Source: Tetramitus jugosus (lineage: Eukaryota; Heterolobosea; Eutetramitea; Acrasida; Vahlkampfiidae). From it: a DNA stretch of 64,000 nt. The translations under genes were made by a program, and so were the position numbers. Where the stretch lies: assembly GCA_937625935.1 (NCBI GenBank), contig OW569346.1, forward strand, positions 1 through 64,000. The letters run 5' to 3'. This document shows, one piece after another, positions 1-64,000 of the stretch. Each line of letters begins with the position of its first letter. The stretch's first letter is position 1. The notes under the pieces are model-generated. The model had not been told where the DNA came from and searched no databases. It saw nothing but the letters and a program-made list of their open reading frames with translations.

Positions 1-673
1 CAAACCCAAACCCAAACCCAAACCCAAACCCAAACCCAAACCCAAACCCAAACCCAAACCCAAACCCAAACCCAAACCCAAACCCAAACCCAAACCCAAA
101 CCCAAACCCAAACCCAAACCCAAACCCAAACCCAAACCCAAACCCAAACCCAAACCCAAACCCAAACCCAAACCCAAACCCAAACCCAAACCCAAACCCA
201 AACCCAAACCCAAACCCAAACCCAAACCCAAACCCAAACCCAAACCCAAACCCAAACCCAAACCCAAACCCAAACCCAAACCCAAACCCAAACCCAAACC
301 CAAACCCAAACCCAAACCCAAACCCAAACCCAAACCCAAACCCAAACCCAAACCCAAACCCAAACCCAAACCCAAACCCAAACCCAAACCCAAACCCAAA
401 CCCAAACCCAAACCCAAACCCAAACCCAAACCCAAACCCAAACCCAAACCCAAACCCAAACCCAAACCCAAACCCAAACCCAAACCCAAACCCAAACCCA
501 AACCCAAACCCAAACCCAAACCCAAACCCAAACCCAAACCCAAACCCAAACCCAAACCCAAACCCAAACCCAAACCCAAACCCAAACCCAAACCCAAACC
601 CAAACCCAAACCCAAACCCAAACCCAAACCCAAACCCAAACCCAAACCCAAACCCAAACCCAAACCCAAACCC
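1..673. repeat. Telomeric repeat array (CCCAAA)n / TTTGGG
   Basis: About 112 perfect copies of a 6-base unit with no variants, starting at the first base. The C-rich strand is written 5' to 3' at the left end, as expected for a left chromosome end, so the G-rich strand TTTGGG would form the 3' overhang. The unit differs from TTAGGG at one base. The array runs without a break into a CCCAAACCC motif that belongs to the retroelement at 668. The true length may be longer, because the sequence simply starts here. Confidence 0.95.
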
Positions 674-698
674 ACCCAAGACCCAAAATAAGAGGTAC

Positions 699-899
699 TT
701 GAGGGAAAAGGAGGCTGTCGAAGCGGCAATGGCCAAACGACACAAAACAACTCCTTCACAGTCCACATGGGACTCTTGCAACGTGAATACAACCGTTGTA
801 TCTAAGAGAGTGAGAGATACAAAGGGTTGTACGTTAATGCAGAGTGCACCTCGCATCAAGAAACGCAAACTTGATAGCATGGACTACAAGTGGTACTGA
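699..899 (+). pseudogene. Truncated C-terminus of retroelement ORF (distal copy)
   Basis: This 66-residue open frame is identical to the last 66 residues of the reverse transcriptase ORF ending at 3414. It is only the tail of a 5'-truncated copy, rich in Lys and Arg, with no catalytic motif. The open frame continues upstream into the telomere array because (CCCAAA)n has no stop codon in any forward frame. It is not expected to work by itself. Confidence 0.85.
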
Positions 900-910
900 A
901 CCATAAGATT

Positions 911-1065
911 CGTAGTCAGGATAAACCGTACGGGGTACGGCTCCGACTACAGTGCAAATCGCCAACGGCCAATTAAAATGGTCCTACGGACCATTTTTAT
1001 CGGCCCAATGGGCATTTGCAATCTTCCAAGGTTCAAGACTTTTGTGCAGCCAAGTTGACCTGCAC
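911..1065 (+). ncRNA. Cluster of perfect hairpins in the retroelement UTR (also at 3426-3580)
   Basis: Four stems are visible. A two-part stem pairs 912-917 with 945-950 and encloses 926-931 paired with 935-940. A 10-bp perfect hairpin pairs 975-984 with 988-997 around a 3-base loop, nested within 967-970/1002-1005 and 953-959/1014-1020. A 6-bp stem pairs 1044-1049 with 1060-1065. The same structures recur 2515 bases downstream. They could be the RNA site recognised by the reverse transcriptase or part of a self-cleaving ribozyme. I see no hammerhead core, so the class is unassigned. Confidence 0.55.
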
Positions 1066-1070
1066 TTTTA

Positions 1071-1078
1071 GTATAAAT
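1071..1078 (+). promoter_or_regulatory. TATA-like box in the pseudo-LTR (second copy at 3586)
   Basis: GTATAAATAATAAAG lies downstream of the hairpins and about 25-30 bases before the first downstream ATG (1104). In tandem Penelope-like elements the upstream pseudo-LTR supplies the promoter for the next copy, and the position here fits. It is a short AT-rich match in AT-rich DNA, so confidence is limited. Confidence 0.35.
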
Positions 1079-1125
1079 AATAAAGTTGTGGTGTAGAGTG
1101 CTCATGTTTAGGCACCGCACTAGAT

Positions 1126-3414
1126 TTGCGACCAGCCCGAATACCTGTGTTGCACGTAAATATACCACAACTAACAAACAACAACAACATCTCACTCGCC
1201 ACTCTCGCGCCCCATAGTGGAGTGTTTGAACCCAAACCCAAACCCAAACCCAAACCCAAACCCAAACCCAAGAAACTTGACGTCAGCAATGACATCCTCC
1301 ATTCGTCGGCTCGTGCTCTGATCCAAGAAGCATGGAGAAAAAGACACAATGCTCCAATTGTTCAAAACCTGAACGGCATTGACAATGAGGCCCTATTGAG
1401 ACTCGTCACAAATGAAGAATGGATCATTTGTGACACAGACAAGAACTTGGGCACCGCTGTCTGGCACAAAGACAATTACATTGAAGAATGTAAGAAACAA
1501 CTTGAAAGCCCAGTGTACAGCATAAGAGAGAACAAAAGATACACAGTCTCAACAATCAAGATTCTCACACACTGGTGCATTGATAAGATCTCAAATTTGC
1601 ACCCATCTATGGGTGAACACCTACGGAAAACAAGACAAATTGAGGATATCAATGAATTGTCCATTCCCAAGTTTTATTTGTTGCCAAAAGTGCACAAAGA
1701 CAAACTCCAAGGTCGACCAATTGTCGCCAGCCATAGTTGGGTCAACACTGAAGCATCCAAACTGCTCAGCATTAGACTCCGTCTAATGATCACTCAACTA
1801 CAGCAAAGACGAGACCAGGGTTTACTACCAGTAATGCCCATTGTTTCATCTTCATATGAAGCGAAACTGGTTCTCAACAAATGGTGCTTGCAGAATGGAG
1901 CAACGTGGGAATTCACAGTACATCCAAAGCTGCAAACCTACAGCTATGATTTCACTGCATTGTACACCAATTTGAGACATGACGTCATCAAAACAAATAT
2001 GGAGTACATCTTTGAAATGATGCAACAACTTGAACCAAACACTTGGACAAGTCAAGAAATTGGTGCAATGAAATTGTTATTGCATTTTGTGTTAACCTGC
2101 ACATACATTAGATGTGAGGAACTCAACAATAGCATTTTTAAACAAGTAATTGGCCTTCCAATGGGCACAAATTGTGCGCCTGAATTAGCCAACCTTGTGC
2201 TACTTGCTTATGAGTTGCAACACTTGACCAAAGTCAACAGATCCCACTGCATTGCAGTGAGGTACATTGACGATTTGTTCATTGCTTGCACAAAAGAGTG
2301 CATACCTACCATTGTCAACATGTACAATGGTTCGGATTTGAAACTCTGCAAAGCAGACAATAATGTTTTCCTGGATTTGCACATCCAATTGGAAAAGTAT
2401 TATGAGAACTTTGCAGTTCCATTATGGCGCTTTCACTTCAATGTCTACCAGAAGCCATTGAACAAGTACATGTACTCCATGTACAAGTCAGCGTCTTCAT
2501 TTGCAGCAAGGAAAGGTCTGATCACAGGTGAGTTGGTAAGATATGCTCGCCTTGTTGATCACTTCAAACAATTCGATTCAATTCGAACATTGTTTGCCTC
2601 TCGGTTAATCCGAAGAGGTTATGACCACCATTTCGTTCAACGAATGTTCAAAAAGAACAATTACTTTGCACTCGTTGAACGATACTGCAAATCAATTGAC
2701 TGGCAAGCCAGAGTGATCAAGTACCAACAAAAATTGGACTTGCAACACAAACCAAAAATTCCACCAATTTGGAAAGTGTTACACTCTGGCAGTGGCATCA
2801 ATTATCGACAATTGATAAATGCCATTTCTCTCTTCAATGAGATTGACTTGCCAAAGGAATTGGTCATTTGCAATGTCAGACTTCCCAACATTAGGGAAGT
2901 TCTGCACGCATGCAAAACCAAATTCAACACTTGGGTGCAACAATGTGATCAAATGCCAAACGAAGAAGAAAAGAAGAAAATGGCAAGAACATTGATGGAC
3001 GTTGTTGTTGGTAACCACAAACGACGTTGGCAGCGTACTTCATTTGCTGCACAACGACTGATCCGATCATTTTCGGAAAGGGGAAGTGGTTATTCAACAA
3101 TTCGACGCCAGTTGCAATTGCGACTTCGCAAAACATCACGCGGGTGCGTGATGCTGACGAAGTCAGCAACGCACCTGCGCCCAAACCCACCCAAGACCCA
3201 AAATAAGAGGTACTTGAGGGAAAAGGAGGCTGTCGAAGCGGCAATGGCCAAACGACACAAAACAACTCCTTCACAGTCCACATGGGACTCTTGCAACGTG
3301 AATACAACCGTTGTATCTAAGAGAGTGAGAGATACAAAGGGTTGTACGTTAATGCAGAGTGCACCTCGCATCAAGAAACGCAAACTTGATAGCATGGACT
3401 ACAAGTGGTACTGA
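1126..3414 (+). CDS. Penelope-like reverse transcriptase without GIY-YIG domain
   Basis: This open frame of about 762 codons reverse-transcribes the element's RNA at the chromosome end. Visible motifs, with residues counted from 1126: DKN at 105-107, LPKVHK and RPIV near 186-197, palm motif A D275 (FTALYTN), motif B GLPMGTNCAP at 343, motif C YIDD at 380-383, then FLDLHIQ and VYQKPLNKY, typical of Penelope-like RTs. The roughly 200 C-terminal residues hold no GIY-YIG nuclease. The frame has no ATG before the RT core. It opens after TAA at 1081-1083, crosses seven telomere units read as (Pro-Lys)7, and enters the RT. An ATG at 1104 could be joined by a 67-base GT-AG intron (1156-1222, donor GTAAAT), which restores frame; alternatively the 5' end is truncated. 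The coding end lies within the proximal pseudo-LTR. Confidence 0.85.
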   Translation: MRPARIPVLHVNIPQLTNNNNISLATLAPHSGVFEPKPKPKPKPKPKPKKLDVSNDILHSSARALIQEAWRKRHNAPIVQNLNGIDNEALLRLVTNEEWIICDTDKNLGTAVWHKDNYIEECKKQLESPVYSIRENKRYTVSTIKILTHWCIDKISNLHPSMGEHLRKTRQIEDINELSIPKFYLLPKVHKDKLQGRPIVASHSWVNTEASKLLSIRLRLMITQLQQRRDQGLLPVMPIVSSSYEAKLVLNKWCLQNGATWEFTVHPKLQTYSYDFTALYTNLRHDVIKTNMEYIFEMMQQLEPNTWTSQEIGAMKLLLHFVLTCTYIRCEELNNSIFKQVIGLPMGTNCAPELANLVLLAYELQHLTKVNRSHCIAVRYIDDLFIACTKECIPTIVNMYNGSDLKLCKADNNVFLDLHIQLEKYYENFAVPLWRFHFNVYQKPLNKYMYSMYKSASSFAARKGLITGELVRYARLVDHFKQFDSIRTLFASRLIRRGYDHHFVQRMFKKNNYFALVERYCKSIDWQARVIKYQQKLDLQHKPKIPPIWKVLHSGSGINYRQLINAISLFNEIDLPKELVICNVRLPNIREVLHACKTKFNTWVQQCDQMPNEEEKKKMARTLMDVVVGNHKRRWQRTSFAAQRLIRSFSERGSGYSTIRRQLQLRLRKTSRGCVMLTKSATHLRPNPPKTQNKRYLREKEAVEAAMAKRHKTTPSQSTWDSCNVNTTVVSKRVRDTKGCTLMQSAPRIKKRKLDSMDYKWY
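1231..1272. repeat. Internal telomere repeat inside the RT reading frame
   Basis: Six perfect CCCAAA units and a seventh CCCAAG lie between the distal pseudo-LTR and the RT body. They mark the place where the distal copy was joined to what was then the chromosome end. The unit length of 6 keeps the reading frame, so the stretch is read as Pro-Lys repeats. Confidence 0.9.
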
Positions 3415-3750
3415 ACCATAAGATTCGTAGTCAGGATAAACCGTACGGGGTACGGCTCCGACTACAGTGCAAATCGCCAACGGCCAATTAAAATGGTCCT
3501 ACGGACCATTTTTATCGGCCCAATGGGCATTTGCAATCTTCCAAGGTTCAAGACTTTTGTGCAGCCAAGTTGACCTGCACTTTTAGTATAAATAATAAAG
3601 TTGTGGTGTAGAGTGCTCATGTTTAGGCACCGCACTAGATTTGCGACCAGCCCGAATACCTGTGTTGCACGTAAATATACCACAACTAACAAACAACAAC
3701 AACATCTCACTCGCCACTCTCGCGCCCCATAGTGGAGTGTTTGAACCCAA
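3183..3750 (+). repeat. Proximal pseudo-LTR of the retroelement
   Basis: A second copy of the 568-base direct repeat, holding the last part of the RT ORF (stop at 3412-3414), the hairpin cluster (3426-3580), a TATA-like sequence and the terminal ...TTGAACCCAA. At 3751 the sequence changes to AT-rich subtelomeric DNA. The CCCAA at the junction is five bases of a telomere unit, consistent with attachment to a telomeric 3' end that had only a partial repeat left. Confidence 0.85.
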
Positions 3751-5128
3751 GTCAACTTCAATTTTTTTTTTTCTACCTAAAAACTCAAAAAGTTTACCAA
3801 CACATTTCTCTGTCTATTTTTCACCCATATTTCAAAAATTAACCTTCTTTATCTATGTTTAATCAGTATGTTGGTTTATTTTGATCAGTGCATCAGAGAT
3901 TCAGTTTGATGTTCTTTTGTAAATCAAAATATTTTCGGGAGTTGCACCCTCCATCGTTTTATTATGTTTTTTTATTCTTTACAATAGAATAAGCAGATAA
4001 TATGTTGTTCTACAGTGTTACGCTTTTTTATCCTTCTTAACTATTTTTGTTTGCTCTGAATATCTCCCAAGCACAACTTCGAAATATCAGTGAGTTGAGA
4101 ATGACTTCTATTACAATTCTAATGGTTATATACTTTGCCTCTCGGTTAAATAATACTTCTGTGGTGACTTGAACTCATTGCAGTTATTTTTTATTCCTGG
4201 GTGCTGTGCACTCAATATCTTCATCTGATAAAAACCATCCCAAACACTTTACTATGAACAATATAATATTATCCATGTCCTATTTTCTTGAAAAAATGTA
4301 TTTTCTTCCTTTTTGCATCACCGGATTTGAATTAATACCTGACATGCTTGTTTGAAAAAGAATGAGCTCAAAAAAATCATTGTTATTTTGTCTTCCATTG
4401 GCCTCTTCTCGAAAAATGCTTCCTGGCCTCACTATTCCTTAGAAAAATAATCGACTTCCTCATTTTGTGTATTTTTACAATGATGACTAAATAGGATTCA
4501 CTTATCTTGGTATTTAGAGCTCTTTCCTATGTTTGATCAGTCATTTATCATCCACTCTTTTAAAGATAATTACAGTTGAAAATTTCCATTTGTGCACGAG
4601 TTTGCTGAATAATCGGAATACAATTTTCCAAAAATAATGGAATTTTTGTAATCTACGTCCTTATATTGACTTAGAATAGCCTTATTCATAGTCAGTGACA
4701 AATTTTGATGTATCTGGTATGCATGTCCTCTACTCTATATCTCCGATAGGATAGCATGAAGTCAAAAAAAAGAGTCGGACAAAAAGAATCAATGAATATG
4801 TGAAAGAGTAATAGAGAAACCTAATACAGTTGTTAGATCTGAAATATCATATAAATCAACTGATCTGTTAACTCGTAGTTCTGAAAAACGATTTTACTGA
4901 GCAAATGGTTTTTTTTTGACCAAAGCCCAAAAAAAAAGCTTTTTTTTTACATGAAGCAGTTTTTATACTCGAAAAAATGACTTGTTTTTATGATTGAGAC
5001 AAGAGGGTATGTCGTTACGTGCTCAAACCAACCTACATCGTCCGCATTTTTTGTGCTCTTTCTAACAACACCAGCAGCATGGCTCGAAACCGCCTGGAAG
5101 CCTGGTTTGGGTCGTAGTATAATTACCA
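3751..5128. other. AT-rich gene-free subtelomeric DNA
   Basis: About 1.4 kb with many A and T runs, stop codons in all frames and no ORF above about 60 codons that looks like protein. I see no RNA gene or transposon ends. A single reverse-orientation TTTGGG unit occurs near 5105, just before the forward interstitial telomere repeats. Confidence 0.6.
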
Positions 5129-5150
5129 CCCAAACCCAAACCCAAACCCA
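5129..5150. repeat. Interstitial telomere repeat 1
   Basis: Three and a half CCCAAA units in the same orientation as the terminal array. They probably mark a former chromosome end or break repaired by telomerase, now buried under later additions. Confidence 0.8.
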
Positions 5151-5267
5151 TCTGTAGTGGAAGTAAAATCACTCTTACCATCACAAACTTTCATTTTCTA
5201 CCTCCTTTCATCAAAACTGCCAGCTATCGCTGTCAGCTCACTGCTCAGGGGCTTTACTAATGTAACA

Positions 5268-5281
5268 CCAAACCCAAACCC
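5268..5281. repeat. Interstitial telomere repeat 2
   Basis: About two CCCAAA units directly abutting the open 5' edge of the pseudogene at 5282. The join of telomere DNA to a gene that lacks its beginning suggests that the gene was broken and capped here. Confidence 0.65.
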
Positions 5282-6046
5282 TATCACAGAAGCAGCACAT
5301 TCCAGTCAACAAGGGCAAGGGCCGCGCCACAGACAATGATAGCGGATCTGGTTCAGGATCTGTGATTGATCGTGTACAGGATGCCACCACTGGTTCCCTC
5401 GTGGAGATGACACTACCATTTTTTAGCGAACTTCAGCAGCTGCGTGTTGACAGTTACTCTAGTGATCTTGTACACAAAATCGAAATGTTCGACCGTAAGT
5501 TGTCGGCTGCCTTGGATGTGACAGGAGTTTCTCTTGGTACGTCCACCGGTTTCAAGAATGAGATGCAAACATTTACAGCACAGGCATCAGCCATCAACTC
5601 TATGTCTGATCGTATCCAGATGTACGAAGACATGGCCCGTAAAATGTATCTCAACACAACCGGTCTTGCACACTAGGCCGAGGCAGACGAATACATGAGA
5701 AGACACAAAGCGAAAGAACTAGAGTATTCATCGCGACTGGCGAGTCCAGAGAAAAAGGAAGCCGTTGCCAAACGTCTCGCCCTAGCCCAAGAAAAAGCCC
5801 TTGATTTCACAAACATTGAAATCAAGTTGACTTTTCGTTCACACATGTATCATCCGGATCTGAACTATTTGGACCGGATGTTCAAGGATGGAGGGAATCG
5901 AGAAACGCAAACGTGAGCTGGAGAGTACGGAAGAAGACGATAGTCAAAGAACATCACAGCCTGCTGCCAAGAAGAAGAAGAAAACGGAGGGCAACTCTGG
6001 GGGACATGACATCATGGCGTCGTTCAGTCAGAAAATAAAAACTTAA
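5282..6046 (+). pseudogene. Broken gene of unknown family, 5' end lost at a telomere repeat
   Basis: One coding frame runs from the telomere scar at 5281 to 5673, is stopped by TAG at 5674-5676, continues in the same frame to about 5888, then shifts to the frame ATG 5888 to TAA 6046. The product would be about 250 residues with a Gly/Ser linker near the start, a helical charged middle, a Lys5 cluster near the end (possible nuclear signal) and no recognised domain. Codon use and higher G+C differ from the AT-rich DNA to the left. Its stop lies one base from the stop of the opposite-strand remnant at 6048, viral-style spacing. I do not recognise the family. Confidence 0.55.
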
Positions 6047-6047
6047 T

Positions 6048-6620
6048 TTACATTGAACGTCTCTGGTTACGCAATTCGGCGACTACACGAGGACAGGCCT
6101 CTATCTCGGCTTCGAGATAGTCTGTTACGGATTTTTCGCCAATAGTATGACCGTTTACCTTGAATCTGTTTTGAGTATATGATATTGCCCTGGCGAACAT
6201 CTTGCAGAATTCACAGAACAGCAGTACAAGAGTTTCGTTGCGCAAAGTGCCGTGACTCGGGCAAGGTGGCAAGCACTTGGCCAGCAAAAAGACGTTAATT
6301 CTGTGATCACGGAGTGCGCCAACCATCTGTTGCACACTAGCCTCTCTGGCAGCAATGTACATTGCTCTGAGTGCATGAACAATGGGGCTGCATGGTACTT
6401 CTTCTTTGTTGTTCGAGAATACACCTTCATTGATGAACAAGTGGACCATGAGGGTCACAAACTCGTCCTGCACAAAAACCCATGGTCAGGTACTGGACAA
6501 CGATGTACCACACGGACGTGCACTCACTACGCGAAGATCCAACCTGATGGATTTCCGACGGCTTGCATCGAGCGGAGTATCAGCAGTTCAGACTGTCAAC
6601 AACAAAGAGCAAACAATTAC
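6048..6620 (-). pseudogene. Remnant coding region, unknown family
   Basis: An open frame of about 140 codons ends at 6048-6050. It has no ATG, and upstream similar-looking coding sequence continues only by changing frame near 6480-6490. The predicted segment is Cys-rich (LVLLFCEFCKMFARAI) with basic ends. It converges tail-to-tail with the 5282-6046 remnant with one base between stops. I recognise no domain. It is probably part of the same decayed insertion, but a degenerate host gene is also possible. Confidence 0.4.
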
Positions 6621-6668
6621 TACCAAATTAAACAGGTGGTCTTAATTTTTCAAAATCCATGCAACACA

Positions 6669-6830
6669 CTACCAACTAATTGTCAACACGGTAACTGTAT
6701 CATAAACTACTTGAGACCATCCAGCTTTCGGAATTTCCATTGTTCCGATTTTTGCAGTAAAACCCAACTCCGTTAACATTGTGATCGTTTCACCCAACTC
6801 TTCATAGACATACTCGTTAGAAGTCCATCC
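6669..6830 (-). pseudogene. Short coding-like fragment downstream of the F-box gene
   Basis: On the minus strand, just past the end of the 6817-7977 gene and in another frame, about 50 codons read as ordinary protein (EYVYEELGETITMLTELGF...) and end with TAG at 6669-6671. No ATG or exon partner is evident. It could be a leftover domain from an older gene or an unrecognised exon. Confidence 0.3.
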
Positions 6831-7977
6831 GCTCTAACCAATTAAATGGTAATGCGAATGTAAGAAGATCGATGAAATCGTTATCATTACGGATCTGATT
6901 CAACCCCAATGTATCTCTTACCTTGTTCAATACACCACCATCCGTCTTGCTTCTTGGATATCGGTGCTCCCAATCAAAACTGATATGCTTGACTGGTTTA
7001 CCCCTGACAGACAGAAATTTAATGGTAAGATCACGCTTCCTCTGATAAAAAGAACCTTCCAAAATTTCATTGTCGTCCTGTGAGAAAGTATAAGAAATCA
7101 AAAAATCGTTTCCAATTCGAATACGACCAGTAGTGACATTGCTACTATAATTGCCACGATGATTGAATTCAGTGGATTCATTCATCATCTCAAAATTGAC
7201 TCTGCTATAGAGATTGTCAAACACTGTTTGTCTTTGAGATTGCGTCAAACTTACACCCGTTGGATGTTCGTACTCCTTACTCTCAACGACCCACTCCTCC
7301 CAAATCTTTTTCTTGTGTTCTAGGAGGGACACTGCATGAATAAACTCTTGTGACTTTGAAGACAAATTGAGTGCGCTGTCAATTTGATGTGATTTCAACA
7401 AATTGCTGTTATCACTCAAATATTTCATCATTTGTGGCACAGAGAACTTGTATTGATAGAGTGGATAATGTCTATGCTCTCTGAAGCAAGCATCAATCTG
7501 GCTACTACAAGTTCTCAAGTTCAATGCACTCCTACTACCAACTGGAATGTAGTCAAGAATATTGGTCAACAGTTCAGGTGGGATTTCATCAAACCTCGTG
7601 TCCATTGCTTCATATTTCTCATTGACGAGCTTCCATCTGGCATTTACCTCTTTTGCGATATCCTTTGTCTTCATATCCGGAAATTCTCTCTTTAATTCTG
7701 CTCTTTCTTCTTTGCAGAAGCCGACATAATCTGATGGAACTTTCTTTGCAGCAGTCTTCTTTTTCTTAATCTTGATTTCTTCCTCCTCTTCTTCTTCTTC
7801 TTCTTCGTCGGTGTCATGGGAGTAGACCCTTGGTTTTGCTGCCTTTCTTGTTGCCCTCTTTGATCTCTTTGGTTGTTTCACTTCTTCTTCCTCTTCTTCT
7901 TCCTCATCGTCTTCTTGCTCTACTTCCTCTTCTTCGTCAGATACGATTTCAATTACTTTTGCCTTCCTCTTGCTCAT
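6817..7977 (-). CDS. HMG-box-like / F-box-like protein, 386 aa
   Basis: The ATG at 7977 is followed by a nuclear-type N-terminus: two long Glu/Asp runs separated by Lys/Arg patches (residues about 10-80). Then comes an HMG-box-like segment (YVGFCKEERAELKREFPD...KEVNARWK, about 83-122), an F-box-like start (FDEIPPELLTNILDYIP, about 129-146) and a 200-residue C-terminal region. That C-terminal region is also present in the protein encoded at 24504-25768, with matching pieces such as SLTxxQRxxxFDxxxSRV and LNKVR. F-box proteins usually choose substrates for SCF ubiquitin ligases; that role is inferred. The gene is intact although surrounded by decayed sequence. Confidence 0.75.
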   Translation of the reverse strand: MSKRKAKVIEIVSDEEEEVEQEDDEEEEEEEEVKQPKRSKRATRKAAKPRVYSHDTDEEEEEEEEEEIKIKKKKTAAKKVPSDYVGFCKEERAELKREFPDMKTKDIAKEVNARWKLVNEKYEAMDTRFDEIPPELLTNILDYIPVGSRSALNLRTCSSQIDACFREHRHYPLYQYKFSVPQMMKYLSDNSNLLKSHQIDSALNLSSKSQEFIHAVSLLEHKKKIWEEWVVESKEYEHPTGVSLTQSQRQTVFDNLYSRVNFEMMNESTEFNHRGNYSSNVTTGRIRIGNDFLISYTFSQDDNEILEGSFYQRKRDLTIKFLSVRGKPVKHISFDWEHRYPRSKTDGGVLNKVRDTLGLNQIRNDNDFIDLLTFALPFNWLERMDF

Positions 7978-8227
7978 CTTAGTGGCTGATTCCTTTTTTT
8001 TCTTGTGTTAACCAAAAATTCCTTTTTTTTTGGGAAAACGACCATGGCCAAGAGTCCCATGTTTTTAAATGAGTCAATTGATAAAGACACAGCTAGTTCT
8101 CTGGCTTGGGATGCTGAACATGTTGTTGTTTTGTTTGTAGCTCTTTCATCGACCCAACAAACATTAGAAATCCTTTGTCGGCAAATCTTTGCGTCGTGTA
8201 AAAAGATTTGGGTTTCCAGCCTCACAT

Positions 8228-8297
8228 TTTGACAGTTTGGCAGTTTGACAGTTTGACAGTTTGACATTCGTGGAAAAACAAACAAACTGTCAAAACA
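8228..8297. repeat. 8-base minisatellite with an inverted copy
   Basis: About 4.5 copies of TTGACAGT (one copy has TTGGCAGT) are followed 20 bases later by the inverted form AAACTGTCAAA, so the unit can form a hairpin. It lies in the 5' flanking DNA of the F-box gene at 6817-7977. Function unknown. The rest of 7978-8469 shows nothing else. Confidence 0.6.
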
Positions 8298-8469
8298 ACA
8301 CTCAAACAAACATGGTCACCATGATACAGTCGGTTTTCGGTAAAGTGTGGGTTTGAAAGATATTCGAAGTTCGACATAACACATGACCGCAATTTACCCA
8401 TTGTGTCCACTGTGTAGAAAGAGGAACCAAAGTGACACCGTAATTTGCCAGGGTTACGTGCTGTCTGTT

Positions 8470-11194
8470 TCAGGGCTTCGTACTATCACGCGAAACAGCA
8501 CGTTGTGTGGTTGGTGTTTTGGTGTCTGGTGGTGGTTTACCACGTCCGCCCTTTTTCCGAGAGACAACAGACAATGTACCATTGTTGACTGTGCTGGGTG
8601 GCTTTCTCCCTCCGTCCACATGGCTGTAAATGTCAGGATCATTGATCTGGCTAACAACAGCATAGCGCCGGTTCTGAAGTATGTTTGTTGGCTTTTCTGT
8701 CATCAGTATCCCACCTTCATGAATGCATAGTGCACTCTCAGGGCTGATAGGCAGCATTTCATTATGTGGTGTGTTAGTGGTCGTTGATACACATAGAAGC
8801 AGGTCCTTGACTGAACATCGTTGGCAGACAAAGTGCCCGTCATGCACAAGCAGTGCATGATAGACGCAAAAGTTAGCACAACGCGAGCAGTACATGTACA
8901 TATCGGTCTCTCCGGTCTTGAGCATGTCAAGCACCAGATGACCAAACGCACGAAATGGCACAATTACATTGTACGGCTCAGTGCTGCATGGGCTACGTTG
9001 GCTATCACGGTAGTTGTTCATTGCACGATTTGTTAGCTCTTTGCGTTTGGACTTGCTCAGATCCTCAACAACGGGGTTGGATGCAATCAGTGGTTGATCA
9101 AGTACACCGGTGCTAAAGTCGAATTTGATTAAGGATGTACACAGTGTGTGTTGCAGAATGACCGACAAGGTACTCCACGGGTGTGTTGTTGGTTGTGGCT
9201 TCAAGCCCGTGCCCGGGTGTGTGACTCAGGGAAACAATACGACCACAGCATGGCGCATATCCTGTCGAATACAACGAAGCTGGGACACGCATTTGGTACA
9301 AATTGTGTGGTGTACAACATACGTTTGTGTAGCAGTGTTTCTTGCGCTGCAATGCGATTGCCGTCCTAAAATTTGTGGCAATACCCAGTGGTCGTCTTAG
9401 AATGTGATTCTGGTTCTGATCGCACTGCATGTAGAATTTGAGCAGCACAAAGTCCCGAGTAGACAGCTCGGAAACGAGTGCCACGAGTCGGCCTTTGCTC
9501 TTTCGTTCTTTCATTAACTCCACGATCTTGAGAGCAGTTTCTGCACCGTTGTTACTCAGGTTGCACTCTTGTTGCAGCCACGCAATGACACGTCCGTATC
9601 CACGTGAAAAATTGTGGTTGAGACAGCCTGTATCCTGCCAGGACACTATCTTGGTCTGTATTTCGGCTGGTGGGTCGGCTAACAACACATCAGGACATCC
9701 ACTTTTTGATGGTCCACCAGCACCAATACAACGCCTGACGTAAGACTGAGTAAGAGTCTTACGAAGCATTTCACAGAAGCCGTACTCGTAGGTGCGATGC
9801 TTATGATGATCAGACTTCCATGCCACTGTCTTGTGCTTCTTCCTCCGTTGTCGTCTCTTTTTGATCCTGAACAGTTCATTGTCTGAAATGAGGCATGCAT
9901 CTGGATGACCACTTTGCGCATAAAATCGGGTTCTGTGGCACACAACAACATTTCGATGCATTTTTCGCTCTGTGATGCATAGACTCGGGAACTGACCGTT
10001 GTGGGGACACGGCATGTGTTGTACTGATAGTCGATACACAATGCTCCATCTTTTCCCCATTGTACTCCATTTTCCATATACTGGAGGCGAGACGCCAGAG
10101 AGATGACAAACCAATTGGTATGAGCTCTTGTGGTGGCCTGCTCCTCTTCCTCAAAGGGCATGAACAAAGAACTCTCGAATGACAGCAATCAGCACCTTTT
10201 CGTTCTTTCCCACTTGATGCATCAGTTGATGCCTAAATTTGGGACCTGGTCTGAATGTACTGACTTGGCTCTGCTTATGACTGGCACTATACATTTGATT
10301 GTACATGGAAATGATATAACATGGATTCTGGAGCAAGGAGTGATGATTGCAGTGTGGATAAAGCCCGAGCAATGAGCACTCGAGTACCTGATTGAGGGAA
10401 CTCCGGATTACGATCGTAACGGGCCATGATCATACGTTCCATGAAACGCGAGCTGCAAATGTTGGGCAGTACCTTGCTGATGGCGTAGGTAATGTCATCA
10501 GACGACTCGCGTGAGTAATCCAAACTGTACAATACATTTTCCATAGACGGTAGCTTGTGGCAGTTGTTGAAGCGATTTGGAGTGGGTTTGATAATGCTGT
10601 AGTGCTTTCCATCCATGATGAGTTTATCGGTAAAGTGGTGTGTGTCCAGAATGTAGGTCATAAGGGGTACATGATCCATGAAGGCAAGATATGCCTGGAA
10701 TTTGAGAGCACGAATCAGTGTGAGTGGTTCTTCAGTGTGATGAACATCACGTTCGCTAAAGTCTCTATCATATGGACCACAGGCATCAAACTCCAAACCA
10801 TCAAGATCTGGTAGTTGTCCAGAGACACAGGATCGTACCTTGTTGGAATGCAATCGCAGTGTCGAGATTGCTAATTCCCACAAAGAACACCAGAAAACGA
10901 GACCCATGCAAAGGTTCATGCGCAACAGACACGCAAAGTAGATTGTGCATTTGGCCACATCCAGTATACCTCGTGAAGTGAGTGCGTCCTTCGGTACTCG
11001 CTCGTACTTGATCAGTGTGTGACGTGTTTCACATCGGAACGATATGGGATGTCTTAACGATTGACTACCTGCACAGTCCGGTCTGAAATAGACTAACAGA
11101 CTGTGTAGGGTTTCGACAGAACTTGTGTCCAATGCAAGACCGCGAAGCATGTCTGTACATTCAGTGAACGACATACCTATCGTGCTAACTGAAC
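8470..11194 (-). pseudogene. Large multiply frameshifted coding remnant, possible viral or mobile origin
   Basis: Reading leftward from 11194, coding-like sequence passes through at least five overlapping frames (about 11190-10380, 10372-10150, 10188-9900, 9890-9113, 9120-8470), suggesting one gene of roughly 900 codons broken by several indels. Notable segments are a basic cluster near 9860, a Cys-rich stretch with CxxP and CCGRI motifs near 9230-9330, and a likely zinc site CSRCxxFxxYH...GHxVCQRC near 8800-8900. I see no transposase, integrase, polymerase or capsid motif I can name. The sequence is clearly richer in G+C than the ankyrin gene next to it. A large DNA virus or giant-transposon remnant is the best guess; family unknown. 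Confidence 0.5.
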
Positions 11195-13405
11195 TTAACC
11201 GTCCAAAAAGCTGTCTGTCTTTTGCTCTGATTCTTTCGAGCTTCGTTTTGCAATACTCGCCCAGTTGCACAGCATCTTTACCATACGCTTCACTGCGACA
11301 TTGTTCCCCGTTCGTGGATCCATAGCCTTAATTTGATTCAACAGTGGATCATTACAATATGTGCTAACTAACCAATCAAACATGTCGTTTCCTTTCTCAC
11401 ACACTAGTAATTGAAGCGTACTCAAAGATTCGACATCATCCGTTTGTTCAGGCATTCGAATCATTAACTCAAGCCACGATGGTTTTGGTTGTATTTTTTC
11501 GGCTGCTACCATGCGACTTATTAACCTGTTCTCATTCACCGCACTCAATTGTTTTTCACACAAACACCATCGAATGAGGTCATGCAATTGATCTTTGCAT
11601 GGTACTATACCGTGATGAACGACAGCTGATAATGCAAAATCATAATGGTTGTTCGCTAGAGCAATCCGAACTGGATCATCAAAATGTTCAGCATGAGCTT
11701 TAGTGTAAGGCCACAAAAGAACAAACGTCTCGTAACAACCAACAGCACATGCAATGATTGCTGCATTCCTTGCCCTTCTTCCATCAACATTATCATTCTC
11801 CATGGGAGCCCTAATCAACTGGCACAATTCTTCCTTTGACCCACACCTTTTCTTCCAATGCTTGAGAATGCATTTACACAACGATGCACCTTTCTCTGCG
11901 CCGATTTGCAAAAGATTCGGTTTGGTCAATTGTGATTCATCGATGAGAAACACATTTTCAGAATACGACATGAGCTTGTCAAACATTGGTATATTAACTG
12001 GTTGCTCCAATGCAAGGTACATAGCAGGTAGAGGAGCGACTATATTAGAAGCTTTGCTTGTGTAAACTGGCATATTGGCAATATCATTCAATTTGATCGT
12101 TAATTCTCCCAATACATGTAAACTATTGGATGATCGAAGCAACAGTTGCAGAGGACTCAACCCAGAAATATCTTTGAGTCGCTCATTAGATGTTTCAGAC
12201 AGTTCATGTAGCATTTCAGGATAATGCTTCAAACATAAGAGTGCACAATGTCGTGCAACAGTATAGCTGCCATTAGAAGAAACATTATCTGAAGTAGTTA
12301 CCAGAGTCCGAACTAACAAGTGCAAAGCATTCAATCCATTTTCCATCCTTGGTCCAAGAAGTTCAGCGAGTGACTTTGATGAGATAGATGGATTTTGTAT
12401 CAAATTATTGATCATTCTATAATTATTGTTATAGAGTGCAGTAGTAATAACCGTATTTCCCTTATTGTTTTGAATATCAATGCTTGCTCCATTTCTGATC
12501 AAAAACTCTGCTATTTCATCGATGAATAGTTGATCTTGGTGAATGAGATTAAAATCATGGTTATCTGATGCTTGGTTACTCTGGAAAGAATAAAACAAAG
12601 GATTTTCTCCATTGTCATTCATGGAATTTGCATCAAAACCATGGTCTATGAACCACTGAATAGTTGTCAATTTGCATTTGGCTGACATGGCCACATGTAG
12701 TAAACTTCCACACGATGTGGGATAGTGTTGAAAGATTCCTTTCGTAGAGAAACAATGTAATTTGCCCACTTGTTCAAGAAATTGAATCAGTGAATCTTCA
12801 GAGGTTCCAACCTGAAAAACTTTTTCTAATGGAGTAATGTTCTTGTAATTCCTTGCAAACATTAGTTCTGGAGGACACTTTGAGAATAAATACTTCAAAG
12901 TATTAAACTCGATACCGCGGCAGACCAAATGAATGATGTTGTTACCATCCTTATCCACATTTGTGAGTGAGGCTCCTGATTCTACCAAACACTGAATAAC
13001 TTCCACGTCAGCTGAAGATACGAAATATTGAAGCAGTAAGTGATCTTTTTGATCATCATTAATGACTCCCTCCAAATTTCCCAAAGATATTAATTCTGGC
13101 TTCTGGGATATCAAATACTTTATCAGCTTCTTCTGGAGAGATAAATCTGGATTATGATTAACATTCATTGCGCAGACACAATTTAGAACATTATTGACCG
13201 CTAAATCTACCTTGTAGTCCTCCACAAGTGTCTTAATAACAGAGAATGTTGCCTCACTAGTGCAATACTTGATCAAGTGATTCAAGATAGTGTAGGGAGG
13301 TTCATGTTCATGCGACCCCAGTACACCATTTACATCCAGAACCAATTGTGGATATTTCATTCTGATGGGATCCATCAACAACCCCAAAGTCTTAGATGCC
13401 ATCAT
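11195..13405 (-). CDS. Ankyrin-repeat protein, 736 aa (probably the C-terminal half of the F-box gene upstream)
   Basis: The frame starts with ATG ATG at 13405-13400 and encodes ankyrin repeats for much of its length, for example VIQCLVESGASLTNVDKDGNNIIHL (about residues 134-158) and the FLIRNGASIDIQNNKGNT region. Ankyrin repeats are protein-binding scaffolds. The ATG overlaps the TGA of the F-box ORF (13402-14643) by four bases, which is not a normal eukaryotic arrangement. One more T in the 8-T run at 13417-13424 would fuse the two frames. The 3' end lies exactly at the border of the G+C-richer remnant at 8470-11194, so the natural C-terminus may have been lost. Confidence 0.75.
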   Translation of the reverse strand: MMASKTLGLLMDPIRMKYPQLVLDVNGVLGSHEHEPPYTILNHLIKYCTSEATFSVIKTLVEDYKVDLAVNNVLNCVCAMNVNHNPDLSLQKKLIKYLISQKPELISLGNLEGVINDDQKDHLLLQYFVSSADVEVIQCLVESGASLTNVDKDGNNIIHLVCRGIEFNTLKYLFSKCPPELMFARNYKNITPLEKVFQVGTSEDSLIQFLEQVGKLHCFSTKGIFQHYPTSCGSLLHVAMSAKCKLTTIQWFIDHGFDANSMNDNGENPLFYSFQSNQASDNHDFNLIHQDQLFIDEIAEFLIRNGASIDIQNNKGNTVITTALYNNNYRMINNLIQNPSISSKSLAELLGPRMENGLNALHLLVRTLVTTSDNVSSNGSYTVARHCALLCLKHYPEMLHELSETSNERLKDISGLSPLQLLLRSSNSLHVLGELTIKLNDIANMPVYTSKASNIVAPLPAMYLALEQPVNIPMFDKLMSYSENVFLIDESQLTKPNLLQIGAEKGASLCKCILKHWKKRCGSKEELCQLIRAPMENDNVDGRRARNAAIIACAVGCYETFVLLWPYTKAHAEHFDDPVRIALANNHYDFALSAVVHHGIVPCKDQLHDLIRWCLCEKQLSAVNENRLISRMVAAEKIQPKPSWLELMIRMPEQTDDVESLSTLQLLVCEKGNDMFDWLVSTYCNDPLLNQIKAMDPRTGNNVAVKRMVKMLCNWASIAKRSSKESEQKTDSFLDG

Positions 13406-14643
13406 GATATTCTCGAAAAAAAAGGTGCACCCAATGTAGTCTGAGAAGTCAGTTGAAACACCTTCTCACGTTCAGATAGGCACAAAAGGGGCTCAAAATA
13501 AGGATACTCACGAACCACACTATCAACTGTTGCTTCGAGTAGTTCTTCAGATTGTTCGATCGAACGATTGACTATGTGTGAAAGAAATATGCCTTCTTTC
13601 TTGGACATGTGATTCACGTAATCACCTGGTGAAACAATGGTTATGCTAGGTTGAGGAGGTATTGTATTTGATGATGCTACAATTGATACTTCAAAACGAG
13701 AATAAATGTCCCAAAAAGTCTGCCAATTGATTCGAGTCTCATTAGTCGTAGAATTAAATCCGTTGGGTTGATTCAAAAAAGCGTAGGTGATACTTAAGCT
13801 TTGGATATCAACTTTGATGGGTTGACGTCCTTTGACTCTAGAAAATCGTTTTCCTAGTTCCATCCTTCCTTTTCTTGAGAATATTTTCATTTCGTCCCAT
13901 GCAAATCTTTGGGGAAAGCTCAAAGCAATCAAGTTTAGATTCTTAGTTGACCTAGGTAAGCAAGAAACAATAGCTTCCAATTGATACTCTCTAATCATGT
14001 TTTCACGTCCTACTGAATACGATTGTCTTGTACCCAGAATATCCAAAGTTTCAAGCTGTCTGAACCGGGGTAATAATACTTTGACACAAGTTCCAAAATT
14101 TGATTGATTGAAAAACGATCCCAATCCTAGTCTTAAGTGCGTGACCTTGGGAAACACATCTCCCAAGAATTCAAAAATTGAGGTTCGGTTATAATTTCTC
14201 ATGTCTCTAATAGTAGCACTGGATAATTTCAAACATTTTCCTGTTCCACCGATAGGCTTGAATTGAACGAGTTGCTTATCGTCTCTCATGTAGAACTTTG
14301 GTCGTCCGTCGTCAACTAGATCCAAGTATGTCACACTGCGATACAAGTGTTCTTCAAACTCATAAAGCCATTGCGAGCAAACCGATCTCAAACAAAAATA
14401 ATAGGGAAATGCAGGTATAAATGACATGATGCAATGAAAGATATCCCTTGGAATTGCCTGCGATAAAAGTTCAAAAAACCCCAATACATTCTCTCGTTGT
14501 CTCTCCCTATCTCTCATCCGTTTGTTGTTGCACAACATCATCGATTCATCTGTCTCAAGGCCACGATTCATTGGAGGAGGTTGCTTCCAGTGTTTGGGTT
14601 TGTTGTTGGTGTGCTTGTTTTTTGGACAACTAGTTCTTGTCAT
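13402..14643 (-). CDS. F-box/LRR-like protein, 413 aa
   Basis: The first ATG is at 14643 (MTRTSC); upstream codons in the same frame lack ATG. After a Lys/Arg-rich start there is an F-box-like segment (LSQAIPRDIFHCIMSFIPAF, about residues 60-80) followed by a Cys/Trp pattern typical of F-box starts and leucine-rich stretches (LRLGLGSFFN, LETLDILGTR). It would act as a substrate adaptor of an SCF ubiquitin ligase. It is divergent from the F-box/LRR gene at 14731, with only 87 bases between start codons. Its stop overlaps the ankyrin ATG; see that entry for the probable frameshift joining both into one protein of about 1150 residues. Confidence 0.7.
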   Translation of the reverse strand: MTRTSCPKNKHTNNKPKHWKQPPPMNRGLETDESMMLCNNKRMRDRERQRENVLGFFELLSQAIPRDIFHCIMSFIPAFPYYFCLRSVCSQWLYEFEEHLYRSVTYLDLVDDGRPKFYMRDDKQLVQFKPIGGTGKCLKLSSATIRDMRNYNRTSIFEFLGDVFPKVTHLRLGLGSFFNQSNFGTCVKVLLPRFRQLETLDILGTRQSYSVGRENMIREYQLEAIVSCLPRSTKNLNLIALSFPQRFAWDEMKIFSRKGRMELGKRFSRVKGRQPIKVDIQSLSITYAFLNQPNGFNSTTNETRINWQTFWDIYSRFEVSIVASSNTIPPQPSITIVSPGDYVNHMSKKEGIFLSHIVNRSIEQSEELLEATVDSVVREYPYFEPLLCLSEREKVFQLTSQTTLGAPFFSRIS

Positions 14644-14730
14644 GTGGAAATACTCCGGTTGTCCAGGTAATCCTGGAAAAATGTCGTAACAGCAAAGCAG
14701 AAACTCCAGCAAGGAGAAAAACACAAGATC
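14644..14730. promoter_or_regulatory. Shared 87-base divergent promoter region
   Basis: This is the only sequence between the ATGs of two divergent F-box genes, so it must hold both start regions. It is not AT-rich and shows no clear TATA box. Co-regulation is inferred from the geometry. Confidence 0.4.
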
Positions 14731-16662
14731 ATGAAGAGAGCAAGAGAAGAAGAGAAATTACCATCTCTTATTGCATCACAGGATGTCACTTCAAAATTGT
14801 CACCAAAAGCTCTTTGTGCCATTGAATCTTTTTTAGAGACAATTATCAAAGCATTGACTGCAAACTGCATTGAAGCAAACATTTTCAATAGGATTGTGAG
14901 TGGTGACATTGTGGTACGGGATGTGAGTTTGATCAAGTCTGAGGAGCCATCTGCAAAGAAGAATGTGATTGGTGATTCATCAGAAGAAGAGTATGGCAAT
15001 GAAGAAATTCGTACTGCTGTGGTAGATGCGTGGTGTGCAGTCGCCGCGAAACAAAACCAAAATGTCGATCTTTCTGCTCAACAACTATTTCTGGACTCTG
15101 TAGAGAAGGATCCATCTTGTGGATGTATTAGTCTCAGTGCAGTAAATAAGATAATGGAAGCTTTATTGGATGAAGATGATGAAAAATTTCAGATTGTGGC
15201 CTTGTATGAAAAAGCTTTTTGTCTTTACGTACTTGATGGTATTGAAAAATGTCTGAAGAAACAAGCTGACAACAAGGTGTCAAGTTCACAGCTGCAACGA
15301 ATGGTAATCTTTGATTCAGATCTACCACACTGGTTAACCAGTAAAATTAGAGAGTCGATTGATGCACTGTTAGATTTTACAGAAGATTTGGTGGAGAGTG
15401 TTGACTATTCTCGATATGTTAACTATGGATTCACTTTTAGAGGTTCTATCGAATTGAATCCAAGATTCCATTATTCTGGGCTGGCAGGAAAACAGTTTTC
15501 TGACGCTTGTCGCGAGCACTCACAATTCATGGAACCAGTTCTCGAAAAGGTTCATAGCAAATATCCAGCTCATGTCAAAATACAAAGTTCAAGGCTAGGA
15601 TTGGACCTGTTAGTCGAAGTGAATAAGATTGAGGAAAAAGATAAGCAGTTTCTTCAGGAGATGACACAATTAATCAACAGCTCCTACCAGCATGATACTT
15701 CATTCTTCGCTACTCTACGTCAAGAACATGAGAAGGAGGTAAATAGTGCTTATATTGAGTTCAAAAACAAGACCGACAGTATGTTCCAGAGTTGTCAAAA
15801 GAATAACTATTGGTCAAATTTGAGTTCTGACAATTTCTTGACCAATGAGCAAATGTTGCTGGAAGTATTATCATTTATGGACATCCCAACATTGCTTCAG
15901 GCGAGCACTGTTTGCAAAGAATGGTTCAGATTGGTATGCTGTCCACCAGGATCAGCACACAAGCCATTAATTACAGAACTGTACTTGAAGGATTTAGTGA
16001 GAGAGAATGGAATGCACGAGCAGAAGTCGTTCGTACCATTACTATCCAGATTTGGTCACAATTTAACGCTGCTTAATTGCAGTTGGTGCATCTACATTAC
16101 TCAGGATGACTTGAATTTTCTGCCAGTTTTTTGTAACAAATTGAAACATCTCAATTTGGAGCATGTATCATTAAATGACCAAGCCATTGAAAAAATAGCA
16201 AAAGCAAATCAGGAAATAGAAGAACTTTACCTTGAAAATTGCTTTGCAGAAAATCCAGGTCCATTCTTCAAGTATTGCAAGAATCTGCGAGAGATACAGG
16301 TTACAACAGATGAATGTGATATCAGTATCGACAAAATTGGTGACGAAGAGCTGAAAATTCTGGCGGATAATACTAACGGTAACATTGAGCACTTAGATTT
16401 TAGCAAATGTTGTTCTGAAGTCACTGACGCTGGAATGGCTTACTTGGTCAGCAAATGCCCTAACCTTCACACATTCCTGTTTGTGTATGAGATGTATAAT
16501 CTGGAAGCATTGGATTCCCCTCCTCAAAACAGCAAGACTGTCGACGCACTGGTTAACTTGAACAAGAAGTTGTCGTTCGTTTCCATGAACCACATTTCAA
16601 CAGCTGACATTGCACGAGTGGAAAGAATCGCCAGACGCACTGAATTTAGAGATGATGAGTAA
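14731..16662 (+). CDS. F-box/leucine-rich-repeat protein, 643 aa
   Basis: Single open frame from ATG 14731. Residues 1-360 have no recognised domain but are rich in charged helices. An F-box-like motif (LTNEQMLLEVLSFMDIPTLLQASTVCKEWF) lies at about 370-400, and leucine-rich repeats of the AMN1/FBXL kind follow (LKHLNLEHVSLNDQAIEKIAK..., about 470-600). In FBXL proteins the repeats bind the substrate and the F-box binds Skp1 in an SCF ubiquitin ligase; here that role is inferred. The F-box sits in the middle of the protein rather than at the N-terminus. Confidence 0.75.
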   Translation: MKRAREEEKLPSLIASQDVTSKLSPKALCAIESFLETIIKALTANCIEANIFNRIVSGDIVVRDVSLIKSEEPSAKKNVIGDSSEEEYGNEEIRTAVVDAWCAVAAKQNQNVDLSAQQLFLDSVEKDPSCGCISLSAVNKIMEALLDEDDEKFQIVALYEKAFCLYVLDGIEKCLKKQADNKVSSSQLQRMVIFDSDLPHWLTSKIRESIDALLDFTEDLVESVDYSRYVNYGFTFRGSIELNPRFHYSGLAGKQFSDACREHSQFMEPVLEKVHSKYPAHVKIQSSRLGLDLLVEVNKIEEKDKQFLQEMTQLINSSYQHDTSFFATLRQEHEKEVNSAYIEFKNKTDSMFQSCQKNNYWSNLSSDNFLTNEQMLLEVLSFMDIPTLLQASTVCKEWFRLVCCPPGSAHKPLITELYLKDLVRENGMHEQKSFVPLLSRFGHNLTLLNCSWCIYITQDDLNFLPVFCNKLKHLNLEHVSLNDQAIEKIAKANQEIEELYLENCFAENPGPFFKYCKNLREIQVTTDECDISIDKIGDEELKILADNTNGNIEHLDFSKCCSEVTDAGMAYLVSKCPNLHTFLFVYEMYNLEALDSPPQNSKTVDALVNLNKKLSFVSMNHISTADIARVERIARRTEFRDDE

Positions 16663-16744
16663 TCCGATCACCTAGGGCACAACAAAAGGTCAATAAAGGT
16701 ACCCATTTTCATATGAATTTTTACTGACACACCAACAACATGAA

Positions 16745-18259
16745 TTAACAATACTTTTGTGTCTCAAAGTTTGCCAAGGAAAACTTGACTTCGCGTCTGA
16801 AGATGTTCGATGGTATACGAGCGAACATGTCGAGTAGCTGGCAGTTAAAGGAAGCCGGGCCAACATCTGGTTGACTACTGGCCATCTCAGCACACACGCC
16901 TGTATAAGCAAGTGCAGTTGAAACAGCTACCAAGGGGTCTGACACTGACGCAAAGCAACCCGTGATCGCACTAACTACACAACCAGCACCAGTTATGCTA
17001 GTTAAGAGAGGTACATTGTGGTGGATGCGAACAATTCTTGTGCCATCAGAGACAATATCGATGGGTCCTGTAATCGCAGTAATGCACTTGTATCTTGAGG
17101 CTAGTATTCTTGCAACCAAATCTCCATCTTGTGAGTTGCCTGATGAATCCACTCCCTTGGACATTGATGAGTCATCAAAACATAGAGATTCCATCTCACC
17201 TTGATTCCCTTTTAGTATTGTAACATATGAACTCATGAGCAACTTTTTCACTGCTTCCTTTCGAAACTTGCTAGCTCCACAACCCACAGGATCGAGTATA
17301 ACTGGCTTCCCTAAACGAGATGCATTGGCAGCAGCCATACACATTGATTCAATTGAATAATTATCTAGTGTGCCAATATTCAATACAAGGGCATTTGAGG
17401 CTGAACTTAACTCTTGCATCTCTTCATGGGCATGAGCCATAACTGGGGAAGCACCAACTGCCAAAATAGCATTCGCTGTTAATTGTGTAACCACATTGTT
17501 TGTAATGTTATGAACGAGTGGTTTTTGTTGTCTTACATTGCGTAATGCATCTACCATTTTTTCACGGAGTTCGAGGTAGACTGGACTATGGAAACGCTTA
17601 TCTAACATGAATCGCAACGCTCCGGCGCTCTTCTCACAATTATCCGATGAGGAGATTGCTGAAATGACGGCAACTCCCGTAACACCCGTATCCAAAATAC
17701 TCTGTATGTTTGACATGTTGATTCCACCAATGGCAACAACAGGTGTGCGTACCATCTCTGCCTGAGAAGCAATGGTTCGCAACGTTTCGAGACCTATGGG
17801 TCGAGCATCAGTCTTTGTCATTGTATCGAAGATGGCATCTGTTCCAACATAATCTGCACGACTCGATAACACAGCATCTAAAACCTGCTCTCTATTGGAC
17901 ACTGTGACTCCCAAAATACGATCAACACCAATCAGTTTCCTGACATCAACCGGGTCCATATCCGATTGTCCCACATGGACGCCATCAGCCCCAGAAGCCA
18001 GCATAACATCTGTTCTATCATTTATGATCAAGGGCACATTGTGAGCTCTGGTAATCTTCAACAGGGAACGAGCCGTTTGTACAAAACTACGCGTATTAGG
18101 CACAGGATCTTTCTCTCTCAGTTGAATGATGGAAGCACCACCCAGTATGGCTTGTTTGACAGTTTCCTCCACCGTGGATCCTCTATTTGCACACAATCGT
18201 GAGCCAATCACAAAATACAAACTATAGTCAATCAGACTGCGGCCAGTTGTCGAAAGCAT
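16745..18259 (-). CDS. Bifunctional thiamin phosphate synthase / hydroxyethylthiazole kinase (ThiE-ThiM)
   Basis: Residues about 1-215 match ThiE: IQLREKD, LIINDR, GADGVHVGQSDMD and VVAIGGI, which bind the pyrimidine and thiazole phosphates joined into thiamin phosphate. Residues about 230-504 match ThiM: HNITNNVVTQLTANAILAVG, VLNIGTL, ILDPVGCGA, KGNQGE and the ATP-site TGAGC, phosphorylating hydroxyethylthiazole. The fusion order is the same as yeast THI6. The start is ATG 18259; the frame extends upstream only with non-ATG codons. It lies head-to-head with the TenA-ThiD gene, so all four salvage activities are encoded side by side. No mitochondrial targeting sequence is obvious. Confidence 0.93.
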   Translation of the reverse strand: MLSTTGRSLIDYSLYFVIGSRLCANRGSTVEETVKQAILGGASIIQLREKDPVPNTRSFVQTARSLLKITRAHNVPLIINDRTDVMLASGADGVHVGQSDMDPVDVRKLIGVDRILGVTVSNREQVLDAVLSSRADYVGTDAIFDTMTKTDARPIGLETLRTIASQAEMVRTPVVAIGGINMSNIQSILDTGVTGVAVISAISSSDNCEKSAGALRFMLDKRFHSPVYLELREKMVDALRNVRQQKPLVHNITNNVVTQLTANAILAVGASPVMAHAHEEMQELSSASNALVLNIGTLDNYSIESMCMAAANASRLGKPVILDPVGCGASKFRKEAVKKLLMSSYVTILKGNQGEMESLCFDDSSMSKGVDSSGNSQDGDLVARILASRYKCITAITGPIDIVSDGTRIVRIHHNVPLLTSITGAGCVVSAITGCFASVSDPLVAVSTALAYTGVCAEMASSQPDVGPASFNCQLLDMFARIPSNIFRREVKFSLANFETQKYC

Positions 18260-18455
18260 TTCTTCCAAAAAGTAGTCTGTTTTCTGATCCCAATGTTTTT
18301 CTCCGAGTGTGGAAACTTTTTGTTAAGAAAAGATGATCCGGATGAATTTTTCAGTTCAGGGGTTCTAATCTGATTAGAAGATTTGATCTCCATAAGACAA
18401 CAACAACAATTCACGCTTGTGCCCCACGAAAACACTCACCAACTACCAATATAAA
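18260..18455. promoter_or_regulatory. Bidirectional promoter region of the thiamin salvage pair
   Basis: 196 bases separate the two ATGs. A short perfect inverted repeat (TTCTAAT CTG ATTAGAA) lies near 18364-18380. I looked for a TPP riboswitch core on both strands and did not find CTGAGA with the second conserved half, so regulation by thiamin is only suggested by gene pairing. Confidence 0.4.
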
Positions 18456-19958
18456 ATGCTCTTCTCGAAAGAAATTATAGAGTCAATTACTCCACTTCTT
18501 GACCAGATATTTTCACATGATTGGACAATTCAAATGATTGAGGGCACACTGCCAACCGACAAGTTTCGTGGCTACATTATTCAAGATGCCATCTATCTTC
18601 ATCACTTCCTTCGTGTCCTGGCCATTGTTGCGAGCAAATGTTCTGTGACTGAGAATATGCAGCAAATTCTAAAGTTTTTGAGTGACACCATTCCTTCTGA
18701 AGTCCATATGCAAGAGGGTTACTTTAAGGAACTGGGAATACCACCCTTGGAGGAAATGTTGCAAGATCTCGATATTCAATCTCCAAATAATTTCATGTAT
18801 TGCACATTTTTGAAGGAAGTTAGTACAATGGGCAGTTTTGCTGAAGGTCTGTGTGCAGCTTTCGCTTGTCCATATGTCTATATGGTCGTTGGTCAACACA
18901 TCAAAGAACATGCAAAGCCAAACAATCCTTATTGTAGGTGGATCAATGAATATGCTGATCCAGCTTTTTGCGAGGCAGTACAACAGATGGCCAAGATTAT
19001 TGACCAAGAAGGGTTGAACCTCTCGCGGAAACAGAGAAATGTGTGTCGCTCCCATTTTGTTNNNNNNNNNNNNNNNNNNNNNNNNNNNNNNNNNNNNNNN
19101 NNNNNNNNNNNNNNNNNNNNNNNGCTACATTCGTCCATGATGAGTCAAAGTAGAATGCCGTGTGTTCTCACGATTGCAGGCTCGGATTCTGGTGGAGGGG
19201 CTGGTATACAAGCCGACTTGAACACATTTACAGCGAATCGCGTATTTGGTACGACTGCCATTGCTGCATTGACTGCTCAAAATTCACAGGGCATCCAGAA
19301 CATTCATGTACCACCGAGTGAATTCTTGATTGATCAAATTAATTCTGTGTTGAGCGACATGGATGTCCAGGTTGTCAAAATTGGCATGCTGCACGACCAA
19401 GAGGTCATTGAGAAAGTTGCACATAGGTTAAAGTCGGAGAACGTGAAAATCATTTTGGATCCAGTGATGGTGGCAACAAGTGGAGGTAGACTTCTAAAAG
19501 ATGCTGCCTTGGACATTTTAGTGTCAAAATTGCTCCCCATTACCTATTGTATTACTCCAAATATTGACGAAACGGAGAGTCTTTTAAAGGTTCTACATGC
19601 TCCGTTTTCTTCTGTCGACTCTATCGAGGCAATGGAACGAGCTGCCAGATATGTATCAGAACATTGTAAGATTCCATTCGTTTTGGTCAAAGGAGGTCAT
19701 CTTCCATTCTCTCAAAGATGCGTGGATGTCCTATACGATCTAGAAAATGATCGCATTCACATGTTGGAAGGTCCATTCTTTAACACTCCCAATACTCATG
19801 GTTCGGGATGCAGTTTGGCTGCTGCTGTCGCAGCCAATTTGGCTAATGGATTTCCGATGCTCGAGAGTGTGGCCAACGCAAAGAAGTATGTTTCTGGTGC
19901 CATTCAGCGAGGAGTTTCAATCGGTAAGGGTTGCGGTACCTTGAATCACAGTTCTTGA
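18456..19958 (+). CDS. Bifunctional TenA / hydroxymethylpyrimidine (phosphate) kinase (TenA-ThiD)
   Basis: Starts at ATG 18456. Residues about 1-200 are TenA-like ([22 protein letters not shown] with the expected active-site Cys), a hydrolase that recovers aminopyrimidine from damaged thiamin. After the run of Ns comes Thi[47 protein letters not shown], the kinase that makes HMP-PP. The order is the reverse of yeast THI20 (ThiD then TenA). The 62-base N run at 19062-19123 lies between the domains. The frame matches on both sides, but the gap length may be only an estimate, so the linker and total length (about 500 aa) are not certain. Confidence 0.88.
19062..19123. other. Assembly gap (62 N)
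   Basis: An unresolved stretch inside the TenA-ThiD coding region. It should hold the linker and the end of TenA. The true length is unknown. Confidence 0.98.
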
Positions 19959-20009
19959 ACACTTGAGCTGCGACAAAATTTGGTTGTTTATCAAGAAATC
20001 AAAAATCAT

Positions 20010-23000
20010 TTATAATTCTGGTAACATTGTTCTTGACCTATCTACCATTTTCTGAGCAACAACATCGTAAGGATGCTTGGCCAAGTAATCAGAGAAAATA
20101 ACGAATGCTTGCTCGTAATCTCTTCTATCGAAACACTTGAAAGCCCTTGTATATTCGAACCAAATATCATTTTCTTTTGCTATATCCTGTGACAACTCCT
20201 GAGTCCATTCATCAGTGTTTCTGACTTCGCCCAGTTCATAGATTGACGAATCATCTGTTATTCTGTCGATAGGACGCAAGAAGTAAGAATCTTTGATCGC
20301 TTGATAAGTATCGTGAGACACCAATATTCTTGTACCCCAAGCATCATTCAGATCACATGCTGTGTTGGATTCTACTGCTGCTCTTCCAACCACAGTGAAA
20401 ATTTTGGTCGCATCTGAACCTATGTTTCCATAGAATGATGGACCTGAGCTCAACCCGATTCGAATGTCCAAAAGAGGCAAACCTTTCATTCTCCAAACCT
20501 CCTGTAACCCTAGCACAGCTTTCTGACAGCCAACAGCAGTTCTTACGGCTCTCATTCGGTGGTCTGATTGAGCAATTAAGGTATTCCAGGCAATGACTGC
20601 ATGAGAGTGCGTGTGAGACACCAGTTGGGCATTTGATTCTCGAACTTTGTCCTTAATTGCAGTTAATAGTCCCTTCATGGCTTCATTCACATCTGCACTT
20701 GAATATGACTCCAAGATTTCAGATATGTCATCAAACCTTAAGGTCATCACAGACACAATTCCACTTACCAAACCTGAAGTTAAGGCATTTTTCACCAAAC
20801 TCTTGGAGTGATAATTTGCATGAACAGCAGAGATACGCGTATCAGAACAAGTGTCCGATATGGTATTTAGCTCCACTTCCCCTTTCTTTAGAGAAGAATC
20901 TTTGGTTGAACCCTTCTTCTTGTTGACGCTAGCAGAAAGAGTTTCTTGTTTTAGAATCTCCTTGTGAGCCACTTCTGTTTCTATCACAGCTAAAATGTGT
21001 TCTGGAATAAATTGTCTAAACTGTTTCAATCTCGTAGACATTGACCCAAAGGAACTCTGCAAGCTTCGTATCTCTGAAAAGAAAGACTTTTCTTGCTGTA
21101 ACTTCCTCTCCACTTCTTCCAATTGCAGTAATTTGATTGTTTCCGCCAGGGCTGACAACTTTTTCAAGGGAGCCATGAACGCAAAAGACGCTCCAACAGA
21201 TACAATCACTCCTAAAACGAGCAATACAAATGTTACGCCAGCCATAGATCCAACTGCAATTTTGAAATCTTTAAAGAAGAGATCCTTGGATACAGCTTGC
21301 ACTATGAGCCAATCCAAACCGAATTCATCCTTAAGCTCACCAATGTTAAGGAGGTAATGTTTTTGTTGATACCTGAACATTCCATAAGCCTTCGATTCTA
21401 CCTTCTCCAGTTTGTGACCGAACTGCTGTCTGGAGTAGCTGAGCATTTTCTTAATCAGCTCATTTCCGCCAGTACTTCCATCCAAACGCTCAACGGTCGT
21501 GCCGTCGTTCGTGTAAACAATAAACTCAGGATCGCTGGTGCTGATTAGATAGCCAGTTGATCTCTCAATAATGACAATTGTGCTAGACCACTCGATGGAT
21601 TTCTTATTTAAAAATAACGAAAGGACTTCTGTTGATACATCACTTCCCATAAACAATTTCATCTGATTTGTGACAGGATCTCTAACTGAAGTCATAAAGG
21701 AAATAAAAAGAGCGCCAGGGAAGGATGGTAGTGCATAGGAGGGAGTCCAAGCAGGCCCGAGCGAGTCATTTGCAACTTGAAAGAACACTCCAAATTTGTC
21801 TTCTTCTGTTGCATTGACTAAAGACATGGAGCCAGTGGCGAGAATCTGGTCCAGGTCTTGATCCCAGAGAGATGGAACAGTACGGTACACAAATACTGAT
21901 TCAGTGGCATTCATTGTGAACACATCCACAGGGCTATGAGGATATGCGAGAACACCAATTTGATCTCCTGTCTGAGTACCCATAAAAACATCAACCGTGA
22001 AGTCAGATACGTTGTATATTGATCGAACAACATTGAATGAAAACTGCAAAGCACTTTGAAGAGAACCACTTGTATCGATCAAATTCGTTTGGAGGGCAGA
22101 GATAGCTGATAGCGATGAAACTGTGTGCTTTGAGATTCCACTATTAAGATACTGAGTAATCTCTCCAAAAGACTGATCTCTTTCTTTCTGGGTGTCCTGT
22201 TTGACACTTCTTCCATAAAAGCCCAGAGAAATAGCAGCCATGCTTATAATACATATAATGGAGATGAAGGAAAGGAGAAGCACTAGAGTAGTGGTCATGC
22301 TACTGAGCCGAGCAAAACAGTTACTTTGTTCTGATTCCTCATCATGTCTATTAATTGGCTTCAGAGAAGCGCCTGCCTTCGAGAGTGTGTTGATCATATC
22401 CTTATCAGATATGTTGACTGATGATTGAAGAGCAGTCATACCACTTGAGTCGCCTTCATTCAACTCAACTTCAGCGCACTCTACTAAAAACCTGACAAGC
22501 TCCTTCCTGGAGTTTTTCACAGCTAGTAGCAGAGGTGTGTCTCCCTTCTTGTTCATGGTGTTCAACAAGGATTCTACCTGTTTCTGATTGAACTCACGAA
22601 GATTCATATACTTCAAGAGTAACAACACATGATCAATATGCCCATCAGTTCCACATTTGTGCAAAATGTTTTTGCCAGAGGTGTTGGTGTTACAGAGCAT
22701 GCGATCTAAACCCTTTGAAGAAAACTGGACTGCCAGGTATTGAATAATCTCCAAATGAGGAAGAGCTACATACAGTACATTCTCTTCTTCATTATTCTTT
22801 CTCAGAGGAGATGCATTCAGTTTTTCAACGAGAAGCTTCACTGCGGTGATATCACCTTCGTCAGCCATGATATGCAAGACTGTGTTCCCTTTGGATACTC
22901 TCAGATGGACATCAGGTCGAAAAGAAGCCAACAACTCTGCCAAGGCATAATGTTTGTGTTTGAGAGCAATGAGCAGAGGAAACTTGGAATAGGAGTCTTT

Positions 23001-23573
23001 TGCATTGATGTTTGCACCCTTGTTCAATAGAAATAGAACAGATTCGTGACGATTCTGGGCAACTGCATAGTGCAGTGGTGTAGAAGACAACGAATCGAGC
23101 GGATCTATTGACATTTTGAGAGACAGCAAGAATTCCATGCATTGGGTCTTGTTTCTTTGCGCACAAACATGCATGAGAGTGCAATTGGAATTGTCCTTGT
23201 CAGTGATTTTGCTCACAGAGTATTTGGAGAAAGAACTGTTATCACTACTGCATGTCTCAATTAAGTGATTCAATAATTGCAGAGATACTTCATCACTGCC
23301 GTTTCTGCAAACAAACAAAAATCGAGCGTTCACAGTGTCTTGGTCGTTCATGAGATCCAGTAGTTCTTCAAAGGAACGCTCATCTTCAATCGCAACCAAC
23401 TTGGGTAAATCAGAAGAGGTGTTCTGAAACACTTTAGACTTCAATTTCTGGTCAATAGTGGCAGTCCACTCCTGGACCACTTGGAAGAATGGTTTACGAA
23501 CAATGGACTGGTGGTTGGATATCCTGTCGCTTGAATCAATGCTTTCTGCAACAACATTTGTCGTTGATACCAT
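20010..23573 (-). CDS. Ankyrin / sensor / nucleotide-cyclase-like membrane protein, 1187 aa
   Basis: The first ATG is at 23573; codons upstream in the frame include a GTG start and a likely splice-like TTTTCAG, so an extra 5' exon is possible. Order: ankyrin repeats (about residues 150-400, such as STPLHYAVAQNRHESVLFLLNKGANINAKD), transmembrane helix (about 424-450), extracellular Cache-like region (about 455-770), second helix (about 771-800), a HAMP/coiled-coil stretch and a class III cyclase-like domain (about 940-1095). The C-terminal DIRIGLSSG, GNIGSD and FTVVG match cyclases, but GDAV is changed to GRAAV and the first metal-site region is weak. It may be regulatory rather than catalytic. 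Ankyrin repeats facing the cytoplasm before a sensor module are unusual. Confidence 0.8.
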   Translation of the reverse strand: MVSTTNVVAESIDSSDRISNHQSIVRKPFFQVVQEWTATIDQKLKSKVFQNTSSDLPKLVAIEDERSFEELLDLMNDQDTVNARFLFVCRNGSDEVSLQLLNHLIETCSSDNSSFSKYSVSKITDKDNSNCTLMHVCAQRNKTQCMEFLLSLKMSIDPLDSLSSTPLHYAVAQNRHESVLFLLNKGANINAKDSYSKFPLLIALKHKHYALAELLASFRPDVHLRVSKGNTVLHIMADEGDITAVKLLVEKLNASPLRKNNEEENVLYVALPHLEIIQYLAVQFSSKGLDRMLCNTNTSGKNILHKCGTDGHIDHVLLLLKYMNLREFNQKQVESLLNTMNKKGDTPLLLAVKNSRKELVRFLVECAEVELNEGDSSGMTALQSSVNISDKDMINTLSKAGASLKPINRHDEESEQSNCFARLSSMTTTLVLLLSFISIICIISMAAISLGFYGRSVKQDTQKERDQSFGEITQYLNSGISKHTVSSLSAISALQTNLIDTSGSLQSALQFSFNVVRSIYNVSDFTVDVFMGTQTGDQIGVLAYPHSPVDVFTMNATESVFVYRTVPSLWDQDLDQILATGSMSLVNATEEDKFGVFFQVANDSLGPAWTPSYALPSFPGALFISFMTSVRDPVTNQMKLFMGSDVSTEVLSLFLNKKSIEWSSTIVIIERSTGYLISTSDPEFIVYTNDGTTVERLDGSTGGNELIKKMLSYSRQQFGHKLEKVESKAYGMFRYQQKHYLLNIGELKDEFGLDWLIVQAVSKDLFFKDFKIAVGSMAGVTFVLLVLGVIVSVGASFAFMAPLKKLSALAETIKLLQLEEVERKLQQEKSFFSEIRSLQSSFGSMSTRLKQFRQFIPEHILAVIETEVAHKEILKQETLSASVNKKKGSTKDSSLKKGEVELNTISDTCSDTRISAVHANYHSKSLVKNALTSGLVSGIVSVMTLRFDDISEILESYSSADVNEAMKGLLTAIKDKVRESNAQLVSHTHSHAVIAWNTLIAQSDHRMRAVRTAVGCQKAVLGLQEVWRMKGLPLLDIRIGLSSGPSFYGNIGSDATKIFTVVGRAAVESNTACDLNDAWGTRILVSHDTYQAIKDSYFLRPIDRITDDSSIYELGEVRNTDEWTQELSQDIAKENDIWFEYTRAFKCFDRRDYEQAFVIFSDYLAKHPYDVVAQKMVDRSRTMLPEL

Positions 23574-24073
23574 GGTGAGAAGAGATGTGAGTTTGGTTTG
23601 TTGGAATACTGCTGTTGTTCTTTGTTGGGACAATTCTCTGAACCTACCTGTACAAATTCTGAAAACCACCACCAGTTGTCACCACGTCACAAACATCAAT
23701 CACCCGTTTTCACCGTTATGGATGAAGGGATGTGAATATGGAACGAGTTTCGTTTAAGTGCCAATTTTTCTGTGAAACAGTCCAACATTCGCTCTCTGAC
23801 ATTTTCCTCTGCGGGCATCATGTCCAAAAAAGTGGATCGAGCGGGATTTTTGGGACTCTAAAAACTTTTGAGCTCAAAGCGGGGTTTATGCCCAATAGAG
23901 AATTGACCTGGATGAGAGCAAGAGTCTAAAAGAACTGACCTTTCAAAAAGTCGAGAAGGTCCGCGACAGATTTTCCCGGAGCATGCAAAGATTGATATCG
24001 TTGGTGGAGAGGTTGAAAAAAAGGAGTATGAGGATTGGAATTCACAGACGATGATTATGTTTGAGGAATCATT
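23574..24073. other. Intergenic region
   Basis: 500 bases with no convincing ORF, RNA gene or repeat. It includes the 5' flank of the cyclase-like gene on the left. Confidence 0.5.
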
Positions 24074-24403
24074 TTATACGAACAAGTGAGTCATGCTCAA
24101 TGAATGTTTGCCAATATTAATAAATTGTTGGGTTCTCTCAGAAGGTGTTTGGTATGGTTTGGACTCTGGCTTCTTGTCTGAATGCTTTTGTTTTACCGCT
24201 TCGTGGGTACCGGTAGTGGAGCTAACATGTTTATAGGTTATAGAACGTGTATTCTCCTCAACTAATGCAACTGCTTTCTTAGGGCTTCTTGTAATATACA
24301 CTCCAACTTCACTCATTGCTGTTATTTTTTTTGCGGTGTTGCTTTTTGTTGACACTTTACGCATAAGATAGACTGTGAGTGGCTTGTAAAGAAGGAATGA
24401 CAC
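24074..24403 (-). CDS. Uncertain small ORF, up to 109 codons
   Basis: The frame reads as plausible protein, but the longest form starts with GTG; the first ATG (about 24361) gives about 95 residues, basic and without a known domain. An upstream coding-like stretch on the same strand (about 24430-24590) could be an exon, but it runs antisense to the first exon of the F-box gene at 24504, so at most one is likely real. No homologue comes to mind. Confidence 0.3.
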   Translation of the reverse strand: MSFLLYKPLTVYLMRKVSTKSNTAKKITAMSEVGVYITRSPKKAVALVEENTRSITYKHVSSTTGTHEAVKQKHSDKKPESKPYQTPSERTQQFINIGKHSLSMTHLFV

Positions 24404-24503
24404 TTAACAATACACACTTGTCGTAACGCACCTCGTCAATCTCTTCATATGGTGCTTGTAAATCTGATTGTAGTTCTATCTCGTAAATGGTATCACATAA
24501 TCG

Positions 24504-25768
24504 ATGCAAGAACTTGAACAAAAATTCGATAGCGATATGCAGGAGTGGGTATACACGAACGCTGTCCAACATAAGCAGACTGGTCTTATTGCTCACCGTG
24601 TTTGTTTGCCCGCTCTGTTAGCTTCATCGTCATCTTTCAACAATAACAATAACAGTACAGACAGTCAATTACAAGAGAATATCGACCGTAAGCGTTCTAG
24701 AGATGCCACTGACTCTTCGTCGCCGGACGGAGAACAACCATCATCTTCTTCAAACGACATCTCTGTAGGAGAATTTCTATTCACGCTCTCATTTCTGGCA
24801 ACAAGAAGTTGCTTTACAAAAATCGGTTCCGCTTTCTTCAACAAATTTGCTCCGACTTGGATTACAGGAAGTTCCCAACGTACTTTCGCGAAAAAGATAT
24901 GAAACACAAACTGGTGCCAACCACGGAACAAAGTATCGATCTGAACAACCACAAGAGACTCCGGATGACTCTGTCCACAGATGTGGTACCAGAACCAGCT
25001 CTTATCCTGCCACTCCTACCCAGTGAACTCCGATCACTCGTCATGGATTTCATTCCAACAGATGAGCCATCGTTTGTGAACTTTGGAGTCACTTGCAAAT
25101 CCAATTACAAGGTCTTTGAGAATCATCCTCGCTCACTGTACTTTTACTTGAAAAGAACTCTGCCACAGACAAAGAGATCGTGCATCCACACGTGCCACTA
25201 TAGTAGCTACTTGTCACAGTTGAAGCAGTTGATTGAGAAGGAGGAGAACAAGATTAAATATGAAACAGAGAGACAACAACTTTTGGGCAGTGGGATCATT
25301 TGGAGAGACACTGGCGTTGCGAGCTGGTCCCAAACGACGAGTCTGACCTTGGAACAAAGAACAAGAATTTTTGACAGCTGGCATTCTCGTGTGCAGTACA
25401 CTTTGCTGAGTCACTCCACTGCATCTCACTATGATGACTACGCGTGTACTGCTGAGATAACGGCTGCTGATGGTCGCAAGTTGGTATTGGACTGTTATGG
25501 TCATGATGATGATTGTGAAATTCGTTTTACAGTGAGTGTTGCAGGTTTCAATTCAGATCAACAGTCATATGAACGTAACTGGTTGATTAAAAATGGTGAT
25601 AGTGGTTACCGTGTTTCGTCAAAACAGTTGAACAAAGTGAGAGCGATTGCTGGCATTGGCAAGGACGAAGTGGATGACAACGATATGTTATCACTTGTGT
25701 TACATGCATTGCCTCATCCCTTCTATACGGAAGAAGGAGTACCCATCTATTTTGATCGCGAAGAATAG
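24504..25768 (+). CDS. F-box-like protein, paralogue of 6817-7977; exons 24504-24764 and 24806-25768 (inferred)
   Basis: The first frame (ATG 24504) is Asn/Ser-rich and stops making sense near 24764. The second frame becomes protein-like at about 24806 and continues to the stop at 25768. A 41-base GTAGGA...ACAAG interval (24765-24805) would join them to give about 407 residues; a one-base indel is the alternative, because the second frame also reads plausibly from about 24770. If only the second frame is used, the first ATG is 24899. The protein has an F-box-like segment (LPLLPSELRSLVMDFIPTDE) and the same C-terminal region as the gene at 6817-7977. Substrate-adaptor function is inferred. Confidence 0.65.
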
Positions 25769-25917
25769 GGTGAATAGGATGAAGCCAAGGGAATAATTCA
25801 GATTCAGCCAACTGTCAAGAGAATAAACTGGCAAGTTCCATGTGATTCTTTGCAGATCTGAAAACTTGTTTCAATATTCAAAATTGGTAAACTTGATTGC
25901 GTGACCTTGTGTCTTCA

Positions 25918-26349
25918 AATCGTTGCATATCTCATTGAACACATTTCCTAGATTCGACCAGAAGGTTTTTCAACCAATTGATTAAGTCCCCTTTTTCTAA
26001 ATTCCTATCATCCTTGAGATTTGGTACGACCTATCTCGTTGAACAGCCCACAACATTTAAATTTGTTCTGGAAGGAGGAAGATATGTGGACGCCACGTAC
26101 GAAACTGTTGAAGACCCAATGGGACCCTTGCTTACAAGTTCATCCAATCTCAACTCTGAATTGTGTCAAGGTCAAGATGGAACGAAAAGAGAGCCACGAA
26201 TCTTTGCATTTGCGAATAGTACATGGACTGAACTTCCGTTCCCAACAGAGATTCTTGAGGACAGAGTGTCTGTTTCATTTGACAGTATATTGACTTCACA
26301 ATTGGGTGTTCCTTGCACAAGGAGTCAATCTTGTTGTTACATCGGTTGA
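25918..26349 (+). pseudogene. Coding-like fragment without start codon
   Basis: A frame open from about 25939 to the stop at 26349 reads as ordinary protein for about 125 residues, but no ATG occurs before the main body. A possible splice acceptor TTCCTAG lies near 25951. No domain is recognised. It could be the last exon of a gene whose first exon I cannot identify, or a relic. It lies tail-to-tail with the PPR gene (stop at 26402). Confidence 0.35.
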
Positions 26350-26401
26350 CAGTGACTTTCAACAACAATAAAATGAATGTGGACAAGAATTTACTTTCCG
26401 A

Positions 26402-28591
26402 TCACACTCTCAGGTGCATTGTCTTGAACATTGAGATCATGATTGCACGAGTCGAAGCATCAGGTTTCACTTCATGACTATTCTTCGTCATCTCTTCATA
26501 GAGCTTTAATGCTTCAGCGAATTTCTTATTGTGTCGGCAGGTAGCCAAGATTGTGTTCCAGTGGATAATATCCCTTTTATGCGGAGGAATGCGATTGAAC
26601 AAAGACAAGGCTTCATTAAAGAGTTCACACTTGCCCAACATATGCATAACAGAAGTTGTAAGATTGAAATCACTCGACAAGGTTGGACATTGTTCAATCT
26701 CTGAGTAAAAATGACGTGCCAAGTCAGGATTGGAGATTGTAGCACTCAGTGCCATCATGATCACATAAGTTGCTCGGTCGGGCTTCACTCCATTCCTCTT
26801 CATCTCTGTATAGAACTTCAATGCTTTAGCATAATGACCATTCATACTGAATACTGTCAACATTGCAGTCCAAAGGACAGAATTTCTATCCTCAACAAGA
26901 GTTGATCGAAATATTTCTACTGCTTCTTGAATCTTTCCACACTTGCCAAACATTGCAACGGCTGCACTTTTGACATAATTTCCGTGGTTCAACTCGTGAG
27001 GAATTTCAGAATAAATTCTCTGTCCTGTTTCCAAATCTTTGTAGTCTGAACACATTTTTAACAACACTGCATATGTTCTCTGACTTGGCTTCACTCCATT
27101 CTTCTTCATTTCTTCATACAGCTTCAATGTGTCATTGTATCGGTTACTATTACGACAGGCTGTCAACAATGCATCCCAGACGATTATATCTCTTTCCTTC
27201 ACAGGTATTGTTTCAAAAATAAGGAGAGCTTCGTCTATCTCTCCACACTTGCCGAGCAGAGTCAACACCGCATTCTTCGCGTACACCGTTTGTCTCAAGG
27301 GTGGGGAAATATCAAAATAAAGTTTCTTTCCAGTTGTCAAATCATTGTTATTGGCACACATGTTCAACAACACGGAATAATTCTCCAAGGTTGGTTGCAA
27401 TCCATTCCTTGTCATTTGCTTGTACAGCTCCAATGCATCAGCATACTTGTTACATCGACTATATGCAATGAATATGGAGGAGCACACGCGGCCATCTCGA
27501 TGTGTCATGGGTATCTTATCAAATGCTGCAATCGCCTCATCAAACATATCATACTTGTAGTACATCTCGGTCAATGCAATATTGACTTGATGATCTATTG
27601 TCCCATCACCAATATGAATATTCATGAGTCGATTCATGTGTGTATGAATCCTCTTGGCATATTTCTCACTCTGAGACTTCTTGCACATGTTTATAATTTC
27701 GCAATACACTTCAGAAGGCAACGACTTCATCAATTTCACCCTGGGTTCTTCCAAAACTGGCAATAGTTTCATCACTGCACCCAATTGTTTTGCTCTAGTC
27801 AATGATTTCACTGCTTCTGTAATCGTAGGTTCATCCAACACGATTCCCTCTTTTCTCATACTCTCCAACAAGTGCAATCCGTCTTTATAGAAATTACACT
27901 TGAACAGCATGTATACCATTGTCCTCCATTCTAGCACACTAATTTGATATTGATCACTACTCTCATCACTGCTCACACTCTTAGTTAAGTTCGTGTAACT
28001 GCTACTATTCGACTTGTTTTGTTCATCGACATCACCGCCTGCAGCAGCTCGTTGATATTTTTGTCTTCTATTCTTCTTCATCATCAAGATTCTATGATTA
28101 TAAACGGACATTAATTGATTGTGCACTGACAACATTAAGTCCGTATGAATCTCTCCTCCCTTTGCCTCTTGACCTGCCTCCTGTTGTTGCTGTTGCTGTT
28201 GTTGTTCAAAACAACAATTCATAAACAATGCAATCACTACAAGTGATACTTGTTGAGGTGGCTGGGTGTGTTGATTCACATCATCATTTTCTCCAACAAC
28301 AGGGGTGGTGGTTGTATGATTGTCGGTGATGATGGCATTGTAAATTTGTTGCGCGCCTTGAAAATTTTTTTCCAGTGGCTGGTCGACAAAATATTTGGGC
28401 AAAGAGTACACCGCGGCAGAAACGTTGGGATGTTTGAAGAAACAGTCAATGGGATCATCTTTTATGATGTCTCCTCCTTCAAAGATTGGAAATCTCAAGG
28501 CATAGGGGGATCTGGTGTTGACACTTTCGAAAGGAACGAATGCATGAAGCAATTTGCCAATATCAAGCAAGGGTCGCGTCAATCGGAACAT
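26402..28591 (-). CDS. PLS-type pentatricopeptide repeat (PPR) protein, 729 aa
   Basis: ATG at 28591. An N-terminal stretch with basic and hydrophobic residues (MFRLTRPLLDIGKLLHAF) could target mitochondria. A Gln8 run sits near residue 130. From about residue 225 to the end there are repeated 31-36-residue units such as NRYNDTLKLYEEMKKNGVKP and MYYKYDMFDEAIAAFDKIP. Long, short and canonical units alternate, and RDIIVWDALLTAC-like S motifs occur, as in plant editing factors. PPR proteins bind organellar RNA base by base. No DYW deaminase domain is present, so it may stabilise RNA, or guide editing together with another protein. Naegleria mitochondria are known for C-to-U editing by plant-like PPR proteins. 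Confidence 0.85.
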   Translation of the reverse strand: MFRLTRPLLDIGKLLHAFVPFESVNTRSPYALRFPIFEGGDIIKDDPIDCFFKHPNVSAAVYSLPKYFVDQPLEKNFQGAQQIYNAIITDNHTTTTPVVGENDDVNQHTQPPQQVSLVVIALFMNCCFEQQQQQQQQEAGQEAKGGEIHTDLMLSVHNQLMSVYNHRILMMKKNRRQKYQRAAAGGDVDEQNKSNSSSYTNLTKSVSSDESSDQYQISVLEWRTMVYMLFKCNFYKDGLHLLESMRKEGIVLDEPTITEAVKSLTRAKQLGAVMKLLPVLEEPRVKLMKSLPSEVYCEIINMCKKSQSEKYAKRIHTHMNRLMNIHIGDGTIDHQVNIALTEMYYKYDMFDEAIAAFDKIPMTHRDGRVCSSIFIAYSRCNKYADALELYKQMTRNGLQPTLENYSVLLNMCANNNDLTTGKKLYFDISPPLRQTVYAKNAVLTLLGKCGEIDEALLIFETIPVKERDIIVWDALLTACRNSNRYNDTLKLYEEMKKNGVKPSQRTYAVLLKMCSDYKDLETGQRIYSEIPHELNHGNYVKSAAVAMFGKCGKIQEAVEIFRSTLVEDRNSVLWTAMLTVFSMNGHYAKALKFYTEMKRNGVKPDRATYVIMMALSATISNPDLARHFYSEIEQCPTLSSDFNLTTSVMHMLGKCELFNEALSLFNRIPPHKRDIIHWNTILATCRHNKKFAEALKLYEEMTKNSHEVKPDASTRAIMISMFKTMHLRV

Positions 28592-28701
28592 AATTATGGT
28601 GTTTAGTTTTTCACACAGCGGAGAAACTGTTCGCGCCGAAAGAAAAAATACGGTGAAATGGGTTTATTTTTGGAGCGTTGTATTGGAAGCATTGAATCAA
28701 C

Positions 28702-31700
28702 TTACCATATGATCCATCTGGCAATATCTGGACTCACTTGCCTGAACATGAGTTTCCTCAGTTCGTCCATCACAAATATAAAGAGACCAAAACCAATGGG
28801 AATAAACCAGAATTGAACTGGAATGGGTCTCGTGTTAAATCTTGTTTGGAACACTGGAAGGTAGATGACAAACATGGCAATAATCACAGAGATAACTGAA
28901 GCAACTGGCAGAAACATGTTCTTGGCTTTTCCTTTGAATGGAAAATGCTGGAAGAATGATAATCTTCTTGTTCTGGTGGAGATCAAGTTACCTGTGACTT
29001 GTGTCATGACCAGTGTGACAAAAAAGATGGATTGAGCAGTCCAAACAAGTTCATTCAGCTGCTTTTGACTCTTTCCGTGATATCCATCGCTGTACTTGTC
29101 AAATGCAAAGAACAAATCTCTCATTTTGAAACCTCCGTAAGCTCTCATGAAATAGAAGTACATGCCAAAAGCACCAATCGATTCAATCATTCCCAGAATG
29201 AAGTATGCGTGCACGAGTAATTGCGGATTCACTAACTTGTCACCACTCGATGATCTTGGCTTCCTGTGCATGAGAGAGGACTCAGCATGTTCATAAATCA
29301 TTGAAAGAGATGGGAACAAATCTGTCGCAACACAGATTACAATCATTAAGAACGAACTCAATGGTAGAGGTAATCCGAAGAAGACGTTCGCTAGAATTGG
29401 TAGCAATTCTGAGAATGACCCAGCAGGTAGTAAATACAAAATGACCTTCTTCAAGTTATCAAAAACTAATCTTCCGTACTTGATACCTACGATAATCGAT
29501 GAGAATTGAGAGTCAAGCAACACCATTGCTGCAGCGTCTCTCGCTACATCAGACCCAGCACCCATAGCAACTCCAACATTGGCCTGTTTGAGAGCAGGGG
29601 CATCGTTTACTCCATCACCAGTAACAGCTACGATGTGTTTTCTCTTTTGGAACTCCTTAACAATTTTTAGTTTGTCATCAGGTGTAGTTCTGGCGAACAC
29701 AATCTCGCCATATCTGTTAATAATGTCCCATGTTTTGTCATTAAACTTGGGAATATCTACACCTCTAATCACAGCAGATCTATCATTATAGTAGTTTTTT
29801 AACTCTGCTTTCGCAGTGAACTGGGGCATGTTGTTGGTAATGTCCTCATCACAAGTAATCTTATCAACTTCTTCGTGAGTTACAATTCCAATCATTCTGG
29901 CAATTGCAGTGGCCGTACTAGGATGATCTCCAGTTACCATTAATACCTTAATTCCTGCTGTCTTACATTGAGCTATCGTATCGGCAACATCTGCTCTCGG
30001 TGGATCAATTAGAGAGACTAGACCAACAAAACATAGGTCATCAACTGGAAAGTTTCTGTTCTCTGTGTCAAAAGGATAAGTGGATGATTGAGTAAGAACT
30101 CTCCTACACACTCCCAGAACTCTCTGGCCACAACTACTCAATTCTTCTTGTTGATTCGCAATCTTTTGCTTGAAATCTTCTGATAGCATCTCTTCAGATC
30201 CATCGTCCATCAATATCGTACTACAAAAACCAATAATGATTTCAGGAGCACCCTTCATTATCAATACTGCATAATCACTCTGAGCATCTTTGTGGATACT
30301 TAGTGCCCATTTGTTCTTGCTGTTAAATGGAATTTCCGCCAACTTGGGGTAACTGTCTCTGATTGTTGCACTCTTCATAAATTCTTCTGAGAGTAAGAGT
30401 AATGCAGTATCTGATGCATCACCAAGAATATGCCTCTGTGCAAGTGGTGCATCTATAGTTTCTTCATCGAAAATAGCCTTATTGCACAAACAACAACATC
30501 TCAATAACTCATGAAAAATCTTGTTACTGTCGTTCAGTGAGCGAAAGTCTGCACCGGCGGTATACTTGATCATGTTAAGTACCACATGCATCACATTCAT
30601 CTTGTTCTGAGTTAATGTTCCTGTTTTATCGGAAGCAATAATATCAACAGACCCCAGCGTTTCAACTGTCGGAAGATGCTTGACCAGAACATTCTGCTGT
30701 TGCATCTTCTTGGCCAATAGAGTGAATGTCAATGTCACTGCTACTGGCAGACCCTCCGGGCACAGAGCCACCATCGCTCCCACTATAGTTACAATCATGG
30801 AGGATAAACTCATAAACCCAGCGTGCTTCTTTCTCAAGAAGAACAACCAAAAGAATAAAATAGCCAATCCCACGAGACACGCGAGAGAAACAATGATCAG
30901 AACAAATATCATAATCTCTCGATGGATGGGTGTTTTAGAATTACTGGACTTTGAAGTTAGTTTGGAAATCTTTCCCATAACTGTATCATTACCAGTCGCG
31001 ACTACAATTCCGATACCAGTCCCTTCTAGAATACTTGTACCCATGAACAACAAATTCTTGGTCTCCATAAAATTGCGATCTGTATAATGTAAAGCGCAGT
31101 TCACAGGTTCCGATTCCCCCGTCAGAATAGAATTATCTACTTTCAACTGTTGCGAGGATATCACTCTGCAATCTGCAGGAACCTTGTTACCAATTGCCAA
31201 TTGAACTAAATCACCTGGAACAAGTTTTGAGAGGTCAATCTCACTAGTGACACCATTTCTGATTACCAATGCCTTGCTAGGCAACATTTTCGAAATGCTG
31301 TTCATAACTTTGAAACTCTGCCAATCTTGATAAGCATTGAATGCCACATTCAAAAGGATGACTAAGAAAAGAATGATACCCAATCCCAAATTTGATGGAT
31401 CAGGTGCTGGATTACCCAGTGGCTTGTATGCAAGAATACATGCAATTGCTGCAGGCCAGAGAATCAACCCAAATCCTCCAAAAAGATAACCAAGAATCTT
31501 CCAAATCCAACCCAACTTGTTTCCATGTTTGATTTCGTTCGACCCATGACTAGATAGTGCTCTCTGAGCCATTTCACTTGTTAATCCTTCTTTGAGATTT
31601 GTATTGTACCTCTTCTCCAACTCTTCCAAAGGCACGACATGATAATCTACTGCCAGATCCACCAACACTTCTGGATCAATGGTTGGCTTACTATCATTTT

Positions 31701-31866
31701 GCGAGGCCAATTGAAGTTCATCCCTTGCCAAACTCAATGAAACTCTTCTATGATTGAAGTTCACTACAGTGCTGCTTGTTGGCTCAATCACAGTATCAAC
31801 TACATTGATTGTTTCAGTAGTAAGATCCTCTGTTGCCGTATTCTCACTATGTAATTTCTGCATCAT
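28702..31866 (-). CDS. P-type cation ATPase, type IIC-like, 1054 aa
   Basis: ATG ATG at 31866. The membrane pump is phosphorylated at D413 in SDKTGTLTQNKM. Other visible signatures are LTGESEPVN (actuator loop), ALCPEGLP in the fourth membrane helix (Glu kept), KGAPE and MVTGDHPSTA in the nucleotide and hinge regions, and GDGVNDAPALKQANVGVAMG near residue 750. Helix 6 contains ICVATDLFPSLSMIYE, resembling the alpha subunits of Na+/K+ and H+/K+ pumps and their protist or fungal relatives. The transported ion cannot be read from the sequence. A paralogue is at 32710-36288 on the same strand, with a small gene between them. Confidence 0.92.
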   Translation of the reverse strand: MMQKLHSENTATEDLTTETINVVDTVIEPTSSTVVNFNHRRVSLSLARDELQLASQNDSKPTIDPEVLVDLAVDYHVVPLEELEKRYNTNLKEGLTSEMAQRALSSHGSNEIKHGNKLGWIWKILGYLFGGFGLILWPAAIACILAYKPLGNPAPDPSNLGLGIILFLVILLNVAFNAYQDWQSFKVMNSISKMLPSKALVIRNGVTSEIDLSKLVPGDLVQLAIGNKVPADCRVISSQQLKVDNSILTGESEPVNCALHYTDRNFMETKNLLFMGTSILEGTGIGIVVATGNDTVMGKISKLTSKSSNSKTPIHREIMIFVLIIVSLACLVGLAILFFWLFFLRKKHAGFMSLSSMIVTIVGAMVALCPEGLPVAVTLTFTLLAKKMQQQNVLVKHLPTVETLGSVDIIASDKTGTLTQNKMNVMHVVLNMIKYTAGADFRSLNDSNKIFHELLRCCCLCNKAIFDEETIDAPLAQRHILGDASDTALLLLSEEFMKSATIRDSYPKLAEIPFNSKNKWALSIHKDAQSDYAVLIMKGAPEIIIGFCSTILMDDGSEEMLSEDFKQKIANQQEELSSCGQRVLGVCRRVLTQSSTYPFDTENRNFPVDDLCFVGLVSLIDPPRADVADTIAQCKTAGIKVLMVTGDHPSTATAIARMIGIVTHEEVDKITCDEDITNNMPQFTAKAELKNYYNDRSAVIRGVDIPKFNDKTWDIINRYGEIVFARTTPDDKLKIVKEFQKRKHIVAVTGDGVNDAPALKQANVGVAMGAGSDVARDAAAMVLLDSQFSSIIVGIKYGRLVFDNLKKVILYLLPAGSFSELLPILANVFFGLPLPLSSFLMIVICVATDLFPSLSMIYEHAESSLMHRKPRSSSGDKLVNPQLLVHAYFILGMIESIGAFGMYFYFMRAYGGFKMRDLFFAFDKYSDGYHGKSQKQLNELVWTAQSIFFVTLVMTQVTGNLISTRTRRLSFFQHFPFKGKAKNMFLPVASVISVIIAMFVIYLPVFQTRFNTRPIPVQFWFIPIGFGLFIFVMDELRKLMFRQVSPDIARWIIW

Positions 31867-32320
31867 TGGTTAATAGAGTGTGAAATTGTGAGTGCTTTTT
31901 GTAGGTATTTGAAAGCGAGGCTTCTGTGGGATGCTGCCACTCGCTAAAAACTCTAGAAGCCATGAGATACTTCACAATACCACTTGTTAGGATCTTCATA
32001 AGTATCAAGAAGATCCTTAAGAAAATATCTGATGTAAAAATATGAGGTATCTATCCCACGAAGATCAATAAGTTTTCACCCTTCGAAATACCCAAAAACG
32101 TGGTTACAGTGAAAAACGACTGTTTAACAAGGTCTAAAAAAGGAAGTAGGTGTTGTGGGACGCGAAAACTAACACAATACGGCAGCAATCCCTGCGCCGC
32201 AGTACCCACCCACAGATACTATCGAGTTCCAACCTATGGTTTTGGCACTTGTACTGATAATATGAATAAAAATGAAAGATTAAGAGCATCTCCAAGATAT
32301 TGTACAAAAGGATTAGTTCT
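31867..32320. other. Intergenic region upstream of the ATPase
   Basis: About 450 bases between the ATPase start and the end of the small two-exon gene. I found no ORF I would defend and no tRNA. It presumably includes the ATPase promoter. Confidence 0.5.
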
Positions 32321-32669
32321 TTATTCATCGATACGATGAGCTTGATAGTTGGCCAATTGCTCCAGTTGCCTCCAACTCAAAAACTTGTCGTCAATCGGAT
32401 CATGCTGGTGCTTTGGCGGTGGAGGAGAAACATAAATCTTCTCCTTCGGTGTAGCGAAATACTCTTCCATTTGTTCATGTTGGACAGCACTGTGGAAATC
32501 TACTTCCTCACGGATTCTTTTTTCAACCATTTTTCGAGATAAAACGTGGATTTGTTTGTTGTTATGATGATGGTAGGGGTTATGTATTCGTTTTGTTCTT
32601 TGGATCTTACCTGTTGATGGGCTTCATGTTCTGTCTGAAATTCTGTCCAATTTCTCGGATCTGGTTCAT
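32321..32669 (-). CDS. Small two-exon gene, 84 aa, unknown function; exons 32611-32669 and 32321-32516
   Basis: ATG at 32669 starts a 59-base exon followed by a GTAAGA...AAAAG intron of 94 bases (32517-32610). The second exon continues in frame to TAA at 32321. An unspliced alternative begins at ATG 32530 (69 aa). The core (VQHEQMEEYFATP...) is matched by the small protein at 53307-53516 (VQQEQIEDYYHTP...), and both end with a Q-x-EQL-x-x-Y segment. No domain name comes to mind. Its exon 1 sits only 41 bases past the stop of the ATPase gene at 32710. Confidence 0.6.
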
Positions 32670-32709
32670 AGACCACTTTTAGAAATTTATTTTTATTCTT
32701 GCTGATAAC

Positions 32710-35700
32710 TCAATACAACAAGAAGCCAAAACCGGCTCTCCTGATTAACAATTTCCTAATCTCATCTACAATTATAATGAGTGGGATCCAAGGCAGATAA
32801 CACAACCAGAATCTCCATGCAACAGGTCTTGAATTCAAAATGACATCGTTGATCCAAGGCACATAGAACATGAAGCAGGCAACACCAGCAGCGTAGCAAA
32901 CACCTAACCACAATACCATGTTGCTGAAAAGACCCTGTGAAAAGAGAGAGTTGATACGCGTCTTACAATTCAAAATGTTACCCCACTGGAGCATAACAAT
33001 ACCCAAAAAGTAGACAGATTGAGCCTCCCTATTGATATCTAACTGCTTTTGCGTAGAGTACACATAACCGTTCAAGTAGAGGAATGGAGACTTGTGCTTG
33101 AAATAAGTCTTGGATAATCCAACCAATGATCGAGGAGTAAATCCATAGTATCCAAACACTGTAAAGTAACCAAAGAAGCAAGCCAAACATGTGAGGACAC
33201 CCATTTGCAAATATGAGAACGATAGCAACTGGAAGCTGACCAATGGATCCGTTTTTGACCTCGGAGGACGTTGCATAATATCGGCTTCAGCCTTTTCGTA
33301 AGCAAGAGAGATGGCAGGCAACAATTCTGTTCCCAGATCGATCCAAATAATGAGAATAGAGGAAACTGGCAGTGGAATAGCGAGAATGACATAGGCCAAG
33401 AATGGAACAATTTCAGGCATACAATGAGAGATGGTGTAGGCAATAGACTTTTTCAGATTGTCAAAGATCAATCGACCTTCTTCGATACCATTCACAATAG
33501 AAGCAAAGTTATCATCCATTAGAATAATAGCAGCAGCTTCCTTACTCACATCAGAACCGGTAATGTTCATTGAAATACCTAAATCAGCCTTACGAAGAGC
33601 AGGACTGTCATTCACACCATCACCAGTCACAGCAACAATATGGCCTGCTCTTTGTAGACGTTCGACAATTTCCAACTTTTGCTGAGGTGATGTTCTAGCA
33701 AAAACAATCTGCTTCTTGGCTAGAATTGTACGCCAGTCTGAGTCTGTAAATGTTTCAATCCTCTCACCGTGAATAACAGCAGCATCTGCACGAGCGATAT
33801 CAACATCTTCAGGTTGACAATCTTCTTCTTCCGCAATATCTTCGACTGTTCTTCCCTCGATGATACCAACTTGTTTTGCAATCGATTTGGCAGTAGCAGG
33901 GTGATCACCTGTAACCATAATCACTTGAATACCTGCATATTTACACTTTTCAATAGCTTCTGGCACACCAACCTTTGGAGGATCCATCAAACCAGTCAAA
34001 CCCAAAAAGATAAAGTTTCCAGCTGGAATATTGGCCTCATTGTACTCCTTATCCATTGAAGGAGGATATTGAGAAGGATCGAGCTCCATGGTAGCAAATC
34101 CGAGAACACGCTCACCCTTAGCAGCCAAATGCTCGTAGGCTTGTTGGAAATTGTCCTTCCATTCGTCATCTAATTTCAGCTCTTGACCTTCACATCTGAT
34201 GTAGCTGCACTTTGCAATCACACGCTCAGGTGCTCCCTTGATCAACAGAATTCTCTTTCCATTTTCGTCACCAATGTTCTTATGAATGGACAATTGCCAC
34301 TTGTTCTTTGAGTTGAAAGGAATTTCAAAGACCTTAGGGAAGGTTGTACGCATATCTTCAATGTCTGCTCGATCAGGACGAGAGACAAAGTATTTTAACA
34401 GAGCTGCCTCAGAAGCATCACCAATGCACTCTCTGTCCAAGATGGGCTTCTTCAAATTTTCTTCAGTAGGCTCAAATACTGTTCTGTTACACAGACCAAT
34501 ACATCTCTGCAATTGTTCAAATGTGCTCAATTCATCATTGTTTAACATGCTGAGTTCAACACCTTCAGGTTTCTCCTTCATGTATCTATCGTAGGAGACA
34601 CTGGCCATCTTACCATCGTACCATAAATCGACAACAGTCATTCTGTTTTGAGTCAAAGTACCAGTCTTATCTGATGCAATAACAGTTGTAGCACCAAGAG
34701 TTTCTACTGACTCCAAACGCTTCACCATGACTTGTCTTCTACCCAACTTTTTTGCTGAAATAGTCAACAACATGGTAACCGTTGGAATCAAACCCTGAGG
34801 CACATTGGCAATAATCAAACCAATGGCATAAACAAAATTCTCCACCAGATCAAAACCGAGCAAGCAAGCAAGTAAAAAGTAGAGAGCACCAACAGAGAAG
34901 GCCAACAGTCCAATTTTTCCAACAAACTTGTTAATTTCTCGTCTCAATGGAGTTTCCAAGGTGGATGTCGTTTGAGCCAAGTTTGCAATCTGACCAATGA
35001 CAGTATTGTCACCCGTACGGACGACTATACCGATACCTTCACCCTCAATGGCCAAGGTACCATAAAACATTAGATTCTTAGTTTCCAGTGGATTTTGATG
35101 AGTACACTCGACCGATCTGGACTGTGGTTCCTGTTCTCCCGTCAGTGATGCATTATCAGCCTTCAGACCATTGCAGGTCAACAGCCTGACGTCAGCAGCT
35201 AACTTATCACCACCTCTCACATTGACCAAATCACCCAAAACCACATTGGTCACATCGATTGTAACCATTTTGCCATCACGGATGACACGACACTTGGCAG
35301 CACCCAATGAAGCAAAACCTTCCAACAATTTCTCACCCTTCCTCTCTTCCACGTAAGCTACAGTCACATTGAAGGCAGTGACCGCAAATAGAACGAGAGC
35401 CAGGACGAGACGATCAATATTTTCATGAACGTCGACACCATACAGAATAATAGTGGCAACACCGGCCACAATAGGAATAATGGCAAAAGGACTTGTGAAT
35501 TGAGAGAGAAACTTGACAATTTGAGGTGTTCCCTTGGGAGGAGTGAGTTGATTAGGACCGTTCTGGGCCAATCGTTGAGCAGCTTCCTCCTGAGTCAGAC
35601 CCACAGACTGCTCTGGACTCTCCTCATTAAACTTTGTGTGATACAGTTCACACACTTGTGGAATAGAGAGCTGATGCTCTTCAATCTTGACTGCTCTCTT

Positions 35701-36288
35701 CTCAGCCTTCTTCAACACCTTTTTGGCCACTGGTTTCTCCTTTGCCAATTTTTTCATTTCTTCAGTCAGTGCAGGTGCTGCTTCCACCGATGCAGCTGCG
35801 CCCTGAATCTGTTGTTGCATCTGAGCTTGTTGCACAATGTCAATCGAGTGACGAGCCTGTGCATACAATCTTGGAATAATGTCCACAGATCCTCTTCTGC
35901 TTCCAGTGTCTAGACTGACACGAGCACTTGTTGGTTGTTGCATGTTGCTGCTATTGCTTGAAGCGGCAGCTGCAGCATTCACACCACCACCACCACCAGT
36001 TGAGCTTGTTTGACCACCAGTCACACCAGTGACAGACAATGGGGCATATCCGTCAATGGAACCTCTGGCAGATTGGGATGAAGTTCTGGGGCGAACAATG
36101 TGGCGTTCATCATGATGATGCTCATCAATCACCATGTCATGATTCAACAAGTCATTGACCACAAACTGTCGATCTTCGTCATGATGATGATCGAAGGATC
36201 CTCCTTGTTGATTGTTGTTGGAGGGATTACTGCCTCCAGTATAACTAGAGTAATTGGGTTGATTGATATAGTTGCTACTATCACTCAT
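32710..36288 (-). CDS. P-type cation ATPase, type IIC-like, 1192 aa, TM4 Glu to Gln
   Basis: ATG at 36288. A long N-terminal extension (residues 1-200) is rich in His/Asp/Gly/Ser runs and Gln. The pump core follows: TGEQEPQ, D540 in SDKTGTLTQNRM, KGAPE, VTGDHPATA, GDGVNDSPALRKADLGI and, in helix 6, IWIDLGTELLPAISLAYEKAE. The fourth helix has NVPQGLIPT where Na+/K+ pumps have NVPEGLL, so a key cation-coordinating Glu is replaced by Gln, while helix 5 keeps MPEIVPFL. Ion preference is likely altered. It is a tandem relative of the 28702-31866 pump, and the two are well diverged. Confidence 0.92.
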   Translation of the reverse strand: MSDSSNYINQPNYSSYTGGSNPSNNNQQGGSFDHHHDEDRQFVVNDLLNHDMVIDEHHHDERHIVRPRTSSQSARGSIDGYAPLSVTGVTGGQTSSTGGGGGVNAAAAASSNSSNMQQPTSARVSLDTGSRRGSVDIIPRLYAQARHSIDIVQQAQMQQQIQGAAASVEAAPALTEEMKKLAKEKPVAKKVLKKAEKRAVKIEEHQLSIPQVCELYHTKFNEESPEQSVGLTQEEAAQRLAQNGPNQLTPPKGTPQIVKFLSQFTSPFAIIPIVAGVATIILYGVDVHENIDRLVLALVLFAVTAFNVTVAYVEERKGEKLLEGFASLGAAKCRVIRDGKMVTIDVTNVVLGDLVNVRGGDKLAADVRLLTCNGLKADNASLTGEQEPQSRSVECTHQNPLETKNLMFYGTLAIEGEGIGIVVRTGDNTVIGQIANLAQTTSTLETPLRREINKFVGKIGLLAFSVGALYFLLACLLGFDLVENFVYAIGLIIANVPQGLIPTVTMLLTISAKKLGRRQVMVKRLESVETLGATTVIASDKTGTLTQNRMTVVDLWYDGKMASVSYDRYMKEKPEGVELSMLNNDELSTFEQLQRCIGLCNRTVFEPTEENLKKPILDRECIGDASEAALLKYFVSRPDRADIEDMRTTFPKVFEIPFNSKNKWQLSIHKNIGDENGKRILLIKGAPERVIAKCSYIRCEGQELKLDDEWKDNFQQAYEHLAAKGERVLGFATMELDPSQYPPSMDKEYNEANIPAGNFIFLGLTGLMDPPKVGVPEAIEKCKYAGIQVIMVTGDHPATAKSIAKQVGIIEGRTVEDIAEEEDCQPEDVDIARADAAVIHGERIETFTDSDWRTILAKKQIVFARTSPQQKLEIVERLQRAGHIVAVTGDGVNDSPALRKADLGISMNITGSDVSKEAAAIILMDDNFASIVNGIEEGRLIFDNLKKSIAYTISHCMPEIVPFLAYVILAIPLPVSSILIIWIDLGTELLPAISLAYEKAEADIMQRPPRSKTDPLVSFQLLSFSYLQMGVLTCLACFFGYFTVFGYYGFTPRSLVGLSKTYFKHKSPFLYLNGYVYSTQKQLDINREAQSVYFLGIVMLQWGNILNCKTRINSLFSQGLFSNMVLWLGVCYAAGVACFMFYVPWINDVILNSRPVAWRFWLCYLPWIPLIIIVDEIRKLLIRRAGFGFLLY

Positions 36289-36977
36289 TATGATGATGAT
36301 GATGATATAGTACTATTGTATATTATGCTTCGAGAATGGAGAGATCTCTCTTTGTTTGGAGCGACTGAATAAGTTTTATGTCTAAAATTTTCCTTCTGAG
36401 CTTAATAAATTAATTTTAGCACAGCAGATATTTTTCGCGTGTTTCTTGTGTTAACTCTATCTGTCAAGATGTTGTGGGATAGAGCTTTTTCTGAGAACAA
36501 GATTTCTTTTTGCTTGTTGTGTAGTGGTGCTTGTTGTTGTATATTGACGAAACAATAATAATAATAAACACGGTGTGGATTGAACCTTGGAGCTTACGAG
36601 TTGTTCATAAAATTCGCACGCAGTATGTATGGTGTGAGTGTGTTTTGTTTTTTGAGCTCGATTGTGGCACATGAGCAGCTCCTTTTTATACTGCTGCTTG
36701 GAGTGCAAAACAGATTTTTTACAAGGAAGCTCTGGAGATTTTATCGCCCGCACTGCGAACGCAACTCGTGTGATTGTTGTAGAGGCTTCGCATTTGTTTG
36801 CGCGGTATATGAGCGATTGTCTTAAAGAAGAGCAAAGTAAGCGGAGAAAATTGTTTCGTGGTATTCTCGGACCTTTGTAAAGTTCCTTTGCTTAACAAAA
36901 ACAGGAACTCGCAAACAGAAGAATCAACGAGGTTTTTGATACTTTGTGCCAAAGAAAAGAATCTGGCAAGAAATCAT
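36289..36977. other. Intergenic region (689 bases)
   Basis: A GAT triplet run lies directly upstream of the ATPase start (36288-36308). Several short open frames occur on both strands, but none has protein-like composition or a recognisable motif. No tRNA or repeat was seen beyond microsatellites. Confidence 0.5.
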
Positions 36978-39900
36978 TTAGGGTTTTTTCTTTACTATTT
37001 TTCGGGCTATTTGATCCGACAGTACAACGGCGTCTGTGTTCACACCAAATGTTTTTGTTGGTTGAGCAATGAATCGTTTTCCTCCGCTATCGTACCTAAA
37101 AAACGCCTTAATCATGTCGGCGGTCAGTGTTCGCGGTCCTTTCCCGACGAGTTTCCTTAGATTTTGGGGTACTCCAGTAGTAGAACTGGTAGAACTCATT
37201 CCGCTCATCCCGCTTTCTTGGCTAAGCTGTGCGCTATTAGTGTCGCTTGACGAGGTGTTTTCCGCGATTGTATACAGTGCCTTAAACACCGGGCTCTTAT
37301 CATCCCGCACCAATATCACAAAATGCTCGTTGTTGTCAGTTTCTTGGAGTATTGTCAGAATTTCAGACTTCTCCTTTTCGTTTACACGCCCAGCCAAGCA
37401 GACATGAGATATGGCATTCTTGATCAACTGTTTGTTTGTCCTGGCATGGGTCTTGAGATTTTTCAGGGCAAAGTTATGTCCGTTGTTGGATGCTGAGCTA
37501 GTTGACTTTTGTTGTGTCTGATCTGTTTGTTGCTTCTTCTGGTTGATCATATCTTGTTTACGTTTGTTCTCTTCTTCAATCTTTTGCCGTCTCAATTCTT
37601 CAAGCTTCTGCAGTCTCTTCTTTTTGGCAGCTGTGTTCATGAGTTGATCCTGTGGCATGATTTGGATGACACCATTTCTATTCCACTTCGATTCGGGAGT
37701 CTTGGCATCAGGTCTCGTTGCTGCAGATTCTGGTCTGCTTGAGGTACTGCCCTTGGGTCTTGTTGCTGAAGAGTCTACTCTGGGCGTGATCACTCTTTTG
37801 GGAGGTTCGTATGAACTCTGACTTGATGATCTCACCAAAATGCTTACTCGTTGCACCCTTTCCTTCTTTGCTTGCATATTAGGTTCAATGTACTTGCGAA
37901 TAGCTTCTTGTTCAATCTCATACCGTCGTTGCTCCAGTGCTTGCTTCATCATTTCTCTTTCCTTTTCGATCTGCTTTTCCTGTTCCACTAGCTTCATCCT
38001 GAGGAGAGCATTCTCTTTTTGCTTTTGTTCTAACAAACTTTTGATTTTGTCGGTTGGGTCCTCTGTCTGTTGTATCACAAGAGCACTATCACTCGTTTTA
38101 CATTGAGCTCTCCATGGTATGACACCTGATAAAGAGGCAGCAACATTGTTGAGGGATTCCTTATTTTTGAACACTTGGGAGAGATGTGCTATAGCGATAC
38201 TTTTGTTCGGTTTGGAGTTACGAGCAAACTGAATACTTTCGGACGGCAAAAAGGATGTTGAGCTGCTCGCATTTGTTATTGTGATTGGAACTTCAGTGTT
38301 TCGGTCATTCTTAACAGGGGTTTTCCCCAGTGTCATCAATGTTGTTGATTGTTTGACGGTCTTGGGTATTTGAACCACAGAGTCGCTCATATCTCCACCA
38401 AACTCCAAAATTGAGTTAGACATGTCGTTAGTACTCGGAGATAGTAATAGATTAATGCTAGTGCTCTCCCGAGGCTGCACATATCGTCTGGAACTAGCAG
38501 TTGCTGCTCTTTGAGTTATTGACGGGTTGAGTTTGATTGGTTCCAGTAAGACACTATCGTCCTCATCCTCTATCAGTGTTGTTTCATCTTCTTTGTTCAA
38601 TAGACTTAAACTAGATTGTACCTCGACTAATTGTGATTGTTTCAAACGTGTTGTACCTGCACTAACACTGGATAGTCGCAGATTCACAGTTGTAGGATGT
38701 TGAATTCGATCTTCTTCTCCGCTTTCGTATTCGTAGGAGTTAGTATCATCGGTAGTACTTGTACTATCGTCAATATTCTCCTCATTTACTTCGTATACAA
38801 GCGCACAAAACATATCTACAATATAAGCCATGAGATTGGATTTAAAAAGAGGATCATCTGCCTTCGCTATGATCAGAGCTGGAAAACTGGGTAACACATT
38901 CATGCTCTTATCACAAATCTCAATAATTTTCTGCCAATTGAACACCTTGTCCTTAAGAGAAAGATTCTTTTCGTATCGTCAGTCGCAGTTGTGGGTAGTG
39001 AATATGATTATATAAATTACATAGACTACTTACATTACCGAAAAAGGTTAAATCTTCTCCCAAAGCATCAGGTCTATAGGCTGCAATTGCTTTTAGGACA
39101 GCAATTCCATCTGACAGACCTTTCCACAAGTCCTCTTCAATTACTGGTGCATCTCCTGATTGACCAGTCGAGTTGTGAAAAATGATGGTGATTTGGTTGA
39201 TCCAGCCCAACAGTGCGTCCTCTAGATCGAATGGATAATCTCTCTTCGATTCATTTCCATCATTCATTGCTGCTATTGATTCTACGACATCCTCCACGCT
39301 TAGATTTCTATTGATGTAAGTGTACAATAGTGCTTCGATCAAGGATTCATGAGCATCCTGTCATCAATAAAAAGACTTGTTAGTGTACAATGAAGTTGAG
39401 ATTGCGTACCACTGAGCTACACTACTTACCTCTTGAAAATTCTCAATACTTGCTAATTCGTCATACGTGATTAAATCTTTTCGCTGTGGGTGTAGTGGTT
39501 TCACGTCTCGATTAATCAACCATCGCAATAAGATGCCATGTGTTTGATCTGGACTATTCGCAGAACCTTGTTGAATATAAGTCTTGCATGGCAATGTATC
39601 AATATGATTGTTTTCTTGTTAACACGAGCAATAATTGAAATAAATTGAGTAGTCCCTCATGCATACCATAATTGTAGGTGGGCTCTCTTGAAGCACAATC
39701 TCGGTCAATAACAAATAAAGAATTCCGTTGCTTAACAGATCGACCATCTCCCCCGTATCATTTTCATCCAAGAAATAATCTTGGTCTTCATCATAATCCT
39801 CACGCAAAGATCTCTGAACGTCATATGTCTCCTCTGCCAACACCTTTTGCTTTCGATCAAGTTCCTTTTCTTGAATGAGACACTCGAGCCGCATAATGGA

Positions 39901-40089
39901 GCAAAGCACCTTTTCTACATGAATGTAGAATCGATGCATCCATAGTTCTTTCGAATATTGAATCTCTTCTTGTCTTTCAATGCTCATAGCACTATCATGT
40001 GAGCTATAATCAGGTGAATGACAGGTCTGCTTGGGATTTTGAAGCACAAGTTGACATGCCCATTTCACATTCGAATAAAATTTCAACAT
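36978..40089 (-). CDS. CAMSAP/Patronin-like microtubule minus-end protein; four exons
   Basis: Inferred exons on the minus strand are 40089-39667, 39582-39430, 39357-39034 and 38951-36978, joined by three GT-AG introns of 84, 72 and 82 bases. All splices keep frame, giving 957 residues. The region at about 145-300 looks like a calponin-homology domain (LEDALLGWINQI; LSDGIAVLKAIAAY). Coiled-coil stretches lie near 600-650 and 743-776. The C-terminus (about 815-950) is a CKK domain with NAISHVCLAGRVNE, FVILVRDD and KGPRTLTADMIKAFFRY, which binds the microtubule minus end in CAMSAPs. The first exon is not similar to a known domain. Confidence 0.9.
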
Positions 40090-40172
40090 TTTTCTTTGCC
40101 GAAATCAACGCTCAATCTTGTTGTTTGATCACGGAACTGGTGGTAATATTGTAGGCCGATTTTGGCGCGAAA

Positions 40173-42050
40173 TTACCGAGCAGTTTGCATAAGAATAGGA
40201 AACAAGGACACCACAGGGATTTCTCTCTCAACCGCCTGAGAACGCAAGAATTGTTCTACAGCTTGCTTACACCGTTGTTTGGTTCCAGTGTCGGCTGTGT
40301 TCGCCTCATACAGAATACGTAGGCGACGATTGCGCTCTTCTCGTTGCTGGCACTGTTTAGAGAATTTCTGGAACTCCTCGTCAAATATTCTATTCTTTTG
40401 TCTACTCATGTACAATTGTTCAGACTCAGAGAAATAACATTGGTCAATTTTGTTTGTGATGATTGTTAGCTTGTCCTCGAGTTGCTTCCTTCTGTTGTGT
40501 AGACAAAGTTCATTCACATGACTTCTAATGGCAGTCAATAGTTGCTCTCTATCCTCAAAGTCGAAACTATCGAATTGTCCAATAGGAGATCCACTGGATA
40601 GAGAGAAGGATGGGTGATCAGAAATTTGATTCGCATTCGTTTTGAGCATATTACAATGAATTATGGATGCTCTCTGAAAGAGTCGATGAATTTTGGTAGC
40701 TATAGTCGTATGCTGCAATGCGAGGGACAGATCAGTCGTTTGAGGAACACACAGAGCTAACCACTCCTTCATCTCAATTCGATAATGGTGATTGTCCGAG
40801 TAATATTTCATGAATGAAACGCTGTAAGTGGGGTGATTCAGAAGTAAGTTCTTAATCTCGCTTTCTATGCTGTCGAGTGTTCTGTAGTTTTTACTATTCA
40901 TGACTTCCTCTAGGGAAGTTGCAGTCGTATATTTCACGATTATTGGAATAGATGCCCTCAGACCTTTGACTTTACTCTCTAGGGCTGATTTTCGAATGTT
41001 CTTGTTTTGTTTTTGGACAGAATCTATTGTGTTCTCTATCTCTTGATCAACAAACTGTTGAACATCATCAGTTATTGAATGAGATTCTTTTGGTGAATTT
41101 GGTTGTTGATTGACATATTTCTCACCCAGAATATGATAGAGAAGATGAATATTAGAATGGATCAAGGAAGCCGCGATCATGGCCAACGTGGAATCACTAA
41201 GCGTATCCATTCCTGTCAGTTGTAAATCGGTCAACATATCTCTCAATTCAGTATCGGAGTTCTCAAGTCGGTGTCTGCACATCTCTAACCATTCCCTCAA
41301 AAGACATCTCATCTTTCGTTCAAATTCGATTTGATCCAACACTAGCGCAGAACTATCGTGACCCAAATAGGTTAAGGCACACAATGGATCTACCGTAGAG
41401 TATTCAATGGTATCAGTGAGATGTACTGTAGGTTGGATGTTTCTGAGATTGATATGATAAGGTACGAGTGCCTCACCGTACAATTTTCTAAGAAACTGAT
41501 AGGCAGTCTCAGATTGACCAAGCTCAGACTCTCCCAGTAACAACTTTGGATCGTGAATCCAATCTCGCTTTTCACTCACTCTGCTAGCAGAATAACAGAC
41601 CACTTGAAACAGTTGTTTCTGATCATTCCACTCCAACTGTTGAACGCACTGAGAATTATTCTTCTCCTTTTCCACTAGTAAATGTTCCTTCCAGTATCTG
41701 ACACCAACCAACACTACCGATAGTATGAAATCAGTTTTATGAATCAACTGTTTTTGCTTCTCAGGCCTAGAATGAATAAACAACGTGAACAGTTCACATG
41801 CGACAGGATAACGTGCCTTAAACGGTTCAAAATCTTCTGAACATGACAATCGTCGCGACGAGCCAACGAAATATCTCTGATATTCCAACCGGATCCAATA
41901 ACGTATCATCCTGTATCGATCAACAAACCTCATTGCACTCACATGACATCTCAACTGAGAAACCCAATTGATGGAAGACCGGTGTTGACTCTCAGAGAGC
42001 AGATCAATCAAATAACTGTGACTGAGCCGATCGTTTCTCTCATGATTCAT
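40173..42050 (-). CDS. Conserved-looking protein of unknown function, 625 aa
   Basis: The first ATG is at 42050; the frame extends upstream without ATG. The protein is mostly helical with many charged residues, no signal peptide, no membrane segment and no repeats I can see. Coiled-coil-like stretches occur near residues 340-380 and 545-600. I do not recognise a family. It lies head-to-tail with the CAMSAP gene, with 83 bases between its stop and the CAMSAP start. Confidence 0.7.
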   Translation of the reverse strand: MNHERNDRLSHSYLIDLLSESQHRSSINWVSQLRCHVSAMRFVDRYRMIRYWIRLEYQRYFVGSSRRLSCSEDFEPFKARYPVACELFTLFIHSRPEKQKQLIHKTDFILSVVLVGVRYWKEHLLVEKEKNNSQCVQQLEWNDQKQLFQVVCYSASRVSEKRDWIHDPKLLLGESELGQSETAYQFLRKLYGEALVPYHINLRNIQPTVHLTDTIEYSTVDPLCALTYLGHDSSALVLDQIEFERKMRCLLREWLEMCRHRLENSDTELRDMLTDLQLTGMDTLSDSTLAMIAASLIHSNIHLLYHILGEKYVNQQPNSPKESHSITDDVQQFVDQEIENTIDSVQKQNKNIRKSALESKVKGLRASIPIIVKYTTATSLEEVMNSKNYRTLDSIESEIKNLLLNHPTYSVSFMKYYSDNHHYRIEMKEWLALCVPQTTDLSLALQHTTIATKIHRLFQRASIIHCNMLKTNANQISDHPSFSLSSGSPIGQFDSFDFEDREQLLTAIRSHVNELCLHNRRKQLEDKLTIITNKIDQCYFSESEQLYMSRQKNRIFDEEFQKFSKQCQQREERNRRLRILYEANTADTGTKQRCKQAVEQFLRSQAVEREIPVVSLFPILMQTAR

Positions 42051-42177
42051 CCTGAAGAGTAATTTGTTGCTTCTTTTTTCATACCAAGATCTTGGTGATT
42101 TTTCGTTGAAGCAAAAAATTTGATTTTCATTCGTGCATGACACAAGTTCAAATATTTTGTTTTTTACTCAAGAACGA

Positions 42178-44040
42178 TTAAATACTGAGTGGTGCAGCAG
42201 GAGCACTTCCTCTGCCTCCTCGTCCAGCCATTGGAGCACCTCTTCCAGGTGGCATTCCTCTACCTGGTGGCATTCCACGTCCAGGTGGCATTACACCTCT
42301 ACCACCACGACCACCCATTGCTGCTGGACCTCCTCTTCCTCTGCCTCTTGCCATCATGGCACCTGCATGCTGAGGTGGCAACACTGGCAACGGATTCTTC
42401 TTTGCATCATAGAGCAACCGTTCCACATCAGGCATGCACATGACTCTCTTGGCCACATCGCCCAGAATATAGGTGGCTCCCTTGTTGGGTGCTACAGCAG
42501 CCACATGCTCCATAAAGGCAAAGTCCGATCCGGGAACGACATCGAACCACACACCACCCAGTTTCAATCGAGTCTTACCAGACTGATGCACCACCATTTC
42601 TCCAATATAACCGTTTGGTATGGACGTGAGTGTGTTATCGAACGGAACTGTCCAAATATTTTCCTCGTCATCCACGCTGGCTGATTTTGTGCCTTGTTCC
42701 TTGTCCAACTTTTCCTTTAATAATCGTTCTTGTTCCTTTTGTGCTGCCAATTGACGATTCTTGGCAATCGAGTCACCAACGTTTCCTGCACCTTGTTGCT
42801 GCAACTCTGCAGCTTGTTTTCTTCTCAATTCTTCCAATTCTCGTTTTTCGCGCTCTCTTCTCAATTTTTCTAGATTGATGGGCAGAGAGGAGGGCAACTG
42901 GAGAAACAATAGCTCATCCGAACGATTGGAATCCCTAGTGTCTCTAAACAATTGTCTCGTTGCTTCATTTTCCAACTGATTCTCCAACTGTTGATTTTGA
43001 CCAATGGACAATGAGACTGTTTCTTGATTTTCCTCTTGATTTTCTCCCTGTTGTTCCTGTCGTAGTAGTTGCTGTTCCATGGTCGTCTTGTTAAATGGAA
43101 GAATCGTCGGTGGTTGACGAATGCCTTCAAACACATTTTTCTTTTTTCGCTGTTGTTGTTGTTGTTGAATGCTGAGTTGTAGTTTTGCCTTGGCATCCAA
43201 ATCATCACCATCATCATCATGGTCAGTGTTCATTCTCATGTCATCACCACCAAAGCCATTGTTCTCAGATGATTGAAGCAACATGTCTGATGTGGTGCTG
43301 TTGCCTGGTGGTGCAATACCTCCCATTGCAAAATTGGGCATGACAGGTGCTCTCTCTATTTGTAATGTTGTTGTTGTTATTGTTGTTGTTGTTGTTGTTG
43401 TTATTGTGATTGTCATTAATGATCAAAATGTGTTCCATCATCATCATCATCGTCATGCACAAAATAGTTTTAAAAAAAAACAGTGTGTGTTAAACCAATG
43501 GAGACATGCAATTACATCAAACAATCAAGTGAAATCCATACCTCTAGGTATAAAAGCAGGTCTATTCTGTTGTTGTCTACCACTAGAACGATCAAATTTA
43601 GGTCTAAAGTCTCTTCGTTGTTGTTGTCCACCACCACCACTGCTCGCATCAGCATCACCTCCAGTTGCTTTCCGTCTCTCTACGACTTTTGGTGCAAAAT
43701 TGGGTGAAAAAGCAGATGATGTTGAACCACCACTACCACCACCAGCACTACCACCAGCACCAAAAGATGATGAAGGAGCACTCAATGGTGGTGATGATGA
43801 TGATGGTTGATTGAGAGAAAAGTTGGGTCTCAATGAACGCAATCGATCGACTCCTCCACTTGGTATATTTGATGATGATAAATTGTTGGGAGTGAATGAA
43901 AGTAGTTGTGAAGATGTTGTGCTGGAGGTGGTGGTGGTGGAGGCTGCTGTTGAGGGCAAATCGACTGTGAGACGAGATGGATCATATCCGTGTTCTCTTC
44001 TCTGATTTTGTTGTTGTTGATTGTTGTTGTTGTTGGACAT
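42178..44040 (-). CDS. RNA polymerase III subunit RPC4-like, two exons, 558 aa
   Basis: ATG 44040; exon 1 is 44040-43542 and exon 2 is 43355-42178. The GT-AG intron of 186 bases (43356-43541) contains an AAC-triplet repeat. Exon 1 begins with Asn/Gln runs and has the RPC4 N-terminal style RLRSLRPNF and FSPNFAPKVVERRK. Exon 2 has a Glu/Gln-rich middle and the conserved C-terminal segment IGEMVVHQSGKTRLKLGGVWFDV. RPC4 (Rpc53) helps Pol III stop and restart at tRNA and 5S genes. The protein ends with an unusual RGG/PPGRGMP-repeat tail of about 60 residues. A 5S rRNA gene lies directly upstream. Confidence 0.85.
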
Positions 44041-44213
44041 ATTTTTTGTGTGTGGTTGTTGTGATAGTTGTTCGTTGTATGGTTTGATTGTTTGTTAAAC
44101 GAGTCGGTGCAATTTGTGAAATCGGGGAGTTTTCTGTTTTCGCGCCGAGAAAAGTGCGCAAACTGGACCGTAGACCAAAAAACCCGGAAATTGATCCAAT
44201 ATGCTTTATTGAT

Positions 44214-44332
44214 GTCTACGTTCATACAATGGTGGAACCACCTCTTCCCATTTCGAATAGAGAAGTTAAGCACCATCTGGCTGAGTTAGTATTGAGATAG
44301 GAGACTACTCGAGAACCCTCAGTAATGTAGGC
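44214..44332 (+). rRNA. 5S ribosomal RNA
   Basis: A 119-base segment whose ends pair (GTCTAC with GTAGGC, with G-T wobble) and whose interior contains the conserved 5S features CATTTCGAATAGAGAAGTTAAGC, followed by GTTAGTATTGAGATAGGAGACTAC and CCCTCAGTAATGTAGG. TTTT follows directly, the Pol III stop signal. It stands alone here rather than in an rDNA array. Ends may be off by a base. Confidence 0.92.
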
Positions 44333-44510
44333 TTTTGTTGGTCGTTTTGAACATCCAGGCGAGCAGCCAGATGAGCAGATATAACGAAGCAGGCGATGCA
44401 TAAAGTGATATAAGTGTGCAGTCTTTTGTTTTGGTATTTATTGTTTTTCCCTGCCCACCATTGTATTTACATATTTACAAGTTAACAAAGCAACAAAGTA
44501 CATGTCACTT

Positions 44511-45116
44511 TCATCTCCTTGGTACGATAGATCCACTTTGACATTCAAAATGTCTAGCATCGAAGCAAACTCCATTGCAACAACCGTCGTTCCTTCCACA
44601 TAAGCAATTGTTTTGTGGGCGAAAACTATCAGGGATGCAGTGATGGGTGTTTGGAGAATAGCACTGATGTCTGTTAGGGCCAATAGAATTGTTAGAGCAG
44701 CACAAATCTGTGGATCCACATTGGAATTGCCCACAGTTGTTGTTTGTTGGTGGTGGAGATGGAATTTGCTTCAGTCTACCAGTGGAAGTGTCGCAAGAGT
44801 AATGTCTAGGATCGAAACACACTTGGTTGCAACATCCATCGTTAACTCCGCACAGACAATTCTGAGATGGCTTGAATTCATCGGGAATGCAATGATGAGT
44901 GCTTGGGTTGTAGCATTGATTTCTATAGACCCCAATAAAGTTGTTGGAACAACATCTGTCAGAGGCACCACAATTAAATTGACCGCAATTGTTACCACCT
45001 GTCTTAATGGATCTTACACTTGCTCTACGCAATTGCTTCACTGGTTTGCTGGCAGCAATCTCCAATGTGAAAGCAACAATGACAATGAAAACTAATACAG
45101 CGAGGAAAACTCTCAT
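44511..45116 (-). CDS. Secreted protein with two Cys-rich repeats, 201 aa
   Basis: ATG at 45116. Residues 1-23 are a clear signal peptide (hydrophobic FLAVLVFIVIVAFTLEIAA). Two tandem copies of about 70 residues follow, at about 42-108 and 127-193, sharing the pattern NCGQFxCGxxDxCCSNNxIGxxRxQCYxPxTHHCIPD and CLCGxNDGCCNxVCFDxRHxxC. The Cys spacing suggests a disulfide-rich extracellular domain, perhaps sugar- or chitin-binding; that is only inference from style. It is not a family I can name. Confidence 0.75.
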   Translation of the reverse strand: MRVFLAVLVFIVIVAFTLEIAASKPVKQLRRASVRSIKTGGNNCGQFNCGASDRCCSNNFIGVYRNQCYNPSTHHCIPDEFKPSQNCLCGVNDGCCNQVCFDPRHYSCDTSTGRLKQIPSPPPTNNNCGQFQCGSTDLCCSNNSIGPNRHQCYSPNTHHCIPDSFRPQNNCLCGRNDGCCNGVCFDARHFECQSGSIVPRR

Positions 45117-45376
45117 ATTTAGTTATTGGCTATCTTGTATTTGTTGTATTGAATTGAACCAATGGTTGTAAAGGTGATGGATAGTCTTTTATATGGGTTT
45201 ACTGTTATTCCTTCCATCAATCCTCGCAAAAAAAGCCCCTTCAGTTCCTTGCATGTCCTTTTTAGCATAAAAAAAGATAAGGAGCAGTAATTCTTGTATA
45301 TCTCGAGAGAAGTCACAACAACAGTTTTCAACTAACTGACTGTCCACGTCACTCGTTGGTCAGTAGATCAATTCCT
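45117..45376. other. Intergenic region between convergent-facing genes
   Basis: AT-rich DNA with no ORF or RNA signal. It should include the promoter of the secreted-protein gene. Confidence 0.4.
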
Positions 45377-46837
45377 TCACGCTGTTTCAACAATCATGTC
45401 ACATAATTGGCCCTTTTTCTGAGAAGCTAATAACTTGTTCGGGAACGTGGAATTACTCTTGACTAGCTCGTACAAGAACGCATGATATCCGTTTTTCGCA
45501 CAGGCAACATGGAGTTCATTATAAAATGAATTATGTAATTCCCAAGGCAAACGAACTTCAGTCACCACGAGGCTATCCTGAGATATGGATGACGAATGTT
45601 CCTGAATCGAGAGAGGTATGAATCCCTCTCTTATTCGTTTGTTCGAAGTGAGGAGTGTGAGTCAAAGGAAAGTGAGCTATTGTGTGAGCTATGTTATTAT
45701 AGCCTTATAGAGATGGGGGATAACATACCGTGGATCACCCAATGCATAAGCCTTTCCCTCCTTTGTCGTGAACACAGTTAAGTTGGCCCCGCAGTTGTAA
45801 TCGAGAACAGTTCCAATTGACAACGAAATTTGAGTAGGTGGTAGGAAAGCATCATGATAAAACACTCCACAGCAATAGAAATGGTTCGATTCTGTTCGAA
45901 ACACTGTAAAACTTTCTCCACACTTTGCATCCACAATTTTCTCAGATGAGAGCACACCAGTGATCAGAACCGGACTAAGTATCTCCGAGGAAGGAGTGAT
46001 TAAGCCACATTGGTTATGGTAATTGTACCCCCAAGAGTAGGCTGACCCTTCCTCTGTAATCACAATGGAGTGCCATTGACCACACGCCACACTCTTGATC
46101 ACCACTAACCCACTCCCAAGTTCAGGATGATCCACCTTGACAGGTATTGAACTCTTTTGACTAAAATGGCTTTGACCGAGAGAACCCAATGCACAATATC
46201 CGGATGTATAAACACAATTATCAACTGTCACAAACACTGTATGCAAGGAACCGGGCTCAACCAACTTTAACGTTTTGCCGTCAACACTCTCCATCTTTTC
46301 TAATGTTGATTGTCCCCGTTCTGTGTTCGTTAATCCACATCGGCCATACTTCTTGTTCCCTGCTACATACACACAGTCATATCCTTCACTGATAAAGAAC
46401 GAAAAGTCACTCCCACACTTTGTCTCAACAATGTTACAATCGGTCAACTCGGGTATCAATGTCACTTGTTCCAGAGATGAAATCGACTCTGGCAATGCAC
46501 ATCGACCATTCCCATTGTTACCGCAACTGAACACACGCCTATGATTGGTCACGAACAGTGAATGACTATCGCCACATGATATATGGACCACGTATTCATC
46601 CCGTGCCAAAATATCCTTGTCTGACGAAAATTCTTGTCCAATTGAGCCGTACTGAATCACTTGGGCAAACTTCTTCACATGCCAAAAGGTATCAGTTTCA
46701 CTTTCAAAGTCCAGATAGTGACTCTTGTTGCCCCATTGACCATAGTATGAGTGGTTGAACCCAGTTTGATGGAGGTGAGCTCGACCTACACCAAAAACAT
46801 TGAAATGTCTTTGGATCTTGTGTGAGCTTGAGAGCAT
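45377..46837 (-). CDS. RCC1-repeat protein, two exons, 434 aa
   Basis: ATG 46837 is preferred: longer frames (46879, 46918) start inside the tRNA gene. Exon 1 is 46837-45729 and exon 2 is 45572-45377; the GTATGT...GATAG intron (156 bases) keeps frame. About six RCC1 blades are visible, such as HISCGDSHSLFVTNHRRVFSCGNNGNGRC and VACGQWHSIVITEEGSAYSWGYN. RCC1 propellers serve as nucleotide exchange factors or chromatin or membrane adaptors; substrate unknown. The exon 2 tail (ELHNSFYNELHVACAKNGYHAFLYELVK) is not RCC1-like. The splice is inferred from frame only. Confidence 0.75.
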
Positions 46838-46872
46838 GACCGTTCGCGTTTCTGTAAAGCCGTAAAAAGGAT

Positions 46873-46969
46873 CTCCCATACCGGGACTCGAACCCGGGTC
46901 TTCCGGGGACTTTTGCATTTCAGCTTGGAAGTGAAAGCCGGATATCCTAACCAGCTAGACTATATGGGA
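46873..46969 (-). tRNA. tRNA-Glu (TTC) with intron
   Basis: On the minus strand the acceptor TCCCATA pairs with TATGGGA. The D-arm AGTCTAGCTGGTTAGGAT and T-arm GGGTTCGAGTCCC are present, and the anticodon stem TCCGG/CCGGA encloses CTTTCA...C, giving anticodon TTC. About 24 bases after position 37 form an intron, the canonical place for a eukaryotic tRNA intron. Without it the tRNA is about 73 bases. The gene lies within the apparent 5' extension of the RCC1 gene. Confidence 0.93.
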
Positions 46970-47096
46970 TCATATTAATTATTCCGACTTCAATAGTCTC
47001 ATAATTCAAGAACGACAAGAAGCTGCTTACGCAGAACCAAAACGAGTGTCGCGTGCTAGTCGAGTCATCGATAGATACAGTAACATCGTCTGTTGA

Positions 47097-49757
47097 ATGG
47101 AAAAACAACAACAAAAGTTTGACCATGATTGCTCCGACCCAATTAATAATCGATGCACAAGTTCATTGAACTTTTCAAAAAAATTCACACAACAAAACAA
47201 CACATCCAACAACATGGTGAAACGACGAACGAACAACAACTCTTTCCGAGGCAGGTTGGCATCGACTGCCGCTGCACTTGCAACACAACAACCAGAAGAG
47301 ATTGACACTACCACTCAACAACAACAACAACAAGAAGAGTCATATGACTATCAATACCATGACAATCACAATGATTACTATAGTAATAATGATCATGGTG
47401 ATGGTTACTATGATGAAAACAACAACAATAACATGAATGGCGAACAACAACACTATGATGATCATTACTCTTACGACAATAATCACAGTGCGTCCTATGA
47501 TGATGGTCAGTATAATGAGGGTGAGCAAGCATCGGCTTCGTCATCATCAACAAAGCGCAAGCACAATCACACAAACGAAAATGGTAATGGTTCATACGTG
47601 GATCAAAAATCGCGGAAAAAGCGGAGAATCACAAACAATAATGAAAATGGCGCCAAAAATCGTTCCCGCCATGACATGCGTCGTCTACAGGTTCAAGAAA
47701 AAGCAAACACGGAAGCTTTTGAAAAGATTCAAAGTGAGCGCAAGCAACTACCCATTTTTGCGGCAAAGGACACTCTGATTGACTATGTCAAGAACAATCA
47801 AGTGTTGATTGTTGTTGGTGAAACAGGTTCTGGCAAAACAACTCAATTACCTCAGTACATTCATGATAGTGGTATCCGTTCTGACAAGACATGCATCGCA
47901 GTGACTCAGCCAAGAAGAGTGGCTGCCATGTCGATTGCAAAGCGTGTGAGTGAGGAGATGGGTGTCTCATTGGGTCAAGAAGTCGGTTATAGCATCCGTT
48001 TTGAGGATGTGACGAGTCATGACTCTACAGTCATCAAGTATTTGACAGATGGTATGCTTCTGAGAGAGTCTCAGGTCAATGCTCAGCTAGAACAGTACTC
48101 TGTCATTATTCTGGATGAGGCTCATGAACGTACGCTTCACACAGATATTCTGTTTGGTGTGGTGAAGAAGCTGCTGAGGAAACGCAAGGATCTCAAGGTT
48201 ATTATCATGAGTGCTACACTGGAAGCCAGAGCATTTGCAAACTTTTTTGACGGAGCAAAGATTGTCTACGTGTCAGGTAGGCAGTACCCCGTACAAATCA
48301 TGTACTGTGCTGAGCCACAGTCTGATTATTTGGATGCGGCAGCCACTTCTTGCTTGCAGATTCACTTGGATGAACACAAGGGAACCATGGAGAGCACGGG
48401 AGACATTCTTGTCTTTCTAACGGGTCAAGAAGAGATTGAGACTGTGGCGAGAATTTTGGAGGAGAAGGCTCAATTCCTTCCTCCCGAGGCACTCAAGATG
48501 ATCATTTGTCCAATTTTTGCTGCATTGCCATCTGAAAAGCAAATGGAAGTGTTTGAGAAGACACCAGCAGGTTGTAGGAAGATTATTCTTGCAACCAACA
48601 TTGCAGAAACATCGATCACCATCAATGGAATTCGATTTGTGCTTGATACTGGATTTGTGAAAGCAAAGGCCTACAATCCAAACAATGGACTCGAAGCCCT
48701 AAAGACCATTCCAATCTCGAAGGCATCTGCCAGACAGAGAACAGGTCGTGCTGGTAGAGAAGCACCTGGCAAGTGCTACAGACTATTCACAGAAGACACG
48801 TTTGATAGTTTGGAGGAGTTTACTGAACCTGAAATTGTTCGTTGCAATTTAAGCACCGTTGTGCTTCAGTTGAAGTCAATGGGTGTTAAGAACATTCAAA
48901 AGTTTGACTTTATGAGTCCTCCATCAAAGCAATCACTGACCAAGTCACTCCAGATTCTGTACATTCTGGGTGCGATCAACAAGAAGGGTAAGCTATCTGA
49001 TTTGGGTGAAAGAATGTCCCAATTTCCTCTGGATCCCATGTATGCTGTGGCATTGATCAAATCTGAGGAATTTGGTTGCGTTGATGAAATATTGAGCATC
49101 GTGTCCATGCTTTCCGTTGAAACCATTTTCTATTCACCTCACAATAAGAGAGATGAAGCCAACAAGGCTAAAATGAAGTTTGCCTCAAAATCTGGGGATC
49201 ATTTGACACTACTGAAGGTGTATCAGGGTTACATTGAAGTAGCCAATGCGGCCATTGGTCAAAGAGAAATAGATCGTTGGTGCTTTGATCATTTTATCAA
49301 TGCCAAGTCCATGAAGAAGGTTGTCGAAGTTCGAAATCAGCTCAAGGATTATGTGACAAGAAACGGACTAGAGGTTAGCTCCTGTGGTCGCGATTTGAGT
49401 CTTATTCGCAAGTGCCTGTGCTCCGGATTCTTCATGCACGCTGCTGTTCGAGTGCCAAACAAGCATCACTATGTCACAGTGACTGATAATGTCGAAGTTA
49501 GAATTCATCCGTCCAGTGTGATCCACGATCCATTGCCAAACTGTGTGATTTTCAATCAAATGGTCATGACGAGCCGTGAATACATTAGAGATGTGTGCGT
49601 TATTGATCATACATGGCTCTCCGAGGTTACACCTTCTCTCTATAAGGAGAAGATTGCATCTAATGCCAATACCCTGATGGACGAAGTTGTGAAAGCAGAT
49701 CTGGAGAAGAAAAAGAAAACGAAAGAAGAGTCTTTCCAAGTTCAACGATCAGCATAA
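47097..49757 (+). CDS. DEAH-box RNA helicase, DHX33-like, 886 aa
   Basis: ATG 47097. The first 200 residues are Asn/Asp/Tyr/Gln-rich low complexity with a KRKHN and KKRR nuclear patch. The helicase core follows: motif I GETGSGKT (about 241), [14 protein letters not shown] (about 340), SAT (about 371), LTGQEEIE and QRTGRAGRE. Winged-helix, ratchet and OB-fold parts follow, ending with MTSREYIRDVCVID. Motifs between domains (GREAPGKCYRLFTEDTFD; HPSSVIHD) are most like DHX33, a nucleolar helicase in ribosome production, but Prp22/Prp43-type proteins are close relatives. A different DEAH helicase begins at 61581. Confidence 0.88.
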   Translation: MEKQQQKFDHDCSDPINNRCTSSLNFSKKFTQQNNTSNNMVKRRTNNNSFRGRLASTAAALATQQPEEIDTTTQQQQQQEESYDYQYHDNHNDYYSNNDHGDGYYDENNNNNMNGEQQHYDDHYSYDNNHSASYDDGQYNEGEQASASSSSTKRKHNHTNENGNGSYVDQKSRKKRRITNNNENGAKNRSRHDMRRLQVQEKANTEAFEKIQSERKQLPIFAAKDTLIDYVKNNQVLIVVGETGSGKTTQLPQYIHDSGIRSDKTCIAVTQPRRVAAMSIAKRVSEEMGVSLGQEVGYSIRFEDVTSHDSTVIKYLTDGMLLRESQVNAQLEQYSVIILDEAHERTLHTDILFGVVKKLLRKRKDLKVIIMSATLEARAFANFFDGAKIVYVSGRQYPVQIMYCAEPQSDYLDAAATSCLQIHLDEHKGTMESTGDILVFLTGQEEIETVARILEEKAQFLPPEALKMIICPIFAALPSEKQMEVFEKTPAGCRKIILATNIAETSITINGIRFVLDTGFVKAKAYNPNNGLEALKTIPISKASARQRTGRAGREAPGKCYRLFTEDTFDSLEEFTEPEIVRCNLSTVVLQLKSMGVKNIQKFDFMSPPSKQSLTKSLQILYILGAINKKGKLSDLGERMSQFPLDPMYAVALIKSEEFGCVDEILSIVSMLSVETIFYSPHNKRDEANKAKMKFASKSGDHLTLLKVYQGYIEVANAAIGQREIDRWCFDHFINAKSMKKVVEVRNQLKDYVTRNGLEVSSCGRDLSLIRKCLCSGFFMHAAVRVPNKHHYVTVTDNVEVRIHPSSVIHDPLPNCVIFNQMVMTSREYIRDVCVIDHTWLSEVTPSLYKEKIASNANTLMDEVVKADLEKKKKTKEESFQVQRSA

Positions 49758-49800
49758 AGCTTCACACCAAAATTTTACCTCGTTTCGACTTTTATCACCA

Positions 49801-50124
49801 ATGAAAACAAACGATCCCACCATCAATTCTCAAACATTGAGAAGTGAAGAAGATTTAGAGCTCGTAACCGCTCTCACTTCAGGAACAATTCACTCCAAGG
49901 ATACAGAAGTGAAAACTTTGATAGACAAGAGATATAAAGAGCTGAGAAACAAGTACAAAGATCTAAATGAAGAAGAGTTTCGAGAGAAGATGGTGGATCT
50001 TATCGGTGGTGGAGCAACTGGAGTCCGATTGAAGACAAAGCTCAATCTAATATTTTTTATCCTCATTGCCGCAGTACTTTTCTTTGCTATCGTTTATCAT
50101 CCCGAGAATAGTGTCCCTGAATGA
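49801..50124 (+). CDS. Small tail-anchored membrane protein, 107 aa
   Basis: ATG 49801. A charged helical region (about residues 18-70) is followed by one hydrophobic helix (LNLIFFILIAAVLFFAIVYH, about 81-100) and a short tail, the pattern of a tail-anchored protein. It follows the helicase by 43 bases on the same strand. No named family. Confidence 0.6.
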   Translation: MKTNDPTINSQTLRSEEDLELVTALTSGTIHSKDTEVKTLIDKRYKELRNKYKDLNEEEFREKMVDLIGGGATGVRLKTKLNLIFFILIAAVLFFAIVYHPENSVPE

Positions 50125-50234
50125 CATGCAATTTGGAAGATGACATGTTTGAATGTAATTATTTATTGTACTATAATTCAATCTACTGCAGGCAATTGTA
50201 CAGAGTTGCCGCTATTCTCTGTCTCTATTTACGA

Positions 50235-52582
50235 TTATTGTTCTGTCATTTCAATTTCTTGAACTGTTCCTTCGCCAGCTTGTTCGTTTGGCTTTGCTTC
50301 TTCTGCTAAAGTGTCAACCACAGAAGCTCTGATAGTAGAGTTCATTCGACTCATTTGGAACGATCGGAATGCGTCTTGCTGTAGCAGAGTACAAACCGCG
50401 TTGTAAACTGTGTCGAACACATCAGGTTGCCCTAAACCATTCTTTAACTTGCTTTGCTCACTTTGAACCAAGTTTCCTGGCAAGTTCAACTCCTTCTTTG
50501 CCTTCCGTCTCAAGAATGTCTCATAAATGTACGCTTGTTTCTCAATACGTTCCACAGTGTTCTTTGTTTCTCTGTATTCGATCACAGCTTCAATGAACAA
50601 GATACTTTCATCATTGTGCATCTGAGTACAGTATTCCTTGAACTTGGCTCTGGATTCACCGTCTTGAATCGTCCGATGGAACAACAAATCACTATTGTCA
50701 ACAAAGGTGACACCTGATAGAGGAGAGGATGGACTGAAGGCATTGGATGCAGTCGTTGCTTGTTTCATTGCTTCGCTGCTTGCCTTAATAATAATGATGT
50801 ACAAATGATCGTCTCTGCTACCAACCATGGCTTGTGATTTGGTCACAGAAATCTCACTAGGAATCTTGTTGCTAAACTTTGAAGTGAGCTCCATGGGGAT
50901 CATTTGAATCGTGGACTGCGATTGATTCACCTCGTTCACAAACGTGTCATACAACATCTCAGGATCCTTGTAATTGGGGAAGATTTGATTGAATGACATC
51001 TTGGATAGACCCTTGGAACCTTGACCAAACACTGTACGGAACAACTTGTTAAATTCAAGGAATTTTCCATTCTTGTCAACGACAAGCACCGCAAATGGAA
51101 CAGAATTCATGACACCTCTAGTTCTGTGCTCCTCAATAGCGATACGATCCAACAAGTTTTCCAATTTGCAATTGTTCTCTTGCAGTGCATCGACACGTTC
51201 ACGGAAAGCCATTTGCACATAGTTTCTGACCACAAAGTGCTTGACAACAACTGCTCCAGCGACACACAAGCTCATAACGATAAAGCATATGAGAATGACA
51301 AACAGACCAATGAATTGGTTACGTCTAGAGTCATCTCCCACTGTCAAAAAGCTTTCTTTTGGTGCATAAATCAGAGTCCAGTTACGATCAACAATCATAA
51401 CCGTTTGAACAGTCTTGAACTTGCTCTTCTTGATTTTGCCGCGAATATCCCCATAATCGGCAATGTTACTGTACACGAAAGCTTTTCGTTCTTCTTGATC
51501 ATTAGGATCCATGCTCACGCGATCAGCACTATACGAGAGCAATACAGAGTCATAAACAACGACATACAAGCTCGAAGTATCGTACCATTCTGTAGTTTTG
51601 ACCAACTCTTCCATCACGAGGACACCACGAACGAAACCAAGGAGAGTTTCAATCTTTGGCTGTCCCTCGTAATAGGGAGCAGTGAACACTGGCTTGTACA
51701 CTTGGAAAAACGGTTGATCACCTACTGGAGCAAGGTTGGGCGTAATGGTGACGATACCGTTATTTAGATACGAATTCAACATGATCTCACCTCTGACTGA
51801 GCCAGAGCTTGGATCAAAACCCATCATTGAAGTCACACCATCAGCATACGGGAAGAGGTAAGCTGTTGGAAACATGCCATACTTTTGCACAGAGGTATCA
51901 TTATCCGAGCGCACAACAATCTCATTGGAAGTGCCGTTGGAATATCCATAAATTTCATAATTCTTGTAATTGTCATCTACAGCGGCAAAATTTCTCATGC
52001 GCGCCACAAATTCTTCTCTCATGAGACCAGGGACCACTCGCGGATGCCACGACAAACTAATGATGCCATTGACAAGCAAGTGAGAACCGTTGACAAGTGT
52101 GGCATACTCCAATGGACCAAAAGGATCAGTTAATGTCTGTGAAGAGGAGAGATTAAAGCTCGTGTGGAAGAGCTTTGCCATGGTGGCCATAGTGTCCATG
52201 TTGTAAGTGAACAAGTTGATATCAGAGGCGAATTGGGTCGCTCTTGCTTTGGCAGAACGGTTCAGAGCTTGTTGGATAGTCCTGTGTGTCGTTCGTTGAA
52301 CCTCATAAAAGGCTAAGCAACCAAATCCAATGCCCATGCAAATGAGAACAAGCATGAGCAGGATAGCAGGTATATCAAAGAAGAATTTACTGTAATAGTG
52401 GTATAGTGGTGGTGGACAATGTGTGAGTGTGAGTAAGTGAGTGAATTGGATAAAGATGAAATGAGAGAAATGAGAGAGCTTTGAGCTTACCTCTTGTTGT
52501 GCCACTTGGCCAAGGTAGGATGCTTGATTTGGTCAAAGTCCTCTTGAACATTCTTGAAGAATGATGATGTTGTTGTACTCAT
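50235..52582 (-). CDS. CHASE-PAS-RGS membrane sensor protein, two exons, 748 aa
   Basis: Exon 1 is 52582-52491 (ATG), exon 2 is 52389-50235; the 101-base intron starts GTAAGC, ends TTACAG and keeps frame. Helix 1 lies near residues 35-58. The outer region contains a CHASE-like pattern (NYEIYGYSNG; GYSADGV-like FPYADGVTSMMGFD; RGEIML...FFQVYKPVFT). Helix 2 lies near 387-420, then a PAS-like part (FAVLVVDKNGKFLEFNKLFRTVFG) and an RGS domain near 600-715 (FKEYCTQMHNDESILFIEAVIEYRE). CHASE domains sense small ligands and RGS domains speed G-alpha GTP hydrolysis, so it may link an outside signal to G-protein shut-off. Confidence 0.82.
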
Positions 52583-53306
52583 TATTGTTGTTCTTGTTCT
52601 TCTTGTTCTTGTTGTTGTTGTTGTTGTTAATGGGAAACGATGGACCTAGGTCTCTATGGTTCACTTCACACAAAGCTCTGAGATTAAAATGTGATGATTG
52701 TTCTCTGGTTGACCGACGACCCTTTCACAACAGCTAATATTTCAAAAACTTGATGAATATTGGGTGGTTTGTTTGTGTTATTCTGTGTTAGTTTGGTTTT
52801 GCTGTGAGAGTATAGAGAAGCTCTTGTGTCGAATATTTCAATTTGCTACTCCGAGAGTGTCAGTGTGTGACACTTGGACCGGATGTTCGTGCGTCGACTA
52901 TCCACGCAATATTGGTAACATGGTTCCATCAAATGTCATGATTGTAACGCGACGGGCTGCACAAATCTGGTTTTATCACACAAACACAGTTGTCTCAACC
53001 CGCAACTCAATAGCCCGACGGTGGTTTGACAGGAGGAGCTCGGTAGAAAAGGGGTCCACCTTTTGAGTTCGGCAGAGCTGCACATTTCGAGATGCAGAGT
53101 CCATTTTGATTGCAGTTCTCCCAAGGGAGTGTCGGATAAAAATGAACAACCGTCAATTACCAAATGAAAAAAGGTCGACAAAAACGAAAATAGGTGACTC
53201 AACTTATTTTGGCAAATATACTAAGGTGTCAATCGCTCACGCCTCTCTCAAGCATTAAAACTATACAACAATGTGTTAGTCAACCAAAAAACAAATACAA
53301 CTAACC
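52583..53306. other. Intergenic region (about 720 bases)
   Basis: Contains a GTT-rich microsatellite near 52584-52627. No convincing ORF, tRNA or repeat besides that. Confidence 0.5.
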
Positions 53307-53516
53307 ATGAATAACTTCCAAAGCCACGTTCAACAAGAACAAATCGAAGATTATTATCACACACCTTGTTCTTTTTCCAAGCAAAAACCACAGGGGGAGG
53401 AAGCAGCTGAGGCCAAAATGGCTCCACAGGAGGAGAGGGATGATGGAAATCATGAGAATGAGTTTGTTAGCCGAAAACAAACCGAGCAACTGAGTGATTA
53501 TGCTTGCACAAAATAA
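53307..53516 (+). CDS. Small protein, 69 aa, paralogue of the gene at 32321
   Basis: ATG 53307, stop 53514-53516. A hydrophilic Glu/Lys-rich protein that shares the pattern Q-x-EQ(I/M)E-(D/E)-Y-(F/Y)-x-TP near the start and a Q-x-EQL-x-x-Y segment near the end with the two-exon gene at 32321-32669. No upstream exon is evident. The pair supports that both are real proteins, family unknown. Confidence 0.5.
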   Translation: MNNFQSHVQQEQIEDYYHTPCSFSKQKPQGEEAAEAKMAPQEERDDGNHENEFVSRKQTEQLSDYACTK

Positions 53517-53938
53517 ATGCTTCACCAAACTTCAAAAAACCAAATTATTTTTTGGCAATGTGTCTTTGCGGAAATTACGGTCAAATATTGTTCGTACTTT
53601 CATGAGAAACGCAAGCTTTTAGAGCACTTGTGGTTTCCACTCGTGTTCGCACTTTCTATCTGGCGTGAATAGATCATCTGGATGCTCTTGCTTGTCGTTT
53701 CTCACATGGACAAAGATTTGAGAGTGGATGAGTGTAATCTTCTGTCAGTTACTTGTAACTGATGACCTGTAGCAATACGCAAGATGACTCAACTTAGTAA
53801 ATGAATCACACAGCACTGTTTTTTTCCAAAATTGCCCATCGAGGTTCATTGGCTGCGTCTTGTCATCTTTATTGTGATCTTGTTTTCACAACTCCTACAT
53901 GAAAAGAGATATCTGTACAAGAACTTTAAGTTCCCTAG
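53517..53938. other. Intergenic region
   Basis: About 420 bases with no ORF, RNA gene or repeat that I can support. Confidence 0.4.
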
Positions 53939-55921
53939 TTAATCATCGTGTGAATCTTGCGAGTCTTGGTCATCATAATCAGAATCACTGCTGCTCTCTT
54001 CTTTGTAAATATAGACGTATTCATCGTTTTCAGCCATGTTTGTCTTCAGTTGATACCGCAGAGCTGATGTCATATCAGATTCATAGCCATCAGGGAAAGT
54101 GTCCAAGTAGGCAGATTTCTGACGGAGACAAGGACAACATCTCTCCATGCATCCATTCATCGATTCACAAACATTAGCAACATGGTAGCTGACATCACAA
54201 CAGCGACTGCAATCATAGCAGGCACTCGAGGCAGATTTTTGAGGATTGCATTCCTTGCAGCAATAGCAGCAACAGAGAGTGCAGCAAACAGCGCAGCATA
54301 CGTTGAGAGCAATCAGTACAATAAATCCACCTGCAATTCTCTGTTTTGTAATGATTTCAAACAGTGGACAGAGTGGTAAAATGTTTCTGCAATTCTTGGG
54401 ATCCATAGCAATGATACGGAACGTTGTGTCATCAGTTGCTTCCGCTGCCGAGAAGATGTACCGCGTTTTCGATCCTTGGATAGGGCTCTTCCAGGAGTGG
54501 TACCGGAGTCCGCAATGAGACGGAGAGATACCACTCTGTCCATACAACATGATATGATTGATGGAAACGCTATCCGAGGAGAGAAGAATAACATTCTTGC
54601 TCGTGTCAGAAAGAGAGAGGAGATCAGTTGGATAACTGCCCGATTTCTTGGACATGGAGTCTGTCCAATACGTTCCATTGATCATTATACTTTGTTCATA
54701 TGTTCCATTGACAGAAGTGTGATTGACCATTGAGGCACAGAGAGTAAAGAGACCATCTTTCCTTGATACCAATATAGCTGTTCCGTTAGCACAAAATTGA
54801 GAACGCTTTCCATTCACTTGTGCAACACTTAAAATTGGTGCATTAGGTGTTAAGAACTCAAAGAAGGAACTATGATCAAACTCAATCTCTCCATTGTCAA
54901 TATTATAGGCAACAGTGTAATACACATTTGTTGTCTTATTCACAGCGGATGCCACGAGTAATCTCTCACTCTCCAGTAGTGTAAACACTCGTTGAAACGA
55001 AAAATCAGACGTGTGCTTCCATAGGACATGACCACTTTGTGCATCTAAGCAAACAATCATGTTCGAATGTTCTGCACCAGTCTCATTGACGTATGTGACT
55101 CCCAAGTAAACTCTTTGTTCTGAAACAACCATACCACCAATCGTATCACCAAAATACGTGGCATCCCAGATGTGATGCCCTGTTTCCAAGTGCAACGCAC
55201 TCAAATGGAGTGCATATGGACCTGCAAAATAAACAAACACTTGTCTCGTTTGTTCATCAACAATCAACTCAAATTGATTCGAGATCCGAAGTGCTTCATT
55301 GGCCCAAATCAATCGCAATGGCTCTTGTTTCTTCTTCTTCTTTGCATCTTGTTCATTGCCATCATTCAATACATAGGCAGAGAGAAGCAATGAGCTTGCT
55401 CCTTCAGAATCAGCAGGCTTCAATGTCAGAAACATGGTCGTCGTCCGTTCTTCCGCTCCTGTTGTTGCTACTCCTGTTGAATCAACTGACAATTGTTGTT
55501 GCTCTTGATGTGAAGACAGTGCAATCACATAGCCAAACGTGTCCAAGCTCCATTGAGTCACAACAACACCAGTCTCCTGGTTGAGTATCACATTTTTGTA
55601 AACAATAAAAAAATTCCCCGATGTGTCATTTGTCTGCAAAACCGAGAATTGAGGAATTTCCTTCATTTGCACCAAAAGCTTTTTTTTGGTTTTGGGACTG
55701 GAGAGGGCAACAGAGGTCCACATGGTGCACACACCAGACACGTCATCCACATTGTATGGTGACTCATTGGAATGGATCGAATTGAAGCTTGGTTGAAGCC
55801 ATTGTGCTTCAGTCATCATTGTAGTGAATGACAATAGAATCATCATGATGACTAACAACGACATGAATACCACCTGTCGACATTTAAAGGTGTAAAAGCT
55901 ATGGTGCATTCGCATGGTCAT
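53939..55921 (-). CDS. Type I membrane protein with beta-propeller-like (PQQ-like) ectodomain, 660 aa
   Basis: ATG 55921. A long hydrophobic start (about residues 15-38) is a signal anchor or signal peptide. The luminal part has WD/PQQ-like blades (GHHIWDATYFGDTIGG; IVCLDAQSGHVLWKHTS) and many N-glycosylation motifs. A helix at about 530-552 (GGFIVLIALNVCCAVCC) is followed by a Cys-rich cytoplasmic region with more than 15 Cys, perhaps palmitoylated, and an acidic Asp/Ser tail. The role is unknown; a scaffold or receptor at the cell surface or endomembrane is plausible. Confidence 0.7.
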   Translation of the reverse strand: MTMRMHHSFYTFKCRQVVFMSLLVIMMILLSFTTMMTEAQWLQPSFNSIHSNESPYNVDDVSGVCTMWTSVALSSPKTKKKLLVQMKEIPQFSVLQTNDTSGNFFIVYKNVILNQETGVVVTQWSLDTFGYVIALSSHQEQQQLSVDSTGVATTGAEERTTTMFLTLKPADSEGASSLLLSAYVLNDGNEQDAKKKKKQEPLRLIWANEALRISNQFELIVDEQTRQVFVYFAGPYALHLSALHLETGHHIWDATYFGDTIGGMVVSEQRVYLGVTYVNETGAEHSNMIVCLDAQSGHVLWKHTSDFSFQRVFTLLESERLLVASAVNKTTNVYYTVAYNIDNGEIEFDHSSFFEFLTPNAPILSVAQVNGKRSQFCANGTAILVSRKDGLFTLCASMVNHTSVNGTYEQSIMINGTYWTDSMSKKSGSYPTDLLSLSDTSKNVILLSSDSVSINHIMLYGQSGISPSHCGLRYHSWKSPIQGSKTRYIFSAAEATDDTTFRIIAMDPKNCRNILPLCPLFEIITKQRIAGGFIVLIALNVCCAVCCTLCCCYCCKECNPQKSASSACYDCSRCCDVSYHVANVCESMNGCMERCCPCLRQKSAYLDTFPDGYESDMTSALRYQLKTNMAENDEYVYIYKEESSSDSDYDDQDSQDSHDD

Positions 55922-56084
55922 ATATCGTTACTTCATCCAACAATGAACGATCATGCAAAGGGTTTTGTTGTCGCTGTTATTGGCGCGTTTTTCGGAGGAA
56001 TTGGAGGAAACCCCGCGGAATTCTTTTGTTTCGTGCAGACTTCAATTTCCATATTTGTTCAAGCCGAACAGAACTACGGAAAGA

Positions 56085-58172
56085 TTATTCCTCGTCTTCT
56101 TGATGATTTCTCCTTCTTTCCATGACTTGTCGATATTGATTGGTGGTGGAGAATCTGGTGAATGAATCACTGAGACGAGAGAGGACATGTGGGCCAATAG
56201 CAATACTCACCCGAAGAGAAATGTCGTCCTTTCGTTCATCTCGATAGTACATTAGCATGTGTCTCACTCGTCTTCGAACAGAATTTCTGCAATCGATCGC
56301 GTACGCAGAGCTATCTGTGAAGTAAATATTGATAATGGCATTGAGCTCGGCTCGCTCAATCTTATCTCTTCTCACAAACTTGAGCAGTATGGACCACATG
56401 TACAGATTCTTCACTGTAAATTCATACTTGCAATACTCTTCTACCAAGTGATACATTTCTTCGTCTGCTAACAACCTTTGCAGTTGAAAAAGATCAAATT
56501 GTCTCGTAGCGTCAAAATATTGAAATGAACTGGAGTTCTTATGACGCATAAGTTGAATGATGCAACATAGTCCACCTACATAAATCATTCTCTCCACTAT
56601 ATTTTGAATAGCACAGAGTATCACATATCCAATCGAGAATATCATGTGATTCTCGGTACTAAGGCTACCGTCATTGGTGAGAGAAAACAAGTTTAGAGAA
56701 GAGAATAGAAACACTGAGAGTATGACCAATAGGTTCTCCTTTCTGAAAATGAGGGGATCTTGAAATTCAAAGAAATGCCTCAAGCCCTTTGATTGGATAT
56801 TCTTTGCATGTAATATCATATCCACAATTGTTGACATCAGAGCAAAACTACCAACTATTGCCATGTAACAGTACCAGTGAATAGTAATAATTTTCTTTCG
56901 AGTAACGTCTCTGCCTGATGCCGTCATAACAATAGATGCTGACAAAATTGAAAAGCCAACAATCGTACATATAAATCCCCAAAGCCATATGCACTTGTAC
57001 TGTGGGAACCAATTATGAACTCCTGGAACATCATCTGGATTATCTGTTAGCAGTGGATCTGGTGACAAAACATAAAAGTATTGAATATAGTAGCATCTCA
57101 TTCTCATCAGCACATAGGCACAGATGACAGCTAAGAGAGATACTGATTGCACGAACTCTAGAATTACCACATGCATAGCACTTGCATAATCTAGAATAAA
57201 ATCAGAATATTGATACTTCCACAGTGTAATTACAGACAGAATCAGTTGTGACAAGTCAAAAATAATCAGACCTGTGAAACAAAAGTGAGCGGACGTGATC
57301 CTCGGTTTCGTTAATGTTTCATTTCGAAGTTTGTAGAGCGACAAAAGAAACAAGGAGCTAAAAGTGATACTAATGATTCTCAGTAATATCTGACATGTAG
57401 AATCGATCAATTCACTGGATCTCCTGTGACCAAAGTAGCTATCCTCGTTGTGACAAGATATGCAAGCATCATTCAACAAATTATCTTCTGTGGTTGATAT
57501 CCGGGTGTTGTTCACCTCTGGAATAAACATACTCTCCAATTCATAGTACTGATATTGGTCGTATGTAATTTGTAAGGTGATTAAACTTAATGGTCCTGTG
57601 ACAAACTTCAACCCTCTCTGATACTTTGCCTCAATGCCAATCATCTCCTCCTTTTCCATGTCACGCATCAATAAAACCGAGCACTTCATTTTATCTCCTT
57701 CAGCAATCATGCTGAAATTATGTTCTTCACTTCTTATTTCCCAGGACACTTTATCTGTGGTCATCACATCAACCAAAATGGTGAAACGATCCATCATTTC
57801 ATCTTCGTTTTGTCTCGAAAATTCATTTCCCTTCTTCAATGCAAAATCCAGCTCTAAACTCAATATTCCTCTCTTTTCCAATTGTTTCTGATCCATGGAC
57901 AGCATGACAATGTTTGAGTTATGTTCCAGTTCGAGTCCTGATTGTCCACTTGGCTGCACCTTATTCCCGAACGCGATCAAACTACTTTTGTCATTATGAA
58001 TGGGACGAAAACACTTCAAGTTTCCAATTTCCAGAGGTCTATTCGCACTGTTGGTACTGTTGTCACTTTGACCAAAGATTCGACCAATGGACATTACATG
58101 ACCATGAGAATCACCTGTCAGTAATGTTAGAAGAAGACAGAGAAATAACATTCTCGCTACTTGTGCTGTCAT
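56085..58172 (-). CDS. Seven-helix receptor-like protein with C-terminal RGS domain, 695 aa
   Basis: ATG 58172. A signal peptide (about residues 5-24) is followed by a roughly 230-residue ectodomain with Asn-glycosylation sites, then about seven hydrophobic helices (about 265-555; for example LLRIISITFSSLFLLSLY, AFICTIVGFSILSASIV). The C-terminal segment (about 565-690; FQLQRLLADEEMYHLVEEYCKYEFTVKNLYMW) resembles an RGS domain. Such receptor-RGS fusions are known from plants and protists. It lies beside the CHASE-PAS-RGS gene, with the propeller-like gene between them. Confidence 0.72.
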   Translation of the reverse strand: MTAQVARMLFLCLLLTLLTGDSHGHVMSIGRIFGQSDNSTNSANRPLEIGNLKCFRPIHNDKSSLIAFGNKVQPSGQSGLELEHNSNIVMLSMDQKQLEKRGILSLELDFALKKGNEFSRQNEDEMMDRFTILVDVMTTDKVSWEIRSEEHNFSMIAEGDKMKCSVLLMRDMEKEEMIGIEAKYQRGLKFVTGPLSLITLQITYDQYQYYELESMFIPEVNNTRISTTEDNLLNDACISCHNEDSYFGHRRSSELIDSTCQILLRIISITFSSLFLLSLYKLRNETLTKPRITSAHFCFTGLIIFDLSQLILSVITLWKYQYSDFILDYASAMHVVILEFVQSVSLLAVICAYVLMRMRCYYIQYFYVLSPDPLLTDNPDDVPGVHNWFPQYKCIWLWGFICTIVGFSILSASIVMTASGRDVTRKKIITIHWYCYMAIVGSFALMSTIVDMILHAKNIQSKGLRHFFEFQDPLIFRKENLLVILSVFLFSSLNLFSLTNDGSLSTENHMIFSIGYVILCAIQNIVERMIYVGGLCCIIQLMRHKNSSSFQYFDATRQFDLFQLQRLLADEEMYHLVEEYCKYEFTVKNLYMWSILLKFVRRDKIERAELNAIINIYFTDSSAYAIDCRNSVRRRVRHMLMYYRDERKDDISLRVSIAIGPHVLSRLSDSFTRFSTTNQYRQVMERRRNHQEDEE

Positions 58173-58349
58173 CTTTGTTATTTGTTCAACGGAAACTTTT
58201 AGTATTGACTTCTTTTTCAGAACGCGCTATCCGAGCAAAAAACTCCCATGCTTTCTTTTTTCGGCAAATTGAGTGTCAGAACACACCGTACTTCTTCAGA
58301 GAGAAGTGGTGATGATATTATCAGATTATTTTGTCTCAGATGATACTCT

Positions 58350-59408
58350 TTATTGACTGGTTGAACCAGTTTTCAATTGTTTCTTTAGTTCTTCCAGGCG
58401 AGAAATCTTTTCACAGTTGAAGACACTGGCTGCTGAGACTGAACCTCCTAAATGTTCAAGCAAGTTGCTTCCATCGGCTCCTCTGTCCAACATTCCATCA
58501 ATTACTTTGGCCAACTCCTCCGTGTTGCCCTTCTTGACAAACTTGTACTTTTGAATCAACTGTTCACTCAAAAACACTTTGACAAAGCTCCATAGGATAT
58601 TGAGCGTCCAACCCGTGTTACAAATGATGGCTGCGCTCAACCGATCGGCATGACACTCACCCAACTGAACAAACATGTCCTTCATGCGCTTCACCAGACC
58701 CAAGCCAACAGAACAACCATCCATATCAATAATCCATAGTGCTTGATACACAAACGGATGAGTCTGCTCCATTCTCTCAATGGCACGCTCCGTAATATAC
58801 ACAAAATACTTGAATTTCAACAGCATATTCTCCTCGCTGTCCCACCCTGATCCCTCACTATCCAAATTCTTCATATTGGCATAAATAACGGGTCTAAACT
58901 CTCGATCGTAACCATACACTTGCAATAAGCGACTAGGACCGACCTGTTTCAGCGTATCTCTAAACTCGTATAGATCTGGTCTTTCGCGTGACCTCCACTC
59001 GATCATGGCTCTCAACTTTTGTCGTGCCAACTCAAAATTCCACTCGTAGCCACTCAAGTAACGATAATAGGTCATCTCGTTGTGCAACAATCGTTCGATA
59101 TCAGAATTGGGCAGATAGTTGGATACTCTCTAACCATCATCATCGTTGTCATCCTCAGTGTCATCTTGATCGTTCAACTCGCCCTCGTCAGAATTCTCTT
59201 TTTCTGTGCTCTCACTGTTTTGGTAGACATCGAGACCCTTGGTAATGGAACGCTTCAATTTGCGTAGTGTCTTGAGTTGTTCTGGTGTGACCTGGGATAG
59301 TGGATCTGTGAGTTGCTTGTCGCTTGGAATGGTCGGTAGTTGACCGTACAGCTCAATAGTCAATCGTTGAATTTCATCTTGAACAGAAAGATTCTTGTTG
59401 TCCGTCAT
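58350..59408 (-). CDS. Sec14/CRAL-TRIO lipid-binding protein, two exons, 322 aa
   Basis: ATG 59408. Exon 1 is 59408-59216 and exon 2 is 59125-58350, joined by a 90-base GTGAGA...GAGAG intron that removes an acidic run and an in-frame TAG (59130-59132); without splicing the same frame is broken there. A CRAL-TRIO N-like part (ERLLHNEMTYYRYLSGYEWNFELARQKL) is followed by the lipid-binding core (RPVIYANMKNL; IIDMDGC; CNTGWTLNILWSFVKVFLSEQ). Such proteins move phosphatidylinositol or other lipids between membranes. An alternative is stop readthrough or an unspliced truncated form. Confidence 0.85.
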
Positions 59409-59621
59409 GTTAGCTCAGTAGTAGTGTTTGTTTGTGTGGAGTGAATTGGTTTTTTGGGTGATAAGCTCTTCTGGCCATTGAGTTCTGTGATAATGACACA
59501 CAGAAAAACGCACATCAACTCTGGGGCAACTTCCAAGGAGCGGAGTTCCAATGATTGATGACTGGTGACAAAAAAAATTTACAGGAAACAAACAGGGACA
59601 AGCTTGGCACACAAAAATATT

Positions 59622-60965
59622 TTACTGTTTTTGCTGCTTGCTGAGATGGAGTTCAATGGATTTGTGACAGATTCTGCAAGTGTTCTTCTTCCAGATGTTG
59701 TCCTCATAGGGACAATCTGTCATTTCATTGTTGATCGACGACGAAGACGTTGGGGACGACGACGATGGTGAATGGGACTTGGTCGTCGCGAATCGAGGTG
59801 AAGAACTCGATGGAGACAAAGTAGTAGGCGAAGATGAATGCACTAAACTTGCATTACGCGGACTCGCTTCCTTACTGTTACTCGCGCCAATTGTAGGGGA
59901 AACCGGCGGAGAATCTCCTCTCAGCCACCTCGGAGAAATTCCTCGCTGATGATGGTTGCTGTTTACAGCTACATTCCAACGGTCTCTAGGGGACAATGAC
60001 GCCCAAAAATGACTCTTTTCATGTGAGTGAGCCTGCTGTGCATAATGAGGATCATCCAAACTAATTTCCTGATTGACCGACGAAGTTCTTCTCGTCTTCT
60101 CTTTCAAGTGCAAATGTTTTTCTTGGAAACAATGCCTACAGAGTCCTCTCTTCCAAATGTGTGGTTCAAACTTGTGCGTTGTAATCATTCCCCTACTACC
60201 ACCACCACTACCACTACTACTACCATTGTTGTTATTATTGTGATGATGATGATGATGATGACTGCCTTGATTAAATTGATTGAGAGCTAACATGGAATTG
60301 GAGTAAACAACTGTATCACGCAATCCCAACTCTGGAGAAGTTGCACTCATGGCATTCGATGATGAATGAGATGATGAAGGTGATGGACTGACAGCTCCCA
60401 TCATCATCATTGCATAGGGTGAGTGCCTTGGAGGAGTCGAAACAGAACGAGACCTTCCTGTCATTACATTTGTGTTTTTTCTAGATGGTGATTTCATCAT
60501 TGATGTGTTTGTTGTTATATGATGATGATGGTCATTGAAGTTGTTGTTGTTGTCAGCGGCATTTTCAGGAGAGCAACAAGAAGATGATTCTTCAGAAGTG
60601 CCGACAACGACATCAATTGTTGGGTAGTTGTTTGCTTCTTCAAGCACATCAATGTTGTTGTTGTTGTTGATATTGTTTTCAGCTTTTGAGTTTTTTTCAT
60701 TCATGGAGCTATGTATGTAGATGGGAGTGGATGGTTCAATGTCGATATTGTCATTGTCATCTGTGGTGGTGGTGGTGGAGGTGAGTAGCAGCTGTTTTTT
60801 TTCATCTTCCAACAGGAGAACCGCAGCCGACAAGTGATATCCGTGTTCCAACAGTTGTGCAATCATGTGGTTGACATTGAAGAAATGTGGTGATTGCTGT
60901 TGAGTAAGTAATAATGACTCTTTGGAGGAAGAAAAAGGTTCGTCTGGAGAGGGTTCAGACAGCAT
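59622..60965 (-). CDS. Low-complexity protein with a duplicated WK...CxxC...LH motif, 447 aa
   Basis: ATG 60965. An N-terminal helical part (residues 25-60; HMIAQLLEHGYHLSAAVLLLEDE) may be a LisH-like dimerisation segment. Then there are Asn, His and Ser runs. Two copies of a small motif stand out: FEPHIWKRGLCRHCFQEKHLH (about 269-289) and YEDNIWKKNTCRICHKSIELH (about 422-442, at the C-terminus). Each has CxxC followed by His, a likely zinc site. I cannot name the motif. Confidence 0.7.
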   Translation of the reverse strand: MLSEPSPDEPFSSSKESLLLTQQQSPHFFNVNHMIAQLLEHGYHLSAAVLLLEDEKKQLLLTSTTTTTDDNDNIDIEPSTPIYIHSSMNEKNSKAENNINNNNNIDVLEEANNYPTIDVVVGTSEESSSCCSPENAADNNNNFNDHHHHITTNTSMMKSPSRKNTNVMTGRSRSVSTPPRHSPYAMMMMGAVSPSPSSSHSSSNAMSATSPELGLRDTVVYSNSMLALNQFNQGSHHHHHHHNNNNNGSSSGSGGGSRGMITTHKFEPHIWKRGLCRHCFQEKHLHLKEKTRRTSSVNQEISLDDPHYAQQAHSHEKSHFWASLSPRDRWNVAVNSNHHQRGISPRWLRGDSPPVSPTIGASNSKEASPRNASLVHSSSPTTLSPSSSSPRFATTKSHSPSSSSPTSSSSINNEMTDCPYEDNIWKKNTCRICHKSIELHLSKQQKQ

Positions 60966-61250
60966 GGTGAATGGGTGGAGATGTGTGTTGTTTTGGTTTG
61001 GAGAGTGGTTTTAGAAAAGAAGCCAAATTGAATCTGATCACCCACGGGATGAGGTTGTGAAAAAAATCTGGGTGATGGGTGGCGAAAAGCAGAATATGGT
61101 CAACACAGGATGCCGTCCAATGAACGAAACGGATCGTGGGAAGGTTCCCTTTCGGCCGCAAGGAGTAAAGAGCGGAGTTGTTGGTTTATGATGCAAAGTT
61201 CACCATTTTAACTTTCAATTATGTCAAAGTTCTTCATCACTCATTGGTAT

Positions 61251-61439
61251 TTAAGCACATCCAACATCGGTGGAAATACCCTTGCTTTGACCTGCAGCAC
61301 ACTTGATAGCTCCAGAGACCAAGTGACTGTTTGCAGTTGTAGTACCACAGCTACACAAATGGTCTCCAGAAATACACTTGTTGTACTGAGAAGTGACGTA
61401 ACATTGGGTTCCACAGAGAAGCTTGCCCAGTTCCGCAAT
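61251..61439 (-). pseudogene. Cys-rich fragment without start codon
   Basis: Reading from after a TGA at 61440-61442 to TAA at 61251-61253, about 62 codons have eight Cys in a regular pattern (CGTQCYVTSQYNKC...CSCG...KCAAGQ...VGCA). It has no ATG or signal peptide; the same frame has an ATG upstream (about 61528) interrupted by the TGA. It may be an exon of a small secreted protein or a relic. It sits in the 5' flank of PRP16. Confidence 0.3.
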
Positions 61440-61580
61440 TCATTCATTCAACCACCACTTTGAACTTTGCACTTCCACTCGCTCATGGAACAAAAACCAG
61501 TCCGTGTCTTGTTGTTCACATTTTTTCATTGCTCCATTCACTCTCAAACAACAACAATCAGAAGAATAAGAAGAAGACAA

Positions 61581-64000
61581 ATGTCATCCTCTCGCAACCA
61601 CCAATCATCATCAAAATCAAACAATTTTGAAAGATTTGAACACACCAACACCAACAACAATAATAGTTTATCATCAACAACTCCAGACAATAGTAATGGA
61701 GATGATACGACAATCAACACACTTTCAGGTGGTCTTCACATTATCAAGAACAACAACAACAACAACAAGAATAATAATGATCAACAACAACCATCATCAT
61801 CATCAACATCATCACTCTATCACATGTTATTGACTCGATCCAAAATCAATTTTGTTTCTTCATCATCATCATCATCAACAGTAGCAGTAGCTCCAAAGAA
61901 TCAAATGGATAAAAATGAATCATCATCACTATTATCATCATCAGCATCATCATCATCATCCAATGTATCTATATCCAACACAAATAACACTGACAATAGA
62001 AACAACAAGCGAATGAGAGAAATGTTACCTCCACCTCCTCCTCCATCATCATCACAGTCATCACAGTCATCATCTTCACAACTCATCAACAAGAAGAGAC
62101 GATTGACATCATCAGTAGGAGTAGATGATTCATCATCATCAACTCATCGTTCCACCAATGATCAAAGTAGAAATAGCAGTAGTAGTAGAGATTATAGGGG
62201 TAGTAGTCATAGTAGTAGTAGTAGTCATAGTGGTGGTGGTGGTGGTAGAATTCGAAATGAACGAGATGAAGATGAAAGTTGGAAGCGCACTCCTGTTCAT
62301 CGATCCTCTTATCATGATGATGATGATGATCATCATCAACGCAGTAGTAGTGGTAGTAGTAGACGTGCGCAGATGAGAGGTGATCGATATAGTACGAGAG
62401 ATGTTGCGAAAAGCAGTAGTCGAGATGGTAGAGATGATCGACCATCCTATGGTGACTATAATAGGAGATCATCTTCGCATCATTATCATCACCATCATCA
62501 CCATCCATATTCTAATGATTCTAGTGATCAAAGTGACAAGTATAGTATGCAAAGAAGTAGCAGTAGTAGTTTTAGAGGTGATGGAAATCGAAATCGAGTT
62601 GATGCGACTCCAATCTCCACGCCGAGTCATCGTTATAATCGATGGGAACAAAGTCCTCATCACAACAAAAGACATCGAAATGAAAATTCCCGCGATACTA
62701 ACAATAGTAGTGGTGGTAGTAGGAATCGAAATGTTGCTGGATGGGAAGACGATGAACAGACAGATGAAGAAGAAATGTTGGCGGATGATGAGTTGAACCT
62801 GAATTGGTATGGCGCTGAAGAGTCGGACGCCACAGATTTAACAAAGCAAATCTTTGTTGGCAATGAAGAGAAAATGAGGAAGAGGGAAGAGGATTATGCA
62901 AAGAGAACAGGAGCGTACAAGGTATCTGCTCGAAAGAGTCAAATGATCAAAGACAATGACGCATGGGAAGAGAATCGAATGAGACAGTCTGGTGTGGTTA
63001 GAAATCGAGAAATTGACATGGATTTCAACGAAGAAGATGAAAACAAGGTTCAAATTATAGTTCATGATGTGAAACCGCCATTCTTGGATGGTGACATTAG
63101 TTTCACATCACAAAGTGAACCGATTTATCCTGTTGCTGATCCTACGAGTGATATGGCTGTCATGTCACGTAAGGGTAGTTTGTTGTTGAGAGAGGTGAGA
63201 TCTCAACGAGAGAGAATGAAGGCTGTGAAGGCAAAGTTCAAATTATCAGGAACGAGTCTTGGTAAAATTTTGGGCATCAAGGAGGACAATGCTGCCGACG
63301 ATACGACCCAGAGCATTTCAGACAACACAGCACGTGCCAATATGAGCAATCAAGAATCAGACTCGTATGCAGTGATTCAACAAAAGCGAAAAACATTGCC
63401 CGTGTATCAGTGTCGTGACGAACTGTTGCAAATTATTCGCGAGAATAATGTGATTGTGATCGTTGGTGAAACGGGATCGGGCAAAACGACTCAACTGACA
63501 CAGTATCTCCATGAGAGTGGATTTACAAAGAATGGCAAGATTGGGTGCACACAGCCTAGACGTGTCGCTGCCATGAGTGTCGCAAAGAGAGTGAGTGAAG
63601 AAATTGGATGCAAGTTGGGATCGACAGTTGGCTATTCTATTCGTTTCGAGGATGTCACATCAGACGAAACACTCATCAAGTACATGACAGATGGTGTCTT
63701 ATTGAGAGAATCTCTGCATGATCCTGATTTGGATCAGTACAGTGCCATTATTATGGATGAAGCTCATGAGAGATCTTTGAACACTGACGTCTTGTTTGGC
63801 ATATTAAGAAAGGTGATTGCAAAGAGACGTGATTTGAAATTAATTGTCACATCAGCCACCATGGATTCCACAAAATTCTCCAACTTTTTCGGCAACGTTC
63901 CGGTCTATACAATTCCAGGCCGAACGTTTCCTGTTGATGTATTATACACGAGAGCGCCAGTGTCTGATTATATTGAAGCATCTGTTAAACAAGCGCTCTC
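61581..64000 (+). CDS. PRP16-like splicing helicase (partial, 5' end)
   Basis: ATG 61581, open to the window edge (806 residues shown). The first 400 residues are Ser/Asn/His/Arg-rich low complexity with RS-like and poly-Ser runs. A conserved linker ([33 protein letters not shown]) is diagnostic of Prp16/DHX38, followed by GETGSGKT (about 629), [15 protein letters not shown] (726) and SAT (758). Prp16 uses ATP to remodel the spliceosome after the first splicing step. The 3' end lies outside the window. A second DEAH helicase gene (47097) is only a paralogue. Confidence 0.9.

What the first reader, a model, noticed from the sequence alone, without database searches (positions are those of the whole stretch)
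668..3750. Endonuclease-less Penelope-like retroelement attached to the telomere
The RT has DKN, LPKVHK, D275, GLPMG and YIDD motifs and PLE-type C-terminal motifs, but no GIY-YIG domain. It sits between telomere repeats at a chromosome end, with its 3' end toward the centromere, as expected for priming on a TTTGGG overhang. Related telomere-associated PLEs are known from a few distant eukaryotes; a heterolobosean case with this repeat structure would be valuable.
Basis: partly seen in the sequence, partly recalled or inferred. Interest (0 to 1): 0.9.

Follow-up and report, generated by a model that had tools for sequence, protein, structure and literature searches.

The report
Telomere-attaching Penelope-like retroelement without endonuclease
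At the very tip of a chromosome of an amoeba-like protist sits a jumping gene that has no DNA-cutting enzyme and seems to copy itself onto chromosome ends instead, the same habit known from a few other distant organisms such as rotifers and fungi.

Summary
The window starts with a terminal CCCAAA telomere; behind it lie a 0.57-kb 3'-part copy, seven telomere repeats, and a 2.48-kb 5'-truncated copy of a Penelope-like element (PLE), 3' end inward. Its predicted RT matches telomerase best among solved structures. A much longer copy at the right end of contig C10 (ORF1 309 aa; ORF2 open frame 1273 codons including the RT) shows that the window copy is truncated, and it too has no GIY-YIG domain. 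Of 15 loci, 13 lie within 13 kb of a contig end and 11 of those 13 point 3'-inward. Nine of nine intact 3' ends read run from TTTGAA into CCCAA; six of nine 5' edges read meet telomere-like repeats. ORF2 evolves under constraint (dN/dS about 0.09-0.18). A telomerase gene is also present. I read it as an endonuclease-deficient PLE primed by the TTTGGG overhang: the Athena/Coprina kind, in a host resembling Heterolobosea, without a detectable hammerhead ribozyme, and placed (not decisively) beside PLEs with N-terminal GIY-YIG rather than with fungal endonuclease-less ones. New member of a known kind. Priming is inferred; recombination between chromosome ends probably helped spread copies.

The parts
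1..673 (+). terminal telomere, (CCCAAA)n on the + strand, so the 3' overhang would be TTTGGG
   Evidence: the window is the left end of contig C3
665..1230 (+). distal copy reduced to the 3' part of the element (pseudo-LTR, pLTR), beginning at the element's internal CCCAAACCC
   Evidence: identical to 3180-3745; the same outer edge occurs in C10
1231..1271 (+). seven telomere repeats between the two copies
   Evidence: C10 has coding sequence of the element upstream of this point
1270..3750 (+). 5'-truncated body of the PLE, 100% identical to C10 over 2481 bp
1270..3414 (+). remaining part of ORF2 (714 codons = codons 560-1273 of the C10 open frame, plus stop): RT and C-terminal region; lacks the KGLKFIP motif present in C10
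   Evidence: model and fold comparison
2263..2274 (+). YIDD catalytic motif; other motifs: DKN at 1438, first D of DFTALYTN at 1948, GLPMG at 2152
   Evidence: positions converted from residue numbers
3180..3188 (+). the only CCCAAACCC inside the body apart from the 3' end; three of three complete pLTR-only copies read (C3, C10, C9 left) begin here
   Evidence: C10 positions 5676 and 6242 ff.. UTR fragments at C7, C22 and C8 match from further in
3180..3750 (+). proximal pLTR: about the last 77 codons of ORF2, stop, 3' UTR, 3' end
3482..3520 (+). 3'-UTR hairpin with TAC loop (also 967-1005); in the diverged copy C9L2 pairs at columns 326-338 and 328-336 changed on both sides and still pair
   Evidence: the covariation term of the whole predicted structure is unfavourable, +8.14, so only this hairpin is claimed
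3587..3595 (+). TATAAATAA, possible promoter inside the pLTR (also 1072-1080)
   Evidence: sequence; exact in 6 of 7 aligned copies (C9L2 differs); function inferred
3739..3750 (+). 3' end of the element: GTTTGAA then CCCAA, where it joins the former telomere
5129..5149 (+). interstitial telomeric tract further in: inner edge of another subtelomeric unit (family T8); a second one at 5273-5281 (family T7)

Best explanation
It is the chromosome-end copy of an endonuclease-deficient Penelope-like retroelement that lives on telomeres. The RNA ends in ...UUUGAACCCAA(ACCC)n, which can pair with the single-stranded TTTGGG overhang; the telomerase-like RT extends that 3' end outward, so the new copy lies with its 3' end toward the centromere. 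Copying usually stops early, or the new end is eroded, and the raw end is then capped with telomere repeats by the host's own telomerase. Repeated rounds stack copies head to tail; a short outer copy carries the TATA-bearing 3' region and may serve as promoter for the copy behind it. Shown: anatomy, location, orientation, no detectable endonuclease, constraint on ORF2, presence of a telomerase gene. Inferred: pairing of RNA with the overhang, capping by telomerase, promoter role.
Against: Two loci are internal (C50 in mid-contig, C7 57 kb from an end) and two fragments near ends point the wrong way (C29, C12). Three 5' edges of nine (C9L2, C9R, C50) show no telomeric repeat beyond them. The C17 and C9L1 copies are joined inward to non-telomeric DNA after about one and a half to two repeats. 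No hammerhead ribozyme, unlike bdelloid Terminons. Other subtelomeric units without this RT show the same 'CCCAAACCC at the inner edge' pattern, so recombination between ends can mimic part of the evidence. Foldseek's TM-scores to telomerase are modest (0.34-0.39 of the query for the first four rows), and the lower telomerase rows tie with viral polymerases. No RNA or long-read data.
Confidence: 0.82

Rival explanations
1. The copies spread mainly by recombination: eroded or broken ends invade a CCCAAACCC tract of another chromosome and copy everything distal to it (break-induced replication). The RT once was active, but present copies are passengers.
For: Non-coding subtelomeric units (families T2-T9) show conserved outer sides, CCCAAACCC at the inner edge and differing inner flanks. 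The T2 edge occurs at 25 places: 14 forward within 2.8 kb of a left contig end, 11 reverse, 8 of them within 4 kb of a known right end and 3 on contigs of unknown length. C3 and C10 copies are 100% identical over 2481 bp. Three of three complete pLTR-only copies begin at the same spot.
Against: Truncation points differ between the four bodies; the DNA just inside the 3' end differs between most ends; ORF2 stays under constraint along lineages that separate copies by dS up to 0.47, which passengers would not show.
Confidence: 0.13
2. An endonuclease-less PLE that primes on any free 3' end (double-strand breaks), found at chromosome ends because such insertions are tolerated there.
For: C50 is internal and keeps the intact 3' end; some joins are to non-telomeric DNA after few repeats (C17, C9L1).
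Against: Nine of nine readable intact 3' ends enter CCCAA in the same register, which break priming without pairing would not give unless CCCAA is itself part of the RNA.
Confidence: 0.1
3. A domesticated telomerase-like RT that the host uses to maintain its ends.
For: RT fold closest to telomerase, terminal location, constraint.
Against: A separate gene with the telomerase RNA-binding domain exists and is the only match to that domain in the genome; the RT sits in decaying multi-copy units with UTRs and truncations.
Confidence: 0.02

Closest known systems
Athena / Terminon PLEs of bdelloid rotifers
   Same: Endonuclease-deficient, at telomeres, 5'-truncated by telomeric repeats, head-to-tail stacks, reverse-complement telomeric repeats at the 3' end (passages of PMC3846280 and PMC6431247).
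   Different: No hammerhead ribozyme found before the 3' tail; about 5 kb, not up to 40 kb; TTTGGG telomere; no identified Athena sequence was at hand for the tree.
Endonuclease-deficient PLEs of fungi (Coprina and kin; what I know of Coprina is recalled, only shows that one paper contains the word)
   Same: RT homology of 26-27% to proteins named from Orbilia, Aspergillus, Podosphaera and Metarhizium; no GIY-YIG listed for these.
   Different: The nine rows that I grouped as fungal (four carry fungal names) form their own clade, 95/99, and this one lies elsewhere, although joining them is not rejected (p-AU 0.078). ORF1 shows no significant similarity to the N-terminal region of such proteins.
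PLEs with an N-terminal GIY-YIG (Naiad/Chlamys-like; label recalled, from no call)
   Same: Sister group in the tree, 99/81; G-L/I/V-PMG motif in all seven sequences aligned.
   Different: They carry GIY-YIG at the N-terminus (12 of the 17 rows show the motif by simple pattern); none is found here.
HeT-A/TART/TAHRE of Drosophila
   Same: Retroelement stacks on chromosome ends (PMC5537684, abstract start in a search listing only; 3'-inward orientation recalled).
   Different: Those are non-LTR elements that replace telomerase; here a telomerase gene and its repeats are present.

Membership tests
Endonuclease-deficient telomere-associated PLE | PLE-type, telomerase-related RT | tested here: met
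Endonuclease-deficient telomere-associated PLE | no GIY-YIG endonuclease in a long (apparently near-complete) copy | tested here: met
   Pfam, two positive proteins recognised; own profile; its 12 positives were also used to build it; best C10 match E 0.33
Endonuclease-deficient telomere-associated PLE | copies largely confined to chromosome ends, 3' end toward the centromere | tested here: met
   13 of 15 terminal, 11 of 13 so oriented; 2 internal, 2 reversed
Endonuclease-deficient telomere-associated PLE | 5' truncation capped by telomeric repeats | tested here: met
   6 of 9 edges read; 3 not
Endonuclease-deficient telomere-associated PLE | 3' end carrying telomeric C-strand repeats | tested here: met
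   9 of 9 intact ends read
Endonuclease-deficient telomere-associated PLE | two ORFs, 4-6 kb | tested here: met
   one copy, C10: ORF1 309 aa, ORF2 open frame 1273 codons, about 5.0 kb from start of body to 3' end; size rule from a passage of PMC6431247
Endonuclease-deficient telomere-associated PLE | reverse transcription primed by the telomere overhang | not testable with these tools
   needs biochemistry or new insertions
Athena/Terminon of bdelloid rotifers | hammerhead ribozyme just before the telomeric tail | tested here: not met
   Rfam scan to E 5 of six loci and of window 600-3900, and a core-motif scan of the pLTR: none
Athena/Terminon of bdelloid rotifers | falls in the Athena RT clade | not tested
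   no identified Athena sequence at hand
Fungal endonuclease-deficient PLE clade | groups with the fungal RTs | tested here: inconclusive
   best tree separates them; joint clade not rejected, p-AU 0.078
N-terminal GIY-YIG PLE clade | N-terminal GIY-YIG domain | tested here: not met
Canonical Penelope/Poseidon (C-terminal GIY-YIG) | C-terminal GIY-YIG domain | tested here: not met
   ten such rows form a separate clade, 100/100
Telomerase (TERT) | telomerase RNA-binding domain (PF12009) | tested here: not met
   the only match in the genome is C31:284128

The most novel reading that the evidence does not exclude
The whole chromosome end is built by this machinery. Besides the PLE there are eight families (T2-T9, some known from two copies only) of telomere-flanked units, in which a search with this RT found nothing at the 21 left ends read, and whose inner edge is a fixed 3' tail running into CCCAAACCC. 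Families T2 and T3 even keep an exact tail (CCCAAACCCAAACCCAACCC in 6 of 9 T2 copies read, CCCAAACCCAACCC in 4 of 4 T3 copies read) before joining quite different, mostly non-telomeric DNA (one T2 copy, at C10, goes on into telomere repeats). They could be non-autonomous RNAs that the PLE's RT copies onto broken or eroded ends, an end-repair system that works beside telomerase.
Probability: 0.12. Interest if true: 0.85.

Novelty: new member of a known kind. Interest (0 to 1): 0.58.

Why it matters
PLE reverse transcriptases share an ancestor with telomerase (abstract of PMC3846280), and endonuclease-less ones that use chromosome ends as primers are a living model for how a mobile element could have become telomerase. 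Cases are few and scattered. This one sits in a compact genome (26 Mb, 56 contigs) where 20 of 21 left contig ends read begin with the telomere, beside a telomerase gene, with one long copy and several truncated ones whose junctions can be read base by base. If its place beside the N-terminal-endonuclease PLEs holds, it bears on how often the endonuclease was gained or lost.

Tried and rejected
Hammerhead ribozyme in the 3' region: none in Rfam to E 5 (six and three matches, all to other families below their gathering scores) and no CUGANGA...GAAA core in the pLTR. Homology of ORF1 to the N-terminal region of fungal-type proteins: hhalign probability 1.8%, hmmsearch E 2, rejected. This RT in the other subtelomeric units at 21 left ends: tblastn finds it at C3, C17 and C9; three further rows (C7, C1, C12) have E 1.9-6.2. 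C1 has an RVT_1 fragment at 4436 that I did not identify. Inner flank of C50: only about the first ten bases resemble the 5' start of the C10 body, no ORF1 match. Solved structures: single-sequence search gave none, the profile found RTs but no telomerase, the fold search did. Joint clade with the fungal group: 36.8 log units worse but not rejected. A run of seven A at the start of the ORF2 frame, inside ORF1 of C10, could be a -1 slip site; untested, not claimed. Literature: searches of the open-licence library showed, by title and start of abstract among the rows listed (20 of 32, 15 of 15, 6 of 6, 20 of 760, 1 of 1, 4 of 4, 20 of 24, 20 of 20, 3 of 3), no paper on telomere-attached PLEs in Naegleria or other Heterolobosea; I read passages of three papers. 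The two central papers (Gladyshev and Arkhipova 2007; Craig et al. 2021; contents recalled) are not held, so absence from print is not shown.
Full report

The long copy. At the right end of C10 the element is much longer: identical to the window from 1270 to 3750, but continuing upstream with coding sequence where the window has telomere repeats. Its open frame is 1273 codons; a first ORF of 309 codons with an arginine/serine-rich tail precedes and overlaps it. The part aligned in homologue P0002 starts at about codon 514 and includes the KGLKFIP motif, which the window copy has lost. So the window copy is a truncated one. No GIY-YIG: Pfam recognised the domain in the two bearers given (P0047, P0111) and not in C10 ORF1 or ORF2, nor in P0001-P0003; a profile of my own found 12 of 12 bearers, which it had been built from among others, and in six frames of C10 nothing better than E 0.33, a chance-level score. 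In the genome GIY-YIG occurs at two places, C16:19914 and C42:257067, on contigs without a copy.

Where copies lie. Protein and UTR searches (19 and 15 matches) collapse to 15 loci. Thirteen lie within 13 kb of a contig end, a zone that makes up 5.5% of the genome (the limit was set after seeing the places; within 10 kb it is 12 of 15); for C22 the contig length is only bounded by its size rank. Of the 13, 11 have the 3' end inward; C29 and C12 do not; C50 and C7 are internal. The same genome has 68 other RVT_1 matches, of which two, on C1 and C22, are near an end (counted by eye). The six longest copies (C3, C10, C17, C48, C9 left, C9 right) are all terminal and correctly oriented.

Junctions. 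Nine intact 3' ends could be read (C3 twice, C10 twice, C17, C48, C9 left twice, C50); each runs from TTTGAA into CCCAA in the same register, followed by about one to seven repeats and then other DNA; C3 and C10 share the next few bases (TCAACTTC), the start of a common subtelomeric unit, the others differ. C9 right and C8 have lost the end. Nine 5' edges could be read: six meet telomeric or telomere-like repeats (C3 body, C3 pLTR, C10 pLTR, C17, C48, C9 left body), three do not (second copy of C9 left, C9 right, C50). The edges of the small fragments (C29, C30, C49, C35, C12) were not examined; C7 and C22 could not be read. The four truncated bodies begin at four different points. The three complete pLTR-only copies (C3, C10, C9 left) all begin at the only CCCAAACCC inside the body. 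I infer that when an end erodes or copying stops near this telomere-like spot, it is a preferred seed for recapping; this leaves an outer unit that carries the TATAAATAA of the 3' region in front of the next copy. That would resemble the arrangement in which a neighbour's 3' end supplies the promoter (HeT-A, recalled). It is not tested here.

Is it alive? Against C10 the copies show dN/dS of 0.106 (C17), 0.087 (C48), 0.123 (C9L), 0.092 (C9R), 0.132 (C50) and 0.184 (C29), with dS from 0.010 to 0.47; C3 is identical. For C17 and C48 the counts are small (7 and 4 changes), and C9L, C9R, C50 and C29 hold stop codons in the aligned part. So the protein was under constraint over most of the time that separates the copies, which fits a lineage that keeps retrotransposing. 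The 3' UTR has a hairpin in which the most diverged copy keeps two pairs by changes on both sides; the covariation term of the whole predicted structure is unfavourable, so no more is claimed. No hammerhead ribozyme was found.

Host. One window gene (18417-19955, a TenA-kinase fusion) has its nearest named full-length relatives in Willaertia magna (37%), Naegleria lovaniensis (40%) and N. gruberi (37%); an unnamed metagenome protein is 95% identical. So the host looks heterolobosean, but by that gene belongs to neither genus. A telomerase gene is present (PF12009 at C31:284128, E 5.1e-39, in an open frame of 1074 codons), and 20 of 21 left contig ends read begin with the telomere; C21 begins with a low-complexity stretch before it.

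Relatives. In a tree of 61 RTs, the query with P0001, P0002 and P0003 forms a clade (100/100) that is sister to 17 rows of the N-terminal GIY-YIG type (99/81), away from a fungal-type endonuclease-less clade (nine rows, four with fungal names; 95/99) and from the C-terminal GIY-YIG clade (ten rows, 100/100), on which the tree was rooted. Twelve of the 17 rows show a GIY-YIG motif by simple pattern; the others are grouped with them by the tree. Holding the query clade and the fungal group together costs 36.8 log units but is not rejected (p-AU 0.078). An earlier quick tree of 58 rows gave the same neighbours at SH-aLRT 90.

Compared with what is known. From passages read: endonuclease-deficient PLEs are thought to prime from exposed chromosome termini, are largely confined to ends, and get telomeric repeats added to the truncated 5' end (PMC3846280); they have two ORFs in 4-6 kb, or form giant Terminons in rotifers, with reverse-complement telomeric repeats behind a hammerhead at the 3' end (PMC6431247); PLEs in general are arranged in tandem with pLTRs (PMC11167929). 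The element here fits each of these except the hammerhead. It is therefore a new member of that kind, in a host group for which my searches showed no earlier report.

Rivals. Recombination between ends is likely here: non-coding unit families T2-T9 repeat the pattern 'conserved outer side, CCCAAACCC, different inner flank'. The T2 edge occurs at 25 places, 14 forward at left ends and 11 reverse, 8 of these at known right ends and 3 on contigs of unknown length; T3 at 7 places, 5 forward and 2 reverse. Recombination could have carried PLE copies between ends. It does not explain different truncation points or constraint on ORF2. Break priming with tolerance at ends is possible for the few joins to non-telomeric DNA. 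Both remain as partial contributors.

Noticed in passing
L028-L047 and window 1-10000 (21 left contig ends), e.g. window 5129 and 5273: Chromosome ends look like stacks of telomere-flanked units: eight families (T2-T9) share conserved outer flanks ending at CCCAAACCC, with differing inner flanks. 39 of 42 non-terminal tracts in these 21 ends are in telomere orientation (counted, PLE ones included); none lies in window 10001-64000. Genome-wide places of T2 and T3.
   Followed up: partly
L028-L047, L012, L049: T2 and T3 inner edges: T2 and T3 keep an exact degenerate tail ending in CCCAACCC (6 of 9 and 4 of 4 copies read) before joining unrelated DNA; T2 is joined directly to truncated PLE bodies at C17 and C48, T3 at C9 left.
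   Followed up: no
L048:123-1049, reverse strand, and start of ORF2 in L048/L010: ORF1 and the ORF2 open frame of the C10 copy overlap by 94 nt; the ORF2 frame opens at an A7 run that could be a -1 frameshift site.
   Followed up: no
L047:1-556 (C21 left end): The telomere of C21 is preceded by AT-rich and long poly-C sequence, which looks like an assembly artefact.
   Followed up: no
window 16745-19958: Two fused thiamine-synthesis genes lie head to head: TMP synthase + hydroxyethylthiazole kinase on the minus strand, TenA + phosphomethylpyrimidine kinase on the plus strand.
   Followed up: no
G000:C50:168443-169767: The internal PLE copy keeps an intact 3' end with CCCAAACCC, and about ten bases behind it resemble the 5' start of the C10 body.
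   Followed up: partly
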